From: Deltaproteobacteria bacterium
GTDB taxonomy: Bacteria; Desulfobacterota; Desulfovibrionia; Desulfovibrionales; Desulfovibrionaceae
DNA length: 47,007 nucleotides
Reading direction: 5' to 3'
Assembly: GCA_009929215.1 (NCBI GenBank)
Contig: SAAX01000014.1
Coordinates: forward strand, 1-47,007
Shown piece after piece: positions 1 through 47,007 of the stretch. Within the stretch, counting starts at the first letter, position 1, and each line of letters starts with the position of its first letter. The translations under genes were made by a program, and so were the position numbers. The notes beneath the pieces were generated by a model that did no database searches, had not been told where the DNA came from, and saw only the letters and a list, made by a program, of their open reading frames with translations.

Positions 1-261
1 GCGTACTTGAGCAAGTTCACTTTGAAATTGCTCTGGTGACTGCGGTAGCAGGCACCCGCCGTGGAGGCACAAGCGCAATTTATTTGCGCTGTTAAGTGCC
101 GGAACAGGCGTGCTTTTGAACTTTGCAAATAATTTGCAAAGTTCATCTGTCCGCTTGTACGTGAGCATCAAAACCCCGGCGCTGACGCATTCTGGGCGCA
201 AAAGTCGGGTTTGCGTAAATCAGCCTGACAGGCTCATCCCCCCGGTATACAATCTTATTAT
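1..261. other. Gene-free stretch with three inverted repeats
   Basis: No convincing coding region lies before the mnmA stop codon. The stretch holds a perfect 13-bp inverted repeat with a 1-nt centre at 118-144 (arm GAACTTTGCAAAT). It also holds an inverted repeat at 72-90 (AGCGCAA/TTGCGCT) nested inside GGCAC/GTGCC (66-70, 96-100), and a looser GAGCAA/TTGCTC pair near 8-32. None is followed by a convincing T-run on the minus strand. They could be mnmA 3' end structures, operators for a gene beyond the left edge, or part of an RNA. I cannot decide. Confidence 0.4.
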
Positions 262-1398
262 CTACGCCATTTCTTCAACGACACCCGCAGCCAGCACGCG
301 GCCGTCAGCATCATAAACCGCAGCCACCTGACCGGGAGCCGTGGGAAACTGCGGTTCATCAAGTTGGATATGTAGGCAACCGCCCTCAACCCGCACACTG
401 GCAGGGCAGGGCCGCTGACGGTGGCGCAGGCGTACAAGCAGATTGTCAGGCCAAAGATGCGGGGGCAATGCAATATTGGCTGGCCCGGTCACACACCTGC
501 GTATGCCAAGCAAGGCTCGCGGCCCGACCACAAGTGTGTTGTTGGCGCTGTTCTTGGCAAGAACAAAAAGCGGCTCCGTGTGCGCAATGCCAAGCCCCTT
601 GCGCTGCCCCTCGGTGTAGCGCCACAGCCCCTTGTGACGGGCAATTTCCCGCTCGTTGCCCTTTGCGTCGCGCAACACAACCGGCCCCGGCCCAGGTGCA
701 ATTGTTCCTGCCGCCTGCCAGCGGCGCTCCAGAAACGGCCGATAGGCCTCATCGGCAGACATACCCGGCTGGGTAACGGGCGGGGCAAAACAGATATCCT
801 GACTCTCGGACGGTAAAGGCACGGCCAGCCCCGCAGCCGCCACAATGGCGCGGGTCTGATCCTTGGTTTGACCGTGCAGAGGAAACAGGGCGTGGCCAAG
901 CCGTTGGCGCTGCACAAGGCTTAAGAAATAGCTTTGATCCTTGGCGGCATCTGTGGCAGCGGCTAGCAGGGGCAACACATCCGCTGTGTCATTCGAGCCC
1001 GTATTCGGTGTGGTAACCAGACGGGCATAGTGCCCGGTGGCAAGCTTGTCTGCGCCCAGATTCTGTGCAGTATCAAGCAGCACGCCAAACTTGATGGCCC
1101 GGTTACAGTAGGAGCAGGGGTTGGGAGTGCGCCCCCGGGCGTAGCTGGCGGCAAAGGGGGCCAGCACCTCGCGCTCAAATTCGGCGCGCAGGTCGGCCAC
1201 ATGCAGGGGAACCCCCAAAGCGGCGCAGGCTTCGGTCAGGCCAGCGGGGGCTGTGATGGGGCCATCGGGCAAAAAAAGACCGTGCAGGGCCAGTACGCGG
1301 TAGCCCGCGTTGCGCAGCATAACCAGCGCGCACAGGCTGTCCACACCGCCGCTGACGGCCACGGCTACAGTGATGGCGGGAGAATTGGGTGTGCTCAT
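262..1398 (-). CDS. mnmA: tRNA-specific 2-thiouridylase MnmA
   Basis: MnmA adenylates and then thiolates U34 of the Lys, Glu and Gln tRNAs in the cytoplasm, giving 2-thiouridine. The 378-residue product has the N-terminal PP-loop SGGVDS at residues 15-20. It has the first active-site cysteine in TPNPCSYCNRAIKFG, the KDQSYFL segment, and the second cysteine in SESQDICFAP, followed by the C-terminal beta-barrel regions. Length is normal for the family. I chose the ATG at 1398 because GGAG lies just upstream; an in-frame start seven codons earlier lacks a ribosome-binding site. It lies 189 bp downstream of the amino-acid ABC transporter ATPase on the same strand, with a terminator-like hairpin between, so it is probably transcribed separately. 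Confidence 0.95.
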   Translation of the reverse strand: MSTPNSPAITVAVAVSGGVDSLCALVMLRNAGYRVLALHGLFLPDGPITAPAGLTEACAALGVPLHVADLRAEFEREVLAPFAASYARGRTPNPCSYCNRAIKFGVLLDTAQNLGADKLATGHYARLVTTPNTGSNDTADVLPLLAAATDAAKDQSYFLSLVQRQRLGHALFPLHGQTKDQTRAIVAAAGLAVPLPSESQDICFAPPVTQPGMSADEAYRPFLERRWQAAGTIAPGPGPVVLRDAKGNEREIARHKGLWRYTEGQRKGLGIAHTEPLFVLAKNSANNTLVVGPRALLGIRRCVTGPANIALPPHLWPDNLLVRLRHRQRPCPASVRVEGGCLHIQLDEPQFPTAPGQVAAVYDADGRVLAAGVVEEMA

Positions 1399-1534
1399 GG
1401 GGGCTACTCCCTTGTACAAGGGCGCAAGAAACAGGCGAACTGGCTGAAATTGAGCATCTGCGACATAAACGGGGTCAGCAGCGCGGCAAACGGTGACAAG
1501 AGGGAACGCGGTGAAAAGCGCGAAGAAAACTGAT

Positions 1535-1579
1535 CAGGCAGGAAGGAAATCCGCACGGATACGGCTTCCCTCCTGCCTG
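1535..1579 (-). terminator. Probable terminator of the amino-acid ABC operon
   Basis: Arms 1535-1548 and 1566-1579 pair over 14 bp with one G-U. On the minus strand the stem is followed by ATCAGTTTTCTT. It lies just after the stop codon of the transporter ATPase and before mnmA. Confidence 0.55.
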
Positions 1580-1587
1580 CAAGCGAT

Positions 1588-2334
1588 CTACAGAATCTGG
1601 TTCAGGAACTGGCGCAGGCGGGGATGTCTGGGGGCCGTAAACAGCGTTTCGGGCTTGCCCATTTCCACAATCTGGCCCTGATCCATAAAGATCAGGCGGT
1701 CGGCCACGGTACGCGCAAAGCCCATTTCGTGGGTCACGCAAACCATTGTCATGCCTTCTTCGGCCAGCTTCACCATAACGTCCAGCACTTCGCCCACCAT
1801 TTCGGGGTCGAGCGCCGAAGTGGGTTCGTCAAACAGCATGATCGAAGGCTGCATGGCCAGTGCGCGGGCAATGGCCACGCGCTGCTGCTGCCCGCCAGAG
1901 AGCATGGCGGGATACACATTGGCCTTGTCGCTGATGCCGACTTTTTTGAGCAGGGTCAGGGCGCGTGCGTTGGCCTCTTCGCGCGAGAGCTTGCGCAAAT
2001 GGCGCGGCGCGAGGGTGAGGTTTTCAAGCACTGTTTTGTGTGGAAACAGGTTGAACTGCTGAAAAACCATGCCCAGATTCTGACGCATCTCGTTGATGTT
2101 GTTCTCATCGCTCTGGATGTCCTGTCCCTGAACGATAATGCTGCCCTGGTCGATCTGCTCGAGCCGGTTGATGGAGCGCAGCAGGGTAGACTTGCCGGAA
2201 CCGGAAGGCCCGATAATGACCACCCGTTCCCCGGGCGCAATATCCAGACACACGTCCTGCAAGGCAGGCAGTGAGCCAAAGTACTTCCAGACGTGACTGA
2301 TGGAGATAATGGGGGCAGCGCTATTTTCCGTCAT
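1588..2334 (-). CDS. Polar amino-acid ABC transporter ATPase (GlnQ/HisP type)
   Basis: This is the cytoplasmic ATPase subunit that energises amino-acid import. The 248-residue protein has Walker A GPSGSGKS, a Q-loop in [13 protein letters not shown], the signature [15 protein letters not shown], Walker [13 protein letters not shown] and the switch histidine in VTHEM. Its start overlaps the 3' end of the permease gene by 14 bp, so the two are translationally coupled. It is the last gene of a four-gene operon (binding protein, binding protein, permease, ATPase). The substrate cannot be told from sequence alone. The family imports polar or charged amino acids. Confidence 0.93.
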
Positions 2335-3121
2335 AGTAGTTCAGCCTGGATTCCATGATGCTCACGGCCTTGGAGAGCACAAGGGTGATGATGAGATAAA
2401 TAATGGCCACCAAGGTGTATGTTTCAAAGTACAGGTAGGTGGTACCCACAAAGCTGCGCGCGCGCTGCATGATGTCCGGCACGGCCATGATGGACACCAG
2501 CGAGGTGTCCTTGAGCATGGCGATACATTCGTTGCCTACGGGCGGCAGAATAGTACGCATGGCCTGGGGCAGCACCACAAGACGCATGGTCTGGTAGCGG
2601 TTGAAGCCCAGGGAGCGCGCCGCTTCTGTCTGGCCTTTGCTGATGGCCGTGATGCCCGCTCGAAACACTTCGCCCATGTATGCGCCGTAGCAAAAACTGA
2701 TGGCAACAACCGCAGACGTTACACCGCTAACCTGCACAAAGCGCGAAAGCGCGTAGTAGATATAAAATATCTGCACAAGCAGGGGTATGCCGCGTATAAC
2801 TTCTACATAGGTAGAAGCAATAAGATTGATGATGCGGTTGTCTGAAATGCGGCCAAGACCCGTAAGCAGGCCCAGAGGAACAGCACAACAGATGGAAAGC
2901 ATGGTAATCCTGAATGTGATCAGCACACCGTCCGGCAGATACAGCAAAATGCGCAGGTAGGGCTCGGGCCAGAGAGTGCAAAGGGCAAACAGGGTTCCGA
3001 TAGCGCCCACCAGGGCAATCGACCAGGCATTGATCAGGCGCCATTCGCGCGGATCAGGGATGGACGCTCCATCCGTGACCATAATGATGTTGCCTTTGCT
3101 TCCATCTTTTTTGTCGTGCAT
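2321..3121 (-). CDS. Amino-acid ABC transporter permease (HisM/GlnP type)
   Basis: This is the inner-membrane permease of the amino-acid importer. The 266-residue protein has an N-terminal extension of about 30 residues before the first membrane span ([19 protein letters not shown]). The usual spans follow, with the cytoplasmic EAA loop around [24 protein letters not shown] that contacts the ATPase. The start at 3121 has AAGGA upstream. Only one permease is present, so the channel is probably a homodimer. A strong 13-bp hairpin (3251-3279) separates it from the binding-protein gene. It may stabilise the upstream mRNA and make binding protein more abundant than permease. Confidence 0.93.
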
Positions 3122-3250
3122 CGCAGTCCTTCATGGCAACGCGTTTAAGGCTGGCGGTACTGCGCATCGGCCAGTGGCCAATGGCGTGCAAACCGCCCTT
3201 TAATGTGGGTATGCCCGTTGTTACAACTGGCATTGCCCCGGTTTACGCCA

Positions 3251-3279
3251 AAGGCTTCCGGGCAATGCCCGGAAGCCTT
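3251..3279 (-). terminator. Perfect 13-bp hairpin between binding protein and permease genes
   Basis: Arms 3251-3263 and 3267-3279 are perfectly complementary with a 3-nt loop. On the minus strand only a short CTTT follows, so this is probably a partial terminator or an mRNA 3' stabiliser inside the operon rather than a full stop. Confidence 0.5.
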
Positions 3280-3303
3280 AACAAAAAAACACTAAAAATC
3301 AGG

Positions 3304-4047
3304 TTACTTGGAAGCGCCCATCCACTTTTGCAGCAGCTTGGCTTCCACACCAGAAGCCTTAACTTCCTTGATACCCTTGTTCAGCTTTTCCACCAGATCC
3401 TTGCGGCCCTGGCGCACGGTAAAGCCGTAGTATTCTTTTTCTTCAGTCTTGAAAGAAATATTGAGTTTGCCAGCGGTGTCGGCCTTCTTGTTCACATAGT
3501 ACAAGGCAACCGGGTCATCGCAGATAACGGCGTCAAGGCGACCGCCAAGCATGTCCTGAATGGCCAGGCCCACGTCGTCGTATTCCTTGAGGTCAACGTC
3601 CACGCCAGCCTTGCGGATAACAAACACGCCGGTGGTGCCGATCTGGCCGCCAACCTTCTTGCCCTTGAGGTCTGCCAGGGTCTTGATGCTCTTGCCGGTG
3701 GGCAGCACCACAGCCTGGGCTACTTCGTAGTAGGGATCAGAGAAGTCAAACTGCTTCTTGCGTTCATCGGTAATGGTCGTGGCAGAGGCCACGATGTCGT
3801 ACTGGCCGGTGGCCACGCCGCCAAAAATGCCGTCCCAGGCGATGTTGCGCACGTCTACCTCAAAGCCGGCTGCCTTGGCAACGGCCTTGATGAAGTCCAC
3901 ATCAAAACCTTCGGGCTGCTTGTTGGCGTCCAGCATTTCCATGGGAGGCCAGGTGCAGTCGGTGGCCACAACAAACTTTTCCGCAGCCATGGACTGACTG
4001 CAAAGCAGAAAAACGGCAACGAGGGCCAGCATTGAACGACGAATCAT
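3304..4047 (-). CDS. Amino-acid ABC transporter substrate-binding protein, copy 1
   Basis: This periplasmic family-3 solute-binding protein captures an amino acid for the adjacent permease. The 247-residue precursor starts MIRRSMLALVAVFLL and has a Sec signal peptide cleaved around SMAA/EKF. The mature protein carries the family core, including WDGIFGGVATGQYDIV, followed by GGQIGTTG and the DVGLAIQDMLGGRLDAV hinge region. I chose the ATG at 4047 with AAGGAG at good spacing; a GTG two codons upstream is too close to that site. It is strikingly similar to the next gene upstream (copy 2) along the whole mature part, so the pair is a tandem duplication. Both use the same permease and ATPase. Confidence 0.92.
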   Translation of the reverse strand: MIRRSMLALVAVFLLCSQSMAAEKFVVATDCTWPPMEMLDANKQPEGFDVDFIKAVAKAAGFEVDVRNIAWDGIFGGVATGQYDIVASATTITDERKKQFDFSDPYYEVAQAVVLPTGKSIKTLADLKGKKVGGQIGTTGVFVIRKAGVDVDLKEYDDVGLAIQDMLGGRLDAVICDDPVALYYVNKKADTAGKLNISFKTEEKEYYGFTVRQGRKDLVEKLNKGIKEVKASGVEAKLLQKWMGASK

Positions 4048-4066
4048 GTCCACTCCTTAAAATACG

Positions 4067-4099
4067 GCGGGGCGCTCAGGACAAGCCCGAACGCCCCGC
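4067..4099 (-). terminator. Attenuator-like hairpin between the two binding-protein genes
   Basis: An 8-bp GC-rich stem (4067-4074 with 4092-4099) has a partly paired loop and is followed on the minus strand by CGTATTTTAAGGAG. The T-run runs directly into the ribosome-binding site of copy 1. Some transcripts may stop here, which would set the ratio of copy 2 to the rest of the operon. Confidence 0.5.
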
Positions 4100-4115
4100 G
4101 AAAACGGAACGTTAG

Positions 4116-4853
4116 TTATTTACCAAGCCACTTTTCGGCAATCTTGCGGTCTTCGCCAGAGGCCTTAACAGCGGCAATACCCTTGTTCAGCTTCTCCACC
4201 AGGTCCTTGCGGCCCTTGCGAACGGTGAAGCCATAGTATTCCCTTTCTTCGGCCTTGAACGAAATGTTCAGCTTGCCAGCGGTGTCGGGCTTTTTGTTCA
4301 CATAGTACATGGCAACCGGGTCGTCGCAGATAACGGCGTCAAGACGACCGCCCACGAGATCCTGAATGGCCAGGCCCACGTCGTCGTATTCCTTGATGTC
4401 AGCGCCGGCATTGGCCTTGCGCATAACGAAAATGCCGGTGGTGCCGATTTGGCCGCCGACCTTTTTGCCCTTGAGCTCGGCCAGAGACTTGATGCTCTTG
4501 CCAGCGGGCAGAACAACAGCCTGCACCACTTCATAATAAGGGGCAGAGAAATCAAACTGCTGCTGGCGCTCGGGGGTGATGGTCACCGAGGAGGCCACGA
4601 TGTCGTACTGGCCAGTGGCCACGCCGCCAAAAATGCCGTCCCACGCGATGTTGCGCACTTCTACCTCAAAGCCAGCGGCCTTGCCCATGGCGCGGAGGTA
4701 GTCGGTAGAGAAGCCTTCAGGCTGCTTGTTGGCGTCAAGCATTTCCATGGGGGGCCAGGTGCAGTCGCTGGCCACAATGAATTTTTCAGCGGCAGCCGCA
4801 GGCCCGCAAAGCAGGGCGAGAGAAACCAGAGCAAGAATTACACGGCGAAACAT
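4116..4853 (-). CDS. Amino-acid ABC transporter substrate-binding protein, copy 2
   Basis: First gene of the transporter operon. The 245-residue precursor has a Sec signal peptide (start MFRRVILALVSLALL, cleavage near AAAA/EKF) and a family-3 periplasmic binding domain. A consensus AGGAGG lies upstream of the start at 4853. It shares most of its mature sequence with copy 1, including DCTWPPMEMLDANKQPEGF and the segment WDGIFGGVATGQYDIV. The two differ mainly in the signal peptide, around DVDFIKAVAKA versus STDYLRAMGKA, and at the C-terminus. The duplication could widen substrate range or raise expression. The sequence does not show which. Confidence 0.92.
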   Translation of the reverse strand: MFRRVILALVSLALLCGPAAAAEKFIVASDCTWPPMEMLDANKQPEGFSTDYLRAMGKAAGFEVEVRNIAWDGIFGGVATGQYDIVASSVTITPERQQQFDFSAPYYEVVQAVVLPAGKSIKSLAELKGKKVGGQIGTTGIFVMRKANAGADIKEYDDVGLAIQDLVGGRLDAVICDDPVAMYYVNKKPDTAGKLNISFKAEEREYYGFTVRKGRKDLVEKLNKGIAAVKASGEDRKIAEKWLGK

Positions 4854-5037
4854 AGGACCTCCTAACCAGGTTTTTTATGATTCAGGCCCGCCGCTGTATG
4901 CGTCGTGGGGGACGCTGCGCCACAGTACACCAGCCGTAATCACTGAAAACGGCAGCTAGCTGCAACGGTCCGTGGTTCGCCGGAAAGCGCGGTGTGCACC
5001 AGTAGGGCGGGCTACCAACCAGAAAAGAGCGTCTCAC

Positions 5038-5066
5038 TTTTTAGCGTTGGCGGCCCCCGGCGTCAA
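5038..5066 (-). promoter_or_regulatory. Candidate sigma-70 promoter of the ABC transporter operon
   Basis: On the minus strand TTGACG is followed after exactly 17 bp by TAAAAA. It lies about 185 bp upstream of the first binding-protein gene, leaving a long leader in which I see no known riboswitch. Confidence 0.4.
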
Positions 5067-5102
5067 GCGCTTCTGGCCGTTGGGCCGACAGTTTACGCGT
5101 AT

Positions 5103-5858
5103 TTACCACGCATTGCCGGGCGAGGGGCCTTCGTCCTCGTCATCAACGCCCGTGGCAGTGGGGGTAGCCTGGGCGGTGCGGGCCGCAGAAGGCGGGGGCG
5201 TAATGGCCGACATGGGCACACCAGACACGCTGGGCGCACTGGGGGAAATCGGCGCAACAGAAGCAACCGGGGGCGTATGCACCACTGGCACAGGCTGGTC
5301 GTCATCGTCGGCGCGCTCGTCGCGCAGGGCCTGCTGCAAAAACCAGTCTTCGCGAATGCGCCACGAGGCCGCCGCCGTGTACGCGGGTGATGAATAGCCA
5401 ACCGAAAGCACCAGGGTGCGGCGGGCGTGTTCCTGCAAACGTATGAGCAGGGGCGTGAAGTCTGCATCGCCAGAAAGAATGATAAATTCGTCAAAATGGG
5501 TGGAGTGTGAAAGGTCGTCCATGCAGTCCATAACAAGATGTATGTCGGTGCTGGTTTTGCCGCGTGTGGTCAGCGGCGGGCAGTCCACCACCTGAAAGGC
5601 GCTGCGGATAAAGGGGTTGCGGTATTCCTGGTATCTCTGCGGGTTCAGGTAGCACATGCGCTTTAAAATGCGGCGGCGCACGCCTTCACCATAAAGAATG
5701 CGCAGGGCATGGTTTTCTATCCAGCGTACCCATCTGTAGGGCACAGAGCCAAAAGCGCGCGCAGCCTCTGGGTCAATTTCAAGAAAACGGGTGTAAATAT
5801 TGTCGAAATCAACGTATAGAGCACTGAATACTTCGTCAAAACCGGTAAATCTGGCCAT
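5103..5858 (-). CDS. NYN-domain (LabA/DUF88-like) protein with low-complexity tail
   Basis: NYN proteins are PIN-like nucleases thought to cut or bind RNA with a metal ion. The 251-residue protein shows the expected acidic residues: VDFDN (D17, D19), KTSTDIHLVMD (D105, D111) and LSGDADFTPL (D131, D133). The hydrophobic strands fit the NYN fold. After about residue 185 the sequence is a Pro/Ala/Ser/Thr-rich, probably disordered tail ending in DDEDEGPSPGNAW. No second folded domain is visible. GAGGT lies five bases before the ATG. The gene is divergent from the O-antigen ligase-like gene, and its RNA target is unknown. Confidence 0.82.
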   Translation of the reverse strand: MARFTGFDEVFSALYVDFDNIYTRFLEIDPEAARAFGSVPYRWVRWIENHALRILYGEGVRRRILKRMCYLNPQRYQEYRNPFIRSAFQVVDCPPLTTRGKTSTDIHLVMDCMDDLSHSTHFDEFIILSGDADFTPLLIRLQEHARRTLVLSVGYSSPAYTAAASWRIREDWFLQQALRDERADDDDQPVPVVHTPPVASVAPISPSAPSVSGVPMSAITPPPSAARTAQATPTATGVDDEDEGPSPGNAW

Positions 5859-6002
5859 ATGTACCTCAATGGTGAATAATTTATCGCAAAAGTATATTTT
5901 GCATGTTCCGCTAATGCAAGGAATTTACCAACACTTGAATTTATGCCCGTCAACGGGTACATCTTGCGCCGTAATCCACACCCAAACAAGGCGATAATCG
6001 CT

Positions 6003-7355
6003 GTGCTGAATATATTTGCTGAAGTAAAAAAACAGGCTCTGCTGGTACGGCAAATGCTGAGCGATGCCGTGCGTGATCCGGCGGGTGCGCCGTGGGGCAG
6101 GTGGCTTTTCTGGTCGTTCTGGATTTCGTTGGCAAGCTTTCCCATTGGCTATGGGGCGCGCGAAGTTTTGCCCCTTGTCAGCTTTATATTCCTTCTATTT
6201 TACTACCGCTACAACTGGCGGCAAAGCGTGCTGCGCAGGCTTGATGCAAAGCCGCTTTTTTATTGTCTTTGGGGCATGATCGCCATTGGCGTGTTTTTTT
6301 CAGAGCATATCTGGGTTTCTGTACTGCATGCGGGCACGGGCATCAACAAGGGTTTTATTCTGCCCTTTATTGCCATGGAATCTGTACGCAGCGAACAAGA
6401 CCTGCGCCGCCTTGTGTGGGCCAGTGTGCTGGCCTGCTTCTGGCAGGGGCTCGACGGTCTGCATCAGGCGCTGACCGGGGTTGATTTTATCATGGGCTAT
6501 GCCTGCAATGCGGGCAGGCTCACGGGCAGCCTGGGCGATTACACCGTGGGCAACTACATTGCGCTGGCGCTTATTCCTGCCTTTTCGCTGTGGTTCATAC
6601 TGCGCCGCACTCTGTCTCCCCTTGCCTCGGCCCTGCTGTGGTTTGCAACGCTGTGGCCCGCCTTTTATCTGTTGGTGGGGGCGGCCAGCCGCAGTGGCGC
6701 ACTGGCTGTTGCCGCATCGGTTGGCTTGTGGATACTGCTGCGCGGCGGGAGCGCCCGCTGGAAGCTTGCCGGAATTTCGCTTGGTATCTTGCTGATCGTG
6801 CTGCTGTTGCAGGGCCGGGCCGGTATTGGCGCGGTAGAGAGCGATGGCCGTTGGAGCCTGTGGAATCTGGCATGGCAGGTATTTTGCGAACACCCCTGGC
6901 TGGGAGCCGGGGCGGGACGCTATAACGAGGCATTTCGGGCACTTGGCCTTGCACCGAATAAAGACGCCATAACCATCAGCCATCCGCACAACCTGTATCT
7001 CGACATGCTCTATGCGCATGGTATTATTGGCTTTGCGCTAGGCATGATATTTTTGATGGGCTTTATCTGGTGGGGGTACAGGCGCATTCGTCCCCGTTTG
7101 CTGTCCGAGCTTGAGGGCAACAGCCCCAGCATCTACTGGCGCATGACGGCCTGGTTCTGGATTGGCTTTGGCGGCTGGCTGGTCAACGGTATATTCGGGC
7201 ACGATTTTTACCGCATATGGTGGTTGGCCCTTGCCATGAGTCACCTTGGCGTCATGATTGGCGCGGTGGTGAATGGGCTGGATTCCAGCCCCGAAGAATT
7301 TGCGGATCAGGCCCGGCGGGATGAAGCCCCTGCCGTGGGTTCTGCAACCACATAA
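6003..7355 (+). CDS. O-antigen ligase / polymerase family membrane protein
   Basis: A polytopic protein of about 450 residues with roughly ten to twelve membrane spans. It has the Wzy/WaaL (O-antigen ligase) domain: a large periplasmic loop with WNLAWQVFCEHPWLGAGAGRYNEAF and the HPHNLYLDMLYAHGIIG motif. This motif is typical of enzymes that join or polymerise undecaprenyl-linked glycans. The start is uncertain. An ATG at 5943 has no ribosome-binding site, and GTG at 6003 has AAGG 11 bases upstream, so I prefer the GTG. No other polysaccharide genes are next to it, so ligase versus polymerase is open. Confidence 0.85.
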   Translation: MLNIFAEVKKQALLVRQMLSDAVRDPAGAPWGRWLFWSFWISLASFPIGYGAREVLPLVSFIFLLFYYRYNWRQSVLRRLDAKPLFYCLWGMIAIGVFFSEHIWVSVLHAGTGINKGFILPFIAMESVRSEQDLRRLVWASVLACFWQGLDGLHQALTGVDFIMGYACNAGRLTGSLGDYTVGNYIALALIPAFSLWFILRRTLSPLASALLWFATLWPAFYLLVGAASRSGALAVAASVGLWILLRGGSARWKLAGISLGILLIVLLLQGRAGIGAVESDGRWSLWNLAWQVFCEHPWLGAGAGRYNEAFRALGLAPNKDAITISHPHNLYLDMLYAHGIIGFALGMIFLMGFIWWGYRRIRPRLLSELEGNSPSIYWRMTAWFWIGFGGWLVNGIFGHDFYRIWWLALAMSHLGVMIGAVVNGLDSSPEEFADQARRDEAPAVGSATT

Positions 7356-7378
7356 CCTGCCGTACTTTTTGAAATAGG

Positions 7379-7415
7379 AGAACGGTTCCGCATGTCAGTC
7401 GTGCGGAACCGTTCT
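7379..7415. terminator. Bidirectional terminator between ligase-like gene and thyX
   Basis: A perfect 14-bp stem (7379-7392 with 7402-7415) with a 9-nt loop lies between two converging genes. It is followed by TTGATTCT on the plus strand. The opposite side has only weak T content. Confidence 0.65.
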
Positions 7416-7440
7416 TTGATTCTAGCGGTCAGAGGAGCGG

Positions 7441-8235
7441 TTACTGGTCGGTAAAGTCTTCTGCACTGGTCTGCTGGCTGCCGTGGCCGCGCAGCACTTC
7501 CATGGCCTGTTCCTTGGTGAGCACTCGGCCCACACAGCGCGAGTGCTGGCGCTTGTTTTCGGGGCAATAGCCCATCTGCACACAGCTTGGGCCAGCGCCT
7601 GCAAACAGGTCGGGCGCGGCTTTGCGGCTGAGGCGCAGCATCTGCCATGCCAGATGGCGTATTTCGTGCTGGGCGTTACGGCAGCAGCGTATGGCAAACC
7701 AGTCGAGCAGAGCGTGGGCGTTCATGCCAATGATGGCCTTGAATTCCGTGGCCTGGGGCTTGAGGTAACGCAGGTCTTCTTCTGGCAGGCCCGCATTGAG
7801 GCCTTCGTCGTACCACTGGCGCGAAATCTCGGCCAGATCATGCCCGCTCAGGTTGGCGGTGTGGCCGTCGGGCAGGGTAACCTGCGCGGTAAATTCCGCC
7901 ACGCTGCGCGGGTACACCACCGAATAGCTGCGCTTGCCGTTCAGTTCTGCCCGCCCGGATTTGATCAGGTACGAGGCAAGGCGCTTGCGCACCAACTGGG
8001 TTTCGGTAACGCGCGAATAGCCCTCTACGCCAAACAGAAAAAAGTCGAATTCAAGCGCAGCCCTGTGGCCGGAATCGAGAATGTTTTGCACGATCTGGCG
8101 CGAATAGGGCGAAGCCACTATTTCTTCCAGATCGCGCTCGCTGCGCACAAAGCGGGCGGCAATATCCGTATAGATTTTTCCGCCACCTGCCAGCAGCACT
8201 ACTTTGCCGTTGCCGGTGAATTTTTCTTCAAGCAT
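7441..8235 (-). CDS. thyX: FAD-dependent thymidylate synthase ThyX, variant motif
   Basis: ThyX makes dTMP from dUMP using methylene-tetrahydrofolate and FAD/NADPH. The 264-residue protein matches the family in EFDFFLFGVEGYSRVTETQ, NAHALLDWFAIR and AQHEIRHLAWQML. The usual RHRxxSxxxxSxR signature reads RKRLASYLIKSGR (residues 83-95), so the histidine is a lysine. A C-terminal cysteine-containing extension (PSCVQMGYCPE) follows, as seen in some anaerobe homologues. I chose the ATG at 8235 because GGAG lies five bases upstream; a start 14 codons earlier has none. No thyA is visible in this window. It could still be an active ThyX or a diverged relative. Confidence 0.85.
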   Translation of the reverse strand: MLEEKFTGNGKVVLLAGGGKIYTDIAARFVRSERDLEEIVASPYSRQIVQNILDSGHRAALEFDFFLFGVEGYSRVTETQLVRKRLASYLIKSGRAELNGKRSYSVVYPRSVAEFTAQVTLPDGHTANLSGHDLAEISRQWYDEGLNAGLPEEDLRYLKPQATEFKAIIGMNAHALLDWFAIRCCRNAQHEIRHLAWQMLRLSRKAAPDLFAGAGPSCVQMGYCPENKRQHSRCVGRVLTKEQAMEVLRGHGSQQTSAEDFTDQ

Positions 8236-8369
8236 GGTACTCCGCCTCGTTATTATTGAAAGGGGACTATAGGGCAAAGAGCCCTTGCGGGCAAGGCGGG
8301 GCAGAGGCTGCAGCCCAATCCTCGGCAGGCATTAAATGCCCGTTCTGCGCGGGTTTTAAGGCTGACGTC

Positions 8370-8398
8370 TTGACATGGCGCTGGCAAAACGACAGACT
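8370..8398 (+). promoter_or_regulatory. Weak candidate promoter for trpB
   Basis: TTGACA at 8370-8375 is followed after 17 bp by CAGACT, a poor -10 element. A hairpin follows in the leader. The match rests mainly on the -35 box. Confidence 0.25.
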
Positions 8399-8419
8399 TG
8401 CAGAGTTTTTTACGCAACC

Positions 8420-8452
8420 AGCGGTTTGCCCTGCACAGGCAGAAAAACCGCT
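8420..8452 (+). other. Leader hairpin upstream of trpB
   Basis: AGCGGTTT (8420-8427) pairs perfectly with AAACCGCT (8445-8452), with an inner CCTG/CAGG pair. It has no T-run and no tryptophan-rich leader peptide nearby, so classical trp attenuation is not supported. Confidence 0.35.
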
Positions 8453-8505
8453 GCCGCCGACGCAATAGAACCCCGGCAGAACCCCAGCAGCATCAAGGAG
8501 ATCAC

Positions 8506-9717
8506 ATGAGCCAGCATTCCGCCCCTTACGGCAAACCCGACAGCAAGGGCTTTTTTGGGGCCTACGGCGGGCAGTTTGTACCAGAGCCCCTCAAGGCCCG
8601 TCTGGACGAAGTGGCGGAAGCCATGAAGGCCGCCGAGGCGGATCCCTCCTTTCAGAAAGAGCTGGATTATCTGTGCTCGCACTACACCGGGCGGCCCAAC
8701 CCCGTGTTCCACTGCGCCAATCTGAGCCGTACCCTTGGCGGCGCCCAGATATGGCTCAAGCGCGAAGACCTCAACCATCTGGGTGCGCACAAGATCAACA
8801 ACACCCTTGGGCAGTGCCTGCTGGCAAAGCGCATGGGCAAGAAGCGCGTCATCGCCGAAACCGGCGCGGGCCAGCACGGCGTTGCCACTGCCGCCACCGC
8901 CGCCCTTATGGGGCTTGAGTGCACCATCTGTATGGGCGAAGTGGACATGGAGCGCCAGCACCTCAACGTGATCCGCATGGAAATGCTGGGCTCGCGTGTG
9001 GTTGCCGCCAAATCTGGCCAGCGCACCCTCAAGGAAGCCGTGGACGAAGCCCTGGGCATGTGGATTGAAGACCCCAAAATGTTCTATGTGCTTGGCTCTG
9101 CCGTGGGGCCGCACCCGTATCCCTATATGGTGCGTGTTTTTCAGTCTGTGGTGGGGCGCGAAGCCCGCGCCCAGATGCTGGCCGAAACCGGGCGTCTGCC
9201 CAGCGCCTGCCTTGGCTGCGTAGGCGGCGGCTCCAACGCCATTGGCCTGTTCGCGGGCTTTCTGGAAGATACCGACGTGCGCCTGCTGGGCGTGGAACCC
9301 GGTGGCCGTGGCAACTGCTACGGTGAACACGCGGCTTCGCTGTGCCTGGGCGAACCCGGCGTCATGCACGGTTTCAATTCCTACATGATCAAGGATCCCA
9401 CGGGCGACGCGGGCGAGGTGTACTCCATCTCTGCCGGGCTTGATTACCCCTCTGTGGGGCCGGAACATGCCCTGCTGAAGGATATGGGCCGCGCCGAATA
9501 TGTCAGCGTGACCGACAAGGAAGCTCTGGACGCCTTTTTCTCCCTTTCGCGCCACGAGGGCATCATTCCGGCTCTGGAATCTTCGCACGCACTGGCCCAC
9601 GCCATGAAGATGGCCCCCGAAATGTCCAAGGACGACATCTTGCTGGTGAACCTTTCTGGCCGTGGCGACAAGGACGTGGCCCAGGTGGCAGAAATGATGC
9701 AGAAGGGGCAGATATAG
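8506..9717 (+). CDS. trpB: Tryptophan synthase beta subunit, stand-alone
   Basis: TrpB condenses indole and serine to tryptophan using pyridoxal phosphate. The 403-residue protein has the PLP lysine in EDLNHLGAHKINN (K96), the catalytic region AETGAGQHGVA, the phosphate-binding GGGSNAIG loop and the C-terminal NLSGRGDKD. AAGGAG is six bases before the ATG. It reads as a TrpB1-type enzyme. No trpA or other trp gene is adjacent; the neighbours are thyX and uvrC. It may therefore be a second copy or an indole-salvage enzyme, if a complete trp operon exists elsewhere. That cannot be seen here. Confidence 0.93.
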   Translation: MSQHSAPYGKPDSKGFFGAYGGQFVPEPLKARLDEVAEAMKAAEADPSFQKELDYLCSHYTGRPNPVFHCANLSRTLGGAQIWLKREDLNHLGAHKINNTLGQCLLAKRMGKKRVIAETGAGQHGVATAATAALMGLECTICMGEVDMERQHLNVIRMEMLGSRVVAAKSGQRTLKEAVDEALGMWIEDPKMFYVLGSAVGPHPYPYMVRVFQSVVGREARAQMLAETGRLPSACLGCVGGGSNAIGLFAGFLEDTDVRLLGVEPGGRGNCYGEHAASLCLGEPGVMHGFNSYMIKDPTGDAGEVYSISAGLDYPSVGPEHALLKDMGRAEYVSVTDKEALDAFFSLSRHEGIIPALESSHALAHAMKMAPEMSKDDILLVNLSGRGDKDVAQVAEMMQKGQI

Positions 9718-9883
9718 GGGCTTTGCCCCCATTACGACTGGTTGTTTTACGGCAGGCCGGGGTTTGACCCCTTGCGCATACGCCGTACCGTACATACTTT
9801 GCAGGAGGAGCGCGGGGGATGAGGGCTTTTGCTTTCTCCCCCGCACATTCCTTTTTATCCCTTTTTAAAACCCCTGCGCGGCC

Positions 9884-11767
9884 ATGCAAAAGCCCGAACC
9901 TTCCAGTATCCCCCTCACGCCCGGTGTGTATCTTTATAAGGATGCTAAGGGCCGCATCATCTATGTGGGCAAGGCACGCGTGCTGCGCCGCAGGGTGCTT
10001 TCGTATTTTCGGCCAGAGGGCCTGCCCGCCAAAACCCGCGCCATGCTTTCGCATGCCGTGAGCATCGAATACCTGACCACCACTACAGAAAAAGAAGCCC
10101 TGCTGCTCGAGGCCAGTTGCATCAAAAAGCACCGGCCCCACTACAATATCGTGCTGCGCGACGACAAGCAGTACGTGCTTTTTCGTATCAATCCCAAGCA
10201 TCCCTTTCCACGGCTTGAAGTTGTGCGGCAGGCGCGGCGCGACGGCGCGCGCTATTTTGGCCCCTTTACTTCGGCTCTGGCCGCACGCGAAACGTGGAAG
10301 CTCCTGCACCGGGCCTTTGCCCTGCGGCGCTGCACCGACAAGGCCATGAAAAACCGTGTGCGACCCTGCCTGTACCACTTTATGGGGCAGTGCCCCGCAC
10401 CCTGCATGGGTTTGGTCACCTCGCAGGAATACAACGAAAACGTGCGCAAGGTGACTGATCTGCTTCAAGGCCGCTCGGCAGAGCTGCTGGGCAGCCTGCG
10501 CACGGCCATGGAGCAGGCCGCCGAAGAACTGGAATTTGAAAGGGCCGCCAGCCTGCGTGACCAGATACGCGCTGTGGAAAGCACCGTGGAGCGGCAGGCG
10601 GCAGTATTGCCCGGCGGCGGCGATATGGACGCCGTGGGCCTGTTTGCGGCAGACCGGGGGCTGGCCCTTGGGCTGCTGTTTGTGCGCAACGGCGCGGTAA
10701 CAGACGGGCGGGCCTTTTATTGGCCAGGGCTGACCTTTGAGGACGCGCCAGAGCTTTTGTGGTCGTTCATGGGGCAGTATTACAGTCAGGCCACGCCGCC
10801 CCCGCGTGTGCTTTTGCCGTGGATTCCCGTTGATCAGGAAGACGCGGAGGATGGCGGGGGCAACGAGAGCATGGAAGACGCGCCGCAGGCTGGCGGGCTT
10901 ACCACCCGCGAAACCCTGGAGCAGACCCTGGCAGACCGCCGGGGCGGGGCCGTGCGCATTGTGCCGCCGCAGCATGCGGGCGACAACCAGCTCATCGACC
11001 TTGCCCAGTCCAACGCCAGGGAAGAAGCGCGGCGGCAGGAGCAAAAGTCGGAGCTGAATATTCTGGAGCGGCTGGCCAGGGCACTGAACCTGCCAGAGCC
11101 GCCCGCGCGCATCGAATGCGTGGACGTTTCGCACACCGGCGGTCAGCAAACCCGCGTGGGTATGGTGGTGTTTGAAGACGGCAAGCCAGAGCGTTCGCAA
11201 TACCGGGCCTATGCCATGCCTGACAGCGGCGACGACTACGCAACCCTGTATGCCTGGGTGGCACGCAGGCTGGAGAGTGGTGCTCCCTGGCCAGACCTGC
11301 TGCTCATAGACGGCGGGCGCGGCCAGCTGAGCGTTGTGCAGCGGGCGTTGCGCGAGGCGGGCAAGGAAGACCTGTTTGCCCTTGCCGCCATAGCCAAAGC
11401 CAGGGACGAGGAGGGCCACGCCGACCGCCGTGCTGGCAATGTGGCCGACAGAATTTTTGTGCCCAACCGGGCCAATCCGCTGCCATTGCGTGAGGGCGGG
11501 CCAGAACTGCTCTTTTTGCAGAATGTGCGCGACAATACCCACCGCTTTGCCATTGGCCGCCATCGCAGGGCGCGGCAGGGCGCGGCCCTTTCAGGCGAGC
11601 TCATGCGCTTGCCGGGCATTGGCCCTGCAACGGCGCGGCTGCTGTGGGACAACTTTGGCAGTGTGGAAGCCATGCGGGCCGCCAGTGTGGACGATTTGTG
11701 CAAGATATCCGGCATTGGCCCTGCCAAGGCAGCCCTGCTGCGCGAAAAACTGCGCGGCCTCGACTGA
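9884..11767 (+). CDS. uvrC: Excinuclease ABC subunit C (UvrC)
   Basis: UvrC makes both incisions around bulky DNA lesions in nucleotide excision repair. The 627-residue protein has the N-terminal GIY-YIG nuclease (GVYLYKDAKGRIIYVGK). A UVR motif that binds UvrB lies near residues 205-240 (ELEFERAASLRDQI). The RNase H-like 5' nuclease core follows (VDVSHTGG, LLLIDGGRGQLS). Two helix-hairpin-helix motifs close it (LPGIGPATARLL, ISGIGPAKAALL). A less conserved segment with DAEDGGGNESMEDAPQAGG around residues 320-340 looks like a flexible insert. The ATG at 9884 has only a weak ribosome-binding site, but it fits the family N-terminus. Confidence 0.96.
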   Translation: MQKPEPSSIPLTPGVYLYKDAKGRIIYVGKARVLRRRVLSYFRPEGLPAKTRAMLSHAVSIEYLTTTTEKEALLLEASCIKKHRPHYNIVLRDDKQYVLFRINPKHPFPRLEVVRQARRDGARYFGPFTSALAARETWKLLHRAFALRRCTDKAMKNRVRPCLYHFMGQCPAPCMGLVTSQEYNENVRKVTDLLQGRSAELLGSLRTAMEQAAEELEFERAASLRDQIRAVESTVERQAAVLPGGGDMDAVGLFAADRGLALGLLFVRNGAVTDGRAFYWPGLTFEDAPELLWSFMGQYYSQATPPPRVLLPWIPVDQEDAEDGGGNESMEDAPQAGGLTTRETLEQTLADRRGGAVRIVPPQHAGDNQLIDLAQSNAREEARRQEQKSELNILERLARALNLPEPPARIECVDVSHTGGQQTRVGMVVFEDGKPERSQYRAYAMPDSGDDYATLYAWVARRLESGAPWPDLLLIDGGRGQLSVVQRALREAGKEDLFALAAIAKARDEEGHADRRAGNVADRIFVPNRANPLPLREGGPELLFLQNVRDNTHRFAIGRHRRARQGAALSGELMRLPGIGPATARLLWDNFGSVEAMRAASVDDLCKISGIGPAKAALLREKLRGLD

Positions 11768-11793
11768 TTCGTTCAACGGAATGTCGCCCATAA

Positions 11794-11817
11794 AAAAAGC
11801 CCCCAAAGGGGCTTTTT
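11794..11817. terminator. Bidirectional terminator after uvrC
   Basis: AAAAAGCCCC (11794-11803) pairs with GGGGCTTTTT (11808-11817) around a 4-nt loop. T-runs are present in both orientations, as suits the converging uvrC and DUF3298 genes. Confidence 0.85.
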
Positions 11818-11853
11818 GCGTATCTGAAAAGCGGAGCAGATAAGGGGCGGAAT

Positions 11854-12921
11854 CTATTTGCCCCAGAGCAGCAGCAGGGGGTGGGCGGGCAGCAGTTCCT
11901 CAAGGGGAATCTCCACCTTTTGTGCGCCAGCCATGCCGGGGGCCACCTGATAGGGCTGAAAGTTGATGCGCAGGCCCGAGGGGGTCAGTGTAAGGCTGGC
12001 AAAGTTCTCTGGCACGGGGTTCAGGCCCGTGCGCAGCATCTGTTCCTGGCGCATGCCGCCCAGGCGCTGGCTCAGCTCCTTGTGCGACCATGCAGACATG
12101 ATGGCCAGAGCGGCGTCGGGATCTTCAAAAATATCCACCAGTCCAAGCCGCTGCCCGCTGATCAGGCTGTAGTTGAGCGTCATGACGTCCAGATTGCCCT
12201 GCGCACTGCCGGTGTATGTCCATACTTCAAAGGTGATGCTGAGCGCCTTGTCGGAAGGATGGCTGACCGTGTACGAACTCCACAACTCGGGGACCGGGCG
12301 GTTTTTATCCGGGTAGAGCCCTGGCGAGCTGAAGGTTTCTTCAAATGCGTCGGCAATACCGGTGGCCCAATTGCGGATATTTGCGTCAATGGCGCGTACC
12401 CCCACCGAGGGGTAGCTGAGGTTGATATCCGGCTTGTCGCCCTGGTTGGTGCGCACTATTTGGTGTTCAATGATGCCGGGGCGGCGTGAGCCGGAAATGA
12501 TGGCTGCTGCCGCATCTTTGTCGGTTTTTATCTGGCCTTGACTGTCGGCAACCGGCTCTTTGGGGCCGGGGTTGCCGGGGGCTGTATTGCTGGAAGCAGA
12601 GCTGGCCGCCAGTTCGCGGCCAGGGGTGCTTTCTGTCGTATCGGATGTATTGCTGTCTGCCTGATGTGCCGCAGCGGCTGTGAGCTGCTGCGTTTCGCCC
12701 AAAGCCGGGTCGCCCTGTTTGTCTGCCTGAAGGGCATCGGCAACAAGGATATCATCGGGTGCGGCAGAGGCTTCGGGCTGGGGCAAAGTTTCTTTGTTGT
12801 TCAAAGCTGCGGCTTGGGCTTGAGAAGATCCCGCAGTCTGCATTTCTGGCAAACGGGCAGCTGTGGCCGCTTGTGCAGAGAGCAGCAGCGTAAAAAGCAA
12901 TAGAGCAACTAGGCGAGACAT
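11854..12921 (-). CDS. Secreted DUF3298 (RsiV C-terminal-like) protein
   Basis: A 355-residue exported protein of unknown function. It has a Sec signal peptide (LVALLLFTLLLSAQAATA). A low-complexity Ala/Gln/Ser/Glu-rich linker runs to about residue 150, and a C-terminal DUF3298-like domain follows. Typical features of that domain are the NLDVMTLNYSLISGQRLGLVDIF segment (split here as NLDVMTLNYSLIS and GQRLGLVDIF), LTPSGLRINFQPYQVAPG and the terminal VEIPLEELLPAHPLLLLWG. The same fold occurs in anti-sigma factor RsiV and lysozyme-binding proteins, but no sigma factor is adjacent. A role in cell-envelope binding is only inferred. Confidence 0.72.
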   Translation of the reverse strand: MSRLVALLLFTLLLSAQAATAARLPEMQTAGSSQAQAAALNNKETLPQPEASAAPDDILVADALQADKQGDPALGETQQLTAAAAHQADSNTSDTTESTPGRELAASSASSNTAPGNPGPKEPVADSQGQIKTDKDAAAAIISGSRRPGIIEHQIVRTNQGDKPDINLSYPSVGVRAIDANIRNWATGIADAFEETFSSPGLYPDKNRPVPELWSSYTVSHPSDKALSITFEVWTYTGSAQGNLDVMTLNYSLISGQRLGLVDIFEDPDAALAIMSAWSHKELSQRLGGMRQEQMLRTGLNPVPENFASLTLTPSGLRINFQPYQVAPGMAGAQKVEIPLEELLPAHPLLLLWGK

Positions 12922-12971
12922 ATCATTCCATTAAACGGCCATACCGACAGGCCGAGGGGGTTGGCGGCAAA

Positions 12972-13006
12972 GCCCGCATGCAAGCCGCAGGGGCAGGCAT
13001 GCGGGC
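12972..13006 (-). terminator. Probable terminator of the antiporter gene
   Basis: A perfect 10-bp stem (12972-12981 with 12997-13006) lies just past the antiporter stop on the minus strand, followed by a short TTTG. The weak T-run makes it moderate. Confidence 0.5.
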
Positions 13007-13019
13007 GTAGAATACAGTG

Positions 13020-14240
13020 TTAAACCTTGAAACCTTCGCGCAGGCGCAGTAAACCGCGCCAGTTGCGCAGCAGCAGCACCGCCGCCAAAACCAGATACAC
13101 CTGCGCAAAGAAAGAATGCAGGCGCAGCGGGTCGTGGGCAAGCCCCAGCAGGGCTTCAATATGCACGTCGTACATGGGCGAGAGCAACTGGGCCGCAAAC
13201 AGTACGAGCAGCCAGACCGCTTCGCGCACCTGTAGGCGCAGATCAACCAGCAGGGCTACGGCAAACAGGGATTGCCCGGCCGTCAGTAGTATTTCCTGAA
13301 ACTGGTGGGTGTCAAGGTTTATAGAGGGTGAAAGAGAGCCAAATGACGCGGCGTAGACACCGGGAATCATGCCCACGAGCAGTGTCCACTGGTTGAGCTT
13401 GGACGAAAGCAGGCTGCCCAGCGCCAGCGAGGCGTTGCCGCGCGCGGCAAACATGAGGGCAATGATGAATTCGGGCGATTCAGAGGCTATGGGCGCAAGC
13501 CACTGCACCAGCAAAAATTCGTTGATGCCAAGCAGCTTGCCGCTGGCCACCAGACTTTCGCTGAACGGTTCGGCATTGCACATGATAACCAGCGCAGAGA
13601 ATAGAAAAATCGCAATGACACTGCGCAGGCGCACTTTTTTTGCAAATTGTGCCAGCAGGGCGGCGGGGCCTTCGGGTTCTTCTTCTTCCACAGGTCTGCG
13701 GGCAATGATGCAGATGTACCAGATATAGATGCCCAGCAGGGCAAGGCCGTCAATCCAGGTCAGCGAACCCTTGAGCGGAATAAACAGGGCGTACAGGGTT
13801 GCCAGGCCGAGAAAGAGCACGTCTGTGCGCTTGTCGGCGGGCAGGGATACGCCCGTGTGAAACTTGCCCGCAAACACAAGTACAATGGCCGACCAGCCCA
13901 CGCCTATGAGCAGCCGGTTGGCCCCGGTCATGTTGGCAATGGCGTAGTGCGAATACTCGCTCTCGGGGTGTTGGCCTGCCATCCAGGTAAAGTACATGTC
14001 CACGGCGTATTCGGGCAGCACGGCAATAAAGGCCACCACAGCCACGGCAACAGCCTGGGGAATGTCCATCTGGGCAACCTCGCAGGCCCAGGTGAGCAGA
14101 AACGAAGCGCCCAGAATGGCCATGCCCGAAAGTACGGCCACCAGCAGGGGCGAAACATCGGGATGGAGAAAACGTATGCTAACCCCGGGCAGGGTCATGC
14201 CCACAGCAATAATGTAAGGGCGCAAAGCGCGAAATGTCAT
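13020..14240 (-). CDS. CaCA-family cation antiporter under manganese-riboswitch control
   Basis: A 406-residue inner-membrane protein of the sodium/calcium exchanger superfamily, with about ten to eleven spans in two inverted halves. The alpha repeats are visible as FIAVLPEYAVDMYFTW with NMTGANRLLIGVG, and as QWLAPIASESPEFIIALMF with GNASLALGSLLSSKLNQW. The acidic residues in LPE and ESPE would bind the cation. A cytoplasmic loop with EEEEPEG separates the halves. The ATG at 14240 has AAGGAG. The leader carries a manganese riboswitch, so I infer the physiological substrate is Mn2+, exported when it is in excess. Calcium/proton or sodium exchange is the family default. Confidence 0.88.
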   Translation of the reverse strand: MTFRALRPYIIAVGMTLPGVSIRFLHPDVSPLLVAVLSGMAILGASFLLTWACEVAQMDIPQAVAVAVVAFIAVLPEYAVDMYFTWMAGQHPESEYSHYAIANMTGANRLLIGVGWSAIVLVFAGKFHTGVSLPADKRTDVLFLGLATLYALFIPLKGSLTWIDGLALLGIYIWYICIIARRPVEEEEPEGPAALLAQFAKKVRLRSVIAIFLFSALVIMCNAEPFSESLVASGKLLGINEFLLVQWLAPIASESPEFIIALMFAARGNASLALGSLLSSKLNQWTLLVGMIPGVYAASFGSLSPSINLDTHQFQEILLTAGQSLFAVALLVDLRLQVREAVWLLVLFAAQLLSPMYDVHIEALLGLAHDPLRLHSFFAQVYLVLAAVLLLRNWRGLLRLREGFKV

Positions 14241-14254
14241 ATGGTCTCCTTAAA

Positions 14255-14289
14255 ATAAAAAAAAGACCTTGGCGTTAACGCCAAGGTCT
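14255..14289 (-). terminator. Riboswitch expression platform: intrinsic terminator
   Basis: A fully palindromic stem-loop at 14264-14289 (AGACCTTGGCGTT and its complement) is followed on the minus strand by eight T residues. It ends just before the AAGGAG of the antiporter gene. Bases 14282-14286 are shared with stem P1 of the aptamer, so the two structures exclude each other. Confidence 0.9.
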
Positions 14290-14380
14290 CACTAATCGGC
14301 AGAACCGATGGCGACACCAGGCCAATGGCCATGCTGTTGACGTCGCCGGGGTTTCAAGAACCCAGTTACTCCCCTTGAGC
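14282..14380 (-). ncRNA. yybP-ykoY manganese riboswitch aptamer
   Basis: On the minus strand the RNA begins CAAGGGGAGUAAC, the conserved 5' loop of the yybP-ykoY class. It continues through GGCGACGUCAACAGCAUGG, which matches the second conserved loop, and ends GUGAGACCUUG, which closes stem P1. P1 is CAAGG (14377-14373) with CCUUG (14286-14282). The intervening helices are all plausible, with pairings such as GGGUU/AACCC. This class binds Mn2+ directly and activates exporters. Here binding would hold P1 and free the downstream gene from the terminator. Confidence 0.9.
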
Positions 14381-14562
14381 CCTCTCAATAGCCGCAGCAG
14401 CCCCGGCTGTCAATGCTTCTGCGCGGCAAAACCGCTCCATGAGCCGATTCTGCGGACATTTATACATTGCGCTTGCAGCGGCACTTGCCAGCACAGTGGG
14501 CTGCGGCTAGAGTGGCGGGGAATAATGAGTCGGTTTTTATCGGCCAGCCTAGGAGTCTTTTT

Positions 14563-15867
14563 GTGAATATTACTTGCCCGCGTTGCAGCTTTAGCCGCGA
14601 ATTGCCCGCCGACCGTGCGCCTTCCAAGGCCGTAATCGCCACCTGCCCCCACTGTGCCTGCCGGTTTCGCTTTGTGCCCGGTACTGGCGTGACAGATGTG
14701 ATCTCTGAACCGCCGGAGCCTGTCGTCCATGACGAACAGCAGGGCGGCCAGCCGCAGTCTGCCGAATCTGGTTATTCCCAGCCCCCGCAAGGTGGCTGGC
14801 ACGGCGGTGACGATGATCCCCTGCCTCCTGGTGCCATAGTTCCCGGCAGTTCCAGCCCCCGTAACCGTGCAGGCGCTGATGCGGATGCCGAGCCCGATCC
14901 CGAACCGCGTTACACCACTCGACCGGGCGACCGCAGGCAGGGCGCGGGAAAAGATGCGCCGGAAGCTGACGAGGCAAAAACCCTTGGCAACCTTTGGGGA
15001 TTGCTGGGCGGTAAAAGTATTTTTGGGCAGCGGGGCGGCAAGCAGGGCGACGACGCCAATAACCGTGATGCCAGCAGGCCTGATGGCCGCGACGATGACG
15101 ACCGCGACCACCGCAGGCCGCAGAATGGCAAGTCGCAGCGCAGTGCCTTTGGGGCAAGCAATGAACATGCGGACGATAACCGCACCGCCAGCGAGGCCTA
15201 TGCGCGTGAGGCCGCCCGTTTTGAAAACGGCGATGAAGACGGCCAGCGTGTGCCCGCCAACCCGTGGGACGCAGCCCCGGAGCCGGACGGCTGGATACCC
15301 GCTTTTTACCACACCTGCATGCGGGTCATGTTTGGCGCGCACAATTTTTACGAGCATGTGCGTGCCGATACGCCGCAGGTGCGGCCCTTGGCATTTTATC
15401 TGATTATCAGCATTGTTCAGGTGGTTATAGAAAGGGTCTGGTCGGGCCTGTTTTTGTCGCTCATGTCACCCAGCGCCGCATCTGATCCAGAGCTGGAAAA
15501 AATGCTCATCTTGCTGTCGCCCCAGCTCAGCCTGCCCATGACCATTTTGCTCAAAACGGGCGTTTCGGTGGTGCAGCTGTATGTGCTTACGGCCCTGATG
15601 CATTTTACCTATGGGTTTATCACCGGCAAAAGGCCCGAATTTTCGCTGGTGTTTCAGGTGGCGGCCTATGCTGCCGCCCCCTCACTGCTGTGCGTTGTGC
15701 CGCTGCTGGGCTCCATTGTGGGCTTTATATGGATGATTGCCTGCGTGCTGGTGGGCTGCCGCACGGTGCTTAACCTCACATGGCCTCAGGCATTCATGGG
15801 CTTTGCACCCGTGGTGTTGCTGCTTGCGCCCCTCTTGTTGCAGGTGATGAAGGCCGCCCAATTCTGA
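14563..15867 (+). CDS. Zinc-ribbon (MJ0042-like) protein with C-terminal Yip1 membrane domain
   Basis: A 434-residue protein. The N-terminus is a small zinc ribbon with CPRC and CPHC pairs (residues about 4-30). A hydrophilic linker of about 240 residues, rich in Asp, Arg, Gly and Pro, follows and is probably disordered. The C-terminal 180 residues form a five-span Yip1-type membrane domain (IISIVQVVIERVW, LYVLTALMHFTYGF, LLCVVPLLGSIVGFIWMIA). I chose GTG at 14563 because AGGAG lies seven bases upstream; an earlier ATG in frame has no such site. It is the first gene of an operon with a small protein and a lipoprotein. Function is unknown. Confidence 0.75.
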   Translation: MNITCPRCSFSRELPADRAPSKAVIATCPHCACRFRFVPGTGVTDVISEPPEPVVHDEQQGGQPQSAESGYSQPPQGGWHGGDDDPLPPGAIVPGSSSPRNRAGADADAEPDPEPRYTTRPGDRRQGAGKDAPEADEAKTLGNLWGLLGGKSIFGQRGGKQGDDANNRDASRPDGRDDDDRDHRRPQNGKSQRSAFGASNEHADDNRTASEAYAREAARFENGDEDGQRVPANPWDAAPEPDGWIPAFYHTCMRVMFGAHNFYEHVRADTPQVRPLAFYLIISIVQVVIERVWSGLFLSLMSPSAASDPELEKMLILLSPQLSLPMTILLKTGVSVVQLYVLTALMHFTYGFITGKRPEFSLVFQVAAYAAAPSLLCVVPLLGSIVGFIWMIACVLVGCRTVLNLTWPQAFMGFAPVVLLLAPLLLQVMKAAQF

Positions 15868-15875
15868 GGATAGCC

Positions 15876-16220
15876 ATGACCCGCTTTTGGCGAAAAATTG
15901 CGCAATTCTGGCATGAATTTCGCAAATGTCGTAAATATGGCGCAACCATAAAGCCGGATTCCATCCGCGCACAGGCCGAAGACCTTGGGCATCTGGCGGA
16001 ACTGGCCGGGCGAAGTGGTGCGCTGGCAGAAGCGGAGTCGCGCCATTTGGCGCAGCTAGGGCAGGAAATGCGCAGCCTTGTGCTCATGACCCGGCAAACC
16101 TCGTTTTGCAGTATCCCGGCAGAAAAACGCCGGGATCTCTACGAAAGTTTGTCGCAGGCCAGACAAAAGCTGCTCGATTCCATGCAAAAGTCATGTCTGG
16201 CCTCGGAGAAAACGCAATGA
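15876..16220 (+). CDS. Small conserved-looking hypothetical protein
   Basis: A 114-residue basic, helical protein that begins MTRFWRKIAQFWHEF and contains DLGHLAELAGRSGAL, suggesting amphipathic or coiled-coil helices. There is no signal peptide or membrane span. GAGG lies seven bases before the ATG. It starts nine bases after the Yip1-domain gene, and its stop overlaps the ATG of the lipoprotein gene (ATGA), so the three are co-transcribed and probably coupled. I do not recognise the family. Confidence 0.65.
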   Translation: MTRFWRKIAQFWHEFRKCRKYGATIKPDSIRAQAEDLGHLAELAGRSGALAEAESRHLAQLGQEMRSLVLMTRQTSFCSIPAEKRRDLYESLSQARQKLLDSMQKSCLASEKTQ

Positions 16221-16978
16221 TCCTTCTTCAGAATGAACGCAGGGGCACAGGCCGTGGCTTGCAGGCTTGCAGGCGCGCGGCACTGGTGGCGTCGCTGGTT
16301 GTGATACTGCTGCTTGGCGGCTGCGCCACGCCCCACGACGACAGCTACCAGACCGTCAATGTTACAGGCGACTTTGGCACGCCCTTTCAGGTGCAGATAA
16401 ACAATTTTGTTCGCCGCCAGCCCCCGGCTGTCTATGTGGCCCCAAAGTCTGCACTGGGGCGTCGCCCCCGTGCCCTGTTTGTTCCCCTGCGCGCCACCCA
16501 GCAGATTGCCAATCCCGTGAGCTTCAGCGAGATGCTCTCGCGTCAGGTATGGCAGGTATGGCTGTCGCTCAATGCCTTTCAGGCGCTGGAATACGCCCCG
16601 CAGGGCGCGCCCTATGAGCCCTCGCGCGCCATCGCCCTTGCCCGGCAGAAGGGGGCAGAAATGGTGGTGGGCGGCTATATCAATCATTATATGGATGGCG
16701 GTACAGGCGGTACCAGTTCCATTTCGCTGGCCATTGAAGTGTACGATGCCCGTACTGGCGTGCAGCTGTGGTCAATGGCCCAAGGCGGCATGATGGAAGC
16801 GCGCCAGGTGCACGATTTCTATCTTTTCTCCATACGCGAGCGTAACCCCGGCGATCCCTCGGGCTTTATTGCCCGTTCGCTGGCATGGGACATGGGGCGC
16901 GAGGTTCTGGCCTGGGTAGACCCCTCGTCCAAGGAAAAATCGTTTTTTGACACCGTATTTGGCAGCAAGGCTTTTTAA
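16217..16978 (+). CDS. Predicted lipoprotein of unknown function
   Basis: A 253-residue protein with a 35-residue signal peptide and a lipobox LLGGC (C36), so it is likely acylated and membrane-anchored. The mature part has an alpha/beta pattern. A segment reading GGYINHYMDGGTGGTSS then ISLAIEVYDARTGVQLW resembles the outer-membrane lipoprotein/TolB-N-like folds used by envelope assembly proteins. That resemblance is only by eye. GGAG lies eight bases before the ATG, which overlaps the previous stop. It ends the operon, and a 12-bp hairpin follows at 16994-17034. Confidence 0.72.
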   Translation: MILLQNERRGTGRGLQACRRAALVASLVVILLLGGCATPHDDSYQTVNVTGDFGTPFQVQINNFVRRQPPAVYVAPKSALGRRPRALFVPLRATQQIANPVSFSEMLSRQVWQVWLSLNAFQALEYAPQGAPYEPSRAIALARQKGAEMVVGGYINHYMDGGTGGTSSISLAIEVYDARTGVQLWSMAQGGMMEARQVHDFYLFSIRERNPGDPSGFIARSLAWDMGREVLAWVDPSSKEKSFFDTVFGSKAF

Positions 16979-17423
16979 GCCTGTGTGCCGTCCTTTTAGC
17001 AGCCCGGCCTGTCAGTAAGGCGGGGCTGCTAAAAAAAGATGAATTTTGCCCGCGCTGCTCCCTATTGTGATTTTTAAAACAATCGGGGCTGTGCGGGCAT
17101 TTTTATCAGGTTATCAAGCAGGATATGATGCGTGGCTGTGCATGGGCTGCGCGGGGGGCAGGGCATACGGCCTTGCCGTGTTTTCTTCCTCATCTAAGGA
17201 AAAAGCTCTGTTTGACGAAGGCCTTGTCACAGGTTAAGTATTGATAAATACTAGGGCTGTTCACTTCATCACAAGCTGCTTTTGTTATGGCAGGGCTGTA
17301 AAGGGTTCATTTTTTACAATCCTTTGTTTGCCCGAAAACAGAATGTGGTGTAAAAGCAGTTCCTTGCCGGTCATTCCCCATGTTGGGCAACGTGTAAGGG
17401 AAGCGGCAGAAAGGAGTTTAGCC
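16979..17423. other. 445-bp intergenic region with hairpin
   Basis: No convincing gene is present. A perfect 12-bp inverted repeat (16994-17005 with 17023-17034) has T residues on the 5' side and A residues on the 3' side. It would therefore terminate minus-strand transcription better than plus-strand. A possible promoter, TTGTCA (17224) with AATACT 17 bp later, lies upstream of the large gene. A 63-codon open frame at 17046-17237 lacks a ribosome-binding site. Confidence 0.4.
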
Positions 17424-20420
17424 GTGTGCGCCAAGATGCAAGGCATTTATTTTGACAAGCAGGACAGAGACATACTGGCCCTGGTCAACCGTATTCTGGA
17501 ATCCGACGGTAAGCAGTCGGACACGTTTTTGTTTGACCCCAGCCTGCACCCCCACGGCATCAAGGAACTGGTGGCTACGCCCGTTTCGCGCATGGCCTAT
17601 GCGGTCATAAACCTGCTGCGCAACCTTCAGGCCGGGCGCACCCAGGCTCGCGACCGTCTGCTTGCCTTAAAAACCTTGTACGACGAAGTGCTCAACAGTG
17701 CGCATTCTGCCCTGCGGCGCAACACGGCACGCGCCCTCATGCAGATCATGAAAAGCATGGTGCGCGCCCACGGCAACCAGCTAGAACAGCTCAAACTGGC
17801 CCACGATTTCAGGCGCACCGTGCAGGGAACCCCCCGCGTGGTGCGGCGCATGCTTGCCCGCTACCATCTGCCCGAGATGCCCGAAAGCTGGAACCAGCTG
17901 GCCTTTGACGACCATGTGTACGATGCCAACACCAAGGGGCGCAAAAGCCCCACGCACCTGATCATGGATGCCTGGATCAAGGGCATGCGTTCGCTTACCG
18001 TGGCCTACGAATACTGGGTGCAGCCAGACGCCGCGCGCGAAATTTTGCGCGCCGCAGAAATTACGGGCATTGCCGTGCGTATTGGCCTGGAATATCATCT
18101 GCCGTTTTACGGGCGTTTTATCAGCCTTTTCTGGATTCCCCGTGGTTTCAGTTCCAACGAGGATTTTCTGGAGTTTTTGCACAGTCCCAAGATGGCCGAG
18201 CTTATGAAGCGTGGTCATGAGGTGCTGCGTTGGCGGCGCGAGCGCGTGCTGGAAAGTCTGGAATTGTGGAACGAGCACCAGCGCCCGCAGCTTGAAGCCC
18301 AGTGGGAAGTGCCCGTGCCGGAACTGACCGGCGAGGATTTTTTGCGTCATGTGGGCCGTGGGCAGGCCTCTGGCCTGCATCTTGCGGAAGCCCTGCACCA
18401 GCATGTGCTGCCATCGCTGCGTGAACGCGCTGCTCTGCTGCGCGAGCGTGGCGATGCCGAGGCCACAGCCGAGCTGGCCTTTCTGGAAAATATGGGTGCA
18501 GAATACATTGCCGATAACTGGCTCTCGCCCATCGAACACCCAGAAATGCCCGATCTCAACAACCCCTGTGCGCACGGCGACCTGCCGCCGCTCATGCAGC
18601 TTTCAGTGGGTGAGCTGACCCGCGAACTGACCGAGCTTAATCCCGGTTACCGGCTTGTGCTCACCACCAAGGGCCTGAGCGTCGAAGATGTGGCAGAATT
18701 GTTGTGGGACAGCCAGGGTAGCATTAGCCACCTGGAAATTTTCAACATGCGCGGCTGGATGGAAGGCAAGCATGCCTGCCTCAAGGCCATCAGCGAATTG
18801 CAGCAGGCGCTCAACGAAGGTCTGGGCCCGCGCGTAAAGCAGATGATTCGTCTTATGGTACGGCGCATGGGCAATCAGGACGAAACGCGGGCTGCCAAGT
18901 TCAGGCACATTTTGCACAACGTGCCAAAATTGTGGGAGCATTACCGCAACAAGCCCCTGGGGTCACGGCTTGGCACAAGTTCTGTGAGCCGTGATTCTTA
19001 CGGCATGGGTTTTGTGCTGCGCGAAACACTGCCCGCACGCAGCCGCAAATTTTATGCCCGCGACCAAAAGCAGCCAGAAATCCCCGTATGCTCGCCGGTT
19101 GAGGAATGCGTGCGCTACATCAAGCCCCGTAATCCTTCGCCTTGGCAGCGGGCCTTGAGCGTGCTGAACCACCTGCCGGGGTGCCGCCATCTGGGTATGG
19201 AACGCCACACCTTGTGGAAAACCGCCAGCGTGGACTTCAGGGTATGCGGCAAGGGCAATGTGCTCAATCTGGGTGGCCTGAGCCTCACGAGCGGCAACGG
19301 CCTGCTGCCCAAACAGCAGGAAAAGGAAAACGCTCCTCTGGGTTCTGCCTATCTCAACAGCACTATTTGCAACTGGCTTAAGGTGCTGCTGGGCTTTTGC
19401 CCCGCGTTTTTTTCCTTTATGTACACCCAAAACTGGTGGTTTCTGGCCTGGTTTGGTACGTTCATATGGTTTGGCATTACAGGCGTGCGCAACGTCGTGC
19501 AGATGGTCATGGCTGCCAAGGGGGCCACTCGCTCCACACTTATACACTGGCGCGATCAGGTAAACGTGAGCCGCCTTTGCGACTCGCTCATGTTCACGGG
19601 TTTTTCGGTCTTGCTGCTGGAAATGCTGGTGCGCGTGCTGCTGCTCGACAGAACTCTTGGCATCACGGCGGCCCAGACCCCCTGGGTGGTTTTTGGCGTG
19701 CTCAGTCTTGTAAACGGCATATATCTGTGCGCGCACAATGTGTTTCGCGGTTTTCCCAAAGAGGCGTCCATCGGTAACCTTTTCCGCAGCTTGCTGGCCA
19801 TTCCCGTTTCGTCTCTCTACAATATGATATTGTACCAGACCGCCTATCTTTTGGGCGTGGACAATCCCGCCATGTATCTTGTGCCCAGTGCTGCGGTTAT
19901 TTCCAAAATGGCATCGGACACAGTGGCGGCCATTATTGAAGGTTATGCCGACAGCCAGGTGAACCTGCGTATGCGCAGGTGGGATTATCGCAGCAAGCTG
20001 ACCAATGTTTTTGATTGCTATACGCGCCTTGAGCTTCTGTTTCCCGATGAAGATGCGCTGATCAAGCTGGCCAAGCCCGGAGGCTTGCAGGGCAGCGGCG
20101 GCGTGATGGGCAAGGAAATTGAGCGGGCCTTTATCATTAATGCCCTTGACCTCATGTATATCTGGTTTTACCAGCCGCGCGCGCAGGATGCCTTTCGTCA
20201 GATTGCCAGAGCCCTGCCCGAGGCCGACCGCAACGTGCTGGCGCGGGCTCAGCTTGTGCTTACGCGAGAGCGCGAGGTAAGTCAGATGCTGGTGGATGGC
20301 CTGCTGGGACGCAATTTTTCTCGTCCACTGGCCTTTTATCTGGACAAGCGTAAGGAATATCTGCGTCGGTTAAGCCGTATGTGCCGCCCTGGAAAAATGC
20401 GCGAACCCGGTACTTTCTAA
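17424..20420 (+). CDS. Large membrane protein of unknown function (998 residues)
   Basis: I do not recognise this protein. The N-terminal 640 residues are soluble and mostly helical. Residues about 178-242 read like a TIM-barrel hydrolase strand series (GMRSLTVAYEYWVQPDAAR, then GIAVRIGLEYHLPFYGRF and IPRG). That suggests a PHP-like or metal-hydrolase relic, but metal ligands are not evident. The C-terminal part has about six to seven spans between residues 645 and 840 (WLKVLLGFCPAFFSFMY, LMFTGFSVLLLEMLVRVLLL, TPWVVFGVLSLVNGIYL). A cytoplasmic helical tail of about 150 residues follows. GTG at 17424 has AAGGAG seven bases upstream, and the earlier in-frame ATG has none. It is monocistronic. 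Confidence 0.8.
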   Translation: MCAKMQGIYFDKQDRDILALVNRILESDGKQSDTFLFDPSLHPHGIKELVATPVSRMAYAVINLLRNLQAGRTQARDRLLALKTLYDEVLNSAHSALRRNTARALMQIMKSMVRAHGNQLEQLKLAHDFRRTVQGTPRVVRRMLARYHLPEMPESWNQLAFDDHVYDANTKGRKSPTHLIMDAWIKGMRSLTVAYEYWVQPDAAREILRAAEITGIAVRIGLEYHLPFYGRFISLFWIPRGFSSNEDFLEFLHSPKMAELMKRGHEVLRWRRERVLESLELWNEHQRPQLEAQWEVPVPELTGEDFLRHVGRGQASGLHLAEALHQHVLPSLRERAALLRERGDAEATAELAFLENMGAEYIADNWLSPIEHPEMPDLNNPCAHGDLPPLMQLSVGELTRELTELNPGYRLVLTTKGLSVEDVAELLWDSQGSISHLEIFNMRGWMEGKHACLKAISELQQALNEGLGPRVKQMIRLMVRRMGNQDETRAAKFRHILHNVPKLWEHYRNKPLGSRLGTSSVSRDSYGMGFVLRETLPARSRKFYARDQKQPEIPVCSPVEECVRYIKPRNPSPWQRALSVLNHLPGCRHLGMERHTLWKTASVDFRVCGKGNVLNLGGLSLTSGNGLLPKQQEKENAPLGSAYLNSTICNWLKVLLGFCPAFFSFMYTQNWWFLAWFGTFIWFGITGVRNVVQMVMAAKGATRSTLIHWRDQVNVSRLCDSLMFTGFSVLLLEMLVRVLLLDRTLGITAAQTPWVVFGVLSLVNGIYLCAHNVFRGFPKEASIGNLFRSLLAIPVSSLYNMILYQTAYLLGVDNPAMYLVPSAAVISKMASDTVAAIIEGYADSQVNLRMRRWDYRSKLTNVFDCYTRLELLFPDEDALIKLAKPGGLQGSGGVMGKEIERAFIINALDLMYIWFYQPRAQDAFRQIARALPEADRNVLARAQLVLTREREVSQMLVDGLLGRNFSRPLAFYLDKRKEYLRRLSRMCRPGKMREPGTF

Positions 20421-20550
20421 CGGATAAAAATATTTTTTATGGCTGGCCAACAGCCTGGAAAAATGCTATATTGATCTGTAACGGTTTGTTTTTACAGAAA
20501 ATTGACACGTTTATGCATGGAGCGCGAATTCACAATCCTGCTCCCCAACT

Positions 20551-20665
20551 GCGGCGCAAGCCGCCGCTGACGGGCCTTGGCCCGCCATACAGGCGAAGTA
20601 TGGGAACGACGCGGTTCCCTTCTTCAGGCCACCGGCAAAAGGCAACTTTTGTCGGTGGCTTTTTT
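20551..20665 (+). ncRNA. Candidate structured RNA or transcribed intergenic repeat
   Basis: Five hairpins follow each other: 20551-20564 (GCGGC/GCCGC, GCAA loop), 20572-20583 (GGGCC/GGCCC), 20586-20602 (CATAC/GTATG), 20602-20619 (GGGAAC/GTTCCC) and the terminator at 20628-20665. No known family is recognised. It may be the 3' region of the large gene's mRNA, a small RNA, or a dispersed repeat. Confidence 0.35.
20628..20665 (+). terminator. Strong rho-independent terminator
   Basis: A 14-bp stem (20628-20641 with 20646-20659, one G-U pair) with a GCAA loop is followed by six T residues and then CGTTTTT. It isolates the alcohol dehydrogenase gene from upstream transcription. Confidence 0.9.
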
Positions 20666-20820
20666 CGTTTTTGGGTTGCGCGAGATATCGATTACAAAAC
20701 AATCCTATTATATCACAGTTTTGATTAAAGCGTGTACGTTGTGTGTTCAATCAATCAAAGATGAATTGTGTATAAACGAATCCCACATTGCAAAAGATTG
20801 TGCAAAAAATAACTTGGAAA

Positions 20821-20829
20821 TGCTATAAT
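20821..20829 (+). promoter_or_regulatory. Extended -10 promoter candidate for the alcohol dehydrogenase gene
   Basis: TGCTATAAT is a perfect extended -10 element in an AT-rich setting, about 145 bp upstream of the gene. No good -35 box is needed for this class. Confidence 0.5.
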
Positions 20830-20867
20830 GAAGAGAAAAAAAGAACTACACAATTGCAATGATATGC

Positions 20868-20896
20868 TTGCATTGACATTTTATATGGGATATTTT
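20868..20896 (+). promoter_or_regulatory. Second promoter candidate for the alcohol dehydrogenase gene
   Basis: TTGCAT is followed after 17 bp by TATTTT, placing a start about 70 bp upstream of the gene. A short inverted repeat (TGGGA/TCCCA) overlaps its -10 region. Confidence 0.45.
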
Positions 20897-20972
20897 TTCC
20901 CACAGGAGTAATCCTTACTTACGACAGAGCAGCGCAATACTGATGTTGCCATTACAACTAAAGGAGTCACGA

Positions 20973-22172
20973 ATGAGTACAGATCTTAAGAGCATGCATA
21001 TGGGTCAGATCACCTCGTTCTTTATCCCCAACGTCACGCTGGTGGGCGAAGGGTGTTCCAAAGAGATTCCTGTGCGTTTAAAAAGCATTGGCGGCGCCAA
21101 GCCTCTGGTTGTCACCGACCAGGGCATCGTGAATGCCGGTATTCTTAAAACGATTACCGACATTCTTGATGCCGCCAAGATGAAGTATGCCATATACGAT
21201 AAAACTATCCCCAACCCCACCGACAACAACGTTGCCGAAGCCTTTGAAGTGTACAAAAAGGAAAAGTGCGACAGTATCGTTACTCTTGGTGGCGGCAGCT
21301 CGCACGACTGCGGCAAGGGCGTGGGCTTTCTGGCTGGCAACGGCGGCAAGATCCATGACTACGAAGGCGTGGACAAGTCCAAAAAACCCTTCCCCCCCTA
21401 TGTTGCCGTAAACACCACGGCTGGCACGGCCTCGGAAATGACGCGCTTCTGCATCATCACCGATACCTCGCGCAAGGTTAAGATGGCCATTGTTGACTGG
21501 CGCTGCACCCCCAGCGTTGCCATCGACGATCCCATTCTGATGATGGGCATGCCCCCGGCGCTTACCGCCGCCACGGGTATGGACGCCCTGACCCATGCCG
21601 TGGAAGCCTATGTTTCTACCGCGGCCACGCCCATGACCGATGCCTGCGCTGAAAAAGCCATGGAATACATCAACCGCTATCTGCGCCGCGCCGTTGCCAA
21701 CGGTCGCGATAAAGAAGCCCGCGAAGGCATGTGCTACGCCCAGTATCTCGCCGGTATGGCCTTTAACAACGCCAGCCTTGGCCACGTACACGCCATGGCC
21801 CACCAGCTTGGCGGTTTCTACGACCTGCCCCACGGCGAATGCAATGCCATTTTGCTGCCGCACGTGTGCGAATACAACCGCATCTCGAGCCGCCGCCGCT
21901 TTGGCCGCATTGCTCAGCTGCTGGGCGAACTGACCCAGGGCATCAGCGCTGACGAAGCTTCGCGCAAGGCCATTACCGCCATCAACATTCTTTCCAAGGA
22001 CGTGGGTATTCCTGACGGCCTGATCGCCCTTGGCAAAAAGTATGGCAAGGAAGTGCGCGAATCCGACATTCCTACCATGACCGCCAACGCCCAAAAGGAC
22101 GCATGCGGCCTCACCAACCCCCGCACCATGACTGATGCGGCTGTGGCCGCCATTTACAAGGCTGCCCTGTAG
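20973..22172 (+). CDS. Iron-containing alcohol dehydrogenase
   Basis: A 399-residue group III alcohol dehydrogenase that interconverts primary alcohols and aldehydes with NAD(P), cytoplasmic. It has the dinucleotide-binding GGGSSHDCGKG, the family segment TTAGTASEMTRFCIIT and the iron-binding histidines in HAMAHQLGGFYDLPHGECNA. AAGGAG precedes the ATG at 20973. In sulfate reducers this enzyme is typically abundant and oxidises ethanol as electron donor. The long upstream region with two candidate promoters and the insulating terminators on both sides fit a strongly and separately regulated gene. Confidence 0.94.
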   Translation: MSTDLKSMHMGQITSFFIPNVTLVGEGCSKEIPVRLKSIGGAKPLVVTDQGIVNAGILKTITDILDAAKMKYAIYDKTIPNPTDNNVAEAFEVYKKEKCDSIVTLGGGSSHDCGKGVGFLAGNGGKIHDYEGVDKSKKPFPPYVAVNTTAGTASEMTRFCIITDTSRKVKMAIVDWRCTPSVAIDDPILMMGMPPALTAATGMDALTHAVEAYVSTAATPMTDACAEKAMEYINRYLRRAVANGRDKEAREGMCYAQYLAGMAFNNASLGHVHAMAHQLGGFYDLPHGECNAILLPHVCEYNRISSRRRFGRIAQLLGELTQGISADEASRKAITAINILSKDVGIPDGLIALGKKYGKEVRESDIPTMTANAQKDACGLTNPRTMTDAAVAAIYKAAL

Positions 22173-22235
22173 CTGAAAGAGTGTTCCCAAAGCCTGAGCC
22201 ACCTTCTGGTTGTTCTGGCTTTGGGGAGCAGATTA

Positions 22236-22277
22236 ACGCAAAAAGCGGCGTGGATTTCTCCATGCCGCTTTTTGCGT
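22236..22277. terminator. Bidirectional terminator between adh and yedF-like gene
   Basis: ACGCAAAAAGCGGC (22236-22249) pairs with GCCGCTTTTTGCGT (22264-22277), and pairing extends into the loop. The stem lies between converging genes. Confidence 0.8.
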
Positions 22278-22309
22278 TTGGGGGCAGACCGTGCCCGCAG
22301 AGCCGAGCC

Positions 22310-22912
22310 TCAGGGGCGTATGATCTTGCTAGCCAGATCAAGGCTGGTGACAATATCCAGCATGTTTGAGGTATCACCCACGGCCTTGGCCTCCAGCAGG
22401 CCAAAATGCGCAAGGCATGTACCGCACACAAGCACCGATACACCTTCCGCCGCCATTTTTTTCAGCGCATCAAGGCCCGGTCCGGGGCACGATGCCAGCT
22501 TTACACCGCCATTGATCAGCACAATGCGCCACAGGCGGGGCCCAAGCTCTGGCAGGGTGGCCAAAAAATTGCCCATAAGCTTGCCGCCCAGATCATCATC
22601 GCCACGGCCGATGGTTTCTGTGGTTATGAGCACCAGAGTGCGGCTGTTGCCTTCTGCGGCGGGGGCAACTTCGGTGGCCTGCTGCGAGGCAGGGGTTGCA
22701 GCACCCGCAGAGGCACTTATGCGCCAGCAGTCCGGGCCTTCCTGATGTGCGGCAACGCTGAAGCCGCGCCCTTCAAAAAAGCGCCGCAGATTTTCACGCG
22801 CGGGCTCGTTGTCCACCAGCACTTCCAGAGCCTGTGCTCCGCCCGCAACGGCATCACGGCTGCGCATTACCGGTTGGGGGCAGGCAAGCCCCCGGCAATC
22901 CAATTGTTCCAT
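22310..22912 (-). CDS. yedF: YedF-like sulfurtransferase-fold protein
   Basis: A 200-residue cytoplasmic protein. The N-terminal 75 residues are a TusA/SirA domain with the motif CRGLACPQPV, whose cysteine is the sulfur carrier in TusA. The C-terminal 115 residues are a DsrE-like domain (LINGGVKLASCPGPGLDALKKMAA, containing two motif parts, and GVSVLVCGTCLAHFGL). This architecture is called YedF and is linked to selenium metabolism in genomes with selenocysteine. I chose the ATG at 22912 because GGGAG lies at good spacing; the ATG two codons earlier is too close to it. The gene stands alone, back to back with the chemoreceptor gene. Confidence 0.85.
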   Translation of the reverse strand: MEQLDCRGLACPQPVMRSRDAVAGGAQALEVLVDNEPARENLRRFFEGRGFSVAAHQEGPDCWRISASAGAATPASQQATEVAPAAEGNSRTLVLITTETIGRGDDDLGGKLMGNFLATLPELGPRLWRIVLINGGVKLASCPGPGLDALKKMAAEGVSVLVCGTCLAHFGLLEAKAVGDTSNMLDIVTSLDLASKIIRP

Positions 22913-22956
22913 GTGCATTCTCCCGTATATATTTTGAGATTTACAACTAATAAGGC

Positions 22957-22983
22957 TAAGGGTAGTTAGAAAAAAGCCGATAA
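22957..22983 (+). promoter_or_regulatory. Sigma-28 (FliA) promoter of the haemerythrin chemoreceptor
   Basis: TAAG (22957-22960), 15 bp, then GCCGATAA (22976-22983) matches the flagellar sigma-28 consensus TAAA-N15-GCCGATAA at eleven of twelve bases, with exact spacing. It lies 25 bp before the start codon. Confidence 0.8.
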
Positions 22984-23008
22984 GCAAGTTAAACTAAGGT
23001 AGGCATAT

Positions 23009-24694
23009 ATGGGCATTGCGCTTCAGGTTGTTATAATAGTCGCTCTGGCGGGTTTGGCCGTAATGGGTGGCATTCAGGGCATGGGCTGGCTGATTGCTGG
23101 CATTGTTTTTGTTTGTGCGGCCGTGGATATGTGGCTGTGGGTGAGCGGACGCAACAGGGCGGCCCGGTTGGCGCAGTGCCTTGATGCCGCGCCGCTCCCC
23201 GGTTCTGGTTCTTCCTCCGGTTCGGGCGAGGGCGATGTGGAGCTGCGCGCCGTGCAGTGCATAGATACCCTGCGCGATACGCTCAAAACCAAGGTTGACC
23301 CGCAGGTTGTGGATATTTTGCGTGCCCAGAACAACGAGCTTGACCAAAAGCTCAAGGAATCTGAAGGCCTGATTGAAACCTTGCGCTCGCGGCGTGAAAA
23401 GGGCGTTATGGCCCTGAACAAAGCCCACGATGTGTGCAAGAGGCTCTCTGGTGATATGCGCAAGCTGGCAAGCCTGATCAAGGACGTGAACGGCAGCGTG
23501 GCTGTGCAACGCGACAGGCTGGAGCACACCAGTGCCGCCATGGAGCAGGTGGCCGATACGGCCAGCCTGGCTTCAATGCGCGTGCGTGATCTTTCTGAAA
23601 GCGCCCAGAGCTCCAGCGCCAGTGCGGCCACGGGTGAGCAGGAAGTTGAAGGGGCCGTGGGCTCCATTGACAGCGTGCGCGATACCATCGCGCAGCTCAA
23701 GGAAGCGATGGCTGGTCTGGGCGAAAAGGCCAGCAATATCGGTCAGGTCATGAGTGTCATCAATGAGGTGGCCGACCAGACCAACCTGCTGGCCCTTAAC
23801 GCCGCCATCGAGGCTGCCCGCGCCGGTGAAGCCGGACGCGGCTTTGCCGTGGTGGCCGACGAGGTGCGCAAACTGGCCGAAAAGACCATGGGTGCCACCA
23901 AGGAAGTGGAAGAAGCCGTTAAGGCCATTCAGGAAGAAACACGGCGCAACGTGCTGACTGTGGACAAGGCCGCCCAGTTGAGTGTTGACGCGGCAGACAA
24001 GGCAACCAATGCCGGGTCTGTGATGCGTTCCATTTTGCAGAGTATGGCCGACACGGCGGGCCACCTTGGCAGTATTGCCGCCGGGGCGGCAGAGCAGTCC
24101 GAGCGCAGCGCGGGAACCAACGGCGCGCTTGATGAAATTCGCGGCGCGGCAGAAAAAACTTCCAAAAACATGGAAGTTTTCACCGCATCTCTGCTGGCCT
24201 TCCAGAGCGGCATGGAAGAGCTGGACATGATAGTCAACGCCCTTGTGGCTGGCGACTATGACCAGGCAAACTCAAACAAGTTTGTGGAATGGACTCCCAA
24301 GCTTGCCCTGCATGTGCCGCTGGTGGACAGGGAGCACAGGCTGCTGATTGACTACATCAATGAGCTGCATCAGGCCATGACGCACAACAAGCCCATTTCT
24401 GAAATGATTGGCGTGCTCAAAAAGCTGCGTGATTACACGGCCACCCACTTCGGCGACGAAGAAAAGCTGTTCAACGTGCCTGCCTACAAGGCCGCCGCAG
24501 AACACATGCAGATTCACAAAAAGTTTGTTGCCAAGCTGGATGAAGTGGAAGAGCAGCTGCGCATGGGAACTGCCACGGTGAGCATGGAGTTGCTGACCTT
24601 CCTCAAGGATTGGCTGGTGCAGCATATCATGGGCACAGACCCCACCTATGTGCCCTTCCTGCGTCCTGAAGACAAGGAACCCGGCTCCCGCTAG
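23009..24694 (+). CDS. Methyl-accepting chemotaxis protein with bacteriohaemerythrin domain
   Basis: A 561-residue chemoreceptor. Two adjacent N-terminal spans (residues about 4-45) anchor it with almost no periplasmic domain, so sensing is cytoplasmic. The conserved signalling tip ([20 protein letters not shown] and [17 protein letters not shown]) is intact. The C-terminal haemerythrin domain (about 425-555) keeps all seven expected di-iron ligands: H443, H480, E484, H499, H503, H539 and D544, with correct spacing. It should bind oxygen or sense redox state for aerotaxis, like DcrH. A sigma-28 promoter places it in the motility regulon. Confidence 0.93.
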
Positions 24695-24730
24695 CCATAC
24701 TCGGCAGAGTAGCACGTTTAATTATCATGA

Positions 24731-24758
24731 GGAGGCTCCCCCTGGGGCCTCCTTTTTT
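24731..24758 (+). terminator. Terminator of the haemerythrin chemoreceptor gene
   Basis: GGAGGC (24731-24736) pairs with GCCTCC (24747-24752), with CCC/GGG inside, followed by six T residues. Confidence 0.85.
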
Positions 24759-24784
24759 GTTGTCAGCATGTTGCACATGCAAAA

Positions 24785-24818
24785 GGGGGCCGCACCACCG
24801 GGCTGTGGTGCGGCCCCC
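24785..24818 (-). terminator. Terminator of the double acyltransferase gene
   Basis: A perfect 14-bp GC-rich stem (24785-24798 with 24805-24818) with a 6-nt loop is followed on the minus strand by CTTTTGC. It lies about 135 bp past the stop codon. Confidence 0.7.
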
Positions 24819-24952
24819 TGCCGTGAGGGACGGCCAATTGCAGGGTGTTTATGACAGGTTCAATGAAGATTGGTTGTCGGCGTACGCCCGTCTGCGCCCG
24901 TCTACCCCTGTCTGCGCGAGCTTGGGGGCGGCTGTGGAGAATGTGGCAAAAG

Positions 24953-26716
24953 CTACAGCGGGGCAGACCCGTTGCGCAGTTTGCGCATGCCATCCTCGCC
25001 CACATAGCGGCGCAGCTGCTTGTCGGGCGCGTTGAGCAGATCCACCACCAGCAGGGCGTCGAGCGTGCCAAAGGTGCGGTCTTCGTGAAAGGCCGCAATG
25101 CGCCCGCCCAGTTGCAGATAGTGTTTGAAAAGTATGGGCAGGGTGCGCCCGCCTTCCATCTGCCGCACAAGGTTGTTGACGGCCTTGTAGTCGAGGTGCT
25201 GGGCAAAGGGCAGATCCTCGCGCAATTTGCGGGGCTGTTTGCCGCGCACAAGGGTGGCCAGGGGGGCGTCCCAGTGGCGCAGCCGCAAGTGCCGCCACAG
25301 CAGGTCTACAGATTGCGGGCGGTAGTTCAGGCCAATGCTGGCAGGGCCAAACAGGGTGCGCACTCTGTTGCGCAGGGCCAGCTGGCCAATGCCCTTCCAC
25401 AGCAGAAGCAGGGGGGTGTAGTCGCGCTGATATTCGGGGCATACAAAGGCGCGTCCCAGTTCAAGTGCGTTGCCGCATTTCTGGAAAAATTCCGGTTCGT
25501 AGGTAAAGAGGGATGCCGTGTAGAGGTGTTCTTTGGAGCAACGGCGGGTGTCATCGGGCCGTTCCACGCGTACCACGCGGGCGCGGTACGAACCGGCAAT
25601 GCTCTTGCCTTCTTCGTCCAGCAGCAGAAGGTGCGAATACTGCGGGTCATAGCAATCCGTATCGCGCGACTGGCCAGAGCCTTCACCCAATGCGCGAAAC
25701 GCCTCTTCGCGCCTTCTGGTCAGCTCGTCCAGCAGCAGGGGCGACTCGTTGCCTTCCACAAGGTACACAGCGTACCGGCCTTCGCGGGCCAGCAGCCTGT
25801 CTTCCGGCAGGGCTGCCAGACTGACCATGATATCCATTTTTTCCGCTGCCGGGGCCAGGGGTGCGCACTGCCCGGCGCGCCGTTCTGTATGCACTGCCGC
25901 GCCAAGGGCAGAGCGGCACAGACCAAGGCAGTGGGTGCGCTGCTCGTGGTTCAGCTCGGTCAGCGTGTCTGCGGGTATGGCTTCGCCTACGATCATGCGG
26001 GCCTTGCTGCCCCTTTGTTTGAACAATGTGTGGGGCAAGAGCGCCTCTCCCAGATTTTCGCGCAGGGTGGTGGCGGCGATAAACAGCGGGTTGTAGCGCA
26101 CCGACATGTGCAGGGGCACAAAGTTCAGGTTGGGAATCTCTGCATTGCGGCCCCCAAGCCTGCTGAGCAGGCGCGACCAGGGTTGTTCTGCAATGCCGCG
26201 TCCAAACTGCCAGCGGGCAACGCGTCCGGCAGGAAAAATACCCAGTGCTCCGCCCGCGCGCAGGTGGTTCATGGCGCTGCGCAGCACTGCCGCATTGGCG
26301 CTTGCGCCGCCATAAAGGTCGAGGGGCAGCAGCATGGGTGCCAGCTGGGCCAGCTGCGGAATGCGCAGTAGGGCGGCGCTGGCAAGAATTTTGAGGTCGG
26401 GCCGCGCCCTGCCGCACAGAGCGGCCATCATCAGGCCCTCAAGCGCGCCAGAGGGATGATTGGCATACAGAATAACCGGCCCCTCGGCGGGGATGCGCCC
26501 AAGGTCACCGCGCAAACAGTCGGGGGTTACGTCCAGCGCTGTGAGGAAGGACGTGGCAAAGGTTTGGGGATCGCCGCACTGGGGAAGCGCGAAGGCCATT
26601 TTTTCCAGCCGGGCTAGCCCCGAAATATGGCGGGCCATGGCGCGGGCCAGCCGCCCAACACTTTTGACCAGTGGGCGGCCAGGCGCAAGGGATAACGTAT
26701 CTGCATTGCCGGGCAT
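24953..26716 (-). CDS. OlsF-like bifunctional acyltransferase (PlsC domain + GNAT-type N-acyltransferase)
   Basis: A 587-residue fusion. The N-terminal half is a PlsC-type lysolipid O-acyltransferase. It has NHPSGALEG, with H87 followed by E93 where D is usual, and FPAGRV at 161-166. The C-terminal half (from about residue 315) is an OlsB-like GNAT domain with YSHLLLLDEEGKSIAGSYR and ALELGRAFVCPEYQRDYTPL (the latter about 20 residues before the acyl-CoA/ACP loop). The order matches OlsF, which N-acylates ornithine and then O-acylates the product to make ornithine lipids. I infer a membrane aminolipid synthase; the amino acid used is not certain. AGGAG precedes the ATG. The DksA-like gene lies 103 bp upstream. 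Confidence 0.8.
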   Translation of the reverse strand: MPGNADTLSLAPGRPLVKSVGRLARAMARHISGLARLEKMAFALPQCGDPQTFATSFLTALDVTPDCLRGDLGRIPAEGPVILYANHPSGALEGLMMAALCGRARPDLKILASAALLRIPQLAQLAPMLLPLDLYGGASANAAVLRSAMNHLRAGGALGIFPAGRVARWQFGRGIAEQPWSRLLSRLGGRNAEIPNLNFVPLHMSVRYNPLFIAATTLRENLGEALLPHTLFKQRGSKARMIVGEAIPADTLTELNHEQRTHCLGLCRSALGAAVHTERRAGQCAPLAPAAEKMDIMVSLAALPEDRLLAREGRYAVYLVEGNESPLLLDELTRRREEAFRALGEGSGQSRDTDCYDPQYSHLLLLDEEGKSIAGSYRARVVRVERPDDTRRCSKEHLYTASLFTYEPEFFQKCGNALELGRAFVCPEYQRDYTPLLLLWKGIGQLALRNRVRTLFGPASIGLNYRPQSVDLLWRHLRLRHWDAPLATLVRGKQPRKLREDLPFAQHLDYKAVNNLVRQMEGGRTLPILFKHYLQLGGRIAAFHEDRTFGTLDALLVVDLLNAPDKQLRRYVGEDGMRKLRNGSAPL

Positions 26717-26819
26717 GTGGATTCTCCTGTGCTTTGGCCAGGGCGCATGCGCGGCATGCGCCTAGCTGGCTGGTTCCGATTCTTCAAAAGTGGTTGGCGG
26801 TGCTGCCGCAATGGGTTGG

Positions 26820-27215
26820 CTAGCAGTATTCGGCGCAACTCTCGGGTGAAAAGTGCGCTTTTTTCATTTGAATCATGCCCATCTGCATGTCGTTTTCGAT
26901 ATTTTGCTGGCATTCGCAGCAACGGGTTGCTCCCGGTGCGGTCATAAGGCGGGCAAGGGGGATGTCTTCGCCGCATTCTTCGCAGCGGCGCGGGCCGCCG
27001 TGGCGCAGCAAGCTCACAAGGCTCTGAAGTTCCTGAATGCGCTGCGAGCTGCGGCGGGCGCTGCAATGGGCGATATGGGCCGCTTCAAGATGGCTGGCCG
27101 CGTCCAGTTCGTCGGCGCAGTGTTGCGCCTGAAAAACATGGCGCAGTTGTGTAAGACGTTGCATTTCCTCGTTCAGTTCACCCTGTAGACGCCGCAAAGT
27201 GTGCATGTTGTCCAT
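26820..27215 (-). CDS. DksA/TraR-family zinc-finger protein
   Basis: A 131-residue protein. The N-terminal 70 residues are a helical hairpin with an acidic tip segment ADELDAASHLEAAH, similar to the DksA coiled-coil tip. A C4 zinc finger follows: C78xxC81 in RRCEECGEDIP and C99xxC102 in TRCCECQQ. Members bind the secondary channel of RNA polymerase and often work with ppGpp. GGAGG lies six bases upstream of the ATG. It is shorter than E. coli DksA (151) and may be a paralogue. It precedes the acyltransferase gene on the same strand and could share its transcript. Confidence 0.85.
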   Translation of the reverse strand: MDNMHTLRRLQGELNEEMQRLTQLRHVFQAQHCADELDAASHLEAAHIAHCSARRSSQRIQELQSLVSLLRHGGPRRCEECGEDIPLARLMTAPGATRCCECQQNIENDMQMGMIQMKKAHFSPESCAEYC

Positions 27216-27381
27216 GGTCTGCCTCCTCCGGGATTGCTCCGATGGTTGAACTGTTGCTCTTGGGGCATCATGGACGCTCAGGTTTGCGTTACGGTGACGC
27301 GCAGGTGAATTTGTGCGTCATGTTGGCGGCAAATTTGTGGAGGGGCAGCAGAAAGGTATGTGGGGGGCAGGCAGAGCTTTA

Positions 27382-27410
27382 TTGACACGGTGTTGCTTGT
27401 GCAATATTTT
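27382..27410 (+). promoter_or_regulatory. Sigma-70 promoter of the YheO-like regulator gene
   Basis: TTGACA is followed after exactly 17 bp by TATTTT. A half-site ATTATC (27425-27430) lies just downstream, the same core as in the next operator, so autoregulation is possible. Confidence 0.7.
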
Positions 27411-27456
27411 TCTCATGCATATAAATTATCATCATGGTGAAGCCAAGGAGGAAGCC

Positions 27457-28128
27457 GTGTCCGACTATAGAACGCCCTCAACCATTGAGCGGTTTATTCC
27501 TGTTGTGGATTTTCTGGGCGCTTTTTTGGGGGCAGACTGCGAGGTTGTGCTGCACGATGCCACAAGGCCGGACAGTTCCGTATTGGCTATTGCCAACAGC
27601 CATATAAGTGGCCGCAGGGTGGGCTCACCCATTACCGATATGGCCTTGCGGCTCATCAAGGACGGCACATGGATGACGGCTCCGTTCATTACTGGCTACA
27701 AAACGCAAAGCAAGGACGGCCGCCAGCTTCATTCTGCCACTTATTTTATACGCGAGGATGATGGATCGCTGGCTGGCATGCTTTGCCTCAATATGGATGC
27801 TGCACCGCTTATTGAGGCAAGGGATCTGCTTGAACGCTTTATTTCGCGCGCGCGAATGGAAAAGCCCCGGGTAGATGCCGATAACGGGCATGCGCTTGAA
27901 ACCTTTGCCGAATCGCTGGAAGACCTGACCAGCAGTATTATTCAGCAGGCTGTTAACGGGGCAGATATCCCCCCTGACCGAATGACCGCCGATGAAAAGG
28001 TGGCCATTGTGCGCACCCTTAATGAAAAAGGCGTTTTTTTGCTTAAAGGCGCAGTAGCCGTGGTGGCGCGCCACCTGGCAGCATCTGAGGCCACCATTTA
28101 CAGATACTTGCAGAGGGTTTCTTCCTGA
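27457..28128 (+). CDS. YheO-like transcriptional regulator (PAS-like + HTH)
   Basis: A 223-residue regulator. The N-terminal 120 residues have the YheO/PAS_6 sensor pattern (FLGAFLGADCEVVLHD, then SVLAIANSHISGRRVGSP). The C-terminal helix-turn-helix of the HTH_22 type reads DEKVAIVRTLNEKGVFLLKG and AVVARHLAASEATIYRYLQR. The GTG at 27457 follows AAGGAG with six bases spacing; upstream in-frame codons lack a site. It is followed by its own promoter-operator region and three genes for import and breakdown of a sulfur or hydroxy amino acid, which it probably controls. The ligand is not known. Confidence 0.86.
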   Translation: MSDYRTPSTIERFIPVVDFLGAFLGADCEVVLHDATRPDSSVLAIANSHISGRRVGSPITDMALRLIKDGTWMTAPFITGYKTQSKDGRQLHSATYFIREDDGSLAGMLCLNMDAAPLIEARDLLERFISRARMEKPRVDADNGHALETFAESLEDLTSSIIQQAVNGADIPPDRMTADEKVAIVRTLNEKGVFLLKGAVAVVARHLAASEATIYRYLQRVSS

Positions 28129-28143
28129 GGTGTTGCGTTGATG

Positions 28144-28160
28144 TGATAGTTTTTTTATCA
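28144..28160 (+). promoter_or_regulatory. Inverted repeat TGATA-N7-TATCA, candidate operator
   Basis: A 17-bp imperfect palindrome lies just upstream of the ridA -35 box. It shares the GATA/TATC core with the second repeat 16 bp further on. Confidence 0.35.
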
Positions 28161-28162
28161 TG

Positions 28163-28191
28163 TTGACAAAAAATTATTATCAAGATAATTT
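28163..28191 (+). promoter_or_regulatory. Sigma-70 promoter of the ridA-symporter-desulfidase genes
   Basis: TTGACA is followed after 17 bp by TAATTT, in an AT-rich stretch. The transcript would start about 90 bp before ridA. Confidence 0.65.
28176..28189 (+). promoter_or_regulatory. Inverted repeat ATTATC-AA-GATAAT overlapping the -10 box
   Basis: A perfect 6-bp inverted repeat sits on the spacer and -10 of the promoter at 28163-28191. A repressor here would block RNA polymerase. The YheO-like regulator next door is the obvious candidate. Confidence 0.4.
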
Positions 28192-28288
28192 TATGTCACT
28201 ACGATAGCTGTGTTTGCAGCTTGTGCCTCCCGCGTTGGAGGGTGCAAAAAAATCCGCGTTTATTGCGTACACCAAGGAGAGTTTTTCA

Positions 28289-28663
28289 ATGTCCCAGTCT
28301 ATCGCAACGGAAAAGGCCCCGGCTGCCATCGGCCCCTATTCGCAGGGTATGGTTTGCGGCAGTCTTCTTTTTACCTCTGGTCAGATACCTGTTGATCCCA
28401 CCACCAAGGCCGTGCCAGAAGACATTGCGTCACAGGCGCGCCAGTCGCTGGAGAACGTCAAGGCTGTGGTTGAAGCCGGCGGCAGCAGCATGGCCCGAGT
28501 GGTAAAAACCACTGTTTTTCTCGCAGATATGGGCGATTTTGCCGCTGTAAATCAGGTGTACTCCAGTTATTTTGCAGAGCCTTTTCCCGCACGCAGCTGT
28601 GTGCAGGTAGCTGCGCTGCCTCTTGGAGTAAGGGTTGAGATTGAAGCAATTGCCGAGTTGTAG
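28289..28663 (+). CDS. ridA: RidA family 2-iminobutanoate/2-iminopropanoate deaminase
   Basis: RidA hydrolyses reactive enamine/imine intermediates such as 2-aminoacrylate to the ketoacid and ammonia, protecting PLP enzymes. The 124-residue protein has the family features AIGPYSQG, LLFTSGQIPVDP and the C-terminal PARSCVQVAALPLGVRVEIEAIA, with the key arginine in PARSC. AAGGAGA precedes the ATG. It is the first gene of an operon with an amino-acid symporter and a CyuA-type desulfidase, which produces exactly this type of intermediate. Its role here is therefore well supported by context. Confidence 0.93.
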   Translation: MSQSIATEKAPAAIGPYSQGMVCGSLLFTSGQIPVDPTTKAVPEDIASQARQSLENVKAVVEAGGSSMARVVKTTVFLADMGDFAAVNQVYSSYFAEPFPARSCVQVAALPLGVRVEIEAIAEL

Positions 28664-28739
28664 GCGTTAGTGGGCCAAGCTGTCCGAGCATCGGCGGCAT
28701 GGAGCCGCTGAACGGTACTTCATCTTCAGGAGACACCAC

Positions 28740-29924
28740 ATGTCCAAGAGCAAGAACGAATTCGGTCTTATTCTCAAGCTGCTGGCAGGCATTGTTATTG
28801 GCGCGCTTATCGGTTTTGCGGCCAATGAAAATGTCATGCAGGTTGTCATGTCTCTCAAGTATGTTCTGGGTCAGATCATTTTTTACACCGTGCCGCTCGT
28901 TATCATTGCATTCATAGCCCCCGCCATCACCCGGCTTGGGCAAAACGCCAGCCGTATGCTGGTTGCGGCGCTGATAATCGCCTACACATCATCGGTGGGG
29001 GCGGCTACCTTCTCCTGCCTCGCTGGCTACGCCATCATTCCCCATCTGTCTATTCCTACGGCGGTGGCTGCCCTTCATCCCCTGCCAGATGTGCTTTTCA
29101 AGCTTGATATTCCCCCTATCATGCCTGTCATGACAGCCCTTGTGACAGCTATTCTTGTGGGTATAGCAACCCTCTGGACACGCGCTGAAACTCTGGTGCG
29201 CCTGCTGGAGGAGCTGGAAGGCATAGTGCTCAAGATAGTGAGCAATGTTGTTATTCCCCTGTTGCCGCTTTTTATTGCCGCTACCTTTGCCGGGCTTGCC
29301 TACGAGGGCAGTCTTACGCGTCAGATGCCCGTGTTTCTTAAGGTCATTGTGCTGGTGCTGCTTGGCCACTACATCTGGCTGGCCGTGCTGTACTCCATTG
29401 CAGGTCTGATATCTGGCCGTAATCCTCTTGAAGTGCTGCGCCATTATGGCCCGGCATACCTTACCGCTGTTGGTACCATGTCCAGCGCAGCCACGTTGCC
29501 TGTTTCCCTTACGTGCGCCTCCCGTTCGTCGGTGCTTTCCAAAAAGATGGTGGAATTCGCAGTGCCCCTTGGAGCAACTATCCATCTGTGCGGCTCTGTA
29601 CTTACAGAAACCTTTTTTGCCATGACAATTTCCATGCTGCTGTATGGCTATCTGCCTAGTGCCGGAACCATGGCTGTGTTTATTGCCCTGTTTGGTGTTT
29701 TTGCCATCGGTGCCCCTGGCGTGCCTGGCGGCACGGTAATGGCCTCTCTTGGCATAGTTGTAAGTGTGCTTGGTTTTGACCCTGCCGGTGTGGCCCTGCT
29801 GTTGGCCATTTTTGCCCTTCAGGACAGTTTTGGCACGGCTTGCAACGTCACTGGCGATGGCGCAATGGCCCTGATGCTTGAAGGTCTTTTTAACCGTGCG
29901 GAAGGCAAGGCCGAACAAGCCTGA
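28740..29924 (+). CDS. Dicarboxylate/amino acid:cation symporter (DAACS family)
   Basis: A 394-residue inner-membrane secondary transporter with eight spans and two re-entrant hairpins. HP1 contains GTMSSAATLPVSLTCA. The unwound part of TM7 that usually reads NMDGT appears as GATIHLCGS. The final span contains CNVTGDGA, where the family has an Asp/Asn-rich substrate and sodium site. AGGAG precedes the ATG. Family members import glutamate, aspartate, serine, threonine or dicarboxylates with sodium or protons. Between ridA and the desulfidase gene it most likely imports the substrate of that enzyme, cysteine or serine (inference). Confidence 0.88.
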   Translation: MSKSKNEFGLILKLLAGIVIGALIGFAANENVMQVVMSLKYVLGQIIFYTVPLVIIAFIAPAITRLGQNASRMLVAALIIAYTSSVGAATFSCLAGYAIIPHLSIPTAVAALHPLPDVLFKLDIPPIMPVMTALVTAILVGIATLWTRAETLVRLLEELEGIVLKIVSNVVIPLLPLFIAATFAGLAYEGSLTRQMPVFLKVIVLVLLGHYIWLAVLYSIAGLISGRNPLEVLRHYGPAYLTAVGTMSSAATLPVSLTCASRSSVLSKKMVEFAVPLGATIHLCGSVLTETFFAMTISMLLYGYLPSAGTMAVFIALFGVFAIGAPGVPGGTVMASLGIVVSVLGFDPAGVALLLAIFALQDSFGTACNVTGDGAMALMLEGLFNRAEGKAEQA

Positions 29925-29970
29925 TATCTTAAACGCCGCAACCCCCTGCAATACCAGCGAGGATGCATAC

Positions 29971-31254
29971 ATGCCCAATACCCAATGGCCCCGTTTTATT
30001 GAATTGCTGCATAAGGAAGTAGTACCCGCGCTTGGCTGCACCGAGCCTGTGGCCGTGGCACTGGCTGCCGCGCATGCCGCCGATGCCCTGGGCTGCAAAC
30101 CAGAAAATATAAAGGTTCTTGTCAGCGGAAACTTGCTGAAGAACGGCATGGGTGTGGGAGTGCCGGGCACGGGCTCCACAGGTATGAATATTGCCGCTGC
30201 CGTGGGCGCGTTGGGGGGCAAGGCTACACGCGGGCTTGAAGTTTTGGCGGAGCTTACGCCGGAACAGGCGGAGGCTGGCCGCCGCATGGTTGAAGATGGC
30301 CATGTTCAGGTGGGCATAGCCGAAGGCTCGCCCCTGCTGTATGCCGAAGTGACCGTCGAAGGCGGGGGGCATACGGGCCGCGCCGTGCTTGAGCATGAGC
30401 ACACCAATATTGTGCGCATCGAGCGCGATGGTAATGTGCTGTTTAGCCGTGAGCAGGCAGCTGGTGAAAATTCAGCGGAAGCTGAAGACTGGCCGTTGTC
30501 CATTGCTGCCATTTACGAGTTTGCCACTCAGGCCCCCTATGAGAGCATCAGCTTCATTCTTGAAGCCGCTCGGCTCAACGAAGCTGTGGCTCTGGAAGGT
30601 CTGGCCCGTGAATACGGTTTGCAGGTGGGGCGCACCATTGATGGCAATATTCGCAAGCACCTCATGTCTGACGATGTTACAACTCTGGCCGTAAAACTGA
30701 CTGCTGCTGCTTCTGACGCTCGCATGGACGGGGTAATGATGCCTGTCATGAGCAATTCTGGCAGCGGTAATCAGGGGATCACCTGCACCATGCCGGTGGT
30801 GGCCTTTGCCATGCGGCTGGAATCTGGCGATGAAGCTCTGGCAAGGGCTTTGATCATGAGCCATCTTACTTCAATCCACGGCAAGCATCGTTTGGGGCGG
30901 CTTTCGGCCTTATGCGGGGCCACCATTGCCAGCATGGCCTCTGCATGCGGCATTGTGATGCTGCTGGGCGGTGGACTGGAGCAGATTGACCGCACCATAC
31001 GCAACATGGTTGGCAACGTGGCGGGTATGATCTGCGACGGCGCCAAAACCGGCTGCGCCATGAAGGTGGCCTCGGCGGTGGGCGCGGGCGTGCAGTCTGC
31101 CATGCTGGCCATGGACGGCATGGGCGTTACCCGCAGTGAAGGCATTGTTGAAGATGATATAGAGCAGTGCATTGCCAATCTGGCTCGTCTGGGTTGCGAC
31201 GGCATGGCACAGGCCGACCGTGTGGTGCTGGACATCATGGTGGCCAAGAGCTGA
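29971..31254 (+). CDS. cyuA: L-cysteine desulfidase family protein (CyuA / UPF0597)
   Basis: CyuA-type enzymes split L-cysteine into H2S, ammonia and pyruvate by way of 2-aminoacrylate, using an oxygen-labile iron-sulfur cluster. The 427-residue protein has LGCTEPVAVALAAAHAA with C23, the glycine-rich MSNSGSGNQGITCTMP, and the SALCGATIASMASACG and ICDGAKTGCAMK segments that hold the other cluster cysteines. GAGG lies eight bases before the ATG. Some homologues act on serine or are annotated as serine dehydratase alpha-like, so substrate choice is open. Its partners are an importer, RidA and a regulator, which fits amino-acid catabolism that feeds pyruvate and sulfide. Confidence 0.88.
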   Translation: MPNTQWPRFIELLHKEVVPALGCTEPVAVALAAAHAADALGCKPENIKVLVSGNLLKNGMGVGVPGTGSTGMNIAAAVGALGGKATRGLEVLAELTPEQAEAGRRMVEDGHVQVGIAEGSPLLYAEVTVEGGGHTGRAVLEHEHTNIVRIERDGNVLFSREQAAGENSAEAEDWPLSIAAIYEFATQAPYESISFILEAARLNEAVALEGLAREYGLQVGRTIDGNIRKHLMSDDVTTLAVKLTAAASDARMDGVMMPVMSNSGSGNQGITCTMPVVAFAMRLESGDEALARALIMSHLTSIHGKHRLGRLSALCGATIASMASACGIVMLLGGGLEQIDRTIRNMVGNVAGMICDGAKTGCAMKVASAVGAGVQSAMLAMDGMGVTRSEGIVEDDIEQCIANLARLGCDGMAQADRVVLDIMVAKS

Positions 31255-31300
31255 GTTTGCCGTAGCGGCCTCCCCTCCTGGCGGGGCAGAATTGTGCTGT

Positions 31301-31365
31301 AAAGGCCTCTTTTGGGCTTTGTCCTACCAAAACAAGTGGGGCAGAGCAGAAGGGGGCCTTTTTTT
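31301..31365 (+). terminator. Terminator of the desulfidase operon
   Basis: AAAGGCC (31301-31307) pairs with GGCCTTT (31355-31361), followed by further T residues to 31365. The loop is long and partly self-paired. Confidence 0.55.
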
Positions 31366-31402
31366 CGGTGCGGGCAAGCCGCAACCTGCTCCTGATTTCT
31401 GG

Positions 31403-31458
31403 TGGCGTTGTCGGGGCCAACGCCAGGAAGCCCATCCCGCAGTGCGGGATGGGCTTCC
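31403..31458. terminator. Two tandem hairpins between cyuA and pdxT
   Basis: TGGCGTTG/CAACGCCA (31403-31410 with 31418-31425) is followed directly by a 16-bp perfect inverted repeat with a 1-nt centre (31426-31441 with 31443-31458). On the plus strand TTATATATC follows. The pair may act as a transcription barrier between the converging operons. Confidence 0.5.
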
Positions 31459-31483
31459 TTATATATCTCTGATCAGCGTGCGG

Positions 31484-32062
31484 CTATTTGCTGCAAAAAG
31501 ACAGAAAGTAGCTGTGCATGCGTGTGTCCGGCGTAAGCTCGGGGTGGAATGACGTGGCCAGAATGTTGTTCTGGCGCACGGCCACAGCCCGGCCCTTTAC
31601 TTCTGCCAGCACGGTCACACCCGCACCAACGCCGGTGATCACTGGCGCGCGGATGAACACCGCCGGAATGGGGTCGGCCCCAATTTCGGGAATGCTCAGG
31701 TCGGTCTCAAAACTGTCCACCTGTCGGCCAAAGGCGTTGCGGCGCACCGTTGCGTCTAGCACGCCCAGGCGGGGCTGGTCTGAGTCTTCAATTTCGCGGC
31801 ACAGCAAAATCAGCCCTGCGCAGCTGCCATAAACGGGCATGCCGTCGAGTATGCGCTGGCGCAGGGGCTCAAGCATGTTCCATTCGTTGAGCAGTTTGCC
31901 CATGGTGGTGCTTTCGCCGCCGGGAATGATCAGGGCGTCGATGCCGTCAATATCCTTGAGCTGACGCACCTCGCGGGCCGTTGCACCCAGGCGGGTAACA
32001 GGGGCCACATGCTCGCGAAAGGCTCCCTGAAGAGCCAGAACGCCTACGCAAAGCTCGGTCAT
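31484..32062 (-). CDS. pdxT: Pyridoxal 5'-phosphate synthase glutaminase subunit PdxT
   Basis: PdxT releases ammonia from glutamine and passes it to PdxS. The 192-residue class I glutaminase has the oxyanion segment IPGGESTTMGKLL, the nucleophile cysteine in YGSCAGLILL and the His-Glu pair in SFHPELTPD. I chose the ATG at 32062, whose A-T-G overlaps the pdxS stop as TAATG; a TTG two codons earlier is less likely. The overlap implies translational coupling and a fixed ratio with PdxS. A long palindrome lies between this gene and the converging desulfidase operon. Confidence 0.95.
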   Translation of the reverse strand: MTELCVGVLALQGAFREHVAPVTRLGATAREVRQLKDIDGIDALIIPGGESTTMGKLLNEWNMLEPLRQRILDGMPVYGSCAGLILLCREIEDSDQPRLGVLDATVRRNAFGRQVDSFETDLSIPEIGADPIPAVFIRAPVITGVGAGVTVLAEVKGRAVAVRQNNILATSFHPELTPDTRMHSYFLSFCSK

Positions 32063-32943
32063 TACCAACCCCGTTCCTGCATTCGTTCGGCAGAAGGAAT
32101 GGTGGAAATTTCAATGCCCACCATGGGTTCGCCCAGATCGCGCGAGATTTCGGCCAGCATGGCAAAGTCATTGTAGTTGGTAACGGCCTGCACAATGGCC
32201 TTGGCGCGCTTGGCAGGGTCGCCAGACTTGAAGATGCCGGAGCCGACGAACACGCCGTCGCAGCCGAGGTGCATCATCATGGCGGCGTCGGCGGGGGTGG
32301 CAATGCCACCGGCGGCAAAGTTCACCACGGGCAGGCGGCCTTCCTTGCGCACGGCGTAGCACACTTCAAGGGGAGCGCCGATTTCTTTGGCGTAGTTGGC
32401 AACTTCGGCTTCGGGCAGGCTGCACAGCTTGCGCACGTCGTCCATAACCTGGCGGCAGTGGCGCACGGCTTCAACCACGTTGCCCGTACCGGGTTCACCC
32501 TTGGTGCGGATCATGGCAGCGCCTTCGGCGATGCGGCGCAGGGCTTCGCCCAGGTTGCGGCAACCGCACACAAAAGGCACGGTAAAGTCGCGCTTGTCGA
32601 TATGATATTTGTCATCGGCGGGGGTGAGCACTTCGCTTTCGTCGATATAGTCGGCGCCCATGGCCTCAAGAATACGGGCTTCAACAAAGTGGCCGATACG
32701 GGCCTTGGCCATGACGGGAATGCTCACCACTTCCATGATGCGCTTGACGATGGTGGGGTCGGCCATACGGGCCACGCCGCCTGCGGCGCGAATGTCGGCA
32801 GGTACGCGTTCCAGGGCCATGACTGCGCAAGCTCCCGCTGCTTCGGCGATTTTGGCCTGTTCGGGAGTGGTGACGTCCATGATCACGCCGCCTTTGAGCA
32901 TTTCAGCAAGGCCTGTCTTCAGGCGGATGGTGCCCTGTTCCAT
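32062..32943 (-). CDS. pdxS: Pyridoxal 5'-phosphate synthase lyase subunit PdxS
   Basis: PdxS builds PLP from ribose 5-phosphate, glyceraldehyde 3-phosphate and ammonia (DXP-independent pathway). The 293-residue TIM barrel has the conserved D in [20 protein letters not shown], the catalytic lysine in [19 protein letters not shown], and the phosphate loops [15 protein letters not shown] and [21 protein letters not shown] precedes the ATG. A good sigma-70 promoter lies 80 to 110 bp upstream. The product supplies cofactor for the many PLP enzymes in this window, for example TrpB and the MocR regulator. Confidence 0.97.
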
Positions 32944-33023
32944 ATCTTTCTACTCCTTCTGAGCCGTGGAACGGCTTGTGATAAATATCTGCGCACCGCC
33001 CAATCGGCGGATTTGCTGGCGTG

Positions 33024-33052
33024 TATATATGTCAATAAACCGCACCTGACAA
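33024..33052 (-). promoter_or_regulatory. Sigma-70 promoter of pdxST
   Basis: On the minus strand TTGTCA is followed after exactly 17 bp by TATATA. Transcription would start about 75 bp before pdxS. Confidence 0.6.
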
Positions 33053-33173
33053 TATGATACCTGCCATCATCCGCACCCGGGGTGCGCCGGGGTAAAAAAC
33101 TTGTGCTTCTGGCGCGTGCGGCTTGCGCTTCGGGCTTCCTCTGGCTATGCTTAAGGCCTCAAAAGGAAGTATG

Positions 33174-34076
33174 ATGACAGAAAGTTCCCCCATTCTTTTG
33201 CCATTGCTTCGCGGCCCACTGCCTTTGCACGCGTTTGAAACGCCCGCGCAACCCAATCTCGCCCCGGCAACCGGGGCAGAATCAGCCCCCCAGTGGAGCG
33301 GGGCTTTGCGCCTTTGGCCTGGTTTGCCCGATGCCCCCGCCAATTATTTTTGCCCGGACAAATATCCTTTTTCGCCGCGCGAGGCCCAGGCCTGCCTTGG
33401 TGACCTGCAACAGATGGGCGACGCTGCGCTTTCCGGCTTGCCGGTAGGGGCCGCTGCCGCCGCTGGCAATTCGCGCGCCGCGCGCCGTGCCTCTGAGATG
33501 GCCCTTATCAAGGGGCTGGACAGTTCGGACGGCAACCCCGCCGCCGCCCTTGCCGCAGAGGCTGCCCGCAAAGAGCAGCTGGCGCTTAGTCAGGCGCAAA
33601 AAGCTCTGCTGTGGGCCTGGCTGCAAGAAGGCACATTTGCCGAGCTGGCCGAGCTCACGACCCGTTTTGCCCACGATGCGGGCGGGCTTACCGCTGCCCT
33701 TGGCGTTGACCCCGATGAAGACCTGGACGGGTTTACCCCCGATGCCCTTACCGGCGACCTGGTGCGCCTGGGTTCGCCCATTGCGCTGGATACCAGCCTT
33801 GTGCCGCCGTGGCGGCTGGTGACGGCCAACGCCTTGTATTTTGTGCCAGCAGATGCCCCCCTGGTTGTCGAGGGCCCCATGCGCAACGACCTGCTGGATC
33901 TGCTCGACTTTGCCCCAGCCCAGCGCTGGCAGGGGCTGCTTGAAAACGCCCCGGCAAACGCTGTGGCGGTAGAGGCCCGCGCACCGGGCTGGCAGGTGCT
34001 TGGCCACACCCGGCCCACCGGTCAACCGCCGCTGGATGCGGAACGCGTGTGGGTAACCTGGAGGATTGAGGCGTGA
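33174..34076 (+). CDS. Hypothetical protein, Ala/Pro/Leu-rich
   Basis: A 300-residue cytoplasmic protein that I do not recognise. It begins MTESSPILLPLLRGPLPLHAF and has no signal peptide or membrane span. A helical middle part (residues about 130-200) includes KEQLALSQAQKALLWAWLQEG, broken here by QAQKALLWAWLQ. The C-terminal part has several Trp and Pro residues (SLVPPWRLVTANALYFVP, ERVWVTWRIEA). The ATG at 33174 has AGGA six bases upstream, better than the ATG just before it. Its stop overlaps the GTG of the HAD phosphatase gene, so the two are coupled. Function may be linked to that enzyme. Confidence 0.7.
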   Translation: MTESSPILLPLLRGPLPLHAFETPAQPNLAPATGAESAPQWSGALRLWPGLPDAPANYFCPDKYPFSPREAQACLGDLQQMGDAALSGLPVGAAAAAGNSRAARRASEMALIKGLDSSDGNPAAALAAEAARKEQLALSQAQKALLWAWLQEGTFAELAELTTRFAHDAGGLTAALGVDPDEDLDGFTPDALTGDLVRLGSPIALDTSLVPPWRLVTANALYFVPADAPLVVEGPMRNDLLDLLDFAPAQRWQGLLENAPANAVAVEARAPGWQVLGHTRPTGQPPLDAERVWVTWRIEA

Positions 34077-34762
34077 CAGAAAAGGCGCAGCCGTTCGGCG
34101 CTCAGGCCTTGTTTCCCCACGGTATTGCAGGTGTGATTTTTGACTGCGATGGGGTGATGATCGACTCGCGTGCGGCAAACAATATTTTTTACAACCGGGT
34201 GCTGGCCTATTTTGGCCTGCCGCCCATGACTCAAGAGCAGGAAGACTACAGTTTCATGGCCACATCGCGTCAGGCGTTGCTGCATATTGTGCCGCCGCAC
34301 CTGCACCACGAAATTGATTATGTGACCAGAAACGAAGTTGTTTACCAGCGCGATATTGTCCCCATGCTGCGGTTGCAGCCGGGATTTATGAACTTTATCG
34401 ACAACCTGCGGAGCAGGGGGGTGCGCATGGCCGTGCACACCAACCGAAAGCTCGATGGAATACAAACGGTTCTGGACATTTTTTCCCTGCCCTCCTATTT
34501 TAATCCTGTGGTCGCGGCGGATACCGCCGCACCAAAGCCTTCGGCAGAGGGCACGCGGCACATATGTGCTGTATGGCAATGCCCTCCGCAACGTGTTCTG
34601 TTTGTTGGTGACAGCGAGCACGACAAAGAGGCTGCCAGAGGGGCGGGAGTGATATTTGCCGCATTTAACGGCGGCCCGCTACGGGGAGAGATTACGGCGG
34701 CAGACTATACTGCCCTGCACACTGCACTTGATGCAGTGCTGCCGCCAGTTTCCGGCCTGTAG
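34073..34762 (+). CDS. HAD-superfamily hydrolase (phosphatase-like)
   Basis: A 229-residue cytoplasmic HAD hydrolase of the beta-phosphoglucomutase/PGP type. Motif I is VIFDCDGVMIDS with both aspartates. Motif II includes AVHTNRKLDG. Motif III/IV is RVLFVGDSEHDKEAARGAG, with the conserved D. The four-helix cap lies between residues about 20 and 90. The GTG start at 34073 overlaps the previous stop and follows a GGAGG. The substrate is probably a sugar phosphate or glycolate-type compound, which cannot be told by eye. Confidence 0.87.
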   Translation: MTEKAQPFGAQALFPHGIAGVIFDCDGVMIDSRAANNIFYNRVLAYFGLPPMTQEQEDYSFMATSRQALLHIVPPHLHHEIDYVTRNEVVYQRDIVPMLRLQPGFMNFIDNLRSRGVRMAVHTNRKLDGIQTVLDIFSLPSYFNPVVAADTAAPKPSAEGTRHICAVWQCPPQRVLFVGDSEHDKEAARGAGVIFAAFNGGPLRGEITAADYTALHTALDAVLPPVSGL

Positions 34763-34805
34763 CCGACCCCGTGCGAATTAAAAAGAAAGCCACGCTGGAG
34801 GGCTC

Positions 34806-35108
34806 ATGATTGTTGTTGCCAATACCCTGAGTGCCGTTGCCCTGGTGCTTGGGTCGCTGCTCAGCCTTTATTTCTGGATTGTCATCATCGCCGCCCTGCT
34901 CACATGGGTGCGCCCCGATCCATATAATCCCATTGTGCGCGCCCTGCGCACCATGACCGAACCCGTATTCTACCGTGTACGCAAATGGCTGCCCTTTACC
35001 TACTCGAGCGGCATGGATTTCTCGCCCGTGGTGGTGCTGTTGGCCATTGAGCTGTTTAACCGAATTGTTGTGGCCTCGCTGGCCCAGTATGCCATGACCC
35101 TTCATTAA
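34806..35108 (+). CDS. YggT family membrane protein
   Basis: A 100-residue inner-membrane protein with two spans (ALVLGSLLSLYFWIVIIAAL and VVVLLAIELFNRIVVASLA) and the YggT motif WVRPDPYNPIVRALRTMTEPV between them. Members are linked to osmotic tolerance and cell-division-associated functions in other bacteria, but the molecular role is not established. GGAG precedes the ATG. It lies 43 bp after the HAD gene, so co-transcription is likely. Confidence 0.88.
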   Translation: MIVVANTLSAVALVLGSLLSLYFWIVIIAALLTWVRPDPYNPIVRALRTMTEPVFYRVRKWLPFTYSSGMDFSPVVVLLAIELFNRIVVASLAQYAMTLH

Positions 35109-35301
35109 GAAGGGCCGGGTAATAAGGATTTATGATCTGCTCCATGCGGATATTCTGAGAATCCGCGCCAGGGGGATAACCCATGCCGTGCAGCGCCGCT
35201 GGCAAAGGCCGGGCGGGCTCGGGCGGGGCAATCCACCAGGGTAAAAGCCTCAGTTGATGCGCAGGCAAAAGCCTATGAACATCTAACAATGGAGATTTCT
35301 T

Positions 35302-35529
35302 ATGGATCAGCAAGAACTGGAACTTCTGGAAACGTATGCTGCCACTGATCCGGAGCTGAAATCCCTTTGGGAAGATCACGTGCTCTACGAAAAGCAGGTT
35401 GAAAAGCTTGAACACAAGGCTTTTCGCTCGCCCACTGAAGAGCAGACGCTCAAGCAACTGAAAAAGCAGAAGCTCGAAGGCAAAACCCAGCTCATGGCTG
35501 TTCTGGATCGTCTGAAGAAACAAGGATAG
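35302..35529 (+). CDS. DUF465-family small coiled-coil protein
   Basis: A 75-residue, strongly charged helical protein (ELELLETYAATDPEL, KQVEKLEHKAFRSPTEEQ, LKQLKKQKLEGK) matching the DUF465/YdcH pattern. GGAG precedes the ATG. It ends 25 bp before ilvB and is probably on the same transcript. Its function is unknown. Confidence 0.82.
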   Translation: MDQQELELLETYAATDPELKSLWEDHVLYEKQVEKLEHKAFRSPTEEQTLKQLKKQKLEGKTQLMAVLDRLKKQG

Positions 35530-35554
35530 CCGGGCTTTTTTTAAGGAGTCGGAC

Positions 35555-37246
35555 ATGGAATGTACTGGTGCGCAGATTCTCCTTGAATCCATGAAGCGAG
35601 AGGGCGTGGATGTGCTGTTCGGGTATCCCGGCGGTGCGGTCATTGACATTTACGACGAACTACCGCGCCATCCAGAGCTACGCCATGTGCTTGTACGGCA
35701 TGAGCAAGGAGCTGTGCACGCGGCTGACGGCTATGCCCGTGCCTCTGGTAAAACCGGCGTTTGCCTGGTTACCTCGGGCCCGGGAGCCACCAACACGGTC
35801 ACGGGCATAGCCACGGCCTATTCCGATTCAATTCCGCTGGTGATTTTTACCGGGCAGGTTCCTACCCAGCTGATTGGCAACGACGCCTTTCAGGAAGTGG
35901 ATATTGTGGGTATTACCCGGCCCTGCACCAAACACAACTTTTTGGTAAAGGACATCAACAAACTGGCGCTTACCATCCGCCAGGCCTTTTACCTTGCCCG
36001 GTCGGGGCGGCCCGGCCCGGTGCTGGTTGACCTGCCCAAGGATGTCATGCAGAAACGGGCTGAATTTGTCTGGCCTGAAGACATCTACATGCGTAGCTAC
36101 AACCCCACCTACAAACCCAACCTCAACCAGTTGCGCCGCTCGGTGGAAGAACTGGCCAAGGCTGAACGCCCGGTTATTCTGGCTGGCGGTGGGGTTATCA
36201 TGTCCAATGCGGCTGAGGCCCTCACGGGGCTTGCCCGCAAGCTGAGCATTCCCGTTACCTGCACGCTCATGGGGCTTGGTGGCTTCCCGGCCACCGATCC
36301 TCTGTGGTTGGGCATGGTGGGTATGCACGGCACATATGCGGCCAATCTGGCCATCAACAACTGCGACGTGCTCATGTGCGTGGGCGCGCGCTTTGACGAC
36401 CGCGTTACCGGCAGGCTGGCGGCTTTTGCGCCCAAGGCCCGCATTGTGCACATTGATATCGATCCCACCTCCATCCGCAAAAACGTGGAGGTACAGGTTC
36501 CTGTGGTGGGCGATTGCCGCATGGCGCTTGAGGGTATCAGCGAAATTTGCGATGCCAAGCTTGAAAACAAGGACTGGGCTGGCGAACACGCCGCATGGCT
36601 TGCCGCCGTGGCCGAGTGGAAGTCGAGCAAACCCCTGTGCTATCAGGAAAACGGCAATATCAAACCGCAGGCTGTTATTGAAGCCCTGTACGACATTACC
36701 GGGGGCGATGCCATCATTGCCACCGAGGTGGGCCAGCACCAGATGTGGGTGGCCCAGTTCTATTCCTTCACCAAGCCGCGCACCCTGTTGACCAGCGGCG
36801 GGCTGGGAACCATGGGCTATGGTTTTCCCGCTTCGGTGGGGGCGCAGTTTGCCTTTCCTGACAAAACGGTTATTGCCGTGGCGGGCGATGGCTCGCTGCA
36901 GATGAATATTCAGGAACTGGCAACCGTGGTGAGCAACAAGCTGCCCATCAAGGTTGTTATTTTGAACAACCGCTATCTGGGCATGGTGCGCCAGTGGCAA
37001 GAGCTCTTTTACAACAACAACTACAGTTCCACCAACATGGAAGCCCAGCCCGACTTTGTGAAGCTGGCCGAGGCCTACGGGGCCGAGGGCTATCGCATTG
37101 AAAAGGCTGAGGACATGCGGGCCGTGCTTGAACAGGCCCTGGCTTCGCCCAACCCTGCCTTCATCGACGTGGTGGTAGAGCGCGAAGAAAACGTGTACCC
37201 CATCGTGCCTGTCGGCGCGGCGCTTGATGAAATGTTGTTGGTGTAA
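35555..37246 (+). CDS. ilvB: Acetolactate synthase large subunit (biosynthetic)
   Basis: The first common step of valine, leucine and isoleucine synthesis: two pyruvates to acetolactate, or pyruvate plus 2-oxobutyrate. The 563-residue protein has the N-terminal GYPGGAVIDIYDEL and the glutamate in RHEQGAVHAADGYARA that activates thiamine diphosphate. The ThDP-Mg motif is VAGDGSLQMNIQEL to ILNNRYLG. The length and presence of a regulatory-subunit gene show it is the biosynthetic form. AAGGAG precedes the ATG. ilvN follows after 11 bp, and ilvC lies 1 kb downstream. Confidence 0.97.
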   Translation: MECTGAQILLESMKREGVDVLFGYPGGAVIDIYDELPRHPELRHVLVRHEQGAVHAADGYARASGKTGVCLVTSGPGATNTVTGIATAYSDSIPLVIFTGQVPTQLIGNDAFQEVDIVGITRPCTKHNFLVKDINKLALTIRQAFYLARSGRPGPVLVDLPKDVMQKRAEFVWPEDIYMRSYNPTYKPNLNQLRRSVEELAKAERPVILAGGGVIMSNAAEALTGLARKLSIPVTCTLMGLGGFPATDPLWLGMVGMHGTYAANLAINNCDVLMCVGARFDDRVTGRLAAFAPKARIVHIDIDPTSIRKNVEVQVPVVGDCRMALEGISEICDAKLENKDWAGEHAAWLAAVAEWKSSKPLCYQENGNIKPQAVIEALYDITGGDAIIATEVGQHQMWVAQFYSFTKPRTLLTSGGLGTMGYGFPASVGAQFAFPDKTVIAVAGDGSLQMNIQELATVVSNKLPIKVVILNNRYLGMVRQWQELFYNNNYSSTNMEAQPDFVKLAEAYGAEGYRIEKAEDMRAVLEQALASPNPAFIDVVVEREENVYPIVPVGAALDEMLLV

Positions 37247-37257
37247 GGGAGATGGCT

Positions 37258-37746
37258 ATGCAACGACATGTGCTTTCCGTGCTGGTGGAAAACGAACCCG
37301 GTGTGCTTTCGCGTGTGGCTGGCCTGTTCAGCGGGCGCGGCTTTAACATTCATTCGCTCAACGTGGCCCCCTCGCTTGAAGAGGGAGTTTCGCACATGAC
37401 CATCACCACCGATGGCGACAGTCTTATTCTGGAGCAGATCATGAAGCAGCTCCACAAGATTGTATCGGTCATCAAGGTGGTGGACTTTGCGGATATCCCC
37501 GCTGTGGCGCGTGAAATGATATTTGTCAAAGTGCAGGCAGAAGGCCCCATGCGGGGCGAAATTCTGCGAACTGTTGAAATATTCCGCTGCAAGGTGGTGG
37601 ACGTGAGCCCCAATGAAATGACCATTGAGGCCACCGGCGACCAAAACAAACTAGACGCCATCGTCAGCCTATTACAGCGGTTTGGAATCAAGGAACTGGC
37701 GCGCACCGGTGCGGTGGCCATGCGTCGTTCCAAGAAAACGGATTAG
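37258..37746 (+). CDS. ilvN: Acetolactate synthase small (regulatory) subunit
   Basis: The 162-residue regulatory subunit activates IlvB and gives valine feedback inhibition. An N-terminal ACT domain (HVLSVLVENEPGVLSRVAGL and FSGRGFNIHSLNV) is followed by the C-terminal domain (EILRTVEIFRCKVVDVSPN). I chose the ATG at 37258 because AGGGAG lies six bases upstream; an ATG two codons earlier is nearly touching it. It is followed by a 493-bp gap before ilvC, unlike the tight ilvBNC order seen in many relatives. Confidence 0.95.
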   Translation: MQRHVLSVLVENEPGVLSRVAGLFSGRGFNIHSLNVAPSLEEGVSHMTITTDGDSLILEQIMKQLHKIVSVIKVVDFADIPAVAREMIFVKVQAEGPMRGEILRTVEIFRCKVVDVSPNEMTIEATGDQNKLDAIVSLLQRFGIKELARTGAVAMRRSKKTD

Positions 37747-37760
37747 GAGCTGTTCCCTCT

Positions 37761-37838
37761 ATGGTTCTTTTGCTCCCTGCCTGTGTCAGGAATCCTTTTT
37801 ATTCCAGTCGAGTACCAACGGGTACACTTCTTTCATAA
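37761..37838 (+). CDS. Possible branched-chain leader peptide (25 residues)
   Basis: A short open frame begins MVLLLPACVRN, with valine and three leucine codons at positions 2-5, and ends just before a hairpin. AGGAG lies 11 bases upstream, a long spacing. GTTCCCT (37752-37758) could alternatively pair with AGGGAAC (37857-37863). This is only a candidate; the terminator is 330 bp away. Confidence 0.2.
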   Translation: MVLLLPACVRNPFYSSRVPTGTLLS

Positions 37839-38171
37839 AAAGGCTCCCTTCCTTGGCAGGGAACAAAATTTCTCATAGGTTCAACAGCCCCTAGGGCTCC
37901 GGGACGCGAAGCGCGGCCAATTGCCGGGGTGTTTTGGCACAAGAACACCCCACACGGCACGGCCTGCCTGCGCGTAAAGAGCCCTGCCGCTCGGTATTGA
38001 GCCGTTGTGGCACAGGAGCGTTAAGCCCGTGCGCGGGTCAATGGCCCACAAGGCCTTCTTGACGGCACGCACGAGGTCGGGGTGGTGCGTATATCCATTC
38101 AAGCCACGCCGGGTCATTGGTAAAGCGTCCCTCAGGCGGCCTTGCCCGCCGTATCCAGGTGGCCCCCCTGT

Positions 38172-38206
38172 CCTTGCCGCAAGGGCGGTAAGGAATGTAT
38201 TTTTTT
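38172..38206 (+). terminator. Terminator-like hairpin just upstream of ilvC
   Basis: CCTTGCCGC (38172-38180) pairs with GCGGTAAGG (38185-38193) with one G-U pair. A T-run of seven follows at 38200-38206 after a short spacer. It could attenuate read-through from ilvBN or end an RNA in the gap. Confidence 0.55.
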
Positions 38207-38218
38207 GTCTAACCGTGA

Positions 38219-39241
<1,023 letters not shown>

Positions 39242-39277
39242 TCTGTCTGGGCTGATTTAGCCTCGGCATTGGCTTTG

Positions 39278-39316
39278 AAAAGGCCTTTCGTGCAATCAGC
39301 GCGAAAGGCCTTTTTT
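39278..39316. terminator. Bidirectional terminator between ilvC and the MocR gene
   Basis: AAAAGGCCTTTCG (39278-39290) pairs with CGAAAGGCCTTTT (39302-39314), followed by T residues. The T-run overlaps the stop codon of the converging regulator gene. Confidence 0.85.
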
Positions 39317-40739
39317 ACGCCAACAACCCAGCCCAGGCTGTCTTGAGCCGCGCCACACAGTCGGGAATATCCTCGAGCCGGATCTTGCCAAAACCCAAAA
39401 ACAGGGCTTGCGGCGGGCACTCGGCTTTTTCCTGCCAGAACTGCATGGTGGGGTACACGCACACCCCCTGGGCTTGCGCCTTTGCAATCAGAACCTGCTG
39501 GTCTGTGCCTTCGGGAAAGCGCAGCAAAAAATACTGGCCCGTACCGTTGCCGGTAATGCGCACGCCAGCCCCAAGGGCAGAAAGTTCCTTGATAAACAGG
39601 GCCAGTCGGTTTTTGAATACCAGCCCCAGGCGTCGTATATGCCTGTCGTAATGGCCGGTTTCGAGCAGGCGGCCAATGATGTACTGGTTGAGCACGGGAA
39701 CGGTGCTGTTGTATTCGGCAAACATTTCGTGGAATACTGCCGCAAGCTGCGGCGGAAGAATCATGTAGCCCATGCGTATGGAGGGCGAAATACCCTTGGA
39801 GAACGTGCCAAGGTAGATGACCCTGTTTTCCGTATCAATGGATTGCAGCGAGGGTATGGGCTTGGAATAGTAGCGCAGTTCGCTGTCAAAGTCGTCTTCA
39901 AGGATATAAATGTTGTTGCGCTGCGCCCAGGCCAGCAGGGCGTGCCTGCGTCCGATAGGCAGGGTAACTCCAGTGGGAAACTGGTGCGAGGGCGTGGCGT
40001 ACAGGGCAAATGCCCCGGATTGCGCGGGCAGGCCTGCCACGTCTAGGCCGTTTTCATCTACAGGGGCGGTCTGAATGGTTATGTGGTTGCTGCGAAACAC
40101 GGCAGCGGCCTTGTTGTAGCCGGGTTCTTCCATCAGGATGGTCTGCCCATGCCGGGCGGCCATTTTGCAAATATATTCCAATGATTGCTGAAGCCCGCAG
40201 GTGATGATGATTTGCTCTTCTGCGCAGTGCACGCCCCTGATGCGCTTGAGGTAGGCCAGCAGTTGTTTGCGCAGGTAGGGTTCGCCCTGCATGACCTGAA
40301 GGGCAGAAATTTTTTCTTCACGCTCAAGCATTTCAAGGCATTCGAGCGTGTATTTTTTCCACAGCCCCTTGGGAAACAGATCAACCGTGTGGCTGCTGTT
40401 GGTCAGGTCGTAGACAATGCGGCCTGGTGTAGGCTCGTGCGGGGGGGGCACATTTTCCTGCCGGGAATTTTTTTCGCCCACTGCGGGGGCCGCACCAAGG
40501 CTGGGCACATGCAGCACCTCAAAGCCCACCCCCCTGCGTGGGGCAATGTAGCCCTCGGCCACCAACTGCCCGTAAGCATTGTCTACCGTATTGCGGCTTA
40601 CGCCCAGCATGGCTGCAAGCATTCTGCTGCCGGTGAGCAGCGCGCCCTCTGCCAGTGCGCCGCTGGCTATGTCCTGCCGTAGCTGGGTGTATATCTGCAA
40701 ATACAGAGGGGCAGGGCTGGTTTTGCTGATGCTGATCAT
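39315..40739 (-). CDS. MocR/GabR-type transcriptional regulator (GntR HTH + aminotransferase)
   Basis: A 474-residue fusion regulator. The N-terminal winged helix of the GntR type (LYLQIYTQLRQDIASGALAEG, SRNTVDNAYGQLVAEGYI) joins an aminotransferase fold I domain with the PLP lysine in YLGTFSKGISPSIRMG. Such proteins use PLP or PLP-amino-acid adducts as signals. I chose the ATG at 40739, with GGAG upstream, over one 11 codons earlier. It is divergent from an EamA-type exporter gene, and three TGGCRC repeats lie between, so it probably controls that transporter and itself. It is not next to pdxST. Confidence 0.9.
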   Translation of the reverse strand: MISISKTSPAPLYLQIYTQLRQDIASGALAEGALLTGSRMLAAMLGVSRNTVDNAYGQLVAEGYIAPRRGVGFEVLHVPSLGAAPAVGEKNSRQENVPPPHEPTPGRIVYDLTNSSHTVDLFPKGLWKKYTLECLEMLEREEKISALQVMQGEPYLRKQLLAYLKRIRGVHCAEEQIIITCGLQQSLEYICKMAARHGQTILMEEPGYNKAAAVFRSNHITIQTAPVDENGLDVAGLPAQSGAFALYATPSHQFPTGVTLPIGRRHALLAWAQRNNIYILEDDFDSELRYYSKPIPSLQSIDTENRVIYLGTFSKGISPSIRMGYMILPPQLAAVFHEMFAEYNSTVPVLNQYIIGRLLETGHYDRHIRRLGLVFKNRLALFIKELSALGAGVRITGNGTGQYFLLRFPEGTDQQVLIAKAQAQGVCVYPTMQFWQEKAECPPQALFLGFGKIRLEDIPDCVARLKTAWAGLLA

Positions 40740-40750
40740 GATTTCTCCGG

Positions 40751-40801
40751 TGGCACCATAAAATATGTTCAAGGTGGCGCTTTTGATGGGGCCAATGGCA
40801 C
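40751..40801. promoter_or_regulatory. Three TGGCRC direct repeats in the divergent promoter region
   Basis: TGGCAC (40751), TGGCGC (40775) and TGGCAC (40796) lie in the same orientation, 24 and 21 bp apart, near two helical turns. MocR regulators typically bind such direct repeats. The first is part of GGTGGCACC. Confidence 0.45.
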
Positions 40802-40846
40802 TATATCAAAGGGGTCAGCAATGACAACTCAAGGCAGGTAGGCATT

Positions 40847-41812
40847 ATGGGCACACAGGGCGGGGCGACGGCGCAGGGCCAGACAGAAACGCAGGGCAGC
40901 ACTCGGCAGCGGGGCAATGCCACCAAGTATGTTTTTTTGGCACTGCTGGCAGTGGCCTTTTTGGCGACCGGGGGCATATTTGTGAAGCAAAGCGGCCTGG
41001 GGCCCATCAATACGGGTTTTTACCGCATGCTGTTTTCCATCCCCCTGCTTTGGCCGCTGGCCTACGGCAGACTGCACACGCTTACCCGTAGGCAGGTGGC
41101 CCTGCTGGTTGTGGCTGGCCTTTTTTTGGCGGGTGATGTGGCGCTGTGGAATACCGCCTTTGGCTATACCACTGTTGCCAACGCCAATCTGCTCACCAAC
41201 CTCACACCTTTTACCGTGATACCTGTTTCATATTTTCTGTTTCACGAGCGGCTGCCAAGGCTGTTTTTGCCCGGCGCGGCGGTTACCTTGGCCGGGGTGC
41301 TCTTGCTGGTGGGCGGCAAGGCCAGCCCGGTGCCGGATAATTATTTTGGCGATTTTCTGGCCTTGGCGGCGGCATTTTTCTACGCGGGCTTTCTGCTTAT
41401 TGCCTACCGCCTGCGCGACAGCATTGAGAGCAGCGTGATCATGTTTGTGAGCGCCTTTGGCGGGCTGGTGGGGCTGTTTGTAGCCTCGCTGGCGGTGGAG
41501 GGCTTGCAGGTTCCGCAAGGCTGGAATGACATCTGGCCTATACTGGCATTGACCCTGTGCGTGCAGGTAGTGGGGCACAACCTGCTCACGCATTGTCAGG
41601 GCAAGCTCAGCGTCAATCTGTCTTCTGTTATTTGCCTGTCGCAGCCGGCCATCGCAGCGGTTTATTCGTGGGCCGTGTTTTCAGAGCAGCTGTCAACGCT
41701 GGAAATTATGGGCATCGTGGTTGTGATGGCGGGCGTGTATATTGTTAAAAGGCAGTATTCGGCAAAAAGCACTGCCGCAACAAATGGCGAGCAGGCCAGC
41801 TGCACGGCCTAG
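40847..41812 (+). CDS. EamA-family (DMT) transporter
   Basis: A 321-residue inner-membrane protein with ten spans formed by two EamA repeats. The first runs from FLALLAVAFLATGGIFVKQSG, where the conserved small residues face the pore. The second starts around residue 165 (NYFGDFLALAAAFFYAGFLL). Members export amino acids or metabolites. A short frame (ATG at 40821, stop 40839-40841) with AAGGGG lies just upstream, and the transporter ATG follows six bases after it. Expression may therefore depend on re-initiation. It is divergent from a MocR regulator that probably controls it. Confidence 0.85.
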   Translation: MGTQGGATAQGQTETQGSTRQRGNATKYVFLALLAVAFLATGGIFVKQSGLGPINTGFYRMLFSIPLLWPLAYGRLHTLTRRQVALLVVAGLFLAGDVALWNTAFGYTTVANANLLTNLTPFTVIPVSYFLFHERLPRLFLPGAAVTLAGVLLLVGGKASPVPDNYFGDFLALAAAFFYAGFLLIAYRLRDSIESSVIMFVSAFGGLVGLFVASLAVEGLQVPQGWNDIWPILALTLCVQVVGHNLLTHCQGKLSVNLSSVICLSQPAIAAVYSWAVFSEQLSTLEIMGIVVVMAGVYIVKRQYSAKSTAATNGEQASCTA

Positions 41813-41874
41813 CTACCGAGCGAAAATTATTTATTGGTACTGCCCGTTGGGCGCAGTGACAGGCCGTTGATGCA

Positions 41875-41927
41875 GATGGGGCCGTTACAGTTGAGACACG
41901 CATTGCTCAAACTGTAACGGCCCCATC
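41875..41927. repeat. Long inverted repeat between converging genes
   Basis: Arms of about 21 bp (41875-41895 with 41906-41927, one bulge) enclose a 10-nt loop. There is no T-run on either side. It may be a factor-dependent terminator or a small repeat element. Confidence 0.6.
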
Positions 41928-41961
41928 GTTATGCCTTTGCTGCATGGCTATTGGCGCATGC

Positions 41962-43716
41962 CTACTGCTGCATGCTGGCCATAAGATCCATAAGATTTTT
42001 TGTCTGCCCCGCCAGTTCGGCCACGGCATTTGCCGCTTCGCGCATGGCAGCCGATGTTTGGTGAGACATCGCGCTTATCTGGGTAATGGCGCGGTTGACC
42101 TCTTCGCTGGCGGCAGACTGCTGTTCGCTGGCAGCAGCAATGGCATTGACCTGATCGGCTGTGCCCTCCACCGTGGACACAATATCGGCCAGTGCCGCGC
42201 CAGACTGGTTGGCGTATGTGTTGGCCTCTTCAATTTGTTTGGCGGCTCTGTCCACCGAATCCATGCTCTGGATTGCGCTGGACTGGATGGCCTTGATGGC
42301 ATTGGCCACATCCTGGGTGGAAGCCATGGTTTTTTCCGCCAGTTTGCGCACTTCGTCTGCAACTACCGCAAATCCGCGCCCCGCATCGCCTGCCCGCGCT
42401 GCTTCGATAGCCGCGTTAAGGGCCAGAAGGTTGGTCTGGTCGGCGATGTCTGAAATGACACCCATGATGCGGTTGATATTTTGCGTGTGCTCGTTCAGTT
42501 GCGACATGTCGTCCCGCAGCGTAACGGAAGACTGATGCACCAGATCAATGCTGTGCAGTGACCGCTTGACGATTTCCGAGCCATTTTCGGCCTTGGCGCG
42601 TGTTTCGCTTGACGCCTGAGAGGCAACTGAGGCATTGCGCGCCACCTCCTGCACTGTGGCATTCATCTGCTGCATGGCAGAGGCCGCTTCGCTCAGTCTG
42701 CCCGATGTTTCGTGCGCGCCCTTGTCTGACTGCTCGATATGGGCGGCGAGGCGCGTTGTGGCGGCGCTCACCACCTGGGCCACTTCCTGAAGCTTGGCAG
42801 CGACAATGCGCAGGGCCTCGGTTTTGCTCTTGGTTTCAAGGTTGGCTTGCTCGGTCTGGCGTAGCGCATCGTTGGCCTTGGCCGACTGCTCTCTGGCTAT
42901 CTGCGACTCGCGCTGGGCACTTTCTATGTGCGTTTTAAGGGCCTGCACCATGGCAACAATGGATGCGTACACGCCCTGTTTTTGAGTGTTGTCGTCTATA
43001 TCATAGTCCCGTTGAACCACGCGTCTGGCGATATTGTCCAGCTCTCCCGGATCTTTGCCCAGTTGTCTGTTAATCCCCCTCAGCAGAAACAAAATAACCG
43101 CAATGCCGATAAGCACTGCCGCCAGGGAAAACCCCGTGGAAAAGATGATGGACTGCTCGCTGGTGCTTCTGGCACCTGAGCTGGCTATGTTTGCACCCTC
43201 AATGCTCAGACAGATAATCTGATCATAGAGGTCTGCCAGCTTGAGAAAGGGAGTGCGGCTGTTGGCAAGCAGCTGAATGGCTTCTTCGTTTTTTCCAGAC
43301 TTGACATGAGCCAGTAGCGTTTTGCGCATGTCTGCAAACTGGGCAGATTGCGCGTTGATTTGGGCCGTCATGTCTAAAATCGCCTGCTTGCGCTTAGACT
43401 GCGGCATTCTATCCAGGGCATCTGCAAAAATCTTTTTGCTATCACTTATGCGTCGCAGTAGCCCAGACATATGTGCCGTGTAATGTTCAATCTCATTGGG
43501 GTCATGCAGCGTGGCAATGGCGGAAAGATCGCCTCTGGCTGAAAACAGCATGGCATTAGTATTCTGGATAGCGGTAGCCGCAGGAATCCATGTGTTGTCT
43601 ATGGATGTAATTTCATCATTAATGTGTTTGATGTTTTTTATGATCATGGCAGAAGTGATCAGCATGATGATAATGATGCTTCCGAATGACAGGATCAGGC
43701 GTGCTTTTAGGCTCAT
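41962..43716 (-). CDS. Methyl-accepting chemotaxis protein with periplasmic four-helix bundle
   Basis: A 584-residue transmembrane chemoreceptor. It has an N-terminal span ([20 protein letters not shown]), a periplasmic 4HB-type sensor of about 165 residues and a second span ([19 protein letters not shown]). A HAMP-like linker ([16 protein letters not shown]) precedes the cytoplasmic signalling coil with [20 protein letters not shown] and [17 protein letters not shown]. No CheR-docking pentapeptide is visible at the C-terminus. It resembles the chemoreceptor just upstream on the same strand in architecture and in the signalling region, so the two are likely paralogues. The ligand is unknown. 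Confidence 0.92.
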
Positions 43717-43869
43717 GACAGTCTGTCCCCACAGGTGGTGTTGAAAGCTGTGTCAAAGTGTTGCGGGCAGTTGCTATGGATATATAAGCTTTTTAATGGA
43801 GGGCATGTTGCAAATGAAACATGTAAGACTGGTTTTATTGTAAAATTGTTGCTGTAGCCTGTGTCATAA

Positions 43870-43901
43870 AAGCACCGCCAACCCGGAAGTTGACGGTGCT
43901 T
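43870..43901 (-). terminator. Terminator of the second chemoreceptor gene
   Basis: On the minus strand AAGCACCGTCAAC pairs with GTTGGCGGTGCTT (one G-U pair), followed by TTATG. It lies 40 bp past the stop codon. Confidence 0.7.
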
Positions 43902-43943
43902 GAAAAAGAGGTTGCTGATGGACAGGGAGGTTTTTGAAAGATG

Positions 43944-45701
43944 TTATTGAGCACGCATTTGCATGATAAGGCCTGAAAGATCATTGGCCTGGGCTGTCAG
44001 AGCCTCTACAGCTTCTGCTGCTGCACGCATTGCAGAGGCTGTTTGCTGAGACATGTCGTTAATCTGGGCAATAACGCTTGTTACCTGATCGCTGGCGGCA
44101 GATTGTTCTTCGCTTGCAGACGAGATGGCGTTGACCTGGTCCGAGGTGGATTCCACCATAACCACGATGTCAGTTAATGCCTGCCCTGACTGCTGGGCAA
44201 AACTGTCGGCCTGCTCAATCTGAAGGGCCACATTGTCAACAGAATCCATACTTTTTGCGGCACTATTCTGAATGGCCGCGATGGCATCGGCAACGTCGTG
44301 TGTGGAAGCCATGGTTTTTTCTGCCAGTTTGCGTACTTCGTCCGCCACCACGGCAAAGCCGCGCCCGGCATCACCCGCACGGGCTGCTTCAATGGCGGCA
44401 TTAAGAGCCAGCAGGTTGGTCTGGTCGGCAATATCAGAAATAACATTCATGATGCGGTTGATGTTCTGCGTATGCTCACGCAACTGCGCCATATCGTTCT
44501 TGGTTGTTAGAGATACATGGTGTACCTGACTGATGCTGTGCAATGAGCGCTTGACGATTTCAGCGCCCTGTTCGGCTTTTTTGCGCGTTTCAAGTGAAGC
44601 GGAATTAGCGGCAGCTGCGTTTTGCGCCACCTGATGCACTGTCTTGTTCATTTGCTGGATAGCGTTGGCGGCATCGGTCAGGTGAAGCGATGTTTCGTAT
44701 GCGCTTTTGTCAGACTGCTCAATGTGGGTGGCCAACCGCGTTGAGGCCTCGCTTACCACCTGCGCCACCTGCTGAAGGCCCTCGGAAGCGGTGCTCATCG
44801 CCTCTGCCCGGCGTTGTGCATCCATGCCAGCGGCCTCAGCCTGCCGCAGGGCCTGTTCTGCCTGCTGAGCGCTTTGGCGTGCGTTTTCCGATTCCTGTCG
44901 TGTTTTGATCATGGTTTCCTTGAGCGTCTGGGCCATGGAAACCATGTCGGCATACACGCCGGTTTTGGGGCCGCCGTCGTCAATATCGTAGTCGCCGTTG
45001 GCAACCCGGCGGGCAATAACTGCCAGTTCGCCGGGGTCTTTGCCCAGCTGGCGGCCAACGGATCGCGTGAGCACCCAGGTTATGCAAATGCTGATGAGCA
45101 CGGCGGCCAGCGTTATGGCAATGGACACGTTATTGGCCTTTTGTCCCGCCTCGGCGGCACTTTGGGCTGCCGCCTTGCTGCCGGTAACGTTTATGCGCAC
45201 CACTTCGCCATAGGTGTCGCCAAGTTGCTGGAATACTGGGCGGTATTTTTTGTCGTAGGCCACGTTGGCCACACCGCGCCGCCCGTCCAGTACGCCCTTG
45301 ATGATACCCTCGCGTGCCTTGGTTTCCTGCTCCGAAAGGTCGGCAATGCGCGCCATAAGTGCCTTGCCTTCTTCTGTTTCCATACCGGGAGTGGAGCTGC
45401 GCAGCTGCATGTAGGCCGTGTGGTCGCGCTGGATGGAAGCCGTGGAATCCTGAAGATTCTTTTCGTACTTGCGGATTTCTTCTGCATAGTTTTGCGACAT
45501 TATTGACGCAAGGTCGGCCCGCAGAGAATTGAGCTGCACATTCATGGACTGAATGGCAATAACAGAAGGCAGCCAGGCCCCGTCAATCTCGCGCACTTTG
45601 CCGTTCATCTCGCCCACGTTGCGAATGGTAATGGCAGAAGACACCAGAATTATTGCAATCAGGCAACCAAAAGAGAGCACAAGTTTTGCGCCAAGTTTCA
45701 T
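43944..45701 (-). CDS. Methyl-accepting chemotaxis protein with periplasmic sensor (paralogue)
   Basis: A 585-residue chemoreceptor. It has spans near the N-terminus ([20 protein letters not shown]) and after a periplasmic four-helix domain ([20 protein letters not shown]). A HAMP-like segment with [16 protein letters not shown] and the signalling tip [18 protein letters not shown] follow. I chose the ATG at 45701 because GAGGAG lies upstream; the longer reading frame further upstream is basic, low-quality sequence without a ribosome-binding site. It shares much of its signalling region and layout with the chemoreceptor at 41962-43716. Confidence 0.92.
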
Positions 45702-46049
45702 GTAAGGCTCCTCCACATACAGCTGAGCACAGACCTGCGGGGGGGCAGGCCGGAGTTGCGTTGACAGCAAACAGGGGGCCGCAGGGGGCGGCCTTAAACT
45801 GACAGTCTGGCGGAGAGAGAATGCGCCGCAAATACAAAGATAGCGCCTGTGCATCGTATTTTTGGGGGGGCGATGCGTTTTGCGGCGGCTGGCAGGTGGA
45901 TAATCGAATGGTCGAAAACCCGGCAAGCCACTATCTGAATTTACGGTATGTTGGAATAAAAGTTTATAGCAGAGGCAATATGTCTGCGCAAGGGGGTACT
46001 GGCTCTTGGCAGAGTGTGATTTATGGGCGGAACAGGTATTTTGAGCGCT
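45702..46049. other. 348-bp intergenic region
   Basis: No gene is convincing. It holds a sigma-28-like site at 45917-45943 and a GC hairpin (GGCCGC/GCGGCC, 45777-45793). A long minus-strand open frame crosses it, but it continues the chemoreceptor frame without a start signal. Confidence 0.45.
45917..45943 (-). promoter_or_regulatory. Possible sigma-28 promoter of the chemoreceptor gene
   Basis: On the minus strand TAAA is followed after exactly 15 bp by GCCGGGTT, matching eight of twelve consensus bases (TAAA-N15-GCCGATAA). The -35 is perfect; the -10 is only half right. It lies about 215 bp upstream. Confidence 0.3.
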
Positions 46050-47006
46050 TTACGCGGGTTTGACCAGCCAGCAGGCTGTGCTGTGCGCGCCCTGGGCAAA
46101 GGTGGGCGGCATTTCTGTTGAGCAGCGGGGCAGGGCATATGTGCAGCGGGGGTGAAAGGGGCAGCCTGTGGGCATGTTTTGCAGAGAGGGAACTGTGCCC
46201 GGTATGGTGGGCAGGCGTTCCAGCCCGCGAGAGCGGGCACTGGGGGCTGCGTGAAGCAAACCCTGGGTGTAGGGGTGGCGGGCATCGGCAAAAAGATCTT
46301 GCGCCGGGGCACTTTCTACCAGTCTGCCAGCGTACATGACGCCCACCGTGTCTGCCATTTGGGCCGCAACGCCCAGATCGTGGGTTATCAGCAGCACAGC
46401 CATGCGGCGTTCGCGGCAGCGGGCTGCAAGCAGGCGCAGAATCTGGCCTTGAATAGTTGCGTCCAGCGCGGTGGTGGGTTCGTCGGCCAAAAGCAGCTCA
46501 GGTCGGCACGAAAGGGCCATGGCAATCATGACCCGCTGGCGCATGCCGCCCGAAAGCTGGTGGGGGTAATCATCGTACCTGCTTTGCGGCGCGGGAATGC
46601 CAACCTCGGTCAGCAGTTCGATGGCGGCCTCTCGGGCCTGCGAGCTGCTGAGCCCCTCGTGCAGGCGCAGCGGTTCGGCCACCTGGTCACCAACTTTGAG
46701 CACGGGGTTGAGGGAGGTCATGGGCTCCTGAAAGATCATGCCTATCTGGCGGCCCCGAATCGTATGCATGGCTTTTTCTGGCAGAGCCAGCAGGTCTTTT
46801 CCGTGCAGCAGGATGCGCCCGGTAAGAACGGCGTTGGCGGGTGTAAGCCGCATGATAGCCTTGGCCGTAAGGCTTTTGCCACAGCCCGATTCGCCCACAA
46901 GGCAGACTGTTTCACCTTCGTTCATGCTGAAATTTATGTTGCGCACGGCGTGCAGGGGGCCTTGCGCTGTTGTGAAGGTCACTGAGAGGTTGTCCAGTTG
47001 CAGCAC
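46050..47006 (-). CDS. Peptide/nickel ABC transporter ATPase (DppD/OppD type), 5' end at window edge
   Basis: The ATPase of an oligopeptide/dipeptide importer. The visible 318 residues have Walker A GESGCGKS, the signature [15 protein letters not shown], Walker [13 protein letters not shown], the switch histidine in ITHDLGV, and the family C-terminus [15 protein letters not shown]. The first visible codon is GTG, which could be the start or an internal valine; the true start may lie just beyond the window. Normal length suggests that few residues are missing. Partner permease and binding-protein genes would be upstream, outside the window. Confidence 0.93.
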
Positions 47007-47007
47007 C

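Follow-up and report, generated by a model that had tools for sequence, protein, structure and literature searches.

The solved structures closest to the protein described here are those of PHP-domain proteins, among them cv1693 (2yb1), which bears the title amidohydrolase in the PDB and which we take to be a 3',5'-nucleoside bisphosphate phosphatase. For RNase AM, His15, part of the same HxH motif as His13, is counted among the ligands of the alpha metal site. According to the available text of a study on the E. coli enzyme (PMC9410882), RNase AM holds three Mn ions, the alpha site being formed by His13, Glu72 and Asp255, the beta site by Glu72, His83 and His198, and the gamma site by Asp20, His45 and His257, and its activity was disrupted by the changes D20A, E72A and D255/H257A. 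Across 31 of 31 sequences of RNase AM (the 30 best loci and that of E. coli) none of the nine ligands was seen to vary. A different fate of the fold is seen in E. coli Pol III alpha, in which, as far as the accessible part of PMC3666897 describes it, the PHP domain has lost its metal ligands and kept a structural role.

The gene considered here is located on the forward strand of the window, meaning the whole stretch of 47,007 nucleotides that was analysed, and its features are listed in Table 1. The ORF at 17424-20420 (+) runs uninterrupted through 998 codons and a stop, and its frame stays open upstream, from 17241. In each of four orthologs, a GTG is found behind an AGGAG-like element, as at 17424; given this similar arrangement and the AAGGAG at 17411-17416, the GTG at 17424 is favoured as the start codon. 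The GC content at codon positions 1, 2 and 3 was 0.62, 0.41 and 0.69. Comparison with a 94%-identical ortholog (L003) gave a pS of 0.425 and a pN of 0.030 (pN/pS about 0.07), and dN/dS was about 0.05 for the whole protein and for the PHP part alone alike. The ORF is a real protein under strong constraint, as is borne out by the length of the frame, the element resembling a ribosome-binding site, the low pN/pS and the wide distribution of relatives; the earlier note had taken its size and high-quality coding to suggest a real function. The promoter region of its own that had also been supposed was not shown, the single upstream sigma-70-like match reaching only 9 of 12 and the sigma-70-like sites in the region numbering 4, against a mean of 2.7 in shuffled sequence.

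Table 1. Features of the gene for the 998-aa protein and its surroundings (positions in the window).
Feature	Positions	Strand	Basis and remarks
Whole CDS	17424..20420	+	998 aa + stop, GTG start; open frame, relatives, pN/pS
AAGGAG, ribosome-binding-site-like	17411..17416	+	7 bases 5' of GTG; read from sequence
N-terminal helical domain, residues 1-157	17424..17894	+	predicted structure, conservation
PHP domain (RNase AM/cv1693-type), residues 158-605	17895..19238	+	predicted structure, fold match, profile alignment
Motif I, D162-D-H164-V-Y166-D167	17907..17924	+	corresponds to PHP DxHxH, Y166 in place of second His; alignments, profile alignment
E223	18090..18092	+	equivalent of RNase AM E72, kept; alignments, profile alignment
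Helical insertion in PHP domain, residues 251-395	18174..18608	+	predicted structure, conservation
Motif IV remnant, residues 517-529 (GTSSV...GMG)	18972..19010	+	S519 for metal-binding Asp, V521 for His; motif and strand order
Six-helix membrane domain, residues 646-850	19359..19973	+	predicted structure, loop charge, conservation
Cytoplasmic extension of helix 6 plus C-terminal helical domain, residues 851-998	19974..20417	+	predicted structure, charge
Terminator-like hairpin	20626..20661	+	strong, 3' of gene; 16 pairs, then T-rich tail

Relatives were detected in 172 of the 199 sampled genomes of the class (Desulfovibrionia), and 44 of the 45 same-genus genomes listed gave a match, one of the 44 (G106) being a mere trace. 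In a sample of the phylum 32 of 297 genomes matched, 11 of these belonging to the organism's own family, and two sampled orders gave 5 matching genomes of 24 and 75 of 194, a few of the matches in the latter order being fragments. Two peptide patterns, run against the species contigs of GTDB, led to 503 confirmed relatives, the best 80 of which come from Desulfovibrionaceae, Syntrophales/Syntrophaceae, Desulfobacterales or uncultured Deltaproteobacteria; members from other phyla may occur among the 423 beyond those 80. A search of plasmids with the 998-aa protein gave no match. The same genome holds a second copy on contig 110 (L002; L052:7648-10716), which is 44% identical to the 998-aa protein and branches apart from it, together with two copies from related genomes. 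Of the 45 same-genus genomes listed, only 20 gave more than one match.

No Pfam family matched the 998-aa protein at E values up to 10, and neither NCBIfam nor PADLOC offered a model or family for it. Sequence comparison with the PDB returned just two matches, both insignificant, and BFVD contained nothing at an E value of 0.001 or better, its top rows being weak PHP and DNA polymerase matches. The Pfam PHP family (PF02811) was absent from the families matched at E values up to 1 by the 37 family members that make up alignment A1, and a search of the organism's own genome with PF02811 gave five matches, the 998-aa gene not being one of them. Weak NCBIfam matches were obtained with A1 members for the 3',5'-nucleoside bisphosphate phosphatase model NF041577 (6 of 37, best E 0.0021), the CehA/McbA metallohydrolase model (3 of 37, best E 0.0045) and the RNase RNM model (4 of 37, best E 0.011), and three more models were each matched by a single member; the weak matches that agree with one another are thus those to three PHP-type models. 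A Gcr-type 'site-specific recombinase' membrane family was considered and set aside, being without any supporting library match. Searches of the open-access literature found no description of the family, which, as far as that literature goes, appears to be undescribed. The view taken in the earlier note, that the protein is of unrecognised family, stands as regards Pfam and NCBIfam, neither of which provides the clear match to a well-characterised family that would have removed its novelty; what is now recognised is the fold, which is of the PHP type known from RNase AM and cv1693.

This fold was recognised from predicted structure. AlphaFold2 with alignment A1 gave a model of the 998-aa protein with a pLDDT of 86.6 and a pTM of 0.84, and Foldseek against the PDB returned the phosphoesterase BAD_1165 (3o0f, E 1.9e-6), V. 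cholerae RNase AM (9etk, 5.0e-6) and cv1693 (2yb1, 2.4e-4). The top VIA match was 3e0f (Z 20.7, 255 residues, 2.6 Å), with 2yb1 at Z 19.2 and 9etk at Z 19.1 over 263 residues; the PHP domains of replicative polymerases followed at Z 11-13 (2hnh 13.1), a histidinol phosphatase scored 7.1, and chains outside the PHP group began to appear near 6. The best matches cover residues 158-605. When residues 158-250 were aligned by hhalign with an RNase AM profile, a score of 45.1 was obtained (E 3.2e-8, taken as one comparison); none of 60 templates with shuffled columns scored above 17.7, and a reversed template reached 9.2. The alignment spans 73-74 columns and places D162-x-H164-x-166 on DxHxH, and E223 on E64 of the RNase AM from the same genome, which is E72 in E. 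coli. The second half of the domain gave no significant alignment with the RNase AM profile, and motifs III and IV were therefore placed by strand order and motif reading. On the predicted structure, residues 158-605 are a PHP fold of the RNase AM/cv1693 type; the protein is not RNase AM, it is an RNase AM-like PHP fold joined to an undescribed membrane protein. Residues 178-242, which had been described as reminiscent of a TIM-barrel hydrolase, fall inside this domain, itself a distorted beta/alpha barrel, which bears that hint out. The start of the domain (residues 158-250) is conserved at 97% or above in 19 of 93 positions and the N-terminal domain (residues 10-150) in 25 of 141; the helical insertion is poorly conserved, only 4 of its 145 positions reaching that level.

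Of the nine RNase AM ligands, the 998-aa protein keeps H164 and E223 and carries Y166, K171, W198, S234, T415, S519 and V521 elsewhere, so that equivalents of H15, D20, H45, H83, H198, D255 and H257 are absent, positions 415, 519 and 521 being assigned by motif and strand order without a significant profile alignment. The family alignment (139 sequences) shows D162, D167 and K174 at 100%, H164 at 98%, E223 at 94% and K171 at 83%. At position 166, His is found in 69 of 140 sequences and Tyr in 71; Asp at 519 is found in 62, all of them with H166, and in no sequence with Y166. The two sequences branching beside the Y166 clade have H166 together with A519. As the tree needs one change to Y166, a single event is indicated, not many. 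Residues outside the class were counted with two fragments (L219, L224) of the 89 loci omitted, as they were from the tree. There H164, H166, E223 and D519 occur together in 73 of 80 main-branch sequences, and the second copy in the same genome carries all four; the same 80 have Lys or Ser at 171 throughout, His at 198 in 13 and at 234 in 4, Leu at 415 in all, and never His at 521. A distant subfamily (subfamily 2, seven full-length sequences) keeps H164, H166 and E223 and has, in 7 of 7, His at 234 (the H83 position), Glu at 171 (Asp20 of RNase AM) and Ala at 519. On these alignments the main branch has lost those ligands that belong to the beta or gamma site alone and, outside the class, has mostly kept the alpha-site set of four; the clade of the 998-aa protein has lost two of those four (Y166, S519), and subfamily 2 has kept a different subset. 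With these two alpha-site ligands lost in its clade, the 998-aa protein is unlikely to be a standard three-metal phosphoesterase. The same genome also encodes an RNase AM homolog in which the set of nine ligands is complete. Despite the alpha-site loss, the PHP part is still under strong purifying selection (dN/dS about 0.05 against L003).

The six or so membrane spans and helical tail foreseen in the earlier note were recovered in the predicted structures. The full model contains six long helices (646-668, 672-698, 715-744, 753-775, 779-809 and 823-872), and the C-terminal part folded alone (alignment A3, 59 sequences) gave the same six with a pLDDT of 85.2. Mean net loop charge over 140 sequences alternates, from +1.0 before helix 1 through -0.5, +2.6, -1.1, +1.6 and -1.0 to +2.3 after helix 6, a pattern that, under the positive-inside rule, would put both soluble parts in the cytoplasm. 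In the membrane domain 38 of 205 positions (646-850) are conserved at 97% or above; none of the 80 main-branch sequences outside the class and none of the 7 of subfamily 2 departs from R689, R788, N764, N772 or E839, while K828 is found in 79 of 80 and 7 of 7, and D832 in 79 of 80 and 6 of 7. The structure prediction proposed as a check in the earlier note thus yielded a PHP fold for the full model and, for the C-terminal part (600-998), nothing in the PDB that matched (Foldseek E 1.1 and VIA Z 5.7 at best). Rows for the XPR1 phosphate channel recurred weakly with the C-terminal model (Z at most 5.0) and were treated as noise.

The genes upstream of the 998-aa gene encode a DUF3298 protein, a Na/Ca exchanger, a Yip1/zinc-ribbon protein and an unnamed lipoprotein-like product (called 'lipoprotein' by eye), and those downstream an Fe-ADH, a TusA-type protein, an MCP-hemerythrin and an acyltransferase. 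No conserved operon and no common partner was found at the level of the family, a same-strand gene lying within 50 bp upstream in 25 of 117 loci and downstream in 28 of 116. One of these 28 is the locus of the 998-aa gene itself, where an unproven 115-aa ORF overlaps the gene end by about 40 bases. Several neighbours are confined to loci of the class, namely Fe-ADH (14), Yip1 (9), lipoprotein (8) and a HAD-like gene named by eye (12). The role in envelope biology that had been read from the upstream lipoprotein operon is not supported, in that the lipoprotein gene adjoins in just 8 loci of close Desulfovibrio relatives, that of the 998-aa gene included.

Outside the class, genes of glycerol-3-phosphate metabolism were found within 1 kb of the family gene in 10 of 89 loci, only 69 of which extend 1.5 kb on both sides. 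A glycerophosphodiesterase (GDPD) gene overlaps or lies less than 50 bp away in L118, L119, L127, L160 and L223 and at 618 bp in L272, ugp genes are convergent to the family gene in L130, L163 and L166, glpK is present in L134, and glpA too in L119. The GDPD of L160 matches PF03009 (E 7.5e-54); neighbours were named from Pfam for L160, L032, L052 and L056, and otherwise by phmmer comparison with E. coli proteins or those of L160 and L119. Among 350 control genes of at least 200 aa (40 stretches, 17 genomes, none drawn from Syntrophales contigs), none had a glycerol-3-phosphate gene within 1 kb; UgpC-like ATPases, found that close to 28 of the 350, were excluded from the count as too general. 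Fisher's test on the raw counts (10/89 against 0/350) gave 7.7e-8, a value overstated by the non-independence of lineages, variants with a denominator of 60 rest on a guessed number of lineages, and the idea both arose from and was tested on the same loci. On a 95-row tree the neighbour label requires 6 changes, all 6 forced by well-supported branches, and in two genomes (G355, G552) the one GDPD match is the neighbour of the family gene. By hand tally, a GDPD match was present in 24 of 28 genomes with the family and 36 of 48 without, which shows no clear link; of the 28, two (G544, G546) have only a short family match, and in G515 the GDPD match falls below the Pfam cut-off. Glycerol-3-phosphate and glycerophosphodiester metabolism is the sole functional theme among the neighbours, a hint that comes from outside the class. 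Because none of the 91 class loci has a glp, GDPD or ugpABE gene within 1 kb, this substrate hint may fail to carry over to the class of the 998-aa protein. Within the class, L035 has a UgpC-type ATPase at 225 bp from the family gene, and L043 a GDPD at a distance of 6.4 kb.

The reading that we tentatively prefer, with rather less than even confidence, is that of a metal-stripped PHP sensor or scaffold that serves the undescribed membrane domain, which would handle a substrate of the glycerol-phosphate or phospholipid-derived kind. The PHP domain would no longer cut a phosphoester by the three-metal route and would act instead in ligand binding, sensing or scaffolding, its ligand probably a phosphorylated small molecule or lipid head group, and it would control or feed the membrane domain. 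The conserved work there would fall to the Arg, Lys, Asp, Glu and Asn residues that stay invariant, and would most likely consist in transporting, or carrying out chemistry on, a substrate of the glycerol-phosphate type or one derived from phospholipid, at the inner leaflet. Against this reading, 79 of the 89 loci outside the class are without glycerol-3-phosphate neighbours, and ugp is convergent, not co-operonic. Other members may also still bind metal and cut, as H234 and E171 in subfamily 2 and H198 in 13 of 80 sequences would allow. A transporter or channel with a purely structural cytoplasmic PHP domain, as in E. coli Pol III alpha, seems to us unlikely without being far-fetched. It would agree with the conservation of the membrane domain (38 of 205 positions) and its charged residues invariant in both subfamilies, and it has a precedent in the accessible part of PMC3666897, where a ligand-stripped PHP domain serves structure; residues 158-250, however, are equally conserved (19 of 93), seemingly beyond the need of a passive scaffold, and no solved transporter fold was matched, an absence that is no proof.

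Two further readings would leave the PHP domain, or most of its relatives, catalytic. A phospholipid-turnover membrane enzyme acting beside GDPD, with a mononuclear PHP site catalytic in most members and the 998-aa copy a lineage-specific inactive version next to the intact-site copy on contig 110, is rather doubtful. In its favour, the set H164/H166/E223/D519 is carried by 73 of 80 main-branch members outside the class as well as by the second copy, and GDPD adjoins five loci (L118, L119, L127, L160, L223); yet a match beyond the first was seen in only 20 of the 45 same-genus genomes listed, so that the 998-aa type is often alone, and subfamily 2, with GDPD neighbours, has Ala519 in 7 of 7. 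Least probable in our view is a membrane-tethered ribonuclease or nucleotide phosphatase of RNase AM-like action that uses the remaining residues or substitutes such as the invariant D162, D167 and K174. RNase AM and cv1693 are among the nearest solved structures, those three residues stand at 100% and H164 at 98%, and E438 (80 of 80) and H319 (78 of 80) are conserved in the main branch outside the class. What tells against a tethered nuclease is that only H164 and E223 remain of a set kept whole in 31 of 31 RNase AM sequences, that equivalents of D20, D255 and H257 are missing where, in the available text of PMC9410882, D20A and D255/H257A disrupt the E. coli enzyme, and that the genome already has an RNase AM homolog with nine ligands.

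Taken further than the metal-stripped sensor or scaffold preferred above, the data could describe a new Desulfobacterota family of membrane proteins, transporters or enzymes, that handle glycerophospholipids or glycerol phosphate. A PHP enzyme would have been captured on a new six-helix domain and its metals reduced from three to one, and to none in Desulfovibrio, with the membrane device kept. This we regard as conceivable, if doubtful; if true, the family would document, step by step, how an enzyme becomes a regulatory or structural part. A protein present in 172 of 199 genomes of its class and unnamed by Pfam and NCBIfam is now placed on the PHP fold with testable predictions at the level of residues. 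The graded natural loss of the metal site within one family, from four ligands to two, offers a way to ask at what point a PHP domain ceases to be an enzyme, and an undescribed membrane domain with invariant charged residues may have a part in how sulfate reducers and related bacteria metabolise glycerol phosphate or lipids.

Among known systems, RNase AM (YciV, Rnm; E. coli b1266, V. cholerae 9etk and 7ug9) resembles the 998-aa protein in its PHP barrel with a helical insertion, in the DxHxH start and the E72 equivalent, in the Z of 19.1 to 9etk and in the profile alignment. The E. coli protein, however, has 293 aa and no such membrane part, whereas the 998-aa protein has 2 of the 9 ligands (most main-branch relatives outside the class have 4), an extra N-terminal helical domain and no Pfam match. 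The proteins cv1693 (2yb1) and BAD_1165 (3o0f/3e0f), which together with RNase AM are the best fold matches (Z 19.2 and 20.7), differ in being chains of fewer than 300 residues without a membrane part and in having the ligand set, most of which is lost here. The PHP domain of Pol III alpha (Z 13.1 to 2hnh) offers an analogy, its fold kept, its ligands lost and the domain constrained; it is part of a replicase and not of a membrane protein, and the likeness would be one of working, not of descent. GDPD/UgpQ and the Ugp system of glycerol-3-phosphate uptake are not homologous to the 998-aa protein and, as recurrent neighbours outside the class, are linked to it by context only.

The second family copy in the genome, located on contig 110 (locus L052, 7648-10716) and 44% identical to the window protein, was found to retain all four alpha-site metal ligands of the PHP domain. 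The groES-groEL genes (11098-13077 of the same locus, named by Pfam) begin about 0.4 kb downstream of this copy, and the gene clusters and their order were identical in the corresponding locus of a related genome (L054).

Within the genus of the window, one genome of about 1.4 Mb (G071) was without the gene and another, also of about 1.4 Mb (G106), gave only a trace match to it (E 3.9e-4), which together suggest gene loss in reduced genomes. The gene was also absent from all of the genomes listed for genus g5 of the same family (8/8; 3.4-4.1 Mb), and these could provide a basis for the comparison of phenotypes.

Proteins encoded near the gene in the window, as assigned by domain search
Position	Strand	Domains
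22310-22987	-	TusA domain and C-terminal DsrE-like match (weak, below cut-off) in one protein
23009-24694	+	chemotaxis-type MCP signalling domain, then hemerythrin domain
24953-26716	-	acyltransferase and GNAT (Acetyltransf_5) domains; 587 aa

The MCP-hemerythrin protein is perhaps an oxygen or redox sensor. The acyltransferase/GNAT protein is reminiscent of the bifunctional ornithine-lipid synthase OlsF.
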